Assembly (NCBI GenBank): GCA_001887945.1
Contig: LDOQ01000328.1
Location: 1 to 42,959, forward strand
Origin: Spraguea lophii
Taxonomy: Eukaryota > Microsporidia > Spragueidae
DNA: 42,959 bases
Direction of reading: 5' to 3'
Shown here: piece by piece, positions 1 to 42,959 of the stretch
How the letters are laid out: the number at the start of each line of letters is the position of its first letter
Position numbering within the stretch: position 1 is the stretch's first letter
Notes under the pieces: generated by a model
Told to the model about the DNA's origin: nothing
The model's database searches: none
The model's input: only the letters and a program-made list of their open reading frames with translations
Translations under genes and position numbers: made by a program

Positions 1-398
1 CTTGTACTAACTGGTTTCACTACAGATATGCATTAATCTCATCTTACCTTATGCTCCAGAGTGTTAGGATTTTGCGTCTGGTGCGCGTCGCCGCCCCCAC
101 TTCCAGCTCTTAAGGAATTCCCAGCCTCTTTCGTTGCATAGTATTGGCCGAGTCACAAATCAATACAGGGATTGCAACTACATCAGCTAAACACTACTTT
201 GATCTAGTAGCGGGGCCGTCATACAAGGCACAGCTATGCTGCGCTATCGAAACCTCACCCACTCAACAACCTTTTTCTTCTCTTCTGCGTTTATTATTAT
301 TTTTTTTTTGTTTTGAAAATTTTTTCTGGATGAGGGATTCGAACCCGCCAGGCTTGGGGTTTGGTTACCACCCCACGACCACTGGGCCAGGCGGGACT
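1..398 (-). repeat. tRNA-derived SINE, copy A (cut by window start)
   Basis: This stretch is the reverse complement of the element at 16505-16969, with roughly ten differences over about 400 bases, so the copies are young. The tRNA-like head lies at 327-398 and carries intact B-box (GGTTCGAATCC) and A-box (TGGCCCAGTGG) sequences on the minus strand. The window edge removes the 3' part. It is clearly more GC-rich than its surroundings. Reading frames inside it are not genes. The tRNA origin is inferred from the two boxes; the acceptor stem no longer pairs, so it is not a working tRNA. Confidence 0.8.
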
Positions 399-526
399 TT
401 CGCTCCTGTTTATTTTTAAAAATATTCTCATAAAATAATTTAATTCAATTTATTGAAAATAGACTTGCTTAAAAATAATATTTTATATCGACTTCTCTCT
501 TATTTAATTTTTATAGAATTGCATCA

Positions 527-907
527 TTATACTTTTTTTGCCTTCACCATCTCGCTTAAATCATCTGCTAATGGCTTAAAAGGTTCTCCACCTAAAGCAT
601 ATAAAAATTTAAGCCATTTAGTTTGAGGGAAATCTTTTTTCTCTCCGCTTTTATCCCATTTTATAAGCTCCTTTCTCAATTTCTCATGTTCACTTTTCAT
701 GATCAAATCACATATAGTGTCACCAAGTTTCTTGTCTTTGATTAAATCTACTCCTACGAGTTTCGTAAGTATTCGCTTCATATTCTCTTTTGTATCACTG
801 GATTTTCCATCATCCTTATTCATAAAGAAAAAAAACAATCCAACGGATATTCCCAACACCAAAACTACTGCGACTATTATCAAAATGATTTTCTTTGAAA
901 ATTTCAT
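527..907 (-). CDS. small single-pass membrane protein, unknown function
   Basis: The product is 126 residues. It starts with a short basic stretch (MKFSKK) followed by about 22 strongly hydrophobic residues (roughly 7-28), then a charged Lys/Asp/Glu-rich domain. This layout fits an N-terminal signal anchor or an uncleaved signal peptide, placing the soluble part in the secretory lumen, outside the cell, or in the cytosol. I recognise no family. No CCC signal sits right before the ATG, but the frame is open, has plausible amino-acid composition and ends cleanly. Such lineage-specific membrane proteins are common in microsporidia. It lies between a SINE copy and a transposase relic, a repeat-rich setting. 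It could be a fast-evolving host-exposed protein, but nothing in the sequence proves that. Confidence 0.6.
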   Translation of the reverse strand: MKFSKKIILIIVAVVLVLGISVGLFFFFMNKDDGKSSDTKENMKRILTKLVGVDLIKDKKLGDTICDLIMKSEHEKLRKELIKWDKSGEKKDFPQTKWLKFLYALGGEPFKPLADDLSEMVKAKKV

Positions 908-1099
908 TGTTTTTTTTTAATTTCCATTATTTAAGTGCGTTTAATTTACCCAAAGAAGATTGATGTTTTAAATATGGAAAATAATAATTCAAAATGCTTT
1001 ATTTAAAAAATAATGACGTAACTTTTCTAACATGTTTTGAGTTATAAAGTTATTAAAAATGTTTAAAATATTTTATTTATAGAAATTAAAATTGTTATT

Positions 1100-1650
1100 A
1101 CTGTATACACAACAAAAGGAGGTGGTTAATAAAAAAGTAAATAACTAGCATATTAAACAATATCGGTCAAAAAATGGTATACCCCTTTTCGAATATTGAA
1201 GAAAATAAATCCATCAAATAACCTTTAATAAGTCCGATAAAGCGGAAAATGAGCATTTTTTATCATATAAATAAAAATATTCTCTTATATAATTTTTTAT
1301 ATTTTTACTCCTATTAGATCCTCTTATTTTTAAAAAATATTTCACGTTTTCCCATTTATTCTTTATGTTTTGTGTGTGAATTGCAAGATTATTTGGATCC
1401 ACAAGATTCCTGAAGTGAATTACGCTATAACGAAAATAATGCATTCTAATCAATGAAATATAACCCTTTTACATGGGTTAGGAATAGTGGTTGTTTCCTT
1501 TTTATATTGTGAAATATTTTTTTTACGTTTTAATGCATTTCTTTTGGTAGTTATTCGCCCAAAAATACTTTTTTGTCTCTTTATATACTGCTTCAACACA
1601 CCATTATTTTTTTGTTGTTTTATCTTTTTCTTGTAAGGTAAATTTCGTCT
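1100..1650 (-). pseudogene. Merlin/IS1595-type DDE transposase relic A
   Basis: On the minus strand 1214-1453 still encodes about 79 residues resembling the C-terminal part of ISXO2/IS1595-like (Merlin) transposases: a VIHF-R-N-VDPNN segment, then IHTQNI, then KWENVKYFLK and RGSNRS. In the family this corresponds to 'NH...FV-P...HTQ-IE--W---K'. The upstream catalytic core is not readable as an open frame. The same DNA, diverged, recurs at 16030-16500. It is therefore a dead copy of a DNA transposon. Outer boundaries are approximate; no terminal inverted repeats were identified. Confidence 0.6.
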
Positions 1651-1653
1651 ACA

Positions 1654-2917
1654 TCAGCTGTTAGTTTTTTTCTTCTTATTCTTTTTTTAAGTAGATGATT
1701 TTTTATTCCATAATATATTTCTAATATTTACATAGGTAATATTAGAAATATTGTTTTCTCTTAAAATTTCTTTTTTTTTTGAAATATCCTAAATTATTAA
1801 TAAAATTTTCGATAAAAATGTCTTCAAACCATAAATAACCGATTTTTTCTGGTAGGAAATTAAGTATTTGTGTATTTGGAATTAGTATATTTCAATAGCC
1901 ATTTGTTTCTGTTTTCATTAATCATCAATTTCACTACCTTTTTACATTTAGAACATTTTCCGTTTTTTTAAAATACCCGAATCCACCAACCAGGCAAATA
2001 AATATGATTTTATCATCATCGAGATTAATACAGCCTGTTAATAACATTAATTTTTATTATAAAGGCCTCTTTTATATACCTTTTTTGAAAGTTAAAACGA
2101 TGTTTTACCCAATTTACTAATTAAATTCAGATCTTAACAAAAGCATATGGCTTAATAGTTTATGGTTACCACATCAACGTCGTTTTCCACACTCGCACAA
2201 TAACGTAATCTTTTTTATAATAACTTCTATAATTTAAAAAGTTATAAATTAAACAATAATAATTTTAAATAAAATTTCTAAATGTAAATGTTAATCTTAA
2301 AAAAGTTTAATTCTCTCTTTTGATTTGTTATTTTTACAAATGTTAAAAACATATTAATACACTCGTTAAAAATATACACAATCCAATGACCGTGCAATAG
2401 TGATAAATCCCAAGTCCAACGAATTATAATCTCCCATCCAAAAAATTTTTCAAAAAAGATAAAACATAAAGTAAAAGATGATAAATCAAATACGGATGAA
2501 TTTGATAACATAATTTGCCTAAACATGCTACAACAGATAAAAATAATGTTCAAATAAGTTAATCACAATAACATTGATTATTATACCAATAATATCATAC
2601 CAAGTGAATGTTCAAATATTATTAATTCCAATAAACTAATTATAACGTCATACGTAAAATACTAATGATATGAAGTATAATGAAACTGGGTTAAATGTAG
2701 AAAATCAGTGATTACAATTTTAATCATACTTTAATAGACTAACTATTCATAACATAGCATATTCTAACTAAACAAAATATATCAAATATATTTTAACTAT
2801 TATTTAAATGAAATATCTATTTTACATCATTTAAAAATATAAAAAATATAAAATACTTCGCCAGTATACCACTAATAATTAAATTTCTATATCTTATTAT
2901 TTAAAATACTATTTATT
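1654..2917. other. intergenic, no gene recognised
   Basis: AT-rich sequence of about 1.26 kb between the Merlin relic and the Eco1-like gene. The one longer frame (2278-2553, minus) has no CCC start signal, low-complexity composition and no recognisable motif, and I do not call it. Parts may be decayed mobile DNA, but no clear similarity to the other repeats in the window was seen. Confidence 0.5.
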
Positions 2918-3430
2918 TTATATAAATTTACAAATATTTTTATAATACTTTGTAAAAAAAGACCTCCCAATCTTTGTAGGTGATTCCACTACAAGTTTTT
3001 TATTCCCACTATATTTTAACAAAAAATTTACCATTTCTCTCCCATACCCATTATTTCTATATTCATTATAAATATGTATTGTATTTATTTCTATAATATT
3101 GTTAAAACTAAAAGATACAAACCCTATAATATTTTTACCTACATTCTTTTTATTTCTTTTATATGAATTAATACCTATAATTATACATTTTTCTCCAATA
3201 TTACTATACGTATCTTTAAAATATATTTTTATTTCTTCAACACATTTTCTATCTGCTAAATATATATTATATTTTTGTATTGATTTTAATAAAATACCAG
3301 ATATTCTAATATTTTTATATATTATTTTATTATGATATTTCTTATGATTTTTTACATCTGATATATTTGTATTATTGTAAATTAAACCACATTTACATTT
3401 TTTAAAATAATTTCCAATTAAAGCGTACAT
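2918..3430 (-). CDS. ECO1: Eco1/Ctf7-like cohesin acetyltransferase
   Basis: The 170-residue product has the two-part layout of Eco1/ESCO enzymes, which acetylate the cohesin subunit Smc3 in the nucleus to establish sister-chromatid cohesion. An N-terminal zinc-finger-like segment has Cys12, Cys14, Gly15, then His29 and His33 (family pattern C-x2-C-G-M-x-Y...H-x3-H). The C-terminal GNAT acetyltransferase part contains INTIHIYNEYRNNGYG, whose RNNGYG (125-130) matches the acetyl-CoA pyrophosphate-binding loop, followed by ESPTKIGRSFFTKYY, which matches the conserved Eco1 C-terminal block (S/Q-P-t-x-x-G-x-x-F-x-x-K-Y/F). The spacing between the two cysteines is one residue, not two, which is odd. 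The protein is far shorter than yeast Eco1 (281). The upstream context has only CC before the ATG. Confidence 0.72.
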   Translation of the reverse strand: MYALIGNYFKKCKCGLIYNNTNISDVKNHKKYHNKIIYKNIRISGILLKSIQKYNIYLADRKCVEEIKIYFKDTYSNIGEKCIIIGINSYKRNKKNVGKNIIGFVSFSFNNIIEINTIHIYNEYRNNGYGREMVNFLLKYSGNKKLVVESPTKIGRSFFTKYYKNICKFI

Positions 3431-3502
3431 TTTGGATTTAAATGTAATTTTTATATAAAAATGTTTTATTAAAATTAAAAAATGTTTAATAAATTTATAA
3501 AC

Positions 3503-3554
3503 GATTATATTGTTTAATATGTTAATAAGATTATATTATTTAATATGTTAATAA
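3503..3554. repeat. 26-bp tandem duplication
   Basis: Two adjacent 26-base units (3503-3528 and 3529-3554) differ at one base. They lie in the AT-rich spacer upstream of the Eco1-like gene. No function is evident. Confidence 0.75.
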
Positions 3555-4166
3555 GATATTTTATTATATAAATTTTAATATAAATTTTATTAAATATTAT
3601 ATTATACTTTGATTGCTTATTAAATATTGTATTATTATTTATTTATATTTTGATTTCTACTTTAATTATGTTTATTTATACCTTGAATAGATCAATTTTA
3701 TAAGTCATCCTTTTTGTTATTTGTTTTACTTTGATAAAATAATCAACCAATAAAAATTATCAATAAAAATCTTAGAATATAAAATATGTTTTAAAAAAGA
3801 GATAAATTTATTATTGATTAAAGATAAACGTTTTTAATTTATATAAGAAATACATTTGAAATAATTTTATTGTTTTTCATAATAAATCTTTTATGGTTTT
3901 AAAATAAAAATTCAAAAGATAATAATATTTTAACAAAAGTAGGATAATGATCACTCAAGAATCCCACTTCTAATTTACAAATACTTTGTTGGATGTCTAA
4001 TATCAGAACTTATCAAATAACATTATGTTTTATATTTTTAAACATTTTTTTAAACAAATAAAATATTTTATTTTTTCATATCCAATAACGTATAGTTAAT
4101 TTCTATTTAAAAATAATTTTATTTTTGTTTCAATAAAAAAAAATTTCTTTTTTTCTTTTTTATTTT
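3555..4166. other. AT-rich spacer between ECO1 and HSP70
   Basis: Divergent intergenic region of about 600 bases, nearly all A/T. Apart from the HSP70 promoter elements at its right end, nothing was recognised. Confidence 0.5.
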
Positions 4167-4174
4167 TTCTAGAA
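4167..4174 (+). promoter_or_regulatory. heat-shock element upstream of HSP70
   Basis: TTCTAGAA is two head-to-head nGAAn units (TTC-n2-GAA), directly followed by a further GAA at 4175-4177. It lies 40 bases before the HSP70 ATG and just upstream of a TATA-like box, the expected position for a heat-shock-factor site. Confidence 0.6.
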
Positions 4175-4183
4175 GAAATAAAG

Positions 4184-4196
4184 TATATATAAAAAA
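4184..4196 (+). promoter_or_regulatory. TATA box of HSP70
   Basis: TATATATAAAAAA lies 18-30 bases upstream of the ATG at 4214, between the heat-shock element and the CCC start signal at 4209-4211. The close packing fits the very short leaders of microsporidian genes. Confidence 0.6.
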
Positions 4197-4213
4197 TTTT
4201 TTTATTATCCCAA

Positions 4214-6289
4214 ATGTCAGAAAAAAAACAATCATCAGCAATTGGTATTGATTTAGGAACAACTTATTCATGTGTAGCAGGTTTTGTTGGAGGAGAATTA
4301 ACAGTCTTCCCTAACCAAGATGGTTTACGTACTACTCCATCTATAGTAGCTTTTGAGAAAGAAGGAAGAAGATTAATAGGAAGTGCTGCAGCATACAAAA
4401 GAACAGCAAATCCAAAATCTGTTGTTTATGATGCAAAGAGATTAATCGGAAGAGAATTCGATGATAAAACAGTAGAGAAATTTAGAAAAAATTGGTCATT
4501 CGAATTGGTAAGATGGGATAAGGAAAATAACAAAGAAACAAATATTCCAAGTGCACAACAAGGAGCAGATAACATAAGAATAGCAGTCCCAGAGGATAAT
4601 AACAATAAAAAATACTATGATCCAGTAGAAATATCATCATATATTTTAACTTATCTTGCAGCAGCAGCAAAAGATAAACTCAGAACAGATGTTAAATCAA
4701 TCGTTGTAACTGTCCCAGCACATTTCAATGATAATCAAAGAGAGAAAACTAAATTAGCAGCAGAAATTGCAGGATTTACTCAGGTTAGACTTCTTAATGA
4801 ACCAACAGCCGCAGCAATGGCATATGGTTATGGTAGAGCAAAAGATGATAAAGGAAGAAAAGACGGTGAAACAGTTTTAGTATTTGATTTAGGTGGTGGT
4901 ACTTTTGATGTATCAATTCTTAAATTTGAACCCCCAACGGAAGAAGGTTCAATTGCCGAAGTATTGAAAACTGATGGAGATACAGCATTGGGTGGTGCTG
5001 ATTTTGATAATTCATTATTTGACCACTGTATTGCAACCTTTTTGAAACAGAACCCATCTATCAAAGAAACCCAAATCTCAGATAAAGCTAAAAGAAGACT
5101 AAGAACTGCTTGTGAAAATGCAAAGAGAACTCTCACCACTGCAACAATAGCCAACATAGAATTGGATTATTTCGTAGGTGAAGAATCATTCTCTATTGAT
5201 GTATCTAGAGGAATGTTTGAGAACATTTGTGGTTCTTATTTCAAAAGATGTATGGAGAAGGTTAAAGGATGTTTATTAGAATTAGGAGGTGGAAAAGCCG
5301 ATTATATGAATGATGGATCTGTAAAAATCTCTTCATCTGATAACAATTTAATTAACAAAGCTAGAGATATGATCGATAACGTTGTAGTAGTAGGTGGATC
5401 TTCTAGAATTCCAAAGGTTTTAGAACTCTTAGAAGAATTCTTCGGAAAACAAAAGATTAACCACTCTCTTCACCCTGATGAAGCAATTGCATTGGGAGCA
5501 GCTTACCAAGCAGCTTTATTAGAAGGAGATACTGATTTAGATGATCGTGGAAACATTTTACTTCTTGACGCAACCCCACTTACAATTTCTATTGAAACTG
5601 CAGGAGGAATTGCAACACCTATGATCCCTAAGTGTTCAACCATCCCAACATCCAAGACCCAAGTATTTACTACCTACTCAGATAATCAACCATCCGTAAC
5701 AATTTCTATTTGTGAAGGAGAAAGATCTTCATTTGGAGATAATAATTTATTAGGTCGTTTCAATTTAGATGGAATCCCACCAGCACCAAGAGGAGTCCCA
5801 CAAATAGAAGTTAAATGTGAAATTGATAACAACGGTATCCTTAAAGTAACAGCCAAGGATCTTTCTACAAGTAACACACAACATCTAACAGTAACGAATA
5901 TGAGAGGAAGACACTCAGAAGAAGATGTTAAGAGAATGGTAGAAGAAGCCAAGAAACACGAAGAAGCAGATAAAAAACACGTAGAAAAAGTCAATAGTAG
6001 AAATAACCTTGAACAAACAATCCACAGTGTTAAATCCGTTTTAGAAAAAGGACAATTAGAACAAAACGTTAAAGAAGGAATCCTCAAAGATCTTAAAGAA
6101 CACGAAGATTGGTTATTAATGACACCTAACGCCGAAAAACAAGAATATGATACTAGATTAAAACAAGTACAAGATATAATGGCCAAATACATCCCACAAG
6201 GAGGACAACCAGGAGGTTTCCCAGGACAACCACAAGGAGGACCAACAGGACCCTCAGCTGATGGACCAAGTGTTGAAGAAGTTGATTAA
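4214..6289 (+). CDS. HSP70: cytosolic HSP70 chaperone (SSA type)
   Basis: The 691-residue product is a full-length Hsp70, an ATP-driven chaperone that binds exposed hydrophobic peptides. The nucleotide-binding domain (about 1-410) shows the phosphate-binding motif [11 protein letters not shown] (11-21), [11 protein letters not shown], and the second phosphate loop [10 protein letters not shown], followed by [12 protein letters not shown]. The substrate domain follows a linker rich in Leu/Asp ([12 protein letters not shown]). The tail is Gly/Pro/Gln-rich and ends in EEVD, the cytosolic signature that docks TPR co-chaperones. There is no signal or mitochondrial targeting peptide and no HDEL. 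Inserts near residues 105-130 make it slightly longer than the usual 640-650. Codon use is less A/T-biased than in its neighbours, as expected for a highly expressed gene. The ATG follows TATCCCAA, and an HSE and TATA box lie just upstream. Confidence 0.98.
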
Positions 6290-6420
6290 AGAAAATAAAA
6301 GAATAAAAAGTTATTTTTATTAAAAATATTTTTTATATCGATATTTATTGTTATAATATTTTAATAATTATTTCTATTATTGTCTATAACAGTTATCATA
6401 TTTATTGTATGATAGTTATA

Positions 6421-6483
6421 TATCATTTATAATACTTATATCATTTATATCACTTATAATACTTATATCACTTATCATATATT
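6421..6483. repeat. degenerate 9-bp tandem repeat
   Basis: About seven 9-base units of the form ATATCAYTT or ATAATACTT follow one another in the spacer between the convergent HSP70 and glutaredoxin-like genes. It looks like a simple minisatellite. Confidence 0.55.
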
Positions 6484-6928
6484 ACTTTCTTACTTTCTTA
6501 TATTCTTTATACCCACCAATAAATATTCCATTTATAAATACATAAGGTATTGTAGTCTGATTATATTTTCCTATCAAATATCCCATTAAAGTAGGATTAT
6601 CTTTTAATTCAACAAACATTTTATTACCATGCAATTTAAACATAAACATATATTTTTTATAATTATTAATAATCGTAGATATATTCTTAGTTGTAGTAAT
6701 ATTCTTAGTTATATTGTTGGTAGTATTTATATGATTGTTATTAGTATTGTTATTATTACCATCTAACCTATCATCTAACCTATCATCATTATTATTAGCT
6801 AGTAATAATGCACTCCTTGTAAAATAACATGTAATTCTTCCTACTATAACTATATTATATTTATTTAATAGATTATCAAAATCTACAAATGTAATAGAAT
6901 TAATAATTAAAATAAATAAATATAACAT
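6482..6928 (-). CDS. secreted or ER glutaredoxin-like protein
   Basis: From the ATG at 6928 the product is 148 residues. It opens with a hydrophobic signal-like stretch (MLYLFILIINSITFV), so it probably enters the secretory pathway. The strand-loop-helix IVIVGRITCYFTRSALLL places Cys34 in a CYFT motif at the position of the CPYC/CGFS redox site of glutaredoxins. The later TIPYVFINGIFIGGY matches the cis-proline and glutathione-binding block (TVPxVFINGxxIGG). Having only the first cysteine implies a monothiol enzyme. Between these blocks is an insert rich in Asn, Thr and Asp with an exact LDDRLD repeat, which should loop out of the fold. A longer frame reaches an ATG at 6982, but its extra 18 residues would bury the signal peptide, so I prefer 6928. 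Glutaredoxins use glutathione to reduce disulfides or handle Fe-S clusters; its real substrate is unknown. Confidence 0.65.
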   Translation of the reverse strand: MLYLFILIINSITFVDFDNLLNKYNIVIVGRITCYFTRSALLLANNNDDRLDDRLDGNNNNTNNNHINTTNNITKNITTTKNISTIINNYKKYMFMFKLHGNKMFVELKDNPTLMGYLIGKYNQTTIPYVFINGIFIGGYKEYKKVRK

Positions 6929-6955
6929 AATAAATATTCTATTATCTTTATTATA

Positions 6956-7011
6956 AATAATTGTTTTATAAATATGAAACAATTATTTATGATTTTTATA
7001 AAACAATTATT
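6956..7011. repeat. 17-bp inverted repeat (hairpin)
   Basis: The 17-base arm 6956-6972 is repeated as its exact reverse complement at 6995-7011, with a 22-base loop. It lies just upstream of the glutaredoxin-like gene and downstream of the small gene at 7223-7426. It may act as an RNA hairpin, a protein-binding palindrome or a mobile-element remnant; the sequence alone does not say which. Confidence 0.7.
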
Positions 7012-7222
7012 CATAATGAAGATAATATAATTATTTTAATTATCATCATGATAGTATTATTTATCATAATAGTATTAGTACGTGTAATAAATATTTATAA
7101 AATAATAATTATAAATATACTTTTATTTATTATGCTTATACTCGTTATAATTTATTATCACTTATTTATTCTACTCATCTCTACTACCGATCTATCTACT
7201 CACTCACTCAGTCAGATATCAT

Positions 7223-7426
7223 TTATAAATATTCTTCTACTTTTCTTATTTCATTTTCTATTTCATTTATTTTTCTTTTACAATAATCTTTTATATTATC
7301 TTTACTTTCTTCTACAATTATATTATTTATTTTTCTATAATACACACTATTAGATTCTAATATTTTATAATAATTATTTAATTTATCTTTTAAAAGATTT
7401 AATAATATTTCTATTTTATTATTCAT
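7223..7426 (-). CDS. small helical protein, possibly tubulin-binding cofactor A-like
   Basis: The 67-residue product is almost entirely predicted helix and rich in Lys, Glu, Asn and Ile. The ATG is preceded by CCCTA (GGG at 7429-7431 on the plus strand), the start signal seen at confirmed genes here, which supports a real gene. The pattern of an N-terminal helix, a Tyr/Lys/Glu middle and a C-terminal ENEIRKVEEYL helix recalls tubulin cofactor A, a small helical bundle that holds free beta-tubulin. It is shorter than the usual about 105 residues and I see no diagnostic motif, so the assignment is a guess. An Arl2-like gene, from the same tubulin-folding pathway, lies 5 kb away, which is weak support at best. 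Confidence 0.55.
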   Translation of the reverse strand: MNNKIEILLNLLKDKLNNYYKILESNSVYYRKINNIIVEESKDNIKDYCKRKINEIENEIRKVEEYL

Positions 7427-7431
7427 TAGGG

Positions 7432-7655
7432 TTTATAATTTATAATTTATAATATAGTGATAATATGATAATGGTGATATGATATTGGATGATTATGGTT
7501 GGTAATAAGTATTATTGTTATTATTATCTCTTATGTTATTATTATTACTATTATCACTACCTTACAACCTTACAATCATACTATCATCATACAACCACTA
7601 TCACAAACTTCATATAATCACATTATAACCTTCATACTATCATTACAACACTCAT
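7432..7655. repeat. simple-sequence spacer
   Basis: The spacer between two minus-strand genes is made of short TTAT/TATC/ATCA-type repeats on both strands. It resembles the in-frame low-complexity inserts of the neighbouring genes. No gene or RNA seen. Confidence 0.45.
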
Positions 7656-10600
7656 TTATTCATAAGATTTAAATAACAATTCTATTATCTCTTCTATATC
7701 TTCTACTACCTCTTTATCTTTACTTCTTACACATTTAATTATTTCATATTTAATCTCTTTGATTATTTCTATATCATTTTTTATATTTTTTAATATCATA
7801 GATACTTCTTCTTTCTTTCTTCTACTGTATAATTCTTTATAAATTATAATCTCTGTAGCATATGCTTTTAATACTTCTTTTATTCTTTTTATAAATAAAT
7901 TTCTTATAGTAATATTTTTACATTTAAAATAAAATAATAAATTATATGCATACGAGGATAGTTTGGTAGATGAATATGTTAGATTTATTAATGTTTTATA
8001 AGATTCGATTATTTCTTTAGTCATATTATTAGTTATATTGTTAGTGATATTATTGTTTGTATGGTTAGTAAGGTTAGTGAGGTTAGTATTGTTATTGTTG
8101 GTGAGGTTGTTATTATTGTTGGTGGTGAGGTTAGCTGTAATATTATTGTTATTACCATTACTACCATCAATCCTATTGTTATCACTCACATGATTATCAC
8201 CCATATCAATCATATCATTATTATTATTTATCTTTTCCATTATATTTTTATATTGCAATAAAAACTTTATTTTATTCTTTGTAATTCTATCAATAGTATT
8301 TTTTACTGTTAAAATATTTATTTCTTCTATTTTAAAATTTATATCTTCTATAACACTTAAATTCTTATTATAATAATTATTATAAAAATCTATATCATAT
8401 TCTTTATTCTTTAGATTTAATATTCTATTAAATATATTTAAATATGTATAATATATATTTTCTTTATTAGAATATTTATTATTCTTTATTTTATTAGAAT
8501 ATTTATTATCATTAGTTATTTTATTAGAATCTAACCTATTATCATTTGTAACCTTATTAGAATATTTACTATCACCTATAACTTTATTAGAACATTCACT
8601 TTTAATACCCTCATTAGAACTTAATCTATTATCATTTGTACATTTCAACCTACCGTTAATAGTTTCATTAGAATTATTATCACTTACGGTCATATTATAA
8701 TTATTATCACATGCACTTACACTATCACCTAACTTATTATCATCTGTAATATCCATAGAACATATTATTTCTAATCCTTCTACTATATTTATTTTATTAT
8801 TTTCTATCAATCTACATATTTCTTTAAGTAATGTATTTTTTAATTTATTATCTAATGGCATTGTATTAAATTTACTGAGTATTTGATTACAATTATAATT
8901 TTCTATTATAAAAATATAAAAATTAATTACTTCTAATTTTATATTGGATGAGAATACATATTCTAATATATCATATAATAATAATGTTATTCTATCATTG
9001 AATAATAATATATATTTATCTAAATAATAGAAATTATTATCTATAAAATATTTTCTTATTTCTTTTTCATTAAGATTTAAATTATTAAATATTTCTATTA
9101 TGTTGGAAATATATTCTTCAGTGTTTATATTTTTATTATTGTATTCTATAGTATTTAAATTCTTTAAAATTCTATTATATGATGTTAATAATATTTCTCT
9201 GTTGGATGTATATCTTTTGTAAAAAGATGATGTACTAGATATTATAATATTTTTAAATTTAGTGTGTTTATCTTTTATAATAATATCTTCAAGCATACTG
9301 AAATATTTAGAAATAAAAATATTATAGTTTATGTTGTTTTCTAATAAATAATCGTTTAAGAGGTTTGTTATAAAAATAAAAGATCTTTCTTTTCTATCTC
9401 TGTTATTGTTATGTATATTATTAGTATTATTGTTGTTATGTGTGTTAGTAGTAATATTAGGGTTAGTAATATTAATAGGGTTAGTCAGGTTAGTAATATT
9501 ATCAATCATATTATTGTTCTCATTATTACTATTATCAATCATATTATTGTTCTCATTATTACCATCTATCGTATCATTTCCCACATCATTCACTGTATCA
9601 TCTACTACCATATCACTCTCATCATTACTATCATCGGTATTTAATTTGATTAATAAATCTATTACACTATCTAAAACATTCTCATCTAAATTATTTATTT
9701 TAAAAATTATATGAATAACACTTTCTACTACTTCTATATATTTATGATTTAATAGAGCAGATAATATCTTATTGCTTATAGGTTTTAAATAATCATAACT
9801 TTCTATATTTTCTATATCATTCATATTTTCTATATCTTTTATTTCATTTATATTTTCTATATTTATTCTTATTTCATCAAATAATGAGATAGAGCTTAAA
9901 CAGATATTAAGATCTAAAGAATATGAGATAATAGAATATATGAATATATAAAGCTTAGTAATATAATAGCTATCTAGATTCTTATATAAATTATGTTCTA
10001 CTAATAATTCTACTATTTCAAAAATTAAATATATTTTTTCTTTTTCTTCTACATTCAATAAATATTCTCTTTGATGGTTTATTTCTTTATTAATTACTCT
10101 TTCTATATCTTCTGTTGTATTACTGTTAAGCATTTGTTCTATTACATTGAATATTAATTTATATTCTGTTATATTATCTTTATGTCTTTTTATCAGTAAT
10201 TTTATTATTTTGAAAATATCTTCTGTTTTATCTTTGTTTTCTAAATAATTGTTTATTATTTCTTCTCTCTCTTTATTTATTTCTATGTTATTTATTATTT
10301 CTACCATTATATTATAATTTATTTCTTCTTCTGTAAGTATTAATTTTAAAAGATTGTTATTTTCACATATTCTTTTTATGTTATTGTAAAATATATTTTC
10401 TATTGTTGCTGATATTTTGTTATTTATTTCTATTTCTTTATTTTCTTCTTTAAAATCAACGAGTGCTTGTATTATATCTTCTAATTCTTGTATATTGTAT
10501 TCTTTTGTATATTCTACTATTTTATTCCAATTATCAGATGATAGTTGCATTATTAGGATTTTGTATGAATCTTTTAATATGGATTTTATATTGTTTATAT

Positions 10601-11927
10601 TTTCTACCATCTCACTATCAAATTTATTTGCATAAATTTCTAAATAAATATCAAAATATTTTTTTGTTGTTTCAATATTTTCATTATTTTTTAGGATTTC
10701 TGAAGAAAGGTGGTTAATCACCTTATTAAAAATATTTATTACTGCATTATTTTGTGAAGAATATTCATATGATTTTAAATATTTATGAAGTGCAGATAAA
10801 AATATATAATATTTCTCTTTGTTGTTAACATCTTCGTTTGAAGTAAGGTAATTTACCATAAATTCTATAATTTTTATTTTTATATCATCATTGTTTGTAG
10901 TTTCTGTTGTTTTTATCATAGAAATTAAACTCTCAAATAATTCATCTTTCTTGAAAATATAATTTTCTAACGATAATATAAAATTCAAGGTACTTTCAGA
11001 ATTTATATTTAAATTAAGAATAATTTGATTGAATATTGGATGTGATGGGATTTTTAATTCTATTTCTCTAAATAAATACATTTTTATGGTTTCATAGAGT
11101 TTAGCTTGTTCAGATGTATTAGATTCTTTTATTAACTGTTTTGCTAGAAAATCTAAAATTTCTGAATCATTCAGAACCACATTATATTTCAGAATGATAT
11201 TTAATAATTCTATTCCTAATACTTTCTCTGTTTTATTCTTATTCAAATTCATAATGAGTAAATCAATTACTTTTTTACATTCCTGTCTGTATAACAATAT
11301 CAAAGAATCATTTATTTTATTTTTAGATTCTTTTTTTATATCTATTGATGCATCTGTTGTATTACTATCTGTAATTAAATCTATATGTGCTACTTCTTCT
11401 TCACAATCTTTAAATTCATTCAAAGTACTTTTATGTTCTAATTTTTCCATTTTATCAAACAATGTTGCTATCAATTGTCCTATAACCACTTTATATTTAG
11501 CATTGGATTTTTTATCGTTTGTTAATGTCAATACGATAGAAAATAATTTAAAGAATGTTCCATTTGTTATATTATCATTTTCTATTATATAAAATATAGA
11601 TTGTAACATTTTCAATTGTACTTTTTCATTATAATTTTTTATATTTTTATACAACTCCAACAAAGATATTAACTGTTCATTTTTTATTTTCTTCATAACC
11701 AACAACTCAAAAATATATTTTATACCCAATTCAGATCTCTTATCGTTCAATTTTAATTGTTGTATTAATATATTTATTAAATCATTATTTATCAATTCCA
11801 CAAAATCATTACTTGAATTTATAGCATCTATATACTCTCTTACTCTATCTGCCATACTATTAGAATGCTTTCTTATACTAGTTTCTATTTTTTGTAGCTC
11901 GTCAACAAACACCTTCTGATCGATCAT
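7656..11927 (-). CDS. Mon2/DCB-HUS-type Golgi-endosome trafficking protein (large helical-repeat protein)
   Basis: The product is about 1423 residues from the ATG at 11927, or 1439 from the ATG at 11975; neither has a CCC signal, so the start is uncertain. The N-terminal 170 residues resemble the DCB domain of Mon2 and large Arf-GEFs: 'KVQLKMLQSIFYII', then 'GTFFKLFSIVLTLTND', then 'AKYKVVIGQLIATLFDKM', matching the family pattern of VQ-K-LQ, a G--LL--F-L block and TA--ATLRQLV--VF. The C-terminal 'FIKRIKEVLKAYATE...SRRKKEE' resembles the Mon2 C-terminal block before its R-x-x-E. No SEC7 domain is visible, so it should not be an Arf-GEF itself. Mon2 proteins act with Dop1 and flippases at the trans-Golgi. 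Two Asn/Thr-rich low-complexity stretches (DNA about 9405-9640 and 8040-8230), plus a third of about 8480-8740 with repeated short KxTNDN/KYSNK units, interrupt the helical body. The rest is alpha-solenoid-like. Confidence 0.55.
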   Translation of the reverse strand: MIDQKVFVDELQKIETSIRKHSNSMADRVREYIDAINSSNDFVELINNDLINILIQQLKLNDKRSELGIKYIFELLVMKKIKNEQLISLLELYKNIKNYNEKVQLKMLQSIFYIIENDNITNGTFFKLFSIVLTLTNDKKSNAKYKVVIGQLIATLFDKMEKLEHKSTLNEFKDCEEEVAHIDLITDSNTTDASIDIKKESKNKINDSLILLYRQECKKVIDLLIMNLNKNKTEKVLGIELLNIILKYNVVLNDSEILDFLAKQLIKESNTSEQAKLYETIKMYLFREIELKIPSHPIFNQIILNLNINSESTLNFILSLENYIFKKDELFESLISMIKTTETTNNDDIKIKIIEFMVNYLTSNEDVNNKEKYYIFLSALHKYLKSYEYSSQNNAVINIFNKVINHLSSEILKNNENIETTKKYFDIYLEIYANKFDSEMVENINNIKSILKDSYKILIMQLSSDNWNKIVEYTKEYNIQELEDIIQALVDFKEENKEIEINNKISATIENIFYNNIKRICENNNLLKLILTEEEINYNIMVEIINNIEINKEREEIINNYLENKDKTEDIFKIIKLLIKRHKDNITEYKLIFNVIEQMLNSNTTEDIERVINKEINHQREYLLNVEEKEKIYLIFEIVELLVEHNLYKNLDSYYITKLYIFIYSIISYSLDLNICLSSISLFDEIRINIENINEIKDIENMNDIENIESYDYLKPISNKILSALLNHKYIEVVESVIHIIFKINNLDENVLDSVIDLLIKLNTDDSNDESDMVVDDTVNDVGNDTIDGNNENNNMIDNSNNENNNMIDNITNLTNPINITNPNITTNTHNNNNTNNIHNNNRDRKERSFIFITNLLNDYLLENNINYNIFISKYFSMLEDIIIKDKHTKFKNIIISSTSSFYKRYTSNREILLTSYNRILKNLNTIEYNNKNINTEEYISNIIEIFNNLNLNEKEIRKYFIDNNFYYLDKYILLFNDRITLLLYDILEYVFSSNIKLEVINFYIFIIENYNCNQILSKFNTMPLDNKLKNTLLKEICRLIENNKINIVEGLEIICSMDITDDNKLGDSVSACDNNYNMTVSDNNSNETINGRLKCTNDNRLSSNEGIKSECSNKVIGDSKYSNKVTNDNRLDSNKITNDNKYSNKIKNNKYSNKENIYYTYLNIFNRILNLKNKEYDIDFYNNYYNKNLSVIEDINFKIEEINILTVKNTIDRITKNKIKFLLQYKNIMEKINNNNDMIDMGDNHVSDNNRIDGSNGNNNNITANLTTNNNNNLTNNNNTNLTNLTNHTNNNITNNITNNMTKEIIESYKTLINLTYSSTKLSSYAYNLLFYFKCKNITIRNLFIKRIKEVLKAYATEIIIYKELYSRRKKEEVSMILKNIKNDIEIIKEIKYEIIKCVRSKDKEVVEDIEEIIELLFKSYE

Positions 11928-12019
11928 GCATAAATGTTTGAAAGAAAATAAATATAAAAAAAATGAACAAATCAAAATCTTTTGATGTTGAATAACAAAT
12001 TAAATTACTTTAAGAATAA

Positions 12020-12135
12020 TATATGTTTTAAACAATTATATTTTTTGAGGATAAATAAAAAACATTTCTTTATAGAGGATGCAATATGTTTTAAAAATAT
12101 TATTTTTTCTTTCTAAGGATAAATAAAAAACATGA
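12020..12135. repeat. diverged tandem duplication of about 67 bp
   Basis: The words 'atatgtttta' and 'ggataaataaaaaacat' occur in the same order at 12020-12065 and again at 12086-12133. The spacer from about 12000 to 12604 otherwise shows only AT-rich simple sequence and no gene. Confidence 0.6.
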
Positions 12136-12604
12136 TCAAAAAAATTAACCTATTAATTTATTTAACAAAATTATTACTATTAAGATTGATATCTCATAAA
12201 TGATTATGATAATAGTTATAATTTAAAATATTATGTTTTAATTTATTATATTACTCATAATAATAGTTATAATAAGAATAATAAAATTATTATATCTATC
12301 TATGTTAAGGTAATAAATAAATATAATTACAAATATTTAGATATAATTAATTCATATGGAAATAATATTAAAAAATCATAAATAATTTTTAGTAATAGAT
12401 GACAATGATTGATTAGATTAAAAATAATAAGAATAATATGAAGATGGTTTAATAGTATATGATGATTTATATTAATCTTACTAATAATTCTTAGTTTCAC
12501 TTTAATTATCAAATGTAATAGAATTGTTAAGAATGTATTTTATTATAATATATTTATAATTAACATATGCTTAGTATATGAATGATTATACAATGAGGAA
12601 TCAA

Positions 12605-12687
12605 GGTAACATGGCCGAGTGGTTAAGGCGGCAGACTTAAGATCTGCTTCTCGTACGAGAGCGTGAGTTCGATCCTCACTGTTACCA
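12605..12687 (+). tRNA. tRNA-Leu (anticodon UAA)
   Basis: An 83-base cloverleaf: acceptor arms GGTAACA (12605-12611) and TGTTACC (12680-12686) pair perfectly, with discriminator A. The D arm begins TGGCCGAGTGG (A box). The anticodon stem GCAGA/TCTGC encloses loop CTTAAGA with anticodon TAA. A long variable arm, as in leucine tRNAs, precedes GTTCGATCC (B box). There is no intron and CCA is not encoded beyond the first C-C-A-like bases. It reads codon UUA, the main Leu codon in this AT-rich genome. T-rich sequence just after it (from 12691) can serve as Pol III terminator. Confidence 0.97.
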
Positions 12688-12713
12688 AATATTTTTATTT
12701 CTTTTAACCCATA

Positions 12714-13250
12714 ATGAATTTTTCAGCGTTTATTAAGAAGTTAAAGAAAGAGAGGAATGAATTAAGACTTATTACTATTGGATTGGATAATGCTGGTAAA
12801 ACTACTATTTTAAAATCTATGTTTGATATAACAGATATTGTTTATCCAACCTTTGGATATCTTACTCATGAAGTAAATTTTAATGATCATATACTCACTA
12901 TATTGGATATAGGTGGACAGAAGAGTATACGAAAATATTGGAATAATTTTTTTGAAAAAGCTGATGGATTGATTTTTGTTGTGGATTTAACAGATACAAG
13001 AGATTTTATACCTTATCTTCAACATGTAGCAAATGATCCATTTTTAGATGGCGTTCCATTGCTTATTCTTGGAAATAAATGGGATTTAAAAGAAGAATCT
13101 GATGGGTTGGAAATATGTAATAGAATAGAAAAAGCATTTGATAGTGAAATCGTAAAATGTTATCCAGTTTCTGCAAAACTTAATAAAAATCTTAACGAAA
13201 GTTTTAAATGGCTTACAGAAAAGATAGAATCCTTAGAAAAAATAAATTAA
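12714..13250 (+). CDS. ARL2: Arl2/Cin4-type small GTPase
   Basis: The 178-residue product is an Arf-family GTPase. Visible motifs are GLDNAGKTT (P-loop), switch-I Thr in YPTFGY, DIGGQKSIRKYWNNFFE (switch II), NKWD (G4; usual form NKQD or NKxD) and the SAK block (G5). The N-terminal 'FIKKLKKERNELRLITIGLDNAGKTTILK' follows human Arl2 closely, which favours Arl2 (yeast Cin4) over Arf1 or Arl1. Residue 2 is Asn, not Gly, so it cannot be N-myristoylated, consistent with cytosolic Arl2. Arl2 works with the tubulin cofactors in making alpha/beta-tubulin dimers. CCC at 12708-12710 precedes the ATG, only 26 bases after the tRNA-Leu, and the sirtuin gene follows after 36 bases on the same strand. Confidence 0.9.
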   Translation: MNFSAFIKKLKKERNELRLITIGLDNAGKTTILKSMFDITDIVYPTFGYLTHEVNFNDHILTILDIGGQKSIRKYWNNFFEKADGLIFVVDLTDTRDFIPYLQHVANDPFLDGVPLLILGNKWDLKEESDGLEICNRIEKAFDSEIVKCYPVSAKLNKNLNESFKWLTEKIESLEKIN

Positions 13251-13281
13251 AGTATTTTTTATGCAATATTTTTTTTGTTGA

Positions 13282-13284
13282 CCC
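13282..13284 (+). promoter_or_regulatory. CCC start signal deciding the sirtuin start
   Basis: CCC followed by TT and ATG at 13287. The reading frame is open further upstream from a TTG at 13275, but this signal marks 13287 as the start. Confidence 0.65.
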
Positions 13285-13286
13285 TT

Positions 13287-14501
13287 ATGAAGGTTGTTAG
13301 TGATAAGTGGTTAGAAGCATATAAAGATTCATTTTATCATAAAAAAGTTGTTATAATATTAGGGGCAGGAGTATCTACTGCATCGGGAATACCAGATTTT
13401 AGATCCAGTTCGGGAATTTTTTCCCATATACAAACTAGATATAAAGTAAAAGGGGAAAGACTTTTTGATTATAGATTTTCTTTAAACCCAGAAACTAGAA
13501 ATATTTATCTGGATTTCATTACACAATTAAAAGATTTGGTAGATAAATCTGAACCTTCTCTTACCCATAAATTCTTGAATGAATATACAAATAAATGTAG
13601 AAAATTTAGAATTTATACTCAAAATGTAGATTTATTAGAAGAAAAAGCGGGAATAAAACATTCTACGGATAATAAAACAGATTTGGTATATTTACATGGA
13701 GATTTAAATACATTGAAATGTTTGTATTGTGGATATAAAATGGCTTTTACTCAGAAAGAAAATGAAATTTTAAAACAAGAGCAAGAAATAGAATGCGATA
13801 AATGTTTAGAAAGAAATAAAAAGAGAAAGGAAGAAAATAAACGTTCTCGACCACAAGGTATAATGCATCCAAATATTGTGCATTACAACCAACCACATCC
13901 CGATGGAAAACATATTTCTAAACTTAATACATTGGATAGTAGATGTGATTTAGTGTTAGTAATAGGTACTAGTTTAAAAATATTTGGTCTTAAAGCTATG
14001 ACAAAATATTTTTTAAATAGATGTAAAGAAAATGGTGGTAAATCAATTTATATTGATCTTGTAGAACCGAATAAAGAATTTAAAAATCTATTTGATTATA
14101 TGTACAAAGGACCATGCGATGAATTTTTTAGAAAAATAGCAGATACAGAAATATTAGATAAAATAGATAAAAAAGAATTAGAAGATGAAGTAGAATTAAA
14201 CGAAATAGAAGTATCAGATATTATAGAGGATGAAAATATTTCCAATAAAAATATATGTTCCATAATAGAAGAAAAGAAAATAAAAGATATAAACATTGAA
14301 GATTGTTCTAATATAGATTCTAGTATGATAGATCTTAAAAGTGCTTTAGAAGAAGTTGAAGCCGAAAATTTGGCAAAAAATGAAAATGATATAGAATACG
14401 AGGTAAATGAAGAAATAGAAGAGAAGATAGAAGTAAAAGAAAAACCAAAACCAAAAAAGAAATATGTTTCAAGGAAACTTAAAGGAAAAAAAAAGAAATA
14501 A
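13287..14501 (+). CDS. Sir2-family deacetylase, Hst3/Hst4-like, with long charged tail
   Basis: The 404-residue product is an NAD-dependent protein deacetylase. Visible: Rossmann loop GAG (26-28), PDFRSSSG (36-43), TQNVD (111-115), catalytic His137 in YLHGDL, a zinc site formed by C145-L-Y-C148 and a later C-D-K-C, then GTSLKIFGLK, a form typical of the Hst3/Hst4 branch. Those yeast enzymes remove acetyl from histone H3 Lys56; that role here is inference. After residue about 285 comes an acidic, Ile/Glu-rich region, then a strongly basic end (KPKPKKKYVS...KLKGKKKK) that looks like a nuclear localisation signal. The insert between the two zinc cysteine pairs is rich in Lys/Glu. The ATG is chosen by the CCC signal; the gene converges on the one at 14662. 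Confidence 0.9.
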   Translation: MKVVSDKWLEAYKDSFYHKKVVIILGAGVSTASGIPDFRSSSGIFSHIQTRYKVKGERLFDYRFSLNPETRNIYLDFITQLKDLVDKSEPSLTHKFLNEYTNKCRKFRIYTQNVDLLEEKAGIKHSTDNKTDLVYLHGDLNTLKCLYCGYKMAFTQKENEILKQEQEIECDKCLERNKKRKEENKRSRPQGIMHPNIVHYNQPHPDGKHISKLNTLDSRCDLVLVIGTSLKIFGLKAMTKYFLNRCKENGGKSIYIDLVEPNKEFKNLFDYMYKGPCDEFFRKIADTEILDKIDKKELEDEVELNEIEVSDIIEDENISNKNICSIIEEKKIKDINIEDCSNIDSSMIDLKSALEEVEAENLAKNENDIEYEVNEEIEEKIEVKEKPKPKKKYVSRKLKGKKKK

Positions 14502-14661
14502 AAATTAAATGTTAATTAAAAGAAAATCATTTACCAGAAATATTTTTTGTAAAAAATATAATTTCATTTGTAAAAACAATTGATTTTTTATTTTTTTATC
14601 GTTTACCAAAAAAACACCAACTTTCCATTGTCCTATGACCGCGCAATCTTCTACTATCATT

Positions 14662-15624
14662 TTATACGGAGGAAATAAAAATAAAACAAAATACAATAAC
14701 CATTGTAGAATAAAATATGTTAGATTCATGAGAAGATGTTTGTAACTTATTTTCTTTTTCTAATACCTCTATTGTTACATCTGATTCAATTTCTTCGTTT
14801 TCTTTTGTCGTATTATTCAGTTTTATCCGTTGATATTTTGATACCTGGAAAGTTTCAAAATAAATATTTTTATATTCGTCAACATTTTCAGTTATTTGAG
14901 GATATTTATCAACTAGAAGTTCTCCTAGACGGTGACCTATTGTATCAATATCTAAAAAATCAATTCTATATAAAATAACAGGTGTTATAATAGGAACGGA
15001 TGTATTATTTATAAATAACTTTATTCCTTTATTTCCATAATATTTTATTTTGTATTCTGATATATTGCTATCTAATTCTTCGGATGGCATAAATATGAAA
15101 CATCCAGATCTATAAATATTAGGTACACCATTTAATATATTCATGATGGTATTAAATTTATTATCTAAATCATCAGATATTTCTGCTTCTACTATGAGAT
15201 ACGTTGATATATATTGTTCTGAAGATAATTTAATGTTCACTTTATACCAGATGGAATATAAGTTAAATGGAATATTCTTAGGTCTATAAATATTATTATT
15301 GGAGTCATGTGTAAATATCTTAGTTTTTTTATTGTTTAAAAAGATTTTGTTGTAAATAACCGATTTAGATTGATCCGGATTTCTCACGGCAAGTTCGACT
15401 CCATTATATTCAATTTTAAGAAATTCCAATTTTTGATTGTCATAAAAGTGTTTGTTCTTTTGTTTAGCTACAGTCATTGCCATTATTTTATGGTCTTTTA
15501 ATTCTTCGCTTAGCGTTTTTAAACTAAAATCTGCTTTTTTGTTTATGTCATTATGTAGATTTTTTATTTGTAAGATAAATAAAAGTATCAAAGTTTTGTA
15601 ATAAAGAAAATCGTGAAGGATCAT
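14662..15624 (-). CDS. candidate GPI-anchored or membrane-bound surface protein, unknown family
   Basis: The 320-residue product starts with a signal peptide (hydrophobic YYKTLILLFILQI near residues 8-20) and ends with about 16 hydrophobic residues reaching the very last residue, preceded by a Ser/Asn/His-rich stretch. A terminal hydrophobic tail with no cytosolic residues is the pattern of a GPI-anchor signal, though a C-terminal membrane segment is possible. The region between is a soluble domain of mixed strands rich in Asn, Lys, Tyr and Ile, with few cysteines. I recognise no family. The ATG at 15624 is preceded by CCCT (plus-strand GGG at 15626-15628); an upstream in-frame ATG at 15666 lacks the signal. 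Microsporidian spore wall and plasma-membrane proteins often have this layout, so a surface role is plausible but unproven. Confidence 0.7.
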   Translation of the reverse strand: MILHDFLYYKTLILLFILQIKNLHNDINKKADFSLKTLSEELKDHKIMAMTVAKQKNKHFYDNQKLEFLKIEYNGVELAVRNPDQSKSVIYNKIFLNNKKTKIFTHDSNNNIYRPKNIPFNLYSIWYKVNIKLSSEQYISTYLIVEAEISDDLDNKFNTIMNILNGVPNIYRSGCFIFMPSEELDSNISEYKIKYYGNKGIKLFINNTSVPIITPVILYRIDFLDIDTIGHRLGELLVDKYPQITENVDEYKNIYFETFQVSKYQRIKLNNTTKENEEIESDVTIEVLEKENKLQTSSHESNIFYSTMVIVFCFIFISSV

Positions 15625-15625
15625 A

Positions 15626-15628
15626 GGG
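15626..15628 (-). promoter_or_regulatory. CCC start signal of the 320-residue surface-protein gene
   Basis: GGG on the plus strand directly upstream of the ATG at 15624 (minus-strand CCCTATG). It selects this start over the ATG at 15666. Confidence 0.6.
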
Positions 15629-15666
15629 CTGCCAATTTTTATTTTTTTAAATATAAGAAACATCAA

Positions 15667-16029
15667 AAATATAAATTTTTTATTTGGTTTTTCGTTATTA
15701 AAAAGTTAAAATCTATGTATTCTAGGCTATAAAACAATGTCATGTAATATTTACTGACCTAGAGGGTTATTTTATACGTGGATTTCATGTGTTGTTTGTT
15801 ATTTTATTTATATATTTTTAGTGATCTTTTTTAGAATAAATTTATATTTTTTTTTGATAGATGAAGTATATTTACATAATGGAACCAATACTAAGAGTAA
15901 TTTATTACGTTTAAGAAATTCTCTTTAGATGATGCCATAATGATTTTTAAAAATTGATAAATATAATTTAAATACATTATTTGGTAAAAAGTCGTGTCAA
16001 CTTTCAAAAAAATATATAAAAGAGTAGTT
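15667..16029. other. AT-rich spacer, nothing recognised
   Basis: About 360 bases with no open frame of note and no recognised repeat. Confidence 0.4.
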
Positions 16030-16500
16030 TTAAAAGAAAATAAATTCATTAAATAATCTTTAATAAGTCCAATAATACGGTAAATGAATATTTTTGTTTA
16101 TATGGTAAAGAATGTTCATTTATATAATTTTTTATTTTTTTATTTCTATTAGATCCTCTTGTTTTTAAAAAATCTTTCATGTGTTCCCATTTATTATCTA
16201 TGTTTTATGTATGGATTACAGGATTGTTTGGATTTACAAAATTCCTGGAGTGATTTACGTTGTAATGGATATAGTCCATTTCGATTAATGAATTATACTA
16301 TCCCCACAAGTCAAAAAATAGTTGTTCCTTTTTTATATTGTGAAATATAATTTTTTCAAGTTTTAATGCATTCTTTTAGTATATATTTCAAAAAACAATC
16401 TTTTGTCTTCTTGCATATTCCTCCAATACACGTTGTTTTTTTGTTATTCTCCCTTATTATATTTGTTTTTGTCCGGTAAATTTCATTTATTTCAATTATT
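16030..16500 (-). pseudogene. Merlin/IS1595-type transposase relic B
   Basis: The region is a diverged direct copy of 1100-1650. On the minus strand the segment around 16165-16290 reads YNVNHSRNFVNPNNPVIHT, then a stop codon, then NIDNKWEHMKDFLKTRGSN, which is the C-terminal block of Merlin transposases (NH-F-P...HTQ-IE..W). The in-frame stop replaces the expected Gln. It is a dead copy. The tRNA-derived repeat begins right after it at 16505. Confidence 0.65.
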
Positions 16501-16504
16501 AATT

Positions 16505-16969
16505 AGTCCCGCCTGGCCCAGTGGTCGTGGGGTGGTAACCAAACCCCAAGCCTGGCGGGTTCGAATCCCTCATCCAGGAAAATTTTCAAAACAAAAAAAA
16601 AAATAATAATAAACGCAGAAGAGAAGAAAAAGGTTGTTGAGTGGGTGAGGTTTCGATAGCGCAGCATAGCTGTGCCTTGTATGACGGCCCCGCTTCTAGA
16701 TTAAAGTAGTGTTTAGCTGATGTAGTTGCAATCCCTGTATTGATTTGTGATTCGGCCAATACTATGCAACGAAAGAGGCTGGGAATTCCTTAAGAGCTGG
16801 AAGCGGTGGGCGGCGACGCGCACCAGACGCAAATCCTAACACTCTGGAGCATAAGGTAAGATGAGATTAATGCATATCTGTAGCGAAACCAGTTAGTACA
16901 AGCTTAAATTCGCTCGAGGAATCGAAGGTCACAGACCATGGTAGGCCGCAACCGGTCAGGAAGCTTTGA
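16505..16969 (+). mobile_element. tRNA-derived SINE, best full-length copy (B)
   Basis: The element starts with a tRNA-like head (16505-16576) that has a consensus A box TGGCCCAGTGG (16514-16524) and a consensus B box GGTTCGAATCC (16558-16568), 33 bases apart, the internal promoter of RNA polymerase III genes. An A-rich stretch (about 16580-16610), then about 350 bases of GC-richer unique body, then an end near 'aagctttgataaataaaa' follow. The acceptor arms do not pair, so it is not a tRNA. No protein is encoded. Other copies: 1-398, 25590-26046, 36551-37000, 35450-35790, and a 3' fragment at 24447-24511. No clear target-site duplication can be read because the flanks are A/T. Confidence 0.8.
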
Positions 16970-17347
16970 TAAATAAAAGATTCATTCGTAAAAAAAATAA
17001 ATTATTTACTTTAATTTTAATTAATGTATAATAAAATATATTTCTTATTAAATATTTTAATAGCTTTTAGAAATTGAAAATGAAAGTTCTTTTAAATATC
17101 AAAAATATTTAAATTCAACATTTAAATAAAAAATAATATTTAACAAACATTTAGTTTCTTTCTACTAAACATATTATTCCATCCTATAGATCATTATCCC
17201 TTTGTCACAATTACGTATTAAATAAATAAATAATTAACTATGGAAAAACATAATAAATTTTTAATATGACAGTAAGTACTGTGGATACTTTATTATTTTT
17301 TATAAATTATTTTATATTTTTATATTTTTAATGTTTGTTTATGCTAT
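16970..17347. other. AT-rich spacer, nothing recognised
   Basis: About 380 bases between the SINE and the coiled-coil gene, with no open frame, RNA or repeat seen and no CCC signal before the next ATG. Confidence 0.4.
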
Positions 17348-18715
17348 ATGAAGAAAGAAAATCCTGTCTTCGCTTTCTCAAAACCTTTTGAAAGCAAACC
17401 ATTATCTATAATTCCAAACAAAAGATTAGATAATGATGAATTAGTAACAGAACTAGAAAGTTTATTAAACCAAGAATCTGAAAATATAGAAGAAGATGAA
17501 AAAATAGGAAAAGATAATTTAGGAAAAAATTGTGATAATAACAAAATAGATCTAATAAATAATTCGAATATAGAAAAAATATCTCAAGTTAATACAGAAA
17601 CTTTAATTAACAAAAAGAAAAATGAGGTAAAAAAAGATATAGAAAATAAAAATGATAAAATCAAGGAAAACAAGCAAATATCGTTATCTAAAAGTATATT
17701 ATTCCCAGAATTTACATTTTCTATTGCAAAGCCATCTAAAACATATGAAGAAACATTTTCGACTGATCAAAAAACTAAAGATATAAATTTAAAATGTAGC
17801 GAAAATAAAACCACTGGTCTTTTTAAAGAGAAATCTTCAAATATTAGTTCTAAATCTAAATTCGAAAATAAAAATGAACAGAAATTAAATATGTCGATAG
17901 AAAACACTAATAAAAATGAAAGTCTTGATCCAGAAGATATTTTTTATAATATTTCAAAAGAATTCAATAAAATAAAAAATGAAAATTCTATATTAAAAAA
18001 TAAAATATTAATAATGGAATCTGAAAAGAAAAAAATAGCTAATTACGAAAATATAATGGATGAATTAAAACATAAAATATTTTCAAAGATAGAATTGATA
18101 GTAGATTCAAATAAAAGTGATAAAATTTTAGAAGGAATAGAAAAAATTAGACAAATAGATGTAATCAAAGAAATAATTCAAAATCGAAATGAGATTATTA
18201 ATTCAAAAATAAAAAAGAGCGAATTCAGAGAAATTTATAACAATGAGAACGTTGAAAGAGATAAAATACTAAAAAAATTTATTGAAAACAATCTAACAGA
18301 AATGAATGAAATAAAAATGAAAATAAATCATATTACTGAAAATAATGAAGAAAAAACTGTATTAATGAAAGAAAATCAACATCTTATTAACAAGAATAAA
18401 AATCTAAATAAAATAATTTCTAATTTAGAAAAGAATAAATTCTCAGAAAAAAGTACAATTCTTAAAAATAAAAACATTCTAAAAGATGAAATTGTTGATA
18501 TTATAAAAGATGTTATTGATTTACAACAGAAAATGAAAGATCTTTCATTTTACAAAGAACTTAAGAAAACCATTATCATACAGAAAAATGAATTTCTCAA
18601 ATCTAAAATTTATTATGAAGAAAAGATAAGAAAATTGGAAAAGGAAATAAAAAAGCCTAAGAGAAGAAAAATCATAGAACCGTTAGATTCTGATGTCTGG
18701 AACGTATTTAAATAA
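17348..18715 (+). CDS. Lys/Glu/Asn-rich coiled-coil protein, unknown
   Basis: The 455-residue product has an N-terminal region with two phenylalanine patches (VFAFSKPF at about 7-14 and PEFTFSIAKP near 117-126), a disordered Asn/Lys/Glu-rich middle, and long coiled coil from about 195 to 445 with regular hydrophobic spacing. It ends in a basic patch (KKPKRRK) and PLDSDVWNVFK. The Phe patches plus coiled coil might suggest a nuclear-pore or spindle-pole component, but this is only an impression. There is no CCC just before the ATG. The stop lies 32 bases before the RPA2 start on the same strand, so the two genes share almost no spacer. Confidence 0.75.
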   Translation: MKKENPVFAFSKPFESKPLSIIPNKRLDNDELVTELESLLNQESENIEEDEKIGKDNLGKNCDNNKIDLINNSNIEKISQVNTETLINKKKNEVKKDIENKNDKIKENKQISLSKSILFPEFTFSIAKPSKTYEETFSTDQKTKDINLKCSENKTTGLFKEKSSNISSKSKFENKNEQKLNMSIENTNKNESLDPEDIFYNISKEFNKIKNENSILKNKILIMESEKKKIANYENIMDELKHKIFSKIELIVDSNKSDKILEGIEKIRQIDVIKEIIQNRNEIINSKIKKSEFREIYNNENVERDKILKKFIENNLTEMNEIKMKINHITENNEEKTVLMKENQHLINKNKNLNKIISNLEKNKFSEKSTILKNKNILKDEIVDIIKDVIDLQQKMKDLSFYKELKKTIIIQKNEFLKSKIYYEEKIRKLEKEIKKPKRRKIIEPLDSDVWNVFK

Positions 18716-18747
18716 AAAATATATTTACATTTTTTTTCAGCCCATAA

Positions 18748-21700
18748 ATGAATCTTCAGAAATTGGTAGATCCACATATAAAAAATTTTGAAAGTATATT
18801 TTGTGGAGATATAATGGAAAACATGATAGGAAATTTAGATTGTGTAGAGTTAAAAGATGATTTTAACAACGTATTAAGAATAGTGGTAGAAGATATAGAA
18901 CTTCAAAAACCATATATTAAAAATTCAGATAATTCTTTTGATAGAAGATTACTTCCCATGGAATGTAGAGAAAGATTAATTACATACAAAGGTGGTGCTA
19001 CCATACGTATAGCAGTAGTATTAAACGATAAAGTTATTGTAAGAGAAGATAAATCTATAGGAGGTATACCTATTATGGTAAATTCTACACTTTGTCATCT
19101 TAGAAATCAAGATTTTGTTAAATATAGAGAAGATGAAAATGAAACAGGTGGATATTTCATAATAAATGGATTGGAAAAAATATTTAGAAATCTGATAATT
19201 CAACGTAGAAATTATCCTATGGCTGTTAAACGATCCAATTTTTGTAAAAAAGGAGATTTCTTCACAAACAAGGCAATACTCATCAGATCCGTAGGAAATG
19301 ATGAAAGAGGACAAGTTCTATCTATATATTATTTAAAAACAGGTAAGGTTGTTGTTGGATTTTTTTATAAAAAAAGAGAATATCTAGTACCTGCAATTTT
19401 ACTTTTAAAAGCATTTTCAAATAAAACAGATGAGGAAATATACCATATGCTTAAAGAAGAAAAAATATTAGAATCACAAATAAATAATTTATTAGGAAAC
19501 GATAACAAAGGAAATAAGAGTGATAGCTTAAATTATATTGGAACTAAATTTAAAAGAATTTTATTCTTTGATGAAAATAGTTCAGAATCTAATTTTGATG
19601 CTGCAAAGAAAATTTTATCTATCATACTCGTTCATTTGGATAAAGATGAAGATAAATTTAATTTTTTAATTTTTAGTATCAAAAAATTATTTTTATTTTG
19701 CAATGATGCTATTATAGAAGATGATGTTGATAATCCTATGAATCATGAGTTATTGACTATAAAAAATGTTTTTTCTTCATTGTTTTATGATTCCATCGAT
19801 AGTGCTTTTACAAATATTAAAAAATATTATCATAATAATCTAAGAAATGACAGCCTTCAGAATAGTTTTCAAAAATTATTAACTAATACGAACTTTTTCA
19901 TTGGCCAAAAGATTGAAAAATTTTTAAGTACTGGGAATTTTAGTACAACAAATTCTTCTGACGTTCTCACAATGACTGGATTGAGCATAAACGCTGAAAA
20001 AATCAATTTTTATAGATTTATTTCTCATTTTAGATCAGTCCACAGAGGATCCTTTTTCACAAAAGTTAAAATAAGTTCTGTAAGAAAAATGAGACCAGAG
20101 TCATACGGTTTTATTTGTCCATTACACACTCCTGACGGTACTCTTTGTGGTATTCTTACACATTTAACACATAAAACAATTATCACTCAAGGATGGGAGC
20201 TTCATCAAGAAACACTCTATAAATTAGGTATGCTTCCTTATATAGAAATAAACAAACAAACACATTGCATAAATGAAGGTATAAATAAAGATCAATTTTA
20301 TCCAGTAATAGTTAATGGGAAAATAGTTGGATATGGTAATAACAATTTTGTTGAGAATATAAAAAAATATAAACAACATCATGAAATAGAACTTGTTGTT
20401 ATAGACAAAGAATATATGATGAAAGGTATTTATATATTTACACATACAAATAGAGTTATGCGTCCTATTTTATACAACGATAAAGAAATTCTTATAGGAA
20501 TGATGGAACAAGTTTTCCTTGAAATTAAACAGGCTTCAAGTACTACAGGGACATACAGAGAAATAAATATTACAAATATGTTTAGTCTTGTAGCAGGAAC
20601 AATTCCATTATCAGATCATAATCCATCTCCTAGAAACATGTATCAGTGTCAAGTACTTAAACAAGCTATGTCTATACCATTTTATAATTTTAAAGAAAGA
20701 GGAGAACCTAAATCATATGTACTTTCATATTCTCAATCACCTATATTATCAACAAATCTTTATAATCTTTATCATTTAGATAGTTACCCAATAGGAATTA
20801 ACTGTATAGTTGCTGTTATATCATATACTGCATATGATATGGAAGATGCTCTGGTACTTAACAATGATTCAGTAGAAAAAGGATTATTACATGCATTTAT
20901 TTATAAAAAAATTTATATTGAATCAAAAGATCCTATAATATATTTACCTGAGGTAGGATCATCACTTACAGCTAATGATATTCTTTATAAAACAAAAAAT
21001 ACGGATATAAAGGTTCATAGATTTCAAGGATATGAAACTGGTAAAGTTGATTCAGTAGAAGTTTTTAACGGGCTTAATAATTATCAAGCACTCGTAAGAT
21101 TGAGAGTTGACAGAACACCAACAATAGGAGATAAAATTTGTAGTAGACATGGTCAGAAAGGTGTATGCTCAATAAGATATAAAGGTGTTGATATGCCATT
21201 CACTGGTGATGGCATTACACCAGATGTTATTATTAATCCTCACGCATTTCCTTCAAGAATGACAGTGGGTATGATGATAGAATCTATTGCAGGGAAAAGT
21301 GGTAGTTTATACGGTAAAAAATATGATGGTACTCCATTTAATGAAAATTTAATAGATTATTGTGGTAAAGAATTAAAAGAGAAAGGGTTTGATTATTATG
21401 GTAATGAAACTATGTACAGTGGTATTACAGGAACAGAATTACAAACTGATATCTTTATAGGGGTAGTATATTATCAAAGATTAAGACATATGGTTGGGGA
21501 TAAATATCAGGTACGTTCAACTGGAGCCATTAATGTTTTAACAAGACAACCTGTTGGAGGTAGAAAAAGACATGGTGGAATTAGATTTGGTGAGATGGAA
21601 AGAGACGCTGTTATGAGCTATGGTGCATCATTTACTCTTCAAGATAGATTATTTGAATGTTCTGATAAAACAAAGTTTATTTATTGTTCTAATTGTAAGA

Positions 21701-21840
21701 ATGTTTTATTCAGTAGAGAAATAGAATGCTTATGTAATTCTAAGGATCTTAAAGAAGTTTATCTACCATATGTATTTAAATATTTATGTGTAGAATTATT
21801 ATCTATGAATATAAGAGTTAAAATGGATGTAGAATTATAA
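18748..21840 (+). CDS. RPA2: DNA-directed RNA polymerase I second-largest subunit
   Basis: The 1030-residue product is a Rpb2-family subunit that forms half of the polymerase active-site cleft. The protrusion and lobe region has LPMECRERLITYKGG and GGIPIMVNSTLCHL, then GYFIINGLEKIFRNLIIQRRNYP, a form characteristic of Pol I (RPA135). Downstream are the fork and hybrid-binding motifs SVHRGSFF, PESYGFICPLHTPDG, AYDMEDALVLN, the catalytic-region GDKICSRHGQKGV, and GGIRFGEMERDA. A C-terminal zinc ribbon has CSNC and a second C-x-C-like pair. It is about 170 residues shorter than the yeast subunit, as expected for microsporidia. Pol I makes the large rRNA precursor in the nucleolus. CCC at 18741-18743 precedes the ATG by four bases. 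Confidence 0.95.
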   Translation: MNLQKLVDPHIKNFESIFCGDIMENMIGNLDCVELKDDFNNVLRIVVEDIELQKPYIKNSDNSFDRRLLPMECRERLITYKGGATIRIAVVLNDKVIVREDKSIGGIPIMVNSTLCHLRNQDFVKYREDENETGGYFIINGLEKIFRNLIIQRRNYPMAVKRSNFCKKGDFFTNKAILIRSVGNDERGQVLSIYYLKTGKVVVGFFYKKREYLVPAILLLKAFSNKTDEEIYHMLKEEKILESQINNLLGNDNKGNKSDSLNYIGTKFKRILFFDENSSESNFDAAKKILSIILVHLDKDEDKFNFLIFSIKKLFLFCNDAIIEDDVDNPMNHELLTIKNVFSSLFYDSIDSAFTNIKKYYHNNLRNDSLQNSFQKLLTNTNFFIGQKIEKFLSTGNFSTTNSSDVLTMTGLSINAEKINFYRFISHFRSVHRGSFFTKVKISSVRKMRPESYGFICPLHTPDGTLCGILTHLTHKTIITQGWELHQETLYKLGMLPYIEINKQTHCINEGINKDQFYPVIVNGKIVGYGNNNFVENIKKYKQHHEIELVVIDKEYMMKGIYIFTHTNRVMRPILYNDKEILIGMMEQVFLEIKQASSTTGTYREINITNMFSLVAGTIPLSDHNPSPRNMYQCQVLKQAMSIPFYNFKERGEPKSYVLSYSQSPILSTNLYNLYHLDSYPIGINCIVAVISYTAYDMEDALVLNNDSVEKGLLHAFIYKKIYIESKDPIIYLPEVGSSLTANDILYKTKNTDIKVHRFQGYETGKVDSVEVFNGLNNYQALVRLRVDRTPTIGDKICSRHGQKGVCSIRYKGVDMPFTGDGITPDVIINPHAFPSRMTVGMMIESIAGKSGSLYGKKYDGTPFNENLIDYCGKELKEKGFDYYGNETMYSGITGTELQTDIFIGVVYYQRLRHMVGDKYQVRSTGAINVLTRQPVGGRKRHGGIRFGEMERDAVMSYGASFTLQDRLFECSDKTKFIYCSNCKNVLFSREIECLCNSKDLKEVYLPYVFKYLCVELLSMNIRVKMDVEL

Positions 21841-21883
21841 TAAATTAATATTATTAAAATATATTTTTATTATCTTAATTTCA

Positions 21884-23107
21884 TTAATCTAATAAATATA
21901 CTACAAGCATCTTAGCATTAGATAATGCTATTATCTCATAATTACTATTTTTCTTTATAATAAAAATACCATCTCTCTTTACATTTACTATTCTATCATT
22001 AATTTTATATTCTATTTTACCTTTAATCAAATATATAAAAATATTATTTTCTACACAATTATTCAATATTCTTCCACTTTCTTCTAATTCTATTACACCA
22101 CTTTCTAATTCTTCAGTAAGTAATAAAGGTATTAATTTATTTTTATTAGCAGATAGAGATATATTATTATAAAATATATCATTGCTATATTTTCTATTAA
22201 CTTTATTTCTCTTTTCTAATATTTCTATATTTTCATCTTTATCTATTTTAATTCTCTTTTGTGTTATACCTTCATTATCATTATCATAAATATTATTTAA
22301 ATTTATACTATTACTTATTATACTGTTATTTACTATACTATTGTTTAAATCTGATATACTATTGTTTACTATACTGTTGTTTAAATTTATTATACTGTTG
22401 TTTAAATCTGTTATACTGTTATTTGTTATGTTATTATTATTTGAATCAGATGTATTATTGTTTGTTATACTGTTATTTACTATATTATTGTTTACCATAC
22501 TATTATTTGTGCTCTTTATACTCATATTATCATTATCTATACTCTCTACACTCATACTATTATTATTAATAGTCTCTATACTCATAATATCATTATCTAT
22601 TATACTATTACTTATTATACTATTATTTAAACTTTCTATAAAACTATTATTATAAGATTTATTATCCAATGGTGTATAAAATATATCATCATTTTCTACA
22701 TCCTTTGTTATGATACTAAAATTATCCATTTGTAAATTTCTATCCTCTTCTTTCTCTGTACTCAAATTAAAAATAGAATCATTTAAAGAATTCTTTTTGT
22801 TAAGTATATCATCTTCCTTTATAACTCTATCCTCTCTTTTTGTAATTATATCCTCTTCATTCTTATCTATATCCTCTTTCTTACTTCTTTCTTCGCTAAG
22901 ATTAAATAAGGATGTACTATGTGTATTTTCTTTTTCAATATCACCAAGATAATATGATTCATCTTTATCTATTTCCTCTTTTGCTCTATCCCAAATATCA
23001 TCTACTTTATCTTCTTCTATTGTTATGATTTTTTCTAGTTCTTTTTCTACACAACCAAGTTTTATTGTTTGACGTTTTCTTTCCATAGGTTTAAATGTTG
23101 TTCTCAT
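21884..23107 (-). CDS. MIF2: CENP-C/Mif2 centromere protein
   Basis: The 407-residue product has a C-terminal cupin domain (about 320-407) with ESGVIELEESGRILNN, IFIYLIKGKIEYKI, and a 'GIFIIKKNSNYEIIALSNAKMLVVYLL' stretch. This matches the Mif2/CENP-C dimerisation domain (SG-I-LP...VF-V--G-V...F-VP-GN-Y-I-N). CENP-C binds CENP-A nucleosomes and links them to the Mis12 and Ndc80 complexes. The classic CENP-C motif with its tryptophan pair was not found by eye. The centre is low complexity, built of repeated N-N-S-I/V-x-N-N-S units (DNA about 22300-22640). The ATG at 23107 directly follows CCC (plus-strand GGG 23108-23110); an upstream ATG at 23122 lacks the signal. The gene converges on RPA2 with 43 bases between the stops. 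Confidence 0.75.
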   Translation of the reverse strand: MRTTFKPMERKRQTIKLGCVEKELEKIITIEEDKVDDIWDRAKEEIDKDESYYLGDIEKENTHSTSLFNLSEERSKKEDIDKNEEDIITKREDRVIKEDDILNKKNSLNDSIFNLSTEKEEDRNLQMDNFSIITKDVENDDIFYTPLDNKSYNNSFIESLNNSIISNSIIDNDIMSIETINNNSMSVESIDNDNMSIKSTNNSMVNNNIVNNSITNNNTSDSNNNNITNNSITDLNNSIINLNNSIVNNSISDLNNSIVNNSIISNSINLNNIYDNDNEGITQKRIKIDKDENIEILEKRNKVNRKYSNDIFYNNISLSANKNKLIPLLLTEELESGVIELEESGRILNNCVENNIFIYLIKGKIEYKINDRIVNVKRDGIFIIKKNSNYEIIALSNAKMLVVYLLD

Positions 23108-23110
23108 GGG
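23108..23110 (-). promoter_or_regulatory. CCC start signal of the CENP-C gene
   Basis: GGG on the plus strand touching the start codon (CCCATG on the minus strand), which decides between two in-frame ATGs. The 300-base spacer beyond it (23111-23409) shows nothing else. Confidence 0.6.
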
Positions 23111-23409
23111 TAGCATAAACAAAAGAAAAATTTTAATAAGAAAAATAAATGTGGGATATTTTCAATTCGTGATGACAGTTATCTTCTATTGAGTATCATA
23201 ATTTAAAATATAAAAATATGTTTAATATATTTGATAGGAAATAAAAAAATATTTATTAAAGATAAATTTTTTAATGTTATAAACAAATAATTATTAAATA
23301 TACATTTTATAATTTTACTTCAAATAATTTATATTACAATTAAATAATCTTATATTACATTCATTTTAATATACATATACTCACAAAACATATTTATCAT
23401 TATAAATAT

Positions 23410-24171
23410 TTATTTTATTTCCCAAGGCAGTCTTCCAAATATTCTTTTAAAATTATTATTTGTAATTTCTTCTAATTCATTTTCCCCAACATTTTTTATT
23501 GCTTTCACTTTATCTATTAAATCCCACAATCTACACGGTTCATTTCTTCCTTTTTTCAACATCCCATTATTTCCTTTCTTATTACTTTTGAATCGATTTT
23601 CCTTAATCAAACAATACGGTGAATCCGTCTCCAACAACATTCTATCCAATGGTAAATATGTTACAATATCAGAATTATATTTTAATGTACAACCATTTAC
23701 ACCAATATAAAAACCATTATCTAATAATTCTTGCATTTCATCAACAGTACCAGTAAATGAATGCACAACACCTTTCGTTTTATATTTTTTTACTAACAAT
23801 AGAAAATCATGATGTGCATTTCTACAATGAAGAAAATATACTTCATTATTAAGTTGTAATTGTTTTTCAAACATCTGCAATTGATCTTCTTTAGATGAAA
23901 AATGTAAACGGTCGTAATCTAATCCACATTCTCCCCACGCTATAACATTTTCAGAAAACGGTATTTCTAAAGAAGAAATTCCACTTGTAGGATGAATACC
24001 AGTATAACAGAATGTTTTGTATTGTGAACTAAGATTTATACAATCTAGACTAGATTGTATATCAACACCAACAAATATAGGATAGATAGAATGTGATAGT
24101 GAGCGTTCTATAATTATATTACGTTCGGATTCTTTAAATGAACAAATATTAACTGCTATATCTATAAACAT
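23410..24171 (-). CDS. TatD-family metal-dependent deoxyribonuclease
   Basis: The 253-residue product has the TIM-barrel motifs of TatD: GIHPTSG, AWGECGLDYDR (metal-binding Glu), FLHCRNAH (metal-binding His), VVHSFTGT, and LLETDSPY (catalytic Asp). The N-terminal D-x-H-x-H of bacterial enzymes is replaced by FIDIAVNI, as in eukaryotic TatD proteins, where the first metal site is altered. TatD enzymes are 3'-5' exonucleases linked to DNA repair or apoptotic DNA breakdown. The length is close to the family norm. The ATG is preceded by CC only (ATCCTCATG). It could be a processing or repair nuclease; substrate cannot be told from sequence. Confidence 0.9.
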   Translation of the reverse strand: MFIDIAVNICSFKESERNIIIERSLSHSIYPIFVGVDIQSSLDCINLSSQYKTFCYTGIHPTSGISSLEIPFSENVIAWGECGLDYDRLHFSSKEDQLQMFEKQLQLNNEVYFLHCRNAHHDFLLLVKKYKTKGVVHSFTGTVDEMQELLDNGFYIGVNGCTLKYNSDIVTYLPLDRMLLETDSPYCLIKENRFKSNKKGNNGMLKKGRNEPCRLWDLIDKVKAIKNVGENELEEITNNNFKRIFGRLPWEIK

Positions 24172-24301
24172 GAGGATATATTTTTCATAAATTTAATTGA
24201 TGAAAAATAGAAAAAATCATAGTATGAAAATTATTTCTTTTTTTAAGATTTCAATGTGAGATTATGTATTATTTTATTATTTTATTATTGTTAGTTTATT
24301 A

Positions 24302-24356
24302 TTAGGTTAGGTTAGGTTATTATTGTTTTATTGGTAGGTTAGGTTAAGTTAGAGGC
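24302..24356 (+). repeat. short interstitial TTAGGT-type telomere-like repeats
   Basis: Three perfect TTAGGT hexamers (24302-24319) and a second cluster (GTAGGTTAGGTTAAGTTAG, from about 24333) stand out from the AT-rich spacer. They resemble telomeric repeats (microsporidian telomeres are reported as TTAGG-like) but are too few to be a telomere. Confidence 0.6.
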
Positions 24357-24446
24357 TTAATATAAATTTAACTTTATTTTTTGTAACAAATAATATATTA
24401 AAAGATACAATGATTTTTTTATTTGCACTCAAAGACAGAAAAAATT

Positions 24447-24511
24447 AGGAATTAAAGGTCATAGACCATGGTAAATTGTAACCAACCAAGAAACTTTTAT
24501 AAATAAAAATA
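24447..24511 (+). repeat. SINE 3'-end fragment
   Basis: About 65 bases match the last part of the SINE at 16917-16969: 'ggaattaaaggtcatagacc' versus 'ggaatcgaaggtcacagacc', then 'atggta', a C/T-decayed core, and 'aaataaaa' at the end. The 5' head and body are missing, as in 5'-truncated retrotransposed copies. A reading frame crossing it (24445-24708, minus) is not a gene. Confidence 0.7.
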
Positions 24512-24802
24512 TTATTTAAAAATAAAGTAGCATCACGAAAATTGAGTAGAATAATTGTAAAATATAAAATGATTGTATTGTAATAATAATAGTGATACAT
24601 TTTATTTTCTTTATTAAACAAATAAAAAATTATGTTGCTCTTTAAAGATATGAAATTACAGTTATTTTTTATTAATATAATTACTCCTCTCTCCCTCAAT
24701 CCATTCATTTATCAAACCTTCCATATGAATATGAATGAATATTCAATGTTATATTTTTACAAAAATATTATTTTATTAAAAATCAATTTCTTCAAACTTT
24801 GT

Positions 24803-25234
24803 TTATTTTAATATAATCGTTCCATTAGGATACAATCCCAATTCCATTAATCCCATATCTTTACAATTCTTCAACTCCATACCTGCTTGAAAACTAGATA
24901 ATGTAAAACTGCTACGCCCTAAATGTTTTTCTATCTCCTTATATAAATCGGCAATTTTTTTATTCTTATCGATTATAATTCTAAATGTATTCTGTTCTGT
25001 AATATTTCTAATTTTAACCTTACACATATTAACATCATTCACCGGTTCAACCACTGCTGTCTTTTCTTGTTCTATCAATTTCGAAAAGACCTTTTCTCTT
25101 TCTCTTTTATCATCTTCAATTTGTGCTTTTATACGTCTTAAGTGTTTTAATTCATCTTCTCGTTCTTTATTACGTCTTTCTAGCAATTTATCGTTAGATT
25201 CTTTTTGTATATCATTGTTACCTTGTACTGCCAT
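24803..25234 (-). CDS. UBX-domain protein, probable Cdc48/p97 cofactor
   Basis: The 143-residue product has a charged N-terminal helix (about 12-58, with RRIKAQIEDDKRERE, as in UBXN1/SAKS1-type proteins) and a C-terminal UBX domain (about 68-143). Within it, MCKVKIRNITEQNTFRI, the helix KIADLYKEIEKHL and the end LMELGLYPNGTIIL match the ubiquitin-like UBX fold, whose C-terminal loop (usually FPR) binds Cdc48/p97; here the loop residues are SFQAG and the FPR signature is not obvious. Such cofactors deliver ubiquitinated clients to Cdc48 for degradation. No UBA domain is present, unlike full-length UBXN1. The ATG follows CCCTT (plus-strand GGG 25237-25239). Confidence 0.8.
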   Translation of the reverse strand: MAVQGNNDIQKESNDKLLERRNKEREDELKHLRRIKAQIEDDKREREKVFSKLIEQEKTAVVEPVNDVNMCKVKIRNITEQNTFRIIIDKNKKIADLYKEIEKHLGRSSFTLSSFQAGMELKNCKDMGLMELGLYPNGTIILK

Positions 25235-25385
25235 AAGGGTATATTTATTTGTTTTAATAAAAAAATATATTTAAGATGGAAATATCCGGCATTAAGATAT
25301 ATACATAAAAGGGAAAGATAAAAATCAAAGCTATAGTATCCCTTATATAATATTAGAATGAGATAATAAACAAGGAAAGAATATT

Positions 25386-25493
25386 ATGGATATTTATTTA
25401 ATTAAATTAGCTATTATTTTAATTGTTTCTTGTATTCTTTTTTTGAAAATATATTCTGTTAAATATTTTCAAGGTAAAAACCTTTTGTTTTAA
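25386..25493 (+). CDS. possible 35-residue membrane micropeptide
   Basis: A short frame encodes one hydrophobic helix (LIKLAIILIVSCILFLKIY) and a short Lys-containing tail. Single-helix proteins such as Ost4 have this size, but there is no CCC signal and no recognisable motif. It may be chance. Confidence 0.22.
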   Translation: MDIYLIKLAIILIVSCILFLKIYSVKYFQGKNLLF

Positions 25494-25589
25494 AATATTT
25501 CTTTAATAAACATTATTTTGTTTTTTACATTCTATCTGTGTATTTTATTATTTTCGAGGTTTATATAAAGATTTAGAATAATTAAACCT

Positions 25590-26046
25590 TTGTTTAAAGG
25601 AACTTTCTAACTGGTTACGGCTTACCATAGTTTATGGCTTTTCGTTCCTAAAGCATATCTAAGTATGTACTAATTATTTTCATTGTATATACACATAAAT
25701 CACATCTTATATTATGTTTCAAACGTTGAGATTTTATGGATGATGCAGGTCTACGTCCCTCTCCCGGGTTTTCAAAGGTTTCTATATTTTTTCTTGCCAT
25801 AATATTGATCGAATCACAATCAATACAGGTATTGCAACACCCCAGTTAAACGCCATTTTAATCCAATAAAGGGGCGTGTCATAAGACACAACCAATACTG
25901 CGCTATCGAACCTTCACCCATTCAACAGCCTCTCTCTTCTGCCTTTTATTATTCTTATTTTTTGGAAATTTTTATGGATGAGGGACTCGAACCCGCCAGA
26001 CTTGGGGTTTGGTCACCATTCCACGACCACTAGACCAAGTGGGACT
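25590..26046 (-). repeat. tRNA-derived SINE, copy C (moderately decayed, near full length)
   Basis: The minus strand follows the copy at 16505-16969 from head (25975-26046) to tail (about 25590-25660). The head keeps a good B box (GGTTCGAGTCC) and a changed A box. The body keeps the landmarks 'caatacaggtattgcaac', 'aaaggggcg...tcata' and 'gcgctatcgaaccttcaccc' but has lost many G/C bases. It is an older, probably silent copy. Confidence 0.75.
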
Positions 26047-26603
26047 AATATTATAGTTTGTATTTTTACCAAAATTTCAAAACAAAAAAGAATAGAAAAA
26101 GATAAGGAAAGAATGTAAGTTGCCTTTAAGTTCTAAGAAATATATTAATTATACTTTCTAAAACGAATACATTATTAAATTAAACTATCTTATATATTAT
26201 AATTTCTAAATTGATTAATAGTATATTTATATTTAATCGTATGAGATTAACATTTAATTATGAATTTGATATGTGTGCATAGAGATATGATATCTCAATT
26301 ATAATATTTTGTAATACATTGTAAGATAAAATGATGTTAATATTTTGTATACAAGGTAAAATAAAATATGGTTAATGTATATTAGTAATAAAATTAATTA
26401 TTATAAATATATTATATGTTTTAAGAAATTAGGAGTTTTATGATCATCTTAATATCTTAACAAATATAAAATTGTTATTAATTTTTATATTAAAATAATT
26501 ATGAATATTAATTTTCTTATAAATATAATTAATATAACGTTATTGGTAATATCAATTATATTATTTTCTTTTTAAAAAAAATTTTATTACTGTTATCATG
26601 TGG
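26047..26603. other. AT-rich spacer, nothing recognised
   Basis: About 560 bases upstream of SPT16 with no gene-like frame, RNA or known repeat. Confidence 0.4.
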
Positions 26604-26693
26604 TTAAATGAATATTCAATGTCTTACACAAGCTACTTTTAAAAAAATATATTTATTTTAATATTTTTTTAAAAACATTGAATATTCATTTAA
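26604..26693. repeat. 90-bp element bounded by perfect 19-bp inverted repeats
   Basis: The arm 26604-26622 (TTAAATGAATATTCAATGT) is repeated as its exact reverse complement at 26675-26693, with 52 bases of A/T between. Sixteen bases of the same word recur at 24733-24748, in the spacer 3' of the UBX gene. It ends 125 bases before the SPT16 ATG. It could be a tiny non-autonomous transposon (MITE), a hairpin, or a promoter palindrome. Confidence 0.7.
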
Positions 26694-26818
26694 GGTTAAA
26701 AGTTTTTATAATTTTTATTTTTTTCTAAAGAAAGAATGGTTATTGTTTTTTTCATTCACAGATTTTTATTTTTTTGTTGACACTCTCTTTAAAATTAAAA
26801 TAATTTTCTCCGCCCTCA

Positions 26819-29440
26819 ATGCTTAATATAAAGTTAAATTCAGAAAATTTCATTTCACGTGTTACAAAGATACGTTCGCATCTTACTGATCTTCCATTGC
26901 TTTTAATTCTTGGAAAAACTATTGATGTTGAGATATTTGGTTCTAATTCTGCATTCTTTCTTTATCTTTTAGAATATGAGTTTCCAGAAACTCTTTTGCT
27001 TATAAACAAAAATAATATTTATGCAGTAACAACACCAAAGAAAGCATCTCTTTTGGAACAGTTGCAGAAAGATTGTGATATGAAGATATTGGTACGAAGG
27101 AAGGATAGATTGAATACAGAGGAAATTATAAGAGAATTGGTAAAAGTATTTGGAACAAAGGTTCAGGTGGTTGATAGAAAGAATTTGAAAGGTGATTATG
27201 TAGATGATATGGCAAGGCCGTTTGAGTGGGTTGAAATAGATGGTAGTAAATTTTTTAGAGAAAAAGAGGAAGGAGAGAAGGAATATGTTAGAAAATCTAT
27301 TAGGTGTAATAATTATTTTGGAAGTGAATTAAGAAAAATATTGTTTGATGATGAGAGATTTACACATGGTCAAATAAAAGCAAAAATAGAAGAATTGTTA
27401 GATACCGATTCTCCGGATTTTCCTGAAACTATTGCAAAAGTAGAATTTGGTGCAACACCAGAGGTAAAAAGTATAGTTTATGGAAATGATGAAGAATTGG
27501 AAGAATTATTTTTGCAGTATAACGTGATTAATACTAAATTAGTGGTAAAATATAAAGGATATAATTCTATAATTGCTCGAACCTACCTTGTAAATCAAGA
27601 CGAAGAAAATAATGAAATTTTAAGAAATTTATTTGAGCTTAGAAATTTAATTGTAGAAGAAGTTAAGAATCTTAATCTTTCAGAATTGAAGCAGAAGGTC
27701 GAGAGATTTACAAAAGAAAAAGTATTAAAAATAAAAGACAATTATATTCATTCCATAGGATTATTATCAACTGAAAGTATGGACGAACTTGATAAGGATA
27801 TGTGTATTGTTATAGATCTTAATGAAGAAAGTGGTATTAGAATAGCAGATACATTAATAGTTTCAGATCCAAAAGTAGAAGATGGACCAGGTGATTTTAT
27901 TTTAGAAATGGAAAAAAAGAGAAGAGGAATGCAAAGAGAAGTAAGAAGAGTAAAAGAATTAGAAAAAAATATTGAGAGAAATGAGCATCAAAAAGAATTA
28001 ATGAGTAATATTATTGAAGAGATGTTAAAATATTATTCTGAGAATTCTGATGAGGTAAAAGAGGAAAAAAAAGAAGAAGAATTTTACGCTTATAAAAAAG
28101 AGAATTTATTGTTAAGAGGAAATAAGATTATGGTTGATAAAAAGAATCATTGTGTTAATATTCCAGTATATGGACAAATGGTACCTTTCCATATTTTTTA
28201 TATCAAAAATATTTCTAGAAATGAAGAAGACGTTCATTCTTTTTTAAGATTTAATTTCAAGGATACGAAAGGTGCATTTTTAAAATCTCTTACTTACAAA
28301 GGAAATACAACAAGCATTAATTTTTTATTCCAAGAAATAAATGATATGAAGAAAAATTTCTTGCAAAGATTAGAAGAAAAATCTTATGCTAAAGATCAAG
28401 TTGAACAAGAAGAGCTTGTTGAGAGTAGAGGAAGTAGAATAGTATTATCGGAAGCTTCTTTAAGAACAGATGTAAGATTAGGTGGAAGAAAAGTTAAACC
28501 TTCTAATTTAGAATTACATGAAAATGGTTTTAGATATTTCTTAGAGAATGAAAAAATAGATATCCTATTTTCCAATATAAAACATTTTATTTTTCAAGAA
28601 TGCAGAGATAAAAGAGCGATAATTCATTTTAAATTAATAGCACCTTTATTTTTAAACAAGAAAACCTTTGATATACAATTTTATAAAGAAATTGATAAAA
28701 AAGAATTTCATGATACAGCAAGAAGTGGACGAAATGAAGAATACATGGAAAAAATTTTAGAAGAAGAAGAAGAAATGAACAGAGATGAATTAAACCTTGA
28801 ATTTAAGAGATTCATTGCCAAAATTGAAGAAAAAAGCAATCTTAGAGCAGAAACACCATTCCCAGAGAAAGGTTTCTACGCCGTCCCTTACAAAGAAAAT
28901 GTCTTTATCCAATCTACAAACGAACTTCTGATTTCTATTACTGAAACACCATTCCTCGTAGTAACACTCTCAGAAATAGAAGTAGTAAACTTTGAACGTG
29001 TTAACTTTAGTGTACGTTCTTTCGACCTAGCAATTATTTACAAAGATAAAACCCATATTCTTATCCAATCAGTTGAACTTTCAAAAATATACTTCCTTAA
29101 AGATTTCTTTGACAGTAAAAATGTCTGTTACATTGAAACCACAGTAAACATTCAATGGAATAATCTTATAAAAAGTATTCTCCACGATCCAATAGGTTTT
29201 TATGAAGCAGGAGGATGGTCTGAACTCCAACCTGTAAGAGATGATGAAGAAGACGAAGAAAGTGCAGCATCACTTGATACAACAGAGAGTGAAGATGATG
29301 AAGAATATGAAATATCCGATGTATCAGAAGAATTTGCAGGAGAAGAAGAGCCAACAGAAGAAGAACTAGAAGAATATAGTGAAGATGAATATAATGAAGA
29401 ATATGAAGAAGAAAGAAAAAGATTGAGAAGAGAGTATTAA
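26819..29440 (+). CDS. SPT16: FACT complex subunit Spt16
   Basis: The 873-residue product is the large subunit of the histone chaperone FACT, which loosens and rebuilds nucleosomes during transcription and replication. The N-terminal aminopeptidase-like part (about 1-380) lacks peptidase residues, as in all Spt16. The middle region contains RGNKIMVDKKNHCVNIPVYGQMVPFH, VHSFLRFNF and SLTYK, the dimerisation-domain signature, then a pleckstrin-like Rtt106 domain with FRYFLENEKIDILFSNIKHFIFQ. Near the end GGWSELQ matches the Spt16 'GGW-FL' block, then an Asp/Glu-rich tail (about 815-865) that binds H2A-H2B. It is about 160 residues shorter than the yeast protein. CCC at 26813-26815 lies just before the ATG. 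Codon use in the last third is more C-rich than earlier, visible from about 28850. Confidence 0.93.
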   Translation: MLNIKLNSENFISRVTKIRSHLTDLPLLLILGKTIDVEIFGSNSAFFLYLLEYEFPETLLLINKNNIYAVTTPKKASLLEQLQKDCDMKILVRRKDRLNTEEIIRELVKVFGTKVQVVDRKNLKGDYVDDMARPFEWVEIDGSKFFREKEEGEKEYVRKSIRCNNYFGSELRKILFDDERFTHGQIKAKIEELLDTDSPDFPETIAKVEFGATPEVKSIVYGNDEELEELFLQYNVINTKLVVKYKGYNSIIARTYLVNQDEENNEILRNLFELRNLIVEEVKNLNLSELKQKVERFTKEKVLKIKDNYIHSIGLLSTESMDELDKDMCIVIDLNEESGIRIADTLIVSDPKVEDGPGDFILEMEKKRRGMQREVRRVKELEKNIERNEHQKELMSNIIEEMLKYYSENSDEVKEEKKEEEFYAYKKENLLLRGNKIMVDKKNHCVNIPVYGQMVPFHIFYIKNISRNEEDVHSFLRFNFKDTKGAFLKSLTYKGNTTSINFLFQEINDMKKNFLQRLEEKSYAKDQVEQEELVESRGSRIVLSEASLRTDVRLGGRKVKPSNLELHENGFRYFLENEKIDILFSNIKHFIFQECRDKRAIIHFKLIAPLFLNKKTFDIQFYKEIDKKEFHDTARSGRNEEYMEKILEEEEEMNRDELNLEFKRFIAKIEEKSNLRAETPFPEKGFYAVPYKENVFIQSTNELLISITETPFLVVTLSEIEVVNFERVNFSVRSFDLAIIYKDKTHILIQSVELSKIYFLKDFFDSKNVCYIETTVNIQWNNLIKSILHDPIGFYEAGGWSELQPVRDDEEDEESAASLDTTESEDDEEYEISDVSEEFAGEEEPTEEELEEYSEDEYNEEYEEERKRLRREY

Positions 29441-29523
29441 ATTTTAATTTAAAAAAGTAATTTCATTTTCTTATATTTTAAATATATAAATAAAATATTA
29501 CTGTTATAATTAAAATATAATAT

Positions 29524-30783
29524 TTATTCAAAAAAATAAACCATTCTATCTTTACACCCTGCAACAATCTTTTCTTCTTCTATATCAAAACAATATACTT
29601 CATCTCTACATATTAAATCACTTATCATCTTCTTATTCTTATAATCATAAACTTTTATTGTTTTATCCTTACTTGATGATATAACATAATTATTATTTAA
29701 TATTATTTTATACACCCAATCATTATGAACGTATGAAGAAATAATATTACCTTTCGATAAATTGAATATTTTTATTTTCTTATCAAAAGATGCAGTAGCA
29801 CAGAATAATCCATAAGATGAAATAGATGAAATAGTAGATGAGTGTTGTAATTTATATACAAACTTTATATCAGAATTATAATTATCTTTGTTATTCTTAT
29901 TATCGTTGCTATTAGTTTTTTTGTCATTGTTATTACCATCATCATTATTAGTTGTATCTTGTTTATAAACATAAACATTACCATCTTCACATCCAATAAT
30001 AAAATAATTATGATTCTTTTCTACTGCTGATACTGATGAATTCATTTGTATTTCTTTTATAAAAATAAATGTATTTTCATAATAAAATATTTTTACTTTT
30101 CCATCTCTTCCATATGATATTAAATATCTATCTTTATAAATAAATCCATTTACTGGATGATCATGTGTATAAGAAAATATAACCTTTCTATCTTTTACCA
30201 CTCTTACTGTTTTATCTCTTGATGAAAAAATAAAAATATCATCTATTATTTTTATACCGGTAATAGTATCTTTAGCCAATAATAAACTATCTTTATATTC
30301 TCCATTTCCATCGTATACATTTATTCTTCCATCCATAGCACCAGTAACTATTTTATCATTGTTTGCATCCAAACACATTATCCAGTGGTTATCTCTCTTA
30401 ATTATTTTTTTTTGTGTTTTTGTTATTCTATCCCATATTCTTAATGTACAATCACCACCTCCTGATATTATACAATTTGATAATATTTTTATACATAATA
30501 CAGGACCTTCATGACCAGAGAAAGACGATGAACAATGTGAAGATGGCCTTGCCATCTTTTCATCTTTATGTGTAGTAATAGTTATTATTTCTTCAGGATT
30601 TATATTATTTATACTATTTGATAGGCTATCTATTATTTCTATACCGTCTATGTATAGATTAAGAGAAGGTGGACCGTTTATTAACGAAAGTAGTTGATCT
30701 TTTGTCATGGTTGTAGGCACTTGGATAGTAGAAGAAATTATATTATAATTTTCATCTTCAAATTGAATAAGAACTGTTTGCAT
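29524..30783 (-). CDS. RSA4: Rsa4/Notchless ribosome-assembly WD40 protein
   Basis: The 419-residue product has an N-terminal NLE domain (about 1-75: VLIQFEDENYNIISSTIQVP, then TKDQLLSLINGP), a ubiquitin-like fold that docks on the MIDAS domain of the AAA ATPase Rea1/Midasin. It is followed by ARPSSHCSSSFSGHEGPVLC, the exact junction seen in Rsa4 ('RCSS--GH---VL'), and a WD40 propeller of about seven blades (GGGDCTLRIWD, TGAMDGRINVYD, SSRDKTVRVV, ASFDKKIKIFN, SSKDKTIKVYD, and a last blade at the end). An Asn/Asp/Lys-rich insert (about 276-303) lies in one blade. Rsa4 is removed from pre-60S particles by Rea1 in the nucleus. CCC (plus-strand GGG 30787-30789) precedes the ATG. It converges on SPT16. 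Confidence 0.88.
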   Translation of the reverse strand: MQTVLIQFEDENYNIISSTIQVPTTMTKDQLLSLINGPPSLNLYIDGIEIIDSLSNSINNINPEEIITITTHKDEKMARPSSHCSSSFSGHEGPVLCIKILSNCIISGGGDCTLRIWDRITKTQKKIIKRDNHWIMCLDANNDKIVTGAMDGRINVYDGNGEYKDSLLLAKDTITGIKIIDDIFIFSSRDKTVRVVKDRKVIFSYTHDHPVNGFIYKDRYLISYGRDGKVKIFYYENTFIFIKEIQMNSSVSAVEKNHNYFIIGCEDGNVYVYKQDTTNNDDGNNNDKKTNSNDNKNNKDNYNSDIKFVYKLQHSSTISSISSYGLFCATASFDKKIKIFNLSKGNIISSYVHNDWVYKIILNNNYVISSSKDKTIKVYDYKNKKMISDLICRDEVYCFDIEEEKIVAGCKDRMVYFFE

Positions 30784-30959
30784 TTTGGGTAAAAAAAAAT
30801 AAATAAAATTTATTATGATAAGAAATATAAATAATATTAGAATGTGTAAATAACGATTTTATACTGAAAAAGATTTAGAAAGAGGTAAAACAGATAAAAT
30901 ACTCATCTAATATATTTTATTTCGTTTAAAAGTTCCATGGAAAAAAAATTTGATTTTAA

Positions 30960-31420
30960 ATAAAAATAGCTTGAAATTTGAGTTATTAATCCATTTACAT
31001 TATGTATAAGTTAGTTTTTAGACATTTTTGTTAATAGTTTTACATAATTTCAATAGTTTAAGTGTGTATTTCTTTATTTTGTTAGTGTACAAACTTCTTG
31101 TATGATTATTGTTTCGTGTATATAACACAAGTTATATAATTTTAAATAGACTTTTTAACAATTTGCTGTTGTTGTTTCTAGATTATTATTATTTTAATTT
31201 CTTTTTCAATGATTTCTGCATTTCTTTTGTTTTCAACATGATAAAATATTTATTCTATGTTCCTGGGATGCCACAAACTATCCAAAATTGTTTTCAGGAT
31301 CTTCTTGTATTATATGTAGTTGTTGAGACTGTAGTCTCATCAGTTTCTAATATGCTATCAAATCTAGTTATTTTATCTTTTTTCTTTCGTTTGATACAAT
31401 TTTGAATTTATTGATTATAG
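30960..31420 (-). pseudogene. Merlin/IS1595-type transposase relic C
   Basis: On the minus strand an interrupted frame reads ILETDETTVSTTTYNTRRS, stop, KQFWIVCGIPGT. This is the first catalytic-Asp block of IS1595/Merlin transposases (ieiDEt--g--kynrgR...W-fGgieR). Further on, after several stops, come SYKKFVH, stop, QNKEIHT, stop, TIEIM, the 'F-P...HTQTIE' block. Many stops and frameshifts make it a dead copy, and it preserves the N-terminal catalytic part that relics A and B lack. The sequence to about 31800 may belong to the same element. Confidence 0.6.
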
Positions 31421-31935
31421 AATTTATTGCTCTATAACTTAATTTTGTCTTCCTTTACAATATGTTTATGCGTTGATTTATTACATATTTCCAATATTAC
31501 TTGAAGTATTTTGTAGATAATAATTTTAAAACTACAAAAAACTGTCTTTCCTTATTGATATTGTTTTGTTCTTATATTTTATATTAGAATATATCCATCT
31601 AAATAACTTTATTTGATCACCTCATTCGATTGTTATGATCTTTTTACATTTCGGGTATAACCTTCGATGTGAAATTAGTCTATTATCTTTAAACCGACAA
31701 AATATTCATATGGTTATTTAAACAAGTAATATATTTCTGTTGATATTTTGTTTGTTGTAAACATTTGGGGTTATTTCTTTATAAGGTCTTTTATTTGCAT
31801 ATGTTACATAAAAAACTATTTATTCATATATAATAATAAATATGTTTTATTTACTAAATATAATGATAATAATATTTTCTTATATCATTTCTCATAATAA
31901 AAATATTATCTTATTTTATTTTATTATTTTACCCC
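31421..31935. other. AT-rich spacer, possible continuation of Merlin relic
   Basis: About 500 bases with only short broken frames. It may be the 5' part of relic C; no inverted-repeat end could be fixed. Confidence 0.35.
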
Positions 31936-32064
31936 ATGAATACTAATTTAGATGAAATAATTAATAATTTAGAACAAATAGATTCAGAATTAGATAAATT
32001 ATTATTTCTTAGTAATGGATTATCCAATTATAATGAAAATATAGATAAATTCATAGAAGAATAA
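31936..32064 (+). CDS. 42-residue acidic helical protein
   Basis: A short frame begins directly after CCCC (31932-31935, then ATG), the start signal of confirmed genes here. It encodes a Leu/Ile/Asn/Glu-rich peptide with heptad-like spacing (LDEIINNLEQIDSELDKLL), a short turn, and an acidic end. It fits a tiny coiled-coil subunit of a larger complex; small DASH, Mediator or similar subunits have this look, but no family can be named. It lies in an otherwise gene-free spacer between a transposase relic and RPC11. Confidence 0.5.
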   Translation: MNTNLDEIINNLEQIDSELDKLLFLSNGLSNYNENIDKFIEE

Positions 32065-32346
32065 AGCATTATTGGATATATGTAATAAATATAAATATAT
32101 TTTCTATTATATTTTACTATTCTTTACTAGAGTAACTTTTATATGTTAAATATATTTAATATCATTGTTAAACTAAGATTACTTATTATTTTCTATTATT
32201 ATTTATTTAAGATATTTCTTAGAACTATGGGTATTAATAATATTTCTTTTATGCCAGGTAAAGTAATTATATTTTCTATTGTGTTATCATAATTTGTTAT
32301 TATATTATCTTATTACAGTATATCATCACATTATTATCCTATTATG

Positions 32347-32661
32347 TTACTCTTTCCATGTTTCTTTACATTTTATACACTGATAAAATACTGTCATTGG
32401 TTCATCTGCACTTCTTGTTTGCATTTCCACGAACGCTGCTGTTGTTGAATCACATTTGGGACATGGTTTTTCACAGGTAGATGAATATTTGAAATCATCT
32501 TCATTTAATATTATTTCTGTTGTATTATGGTTTAAAATTGTATTTTTGACAATAGGTTCATTTATTTCTTTGGTGTATGTGCAAGTACTGCATATCAATC
32601 TATATTGTGTATCATGTGTGTCTACGATTAGAAGATTGTGGCAATATTTACAGAAATACAT
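32347..32661 (-). CDS. RPC11: RNA polymerase III subunit RPC11 (C11/RPC10)
   Basis: The 104-residue product has two zinc ribbons. The N-terminal one uses Cys4, Cys7, Cys24 and Cys27. The C-terminal one uses Cys67, Cys70, Cys95 and Cys98 and contains QTRSADEPMTVFYQC. Asp86-Glu87 of this hairpin are the residues that insert into the active site to drive RNA cleavage. The form 'RSADEPMT' distinguishes the Pol III subunit from Pol I Rpa12 (RSADEGQT) and Pol II Rpb9. C11 is needed for transcript cleavage, termination and reinitiation by Pol III. The length matches the family (about 108). CCC (plus-strand GGG 32667-32669) lies before the ATG. Confidence 0.93.
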   Translation of the reverse strand: MYFCKYCHNLLIVDTHDTQYRLICSTCTYTKEINEPIVKNTILNHNTTEIILNEDDFKYSSTCEKPCPKCDSTTAAFVEMQTRSADEPMTVFYQCIKCKETWKE

Positions 32662-33667
32662 TAAGAGGGTGGAAAATTATAATATTTAATTTTAATTCTA
32701 TTTTAATTTTAAGCATTATATAAGAGTGTTTATTAGATAAAGATAATATTTTATTTATACTCTTTATTATTTTATTCTTATTTCAAGATAATTTCATTTT
32801 TTGCTTTACCTTAATGAATAAAAGTTATTTTATTATTATGCATAAAAATATAATTTTTATTATATAGGATAGTTTATGCAATAATTATAAAATAAATATT
32901 TTATACATTTGGATAAGCAATTCATAATATCATTTTTTGAATGGATGTAGCATTGTCCGATATTAAAACCAAATTTATTACAAAGACATTTACATCATAG
33001 GACATGTATAAAACTTATGTGGATTATATACACCACCCATCAGTTTATTTTTAATAATATTAAAGGATGAAAATATGGTACACAAGAACATATTATGTTC
33101 TCTTGTGTCTAATAATATATAAGTTTATAGAATCATATCCGTGGTTAAACCCACATTCATCAAAGATATGGCAACTTTTTTATTAACCATAACCAAAAGA
33201 ACAAAAATATATATTATTGCAAACTATTTAAAATTTTTAGACAAAACCATTAAAAATCATAAGAAATTTCTTCTCGTCAAACGATTTCGCAATATTAATT
33301 GTTGAAATATTAATATGTAAATTGGTCCAAGATGGAAGATATATATTTCTCTTACTTTAACTTATGTTAATAAATTATCAGAAGTAAAAATCTCACATAT
33401 TAAAACGCTGTATTTAGAAGTGCTTTCCTTGTCTTTGAAAATCAGAGAATGACGGTTCATCCCTGTATTCAAATACATCATAAGTTTATAGCGCAATTAT
33501 TACTTAAGTCAATCAACTCTACTAAATTTATAAACGTTTTAATCACTTTAAATTTAATTATCTGGTTAAAGTAAGTTCTTCTGTTAATATAACTCTTCAT
33601 TTGTTACTAAGTATATGAATTAATTTTACTTATATTTTATAACAAAACACCACCCAAACATTTTTAA
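32662..33667. other. 1-kb intergenic region with decayed coding-like sequence
   Basis: From about 32930 to 33500 the base composition is less A/T-rich than ordinary spacers here, and several frames on both strands run 30-40 codons between stops (for example on the plus strand 33185-33290 with a Lys-rich HKKFLLVKRF stretch). No family was recognised. A 29-base near-palindrome (33080-33108, ACACAAGAACAT/ATGTTCTCTTGTGT) lies within. It is probably an old mobile element or dead gene. CCC at about 33650 precedes the Clf1 gene. Confidence 0.35.
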
Positions 33668-35392
33668 ATGAAAGAAAAAGATAATGAAGATATAATAAAA
33701 GCTCATAACATAATAAAAGAAGCCAAAGAATATAAACAGTCATTAAACATTCCAAAAAATAAATATGTTGTATTAGATCTTATAGAAGAAAAAAGAAAGA
33801 ATTTTGAGCAAAGAATAAAACAAAATAAAAATAAAATAAAAAATTATATAGATTATGCAATCTTTGAAGAGAAATGTGGTAAAATGGAAAATATAAAAAA
33901 TATATTTGAAAGAGGTATAGATGATAATTACGAAAGTATATATTTATGGGAGAAGTATATAGAGTATATGATGAAAATGGTAGATGATAAAGATAGTAAA
34001 GAAAAGAAAAAAATAAAATATAGCGAAAAAGAACAAAATACATCTATTCAAGATAAAGACTGCAAAATAAAAAACTTAAAATTCGAAAATGATAATAAAA
34101 ATATTCAAGAAAATAATAATTCTGTTAAAATACATAATAAATTTATCGAAGATAACAAATCAATTGAAATAAATATTAAATTTATTGAAGATAACAAATC
34201 AATTGAAATAGATAGTAAAATTAAAAATAATAGTAAAATCGAAGAAATAAGGATTATTTATAATAGAATGTTAGAATTACATCCATTGGAAAATAGGTTA
34301 TGGATAAAATATATAGAATTCTGTAATAAATATAATATTGACATAAATGATATTTTATCATTATGGATAAATTATAGTAAATCTTTGGATGCTATAAATT
34401 TCATGGTAAAATATTGTAAGAAGAAGAAAATGTATAAAAGAATAATAAAATTATATAAAAAATATCTTAATATTTTGGATATGAAGAATTTAATAGAATA
34501 TAAAAATATTTTATTACATAGAAATGAAGATGATGATAAATTAACTATAAGGATAGAAGAGTTAAAATATGTAAATGAAGAATATTATATGTGTTATATA
34601 AAATATAAAAGTAAATATAATAATAACAATATGAATAATATAATAGATGATGGTATTAAGAAATTTCCATTGTCTGTAAAAGTTAGAGAGTATAGAGATA
34701 TTTGTTCTGAAGTTATGCTTTATATTTTTGTGACAAAAGAAAGTGGTTTATCTTTTAAAACAATATTTAATGCGTATATAAAAATAATAGAATACGGTAG
34801 ATCTGTAGAGGAGAAAAAATATATATTTAAAGCGGGATTTTTACATTTTAGAAAAAATAAAAACGAAAATGTAGGGAATTTAATTTGTAATGATTCATTA
34901 GGATTAAAAAATAATTTAAATGATGAAGATTTGGATAATATCGTAAAAAATTTAAAATATGAAGATTTTATTTCTGATATCGATAGTTTTTTGGAATATT
35001 TTATTTATTTTATAAAATTCGTGGATGAGAATGCAGGTGATGTAAAATCTTATGGAAAAATTTTATTGGATATTGCAGGCAAAGCTATGCATTCAAAAAC
35101 ATTTATAGAATATTCTAAAATCATATATAAAAATTATGGTTTAAAGGAATGTAGATTGGTATTAGGGAGAGGAATTGGTGTTTGTAAATCTAAAAATATT
35201 TTGAAATATTATTTTTTACATGAATTTGATTTGGGGAATTTTGATTTTTGTAGAAGTATTGCTGATAAATATTTGGAAAGATTTTCTGATTGTAAATATG
35301 GGTGGGATATGTTGAAAATGGTGGAAATAAAAGTTGGAAATGTAGCACGAGTGAAGTTTATTGATGAAAATCGTAAAAAGTTTACTAGATAA
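33668..35392 (+). CDS. CLF1: Clf1/Crooked-neck HAT-repeat splicing factor
   Basis: The 574-residue product is built of HAT (half-a-TPR) repeats. The first region (EKRKNFEQRIKQNKNKIKNYIDYAIFEEKCGKMENIKNIFERGID, here cited by its ends) has the typical Clf1 opening in which the repeats read W/Y...A-fE...g--aR-ifERal. Further repeats occur at LHPLENRLWIKYIEFC and toward the end (FDFCRSIADKYLERF...WDMLKMVEIKVGN). A Lys/Asn/Ile-rich insert (about 115-200) contains an exact short repeat (FIEDNKSIEI). Clf1 is a scaffold in the Prp19-associated spliceosome, so its presence implies that this species keeps introns. It is about 110 residues shorter than the yeast protein. CCC lies about 15 bases before the ATG. 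Confidence 0.8.
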   Translation: MKEKDNEDIIKAHNIIKEAKEYKQSLNIPKNKYVVLDLIEEKRKNFEQRIKQNKNKIKNYIDYAIFEEKCGKMENIKNIFERGIDDNYESIYLWEKYIEYMMKMVDDKDSKEKKKIKYSEKEQNTSIQDKDCKIKNLKFENDNKNIQENNNSVKIHNKFIEDNKSIEINIKFIEDNKSIEIDSKIKNNSKIEEIRIIYNRMLELHPLENRLWIKYIEFCNKYNIDINDILSLWINYSKSLDAINFMVKYCKKKKMYKRIIKLYKKYLNILDMKNLIEYKNILLHRNEDDDKLTIRIEELKYVNEEYYMCYIKYKSKYNNNNMNNIIDDGIKKFPLSVKVREYRDICSEVMLYIFVTKESGLSFKTIFNAYIKIIEYGRSVEEKKYIFKAGFLHFRKNKNENVGNLICNDSLGLKNNLNDEDLDNIVKNLKYEDFISDIDSFLEYFIYFIKFVDENAGDVKSYGKILLDIAGKAMHSKTFIEYSKIIYKNYGLKECRLVLGRGIGVCKSKNILKYYFLHEFDLGNFDFCRSIADKYLERFSDCKYGWDMLKMVEIKVGNVARVKFIDENRKKFTR

Positions 35393-35449
35393 AGATTATA
35401 TATAAATTCTATTAGATTTAAAAGATATTTTTTCAAATACTATTTTAAA

Positions 35450-35790
35450 TATTCTCAGAATGTTTCCACGTATTGTGGTCTACTGCGATCTAAAATTATT
35501 GGTTATTTCAATCAATTCGTACTGATCGTATTCGTTACATATATACATTAATCTCGTCTTAACTTAGGTTTAAGTGGGTTATTATTTTATGGACAGGGTA
35601 ATTATTATTCTTTTACTCTTAATCAGACATTAACCTTATTTTTGACATAGTCTTGATCAAATCATTATCACAAGAATTGTAAATAAATCAATTAGGCATT
35701 ATTTTAATTTAACAGTGGAATTATTATATAAACATAATTACATTATTTCGCATTCATTCAACTTTCGTTCTTTTATCTCAATTACATTAT
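35450..35790 (-). repeat. tRNA-derived SINE, copy D (strongly decayed)
   Basis: The minus strand still follows the SINE body: 'acatatatacattaatctcgtctta' (landmark split here as acatatatac / attaatctcg / tctta), 'gatcaaatcattatcac', 'gaattgtaaa', and 'cattcattcaacttt'. Most C and G positions have become T or A. The tRNA-like head is no longer recognisable. It lies between Clf1 and HP1. Confidence 0.6.
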
Positions 35791-35963
35791 ACATATATTT
35801 TTTCTTTTAAATTTTTTTCGCAAGAGAAGTTCAACCAGTCTTAAGATTTAGTGATCATTCCCCAATTACTGATGAATCAGGTTTTTTCTGATACAGTTTC
35901 ATATAATTGTTTGTTAATTCGAAATTATAAAACAAAATTGCAATTTTTTTTATTTTTTGTTTG

Positions 35964-35966
35964 CCC
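35964..35966 (+). promoter_or_regulatory. CCC start signal of the HP1 gene
   Basis: CCC directly touches the ATG at 35967, and marks it as the start over an in-frame TTG at 35961. Confidence 0.6.
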
Positions 35967-36401
35967 ATGCCTTCTGATAATGTTTATAATGTAGAAAAAA
36001 TTGTTGATGTTCGTGTTGTAAAGGGTAGAAAACAATATTTAATAAAATGGGAAGGTTACCCAGATAGCGAAAATACATGGCAGTTTGCAAGTGATATATT
36101 TTGTAAAGACTTAATCACAGTATTTGAGAATGATAGAAAAACAAAAACTAAGAAAAAATCAGTAAATAAAAGTAAAGATAAACCCGTAGAAGAAGAAGTT
36201 GTCATTACAAACGCATGGGATAAACAAGTCCTTAAAGTCATTCAGGTTCAACCAGTATCTGAAAATAGTAAAGAATTAGAAGTGCTCGTTGAATTTAAAA
36301 ATGGTAAAGTAATAGGTGCTCCTCTTAAAGATGTACATGCAAAATGTCCATTGAAACTTCTTAAGTATTACGAAGAGAATCTATCGTTTGCTGAAGATTA
36401 G
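35967..36401 (+). CDS. heterochromatin protein 1 (chromodomain plus chromoshadow domain)
   Basis: The 144-residue product has an N-terminal chromodomain (about 6-57: VYNVEKIVDVRVVKGRKQYL, then IKWEGYPDSENTWQ), with the aromatic residues Tyr7, Trp32 and Tyr35 in the positions that cage methylated Lys9 of histone H3. A basic hinge follows (Lys-rich, about 58-78). The C-terminal chromoshadow domain ends in KDVHAKCPLKLLKYYEENLSF, which matches the 'A---CP--vi-FYE--L-w' block of HP1/Swi6 that dimerises and binds PxVxL partners. It is shorter than animal HP1 (about 190) mainly because the hinge is short. It implies H3K9 methylation-based heterochromatin. Confidence 0.9.
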   Translation: MPSDNVYNVEKIVDVRVVKGRKQYLIKWEGYPDSENTWQFASDIFCKDLITVFENDRKTKTKKKSVNKSKDKPVEEEVVITNAWDKQVLKVIQVQPVSENSKELEVLVEFKNGKVIGAPLKDVHAKCPLKLLKYYEENLSFAED

Positions 36402-36550
36402 CATTAAAAAATTTTTTATGGTCAACCCTATTTATCGATAAATCTTATTTTACAGGATTAAATTTAATATATGTAATAATTTATTACAGTTTATATTTGT
36501 ATGGCAATCGATATGAAATAATTTGAATCGTAGAGTATTTATTTTTAATG

Positions 36551-37000
36551 AACCTTTTATTTATCGAAGTTTCCTAGTCGGTTGCGGCCCATCATGGTCT
36601 ATATTTTTTGGTTCCTAAAGCGCATTTAAACGTGTATTAACCGGTTTCACTGTAGATATGCATTGATCTCATCTTATCCTGCGCCCCAGAATGTTGGGAT
36701 TTTGCGTATGGTGCACGTCGCCGCCTTCTTTAGTTTTTTAAAGATTCCTAACTTCTTTCTTGGCATAATATTGACTGAGTCACAAATCAATACAGGGATT
36801 GCAATTACACCAGCTAAACACTACTTTAATCTAGTAGCGGGAACTTTACACAAGGTATAACTAATGTTATACTATCGAGCCTTCACCCACTCAACAACCT
36901 TTCTCTTCTATTTTTTGTAAATTCTTCTGGATGAAGGATTTGAATCCGTTAGATTTGAAACTTGGTTATTATCACACAGCTACTTAGCTATACAGCCTTA
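36551..37000 (-). repeat. tRNA-derived SINE, copy E (decayed, full length)
   Basis: The minus strand runs through the whole element: tail at about 36551-36610 ('gttgcggcccatcatggtct'), body landmarks 'acaaatcaatacagggattg' (near 36783) and 'cactactttaatctagtagc' (near 36818), and the head at 36929-37000, where the B box has become GGATTCAAATCC and the A box is lost. A minor frame in the body (36663-36860) is not a gene. Confidence 0.75.
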
Positions 37001-37003
37001 TTT

Positions 37004-38739
37004 ATTTTTTAATCCATCATTTTTAATATTATTTCTTCTATTAAACAATAATCATACATTATTTAAAAAGTATTGTTTCAAATAACTAATATTGCATAAT
37101 GGTTTATAAAGTAATGTGGTGCTTTATGTATTCAAATATGGGTTATTTATAATTTTTTTAATATTTTATTCTTGTATTTTTTGATAAAATAAAATATTAA
37201 ATCACCATTGGATTTACAAAAAAAATTACAAAACAAATTTATTAACCATAATATTTAATTATATTGCTTATTAACTCAATAAATTGCCAATCGAACTCGC
37301 GAAGGCTATTCTTATGAATATATCAAAAAAATGAACTTCTAAATAAAAAATTACGCATTATAAATGATTTTGACAATTGGATTATTAAATCTAGCATTCC
37401 ATATATATAGGATCTTACGAAATTATTAATTAGATGTAACTCTTTTATAAATTTATTTGTTGATTTGAGTATTTTATTTAAAAAATGTAAAGGTCATATA
37501 ATATTTGTTATGAAAATTAAAGAAGAAAAGTCATATTTCATGTGTTATAAAAATGAATATCAAAAACGACAACCTATGTAAAGAAAATATTTTAATTTTT
37601 AAATAAAGATATATATAATATAGTAAGATATTTTGTTTTTAATAAAACGTAAGTTCTAAACTTGGTTATACTGAAAGATTTGAATCACAATGGAGATACT
37701 TTATATCGTTTATCTGGAACATTTTACTTTTCACGGAGCTCGTTTTCTTAAACTGTCTCCTTCTATTGTCTTTTTCTATCAATAATAAAAGTTCAAATGA
37801 TTTACAATTTAATTTTTTAAGGTCAATCTATTCTTCAAAATAATAGTATTTCTCTTTTAAAAATAAAAATAAGTTATATTGATTTGTTTTAAATACAATA
37901 AAATTTTTATTATTTTTTATATATACTCTTTATATATAAGAATTATTCCTAAAAAAACATTCTATAATTATTTTGTCAAAATACAAATAATCCGTAAAAA
38001 TGAATGTCATATGAAGGAATACCATTAATGAGTTATACATAGATGTTGTCTATACATTTAAATTGCTCAAATTACATGTATATGATTTTATAAATTAAAA
38101 TATACCGATCCAACTTCTCATTGTAGATTATATTTTAAATTTTAAAAAATATTTGAAAATCATAGTTTAATTAAGATATGGTGATTATTCTGTATTATTA
38201 ATAAAGAAAGTTATTTTAATGATGAGAAAAATAATTTTTGTTTTGTTGAAAATGCATAATTTAGAAAGATAAACGAAAAATATGTAGTAGATATACAATC
38301 GAAATTGATGGTATATAATACACAACTCAAAGACAACACGGAAAAACATATCAAACATTCCAAATTAAAAGACATATTTGAATGCACTAAGGAATTGCAG
38401 TTTATTTGTTGAGAATAAAAAAGATATAAAGATTATTGTGTGTAAAAATACAAAAATTGGAGGAATTCCTGATTAAATTCCACCTGTTTAAAAGCTCGCG
38501 AAAATATAAAAGAAAACAAACAAATAAATTTTAATTCAATTCTTCAACGAATTTTTTTCTAAAACTTAGAAAATACCAATTAAAACAACATAATTTAAAA
38601 TTACTTAGAAAATAATCTTTAAAATAACAAAATACAATATATGAATGTAAAACAAATTGGTTTTTTTGCTTAAAGTTTATTTAAAAACTTAAAAAATATT
38701 TCTTTCTTGTAATAAATAATAGAGTGGAGCATTTCCCTT
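37004..38739. other. 1.7-kb intergenic region, nothing firmly recognised
   Basis: The longest gene-free stretch inside the window. One part (about 38270-38420, plus strand) reads as about 40 codons of a Lys/Ile/Gln-rich peptide without an ATG-plus-CCC start and looks like a broken gene. No RNA gene, SINE or Merlin similarity was seen. Confidence 0.4.
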
Positions 38740-40134
38740 TTAACTTGATTTCTTCTTAGATATAATACTTCTTTCAATTTCTACTTCCTCCACCTCTACA
38801 ACATCTTTATTCATAATTCTTCCTGCAAGAAAACACGATCCCGAAAATATAATAATTATTCCGGTAATAAATCCTTGGTATTGGTTGGCTGTAAAATTTT
38901 CAAAATCATGAAAATATATACCAGCTGTTGTTATAGAAAGTAATGTCCAGGTCATATGAAAAATTGGCACAACAATCAATGCATCATAATGCCTTAAAGC
39001 CCTGTTTATCCAATATATTTGTAATACTGTACATATTACAATCAACGTAAGAAAAATATATGTTATACCAGTTAAAAACTGATTTTCACCTTTAACAGTT
39101 TGATCTAACATTTCGCCGAAACTTTTAGCGAATAAACTAGAAAAAGAGGCAATAGTGGCAGCCAATACGTCATAAAATAATAGCATGGAATATCTAAATA
39201 AATTACTCTCCTCGTAATGAATGTCTCTTTTTAAAAACATAAAAAAATCATCAGAAAGTCGCCAATCACTATTTATCTCAAAGTTTTTTAATAAGAAAAA
39301 CAATAAAATAATGAGTAATATCAAAAATGAAAACCATACTATGGTATTTCTACTTTCATATAATTTAAGAAGCTCGCATAAGGTATACACATGTGTTGAA
39401 TGTCCTGAATTTTTTACAATAATAGCAGATCCTGTTAAAATACAAATAATTCCTGCAAAATCTTTCCAAGTAAACGTTTCATTGTTTATTAAAGGAGCAA
39501 AAACACTATTAAACAATAACCCAACACCACTTAATGATGCTAAAAGAGATTGGTTCCCATATACATAAGAAAAAAAACCAAAGAATTTCCCAAAAATATA
39601 TATAAACATACCAAAACTGAATGTTGAAATTGTAAAACCAAATACCACCATTGTATCTACTCTATAAGATTTTTTCTGAAAATTAACACCAAGATTTATC
39701 ATTAAATTTCCACTCACACTTAACAATACACCTAAAATCCATTTATCTCCATTGCCCGAATTACAAGTATAGCCATTACTATTCATTAAACAACTAGTTT
39801 TTGCATCACATCCACTTAAATAGTTAGGCCTATTTTCCAAACACTCCCCACCCTCGGGTACACTTCTACAACAATATATACCATTTTTACCTATTATTTC
39901 TCCCACCCCGCATCCAGTTGTTGACTTACATTTTGCGCTACAAGCTAATGGACCATAATAAAAATACGATGCACAATCTGTAGGTCTTTCGCATCTACCA
40001 CCACTTGGTATCAAATTTTGACATTTGTTCTCGACACAAAACATCGAATGAATATCTCCTCTACTTACACCCCAACAATCTGCATCAGTTGAACATTTTT
40101 TCAATCGAGCCAAGCCTAAATAAAGAAAAAACAT
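38740..40134 (-). CDS. NIPA-type magnesium transporter fused to a Cys-rich ectodomain
   Basis: From the ATG at 40134 the product is 464 residues. After a short signal-like stretch (FFLYLGLA) come about 125 residues with 15 cysteines (for example KCSTDADC, GRC, TDC, YCC, GEC), most likely a disulfide-bonded domain outside the cell or in a lumen. The rest is a NIPA/DMT-type permease of about nine membrane helices: NLMINLGVNFQKKSY (first helix motif) and SLSGVGLLFNSVFAPLINNETFTWKDFAGIICILTGS (here cited by its ends) match NIPA2-like proteins. A Lys-rich tail (SKKKSS) ends it. NIPA proteins carry Mg2+. The frame is open upstream to a TTG at 40200 with a better signal peptide (LLLFLNLMFFLYLG) but no ATG, so the start is uncertain. 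The Cys-rich extension is not usual for the family. Confidence 0.8.
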   Translation of the reverse strand: MFFLYLGLARLKKCSTDADCWGVSRGDIHSMFCVENKCQNLIPSGGRCERPTDCASYFYYGPLACSAKCKSTTGCGVGEIIGKNGIYCCRSVPEGGECLENRPNYLSGCDAKTSCLMNSNGYTCNSGNGDKWILGVLLSVSGNLMINLGVNFQKKSYRVDTMVVFGFTISTFSFGMFIYIFGKFFGFFSYVYGNQSLLASLSGVGLLFNSVFAPLINNETFTWKDFAGIICILTGSAIIVKNSGHSTHVYTLCELLKLYESRNTIVWFSFLILLIILLFFLLKNFEINSDWRLSDDFFMFLKRDIHYEESNLFRYSMLLFYDVLAATIASFSSLFAKSFGEMLDQTVKGENQFLTGITYIFLTLIVICTVLQIYWINRALRHYDALIVVPIFHMTWTLLSITTAGIYFHDFENFTANQYQGFITGIIIIFSGSCFLAGRIMNKDVVEVEEVEIERSIISKKKSS

Positions 40135-40228
40135 AAGATTAAGAAACAACAATAATTTATGATGAATTTTAAAACAGAAATGATCAAACTGATAAAACAA
40201 AGATAATAATTTTTTTACATTCCTTTAC

Positions 40229-41047
40229 TTAACTATTTCCTAACAAATACTTTAAAATAATTCTAGGATCATTTCTTTTTACAGCAAATTCTACTACATC
40301 TTTTACTTTCATATTTTCTATAGTATAAAAGAAATCACAATCAACCAATTTCCAATTTTTTATTTCCAAACTTATTCTATTCTCTCCTATATCTACTTCT
40401 AATTCCAATCCTGAAGATGTATCAAATTTTACTATTTTATAATTAAAAATATTATTTATAAGCTCTGTAGCTTCTTCATACCATATTTGTATATCTTCCA
40501 TACAATTTTCATATGCCATTCTAGATAATCTTTTTTGCCTTCCTTCAAAAGTTTTTCTTTTTTCTCTTAACTCTTCTACTTGTTGCATCAAATCCTCATC
40601 TACTTCTACTTTTTCATTAATTTTTTTATATGTATTATTTATTTCTATTTCACTTTTTTCTATTTTTTCTTTAATCTCTCCTAATTTCTCCAATCCTTCA
40701 TAATTTTTCTCTAAAACCTTCAATTCATCTTCCAGTTCATTTATTTCATCTTCTAAAATGTTCAATTTTTCTAATTCCTCGTTATAAAAAATATTCAAAC
40801 CATATTTTTCTATAGATATATTTTTTATTTCTTCTTCGTATGCATTTCCCTTTCTTTTTATTTCATTTAAATCGTTTTCACTTTTTTCCAACATCAACAA
40901 TATTCCATCCTGGATATTCAAATCTTCAACAGCATCAATAAAATTCTTTTTACTCAACTTTTCAATGTAAGCAAATTCATAATTACTTAGATATGTTTTA
41001 CTCTGAGAATAATCATGTTCAATAGTAGAATATATTTTATCATTCAT
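40229..41047 (-). CDS. coiled-coil protein with possible RWD-like end; candidate kinetochore subunit
   Basis: The 272-residue product has a long coiled coil from about 60 to 190 (heptads in ELEKLNILEDEINELEDELKVL, cited by its ends) and a globular end (about 195-272) with beta-rich LELEVDIGENRISLEIKNWKL followed by helical VKDVVEFAVKRNDPRIILKYLL. Coil followed by a small strand-strand-helix end is the layout of Spc24/Spc25, Mad1 and Csm1-type proteins, and the last segment recalls the Spc25 end (eLN---nl--FL---R). This is a structural impression, not a motif match. The ATG at 41047 follows CCCT (plus-strand GGG 41049-41051); the ATG at 41080 does not. Confidence 0.65.
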   Translation of the reverse strand: MNDKIYSTIEHDYSQSKTYLSNYEFAYIEKLSKKNFIDAVEDLNIQDGILLMLEKSENDLNEIKRKGNAYEEEIKNISIEKYGLNIFYNEELEKLNILEDEINELEDELKVLEKNYEGLEKLGEIKEKIEKSEIEINNTYKKINEKVEVDEDLMQQVEELREKRKTFEGRQKRLSRMAYENCMEDIQIWYEEATELINNIFNYKIVKFDTSSGLELEVDIGENRISLEIKNWKLVDCDFFYTIENMKVKDVVEFAVKRNDPRIILKYLLGNS

Positions 41048-41048
41048 A

Positions 41049-41051
41049 GGG
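41049..41051 (-). promoter_or_regulatory. CCC start signal of the coiled-coil gene
   Basis: Plus-strand GGG one base upstream of the start codon (CCCTATG on the minus strand). It selects 41047 over the in-frame ATG at 41080. Confidence 0.6.
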
Positions 41052-41117
41052 ACAAAAAACAAAAATATTTTTTTCTTCAAAAAATTTAATTGGCTCAGAA
41101 TAAGCTTTATTTATATT

Positions 41118-41279
41118 TTATTCCTCAAGCATCTCTTGCTCGTCCTTCTCACTAATATCCACCAAACTATCAAGTTTCTTCGTTATTAATTCCATTCTCT
41201 GTTTTATTTCATCACATTTCTTTTCTATTTCAGATATTACATTATCAATGTTTTCTTCTTGATTTACATTTGCTGACAT
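41118..41279 (-). CDS. 53-residue coiled-coil protein, possibly HSBP1-like
   Basis: A short frame starts after CCCC (plus-strand GGGG 41284-41287, then AAAC and ATG) and ends 71 bases before the start of the next gene (start at 41047). It encodes MSANVNQEENIDNVISEIEK followed by a Lys/Glu/Leu heptad region and an acidic end. One short amphipathic coil of this size resembles heat-shock-factor-binding protein 1 (about 76 residues), a trimeric coil, but also DASH or other small subunits. The start signal, good heptads and clean stop make a real gene likely; the identity is open. Confidence 0.6.
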   Translation of the reverse strand: MSANVNQEENIDNVISEIEKKCDEIKQRMELITKKLDSLVDISEKDEQEMLEE

Positions 41280-42797
41280 GTTTGGGGCATAAAATAATGA
41301 TTTCTATTTAACAAAAAAAGATAAAGAAAAAAAAGGATATTTATTAAAAAGTAATGAATTTGTTTTAATATAAAATTTTTAAATATATTTTCTATCAAAT
41401 TATTATTTAATAAAATATTATTAAAATAATTCTGTTTAAAAAACATGTATATTTCAAAATCATTGAAATATCATTTTTTTTTTGATTTAATTCTATCATT
41501 ATAATATTCTATATTACTTTGTTTTATTAAACTATTATTTTATAAATGAATTTTTCTATTTTAAGAAAGACTGAAATATATAATATATTAGATAATATAT
41601 ATTTTAATATTGTTTATAAATTTTATATCTATGACAAAATAAGCTAATAATATTTATTATCACCACTTATTTTGATAATCTAATTCATTAATTAATATTA
41701 AAAAAAGATTGATTTATAATTTACTTAATCGATTGTAACGTGGTATTGTAATGCTTTGGAAGTTATAATCATCAAAATATATTTAATTTGAAAGTTTTTT
41801 ACGCATTTATAAATATCGAGTGCGCAATTAAAATAATCATTTGTAAAAAACTTTTATTAAAGTTTACATTAAAATTATTATTACTGATCAACAAACAATA
41901 TTAAAATATTACTAATAAGCAACAGTAATTAATCTTAGATAAAATATTAGTAATAACAAGATATTATTGTTAAATGGGGTAAGTGATTCTCCTCTCGTTT
42001 ACAAGAAGTAAGACAATCCAATCCTGTAAATCTTCAAAGAATTTTTAAAATAAAAAAAGTTGAACAGATGATTTAAATGTGTAGGCGTTCGATATCTAAC
42101 TTAATTATATGTTGTAGGTATCTAAATTAAAACACCGGCTATTCAGTACAGTTAGAATACCTATACTGGTTTGTTATTTAGTTTGTATTATATCATGGAA
42201 TATACTAAAATCTTCATAAAACTAAAAAGAATGCAACATACATTATGTTTATATTTATACTCCGAGGAACTTATAATATGCGGCTAATGTATATTTGTAT
42301 TTAAATTAGTGATTATAGATATATTACATGTCTTGAAAAACATCTCTTCATAGAATATAATGATGCGTATTCGACCAATAAAACATTTCTATTATAAATA
42401 AAAGTTTCATAAAAAATTTTAGATTCTAGTAAATGATTAGAAGAAGATATTGAAAGTGGTTTTTTATAAAGAAATTTATTTGAATATGGAGCAATGTCAA
42501 TAAAAAAAAGAACTGTATTTTAAATGACAATTATTTAAAGTTTATTAATTTCTATAATATAATCTTTGAAGAAATTTTAAGCTTGAGTAGAATTTTAAAT
42601 ATTATTATACTTACTAATTTCAGTCTTCATATAAATATTTACTTCCCTTCATTTAATTCTCAACAAACTTTAGATTCCAAAATAAAAATAAAAATTATTA
42701 ATAATAAATTTGTAATTGGAACATATAAATTTAGTTTTTAAAGGAACAAAAAATATAATTAACATTTTAAAGCAAACCAATATTAATATTTATTATA
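41280..42797. other. 1.5-kb AT-rich intergenic region
   Basis: No gene, RNA or known repeat was recognised. A GTAAGT after ATGGG near 41972-41983 resembles a microsporidian 5' splice site, but no useful frame follows. Confidence 0.4.
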
Positions 42798-42959
42798 TTA
42801 CTTTTTTATTATTATATATTTTTTACATATCCTTTTTAGATCGAAATCTTTACATATCAAATCATTGATAATTTCAACTGCCTTTTTAATATCCAGATCT
42901 TTTTGTGTTACAAAATAAGAATGTAAAAAATGATAATTATCCATATATTTCAAATACAC
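42798..42959 (-). CDS. C-terminal end of a gene running off the right edge
   Basis: The minus strand is open from the window edge to a stop at 42798-42800. The last about 53 residues are Lys/Ile/Asp-rich and mostly helical (DLDIKKAVEIINDLICKDFD, then LKRICKKY). The composition is that of a protein, not of spacer. The start lies outside the window, so nothing more can be said. Confidence 0.45.
   Translation of the reverse strand: MYLKYMDNYHFLHSYFVTQKDLDIKKAVEIINDLICKDFDLKRICKKYIIIKK

What the first reader, a model, noticed from the sequence alone, without database searches (positions are those of the whole stretch)
16505..16969. A tRNA-derived SINE family in a microsporidian-like genome, with young and old copies
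Seen: six related pieces (1-398, 16505-16969, 24447-24511, 25590-26046, 35450-35790, 36551-37000), four of them with a head carrying A and B boxes of Pol III or their remnants. Copies A and B differ at only about ten of 400 positions, so the family moved recently. Known: such a head joined to an unrelated body is the definition of a SINE. Such elements are, as far as I know, not a standard part of microsporidian descriptions. Inference: an unseen LINE supplies the reverse transcriptase.
Basis: partly seen in the sequence, partly recalled or inferred. Interest (0 to 1): 0.82.

Follow-up and report, generated by a model that had tools for sequence, protein, structure and literature searches.

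The report
Active SINE with its partner LINE
This small parasite genome, which looks microsporidian, carries more than a hundred recently copied short retrotransposons (SINEs) with tRNA-type promoter boxes, and their tails match a longer retrotransposon in the same genome that probably supplies their copying enzyme.

Summary
The element is a SINE of about 490 nt that runs to about 16997, not 16969. One search scored 40 of 414 candidates and found 40 near-complete copies at 96-100% identity in 5.27 Mb. Tail patterns hit 136 and 151 times; reversed-pattern controls hit 0. The 41 copies aligned average 1.2% from their majority sequence. Exact duplications of 10 bp or more flank 30 of 40 copies, against 15 of 1905 mismatched flank pairs. 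The head has A and B boxes 44 nt apart, as in the genome's own tRNAs, but Rfam's tRNA model does not match it and its parent tRNA is unresolved.

Its 3' end matches the SINE's in two blocks (43 of 48 nt in the first) around about 96 nt that the SINE lacks. No complete LINE was seen in the assembly.

This is a new member of a known kind. Pol III transcription and LINE dependence are inferred, not shown.

The parts
16505..16997 (+). Young full-length SINE copy with its A8 tail
   Evidence: 2.1% from the majority sequence of 41 copies
16505..16579 (+). tRNA-like head
   Evidence: Boxes at tRNA spacing; Rfam tRNA model gives no match
16514..16524 (+). A box TGGCCCAGTGG
   Evidence: box consensus recalled
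16558..16568 (+). B box GGTTCGAATCC
   Evidence: box consensus recalled
16580..16650 (+). A-rich linker; holds the only T run of 4 or more inside the element
16651..16912 (+). Unrelated body, origin unknown
   Evidence: No Rfam match; no match to the LINE pieces apart from the tail
16913..16968 (+). LINE-derived block 1; the tails of copy L010 and LINE C8 fold into the same two hairpins
16969..16989 (+). LINE-derived block 2, ending next to the A run
1..398 (-). Young SINE copy, cut by the contig end
25578..26045 (-). Old SINE copy with head, about 72% identical
36538..36988 (-). Old SINE copy with decayed head, about 78% identical
24447..24517 (+). Tail-only piece; no convincing duplication (6 nt)
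35514..35587 (-). 74-nt remnant of the SINE body
   Evidence: E 2e-5

Best explanation
A SINE family, recently mobile. Shown: dispersed near-identical copies, variable A tails, target-site duplications mostly of 9-16 bp, A and B boxes at tRNA spacing, and a 3' end in two blocks homologous to the 3' end of a LINE in the same genome. Inferred: RNA polymerase III transcribes it from the internal boxes; the LINE's endonuclease nicks AT-rich DNA; the LINE's reverse transcriptase recognises the shared tail and A run and copies the SINE RNA into the nick (target-primed reverse transcription).
For: 40 copies at 96-100% identity; 136 tail hits with 0 in the control; 125 distinct young sites compiled from the listed rows. 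Divergence from the majority sequence 1.2% mean, 0.2-2.9% range, 41 copies. Duplications: 30 of 40 copies at 10 bp or more against 15 of 1905 controls, 32 of 40 against 121 of 1905 at 8 bp or more. Box spacing 44 nt against 42-45 nt in 26 of 35 own tRNAs in which both boxes were found. LINE: coding part at C72:3-1376 resembles LINE proteins over 99% of its length and LINE-1 ORF2p. SINE against LINE tail at C21: score 55, 200 shuffles mean 21.5, maximum 31, blastn E 3e-8; 43 of 48 nt after the junction and 10 of 28 before it. Two short LINE copies have duplications of 12 and 10 bp. Own tRNA genes are followed by T5 or longer in 18 of 20 cases looked at, while the SINE has nothing above T4 except one T5 in 41 copies.
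Against: Rfam's tRNA model matches neither the young head nor the old heads searched. A T4 run just after the head (38 runs in 41 copies) could end Pol III transcription early. The decayed LINE tail at C1 does not match the SINE above shuffles. The LINE coding part falls below Pfam's cut-offs. No complete LINE was seen, and the middle of the LINE is missing from the assembly. Pair counts on the tail hairpins do not exceed shuffles. No RNA data.
Confidence: 0.9

Rival explanations
1. A MITE or other non-autonomous DNA transposon, moved by a transposase.
For: Short, AT-rich-flanked, dispersed, non-coding; microsporidia have many DNA transposons (PMC4202319, passages).
Against: Duplication lengths vary from 9 to 16 bp and follow an A run of variable length; polarity, promoter boxes and the LINE tail are not expected of a MITE. 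Terminal inverted repeats were not searched for separately inside the element.
Confidence: 0.02
2. Retrocopies of one structured non-coding RNA gene (a retropseudogene family), with no true SINE cycle.
For: The origin of the body is unknown, and RNA genes such as RNase P RNA lie near some copies.
Against: No Rfam family matches the element. The tail comes from a LINE. Recurrent shared variants (for example three common forms in the listed rows) suggest several source copies.
Confidence: 0.05
3. Segmental duplication or an assembly artefact.
For: Several contigs begin at the same point inside the element, as expected when an assembler breaks at repeats.
Against: Flanks are unrelated, and duplications pair within each copy. 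A paralogous repeat without the SINE aligns across the joined flanks of the window copy.
Confidence: 0.01
4. A SINE that moves by poly(A) alone, the LINE tail being a relic of its origin (relaxed recognition, as for Alu with L1).
For: Every intact 3' end seen stops in an A run. Hairpin pair counts show no covariation beyond shuffles.
Against: SINE and LINE tails are 90% identical over 48 nt next to 36% upstream, and the first block survives in several copies that are diverged elsewhere. Recent common origin could also explain this.
Confidence: 0.3

Closest known systems
Chlamydomonas SINEX-3_CR with L1-1_CR, and maize/sorghum SINEs with L1-clade LINEs (PMC3747384, passages seen)
   Same: SINE and LINE share the 3' end (about 80 nt in Chlamydomonas), and both end in poly(A).
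   Different: Other organisms; here the SINE tail lacks about 96 nt from the middle of the LINE's 3' end. The LINE's clade here rests on best hits only.
Mg-SINE (Magnaporthe) with MGR583, and SINE2-1_BG (Blumeria) with a Tad1 LINE (rows under 'Fungi' in the table of PMC3747384, passage seen)
   Same: tRNA-promoter SINEs of fungi with a LINE tail.
   Different: Different LINEs and hosts; sequences not compared here.
SINE class of Nosema bombycis (PMC3614468, table passage)
   Same: Reported from a microsporidian: 28,669 bp, 0.18% of the genome.
   Different: The passages that I saw give a class total only, with no family, structure or partner LINE; not compared.

Membership tests
SINE | Many dispersed copies at unrelated sites | tested here: met
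SINE | Internal Pol III promoter (A and B boxes) | tested here: met
   Exact boxes, 44 nt apart; sequence only
SINE | Head homologous to a small RNA gene | tested here: inconclusive
   No Rfam tRNA match; several own tRNAs score alike, z about 7
SINE | A-rich or simple-repeat 3' end and target-site duplications | tested here: met
SINE | Short and without a long reading frame | tested here: met
   About 490 nt; no frame of 150 aa or more there. Shorter frames not examined
SINE | Transcribed by Pol III | not testable with these tools
   No RNA data
SINE/LINE pair with a shared tail | 3' end derived from a LINE of the same genome | tested here: met
   the decayed C1 LINE tail does not match the SINE directly
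SINE/LINE pair with a shared tail | LINE enzyme uses that tail | not testable with these tools
   Needs a copying assay
L1/Tx1-type LINE | AP endonuclease plus reverse transcriptase, grouping with L1/Tx1 in a tree | tested here: inconclusive
   Protein hits named 'Transposon TX1' and LINE-1; Pfam endonuclease and RT models match at E 0.0016, below cut-off; no tree built

The most novel reading that the evidence does not exclude
A microsporidian L1-like LINE reads a specific two-hairpin tail (stringent recognition), and its enzyme tends to stop or switch template at the 5' edge of that tail. Such a switch joined the LINE tail to a tRNA-headed RNA and so made the SINE. Support: the two short LINE copies with visible 5' ends, at C8 and C6, start within 1 nt of each other and exactly at the SINE/LINE homology junction, and the tail-only piece at 24447 starts within 5 nt of it. 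Against: 0 of 10 further SINE candidates were truncated there, so the case rests on three pieces.
Probability: 0.25. Interest if true: 0.65.

Novelty: new member of a known kind. Interest (0 to 1): 0.5.

Why it matters
Microsporidia are textbook cases of genome reduction. A recently amplified SINE with an identifiable partner LINE in a 5.3-Mb genome shows the full parasite-of-a-parasite arrangement there. It adds a fungal-lineage case to shared-tail SINE/LINE pairs that end in poly(A), a type discussed for green plants and algae (PMC3747384, passages), and so bears on whether stringent tail recognition is old in L1-like LINEs. Because insertions are dated by divergence, they could also serve as strain markers.

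Tried and rejected
SSU rRNA search to name the organism: none found with RF02542.

Targeting of tRNA genes: rejected. 3 of 57 tRNAs have a listed young SINE within 1 kb, 3.5 expected; only 125 listed sites were used.

Parent tRNA: not resolved. Rfam identity for the body: none.

Truncation hotspot in SINE copies: 10 candidates fetched because a pattern upstream of the junction was not listed; 10 of 10 carry the upstream part after all.

Tail hairpins: the LINE tail folds better than shuffles (z -2.4, 2 of 200), the SINE tail not (z -0.8, 42 of 200), nor the whole SINE (z -0.94). Pair counts equal shuffles: 89.4% paired against 89.3%. So a conserved RNA structure is not shown.

Other reverse transcriptases as the source: telomerase at C2 and LTR (Gypsy-like) elements at C73, C44, C48 are not LINEs. 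L064 reads as a decayed LTR piece and L065 as an unclassified decayed piece (by eye).

Viral contigs with a tail pattern: 0 matches. Prokaryote, phage and plasmid collections were not searched for the SINE.

Literature: searches. Word counts for 'SINE' were 0 in PMC4202319, PMC12449221 and PMC13174016 (passages only). The library holds open-licence papers only, so I do not claim that nothing is in print.

Full report
What is there. The element at 16505 is one of a family. A whole-genome search scored 40 of 414 first-look candidates and returned 40 near-complete copies at 96-100% identity plus three partial ones. A 24-nt tail pattern with up to 2 mismatches hits 136 times and an internal tail pattern with up to 3 mismatches 151 times, with 0 hits for the reversed patterns; the second can also hit LINE tails. 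A pattern just upstream hits 117 times. From the listed rows I compiled 125 distinct young sites. Aligned over 41 copies, divergence from the majority sequence is 1.2% on average, 0.2-2.9% in range. Copies at about 72-78% identity in the window show that the family is also old.

Ends. The copies do not stop at 16969. They share ...TTTGATAAATAAAAGTTTCATTCGT and then a variable A run. After the A run comes a repeat of the sequence just before the element. In an exact-match test on 40 copies (41 less one whose 3' flank was not fetched), 32 have a duplication of 8 bp or more and 30 of 10 bp or more; among 1905 pairings of flanks from different copies these numbers are 121 and 15. With slightly more slack 32 of 41 have one of 9-16 bp, most often 14 or 13. 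At least one of the 8-bp cases (L044) is only A-rich tail. The window copy itself has only 7 exact bp. The target is AT-rich like its surroundings, with T favoured just before the duplication.

Head. A box TGGCCCAGTGG and B box GGTTCGAATCC (consensus recalled) lie 44 nt apart, start to start; in the genome's own tRNAs in which both boxes were found the spacing is 42-45 in 26 of 35, and 51-55 in the other nine. Yet Rfam's tRNA model does not match the young head or the old heads searched, and the best own tRNAs (Ser, Arg, Leu; z about 7) do not separate. So the promoter boxes are kept, but the tRNA fold is not recognised. A T4 run follows the head in nearly all young copies: 38 runs of T4 or T5 in 41 copies, none elsewhere in the element. 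In 20 own tRNA genes the first run of four or more T's within 40 nt is T5 or longer in 18. Read-through is therefore plausible but not shown.

The LINE. A frame at C72:3-1376, cut by the contig end, aligns over 99% of its length with a metagenome protein that has endonuclease domains (31% identity), with proteins named 'Transposon TX1' from Smittium culicis, and with LINE-1 ORF2p structures. Pfam alone is weak: no family at 0.001, endonuclease and RT models at 0.0016, below cut-off. The C-terminal part and 3' end of a LINE lie at C21. The C21 tail matches SINE nt 409-465, score 55 against a maximum of 31 in 200 shuffles; the decayed C1 tail does not match the SINE above shuffles, though it matches the C21 LINE. 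Searching with the C21 tail gave 40 scored of 105 candidates, of which 12 places are LINE rather than SINE. Their alignment shows one common 3' end: block 1, about 96 nt, then ATAAATAAA(A/T)TTTTCTTAT...A(n). The SINE has block 1 and block 2 directly joined. Identity is 43 of 48 nt after the junction and 10 of 28 before it; the spacer is 95-98 nt in the three LINE copies measured. A decayed LINE at C48 carries a young SINE inside its stretch with its own duplication. No complete LINE was seen; the RT C-terminal part was found at two places.

How it works. Most likely Pol III makes the SINE RNA and the LINE's enzyme takes it by the shared tail and A run. Tail recognition is the inferred step. 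The tails of one SINE copy and one LINE copy fold into the same two hairpins, but only the LINE's is better than shuffles, and pair counts show no covariation beyond shuffles. Relaxed, poly(A)-only use stays possible (rival, 0.3).

A bolder point. The two 5'-truncated LINE copies with visible starts (C8 and C6, with duplications of 12 and 10 bp) begin exactly at the junction where the SINE's LINE-derived part begins, and the window piece at 24447 begins within 5 nt of it. If the enzyme often stops or jumps there, that would explain how the SINE arose. Ten SINE candidates fetched to test this were not truncated, so the support is three pieces.

Place among known things. Shared-tail SINE/LINE pairs are well known; pairs with L1-clade LINEs ending in poly(A) are described for a green alga and for grasses, and two fungal pairs appear in the table of PMC3747384 (passages). 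For microsporidia, PMC4202319 lists LINEs, LTR and DNA elements with no occurrence of 'SINE' in its text; PMC12449221 and PMC13174016 likewise have none; PMC3614468 gives a SINE class of 0.18% for Nosema bombycis. The organism here is unnamed; its Pol I subunit is 45% identical to the best hit and 42-44% to several named microsporidia. The finding is a well-supported new member of a known kind.

Noticed in passing
16034-16504 and 1199-1666: A second dispersed repeat of about 470 nt or more, 25 candidates genome-wide at 69-82% identity. The window SINE sits in it (joined flanks align across the insertion), and young SINEs lie inside or next to it at C18, C2, C1, C34 and C47 by coordinates; no formal enrichment test was run.
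   Followed up: partly
L038:243-476 (C1, minus strand): Nuclear RNase P RNA gene (RF00009, 72 bits, E 4e-19) close to two SINE copies.
   Followed up: no
L062:3721-7395 (C2, minus strand): Telomerase reverse transcriptase with an RNA-binding domain and very long Asn-rich stretches.
   Followed up: no
L058, L061, L059 (C73, C44, C48): LTR-type (Gypsy-like) retrotransposon frames: protease, RT, integrase pieces. Observed only.
   Followed up: no
L074:169-241 (C63): A SINE-like head (profile E 2.4e-9) with no SINE body found beside it in the stretch held; perhaps a second family.
   Followed up: no
L149 (C40:3192-3231): A SINE head begins right after the T6 run downstream of a tRNA-Asn gene.
   Followed up: partly
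G000, whole assembly: No microsporidian SSU rRNA match with RF02542. Several contigs (for example C15, C25, C54, C56, C60) start at the same point inside the SINE, which looks like assembly breaks at the repeat.
   Followed up: no
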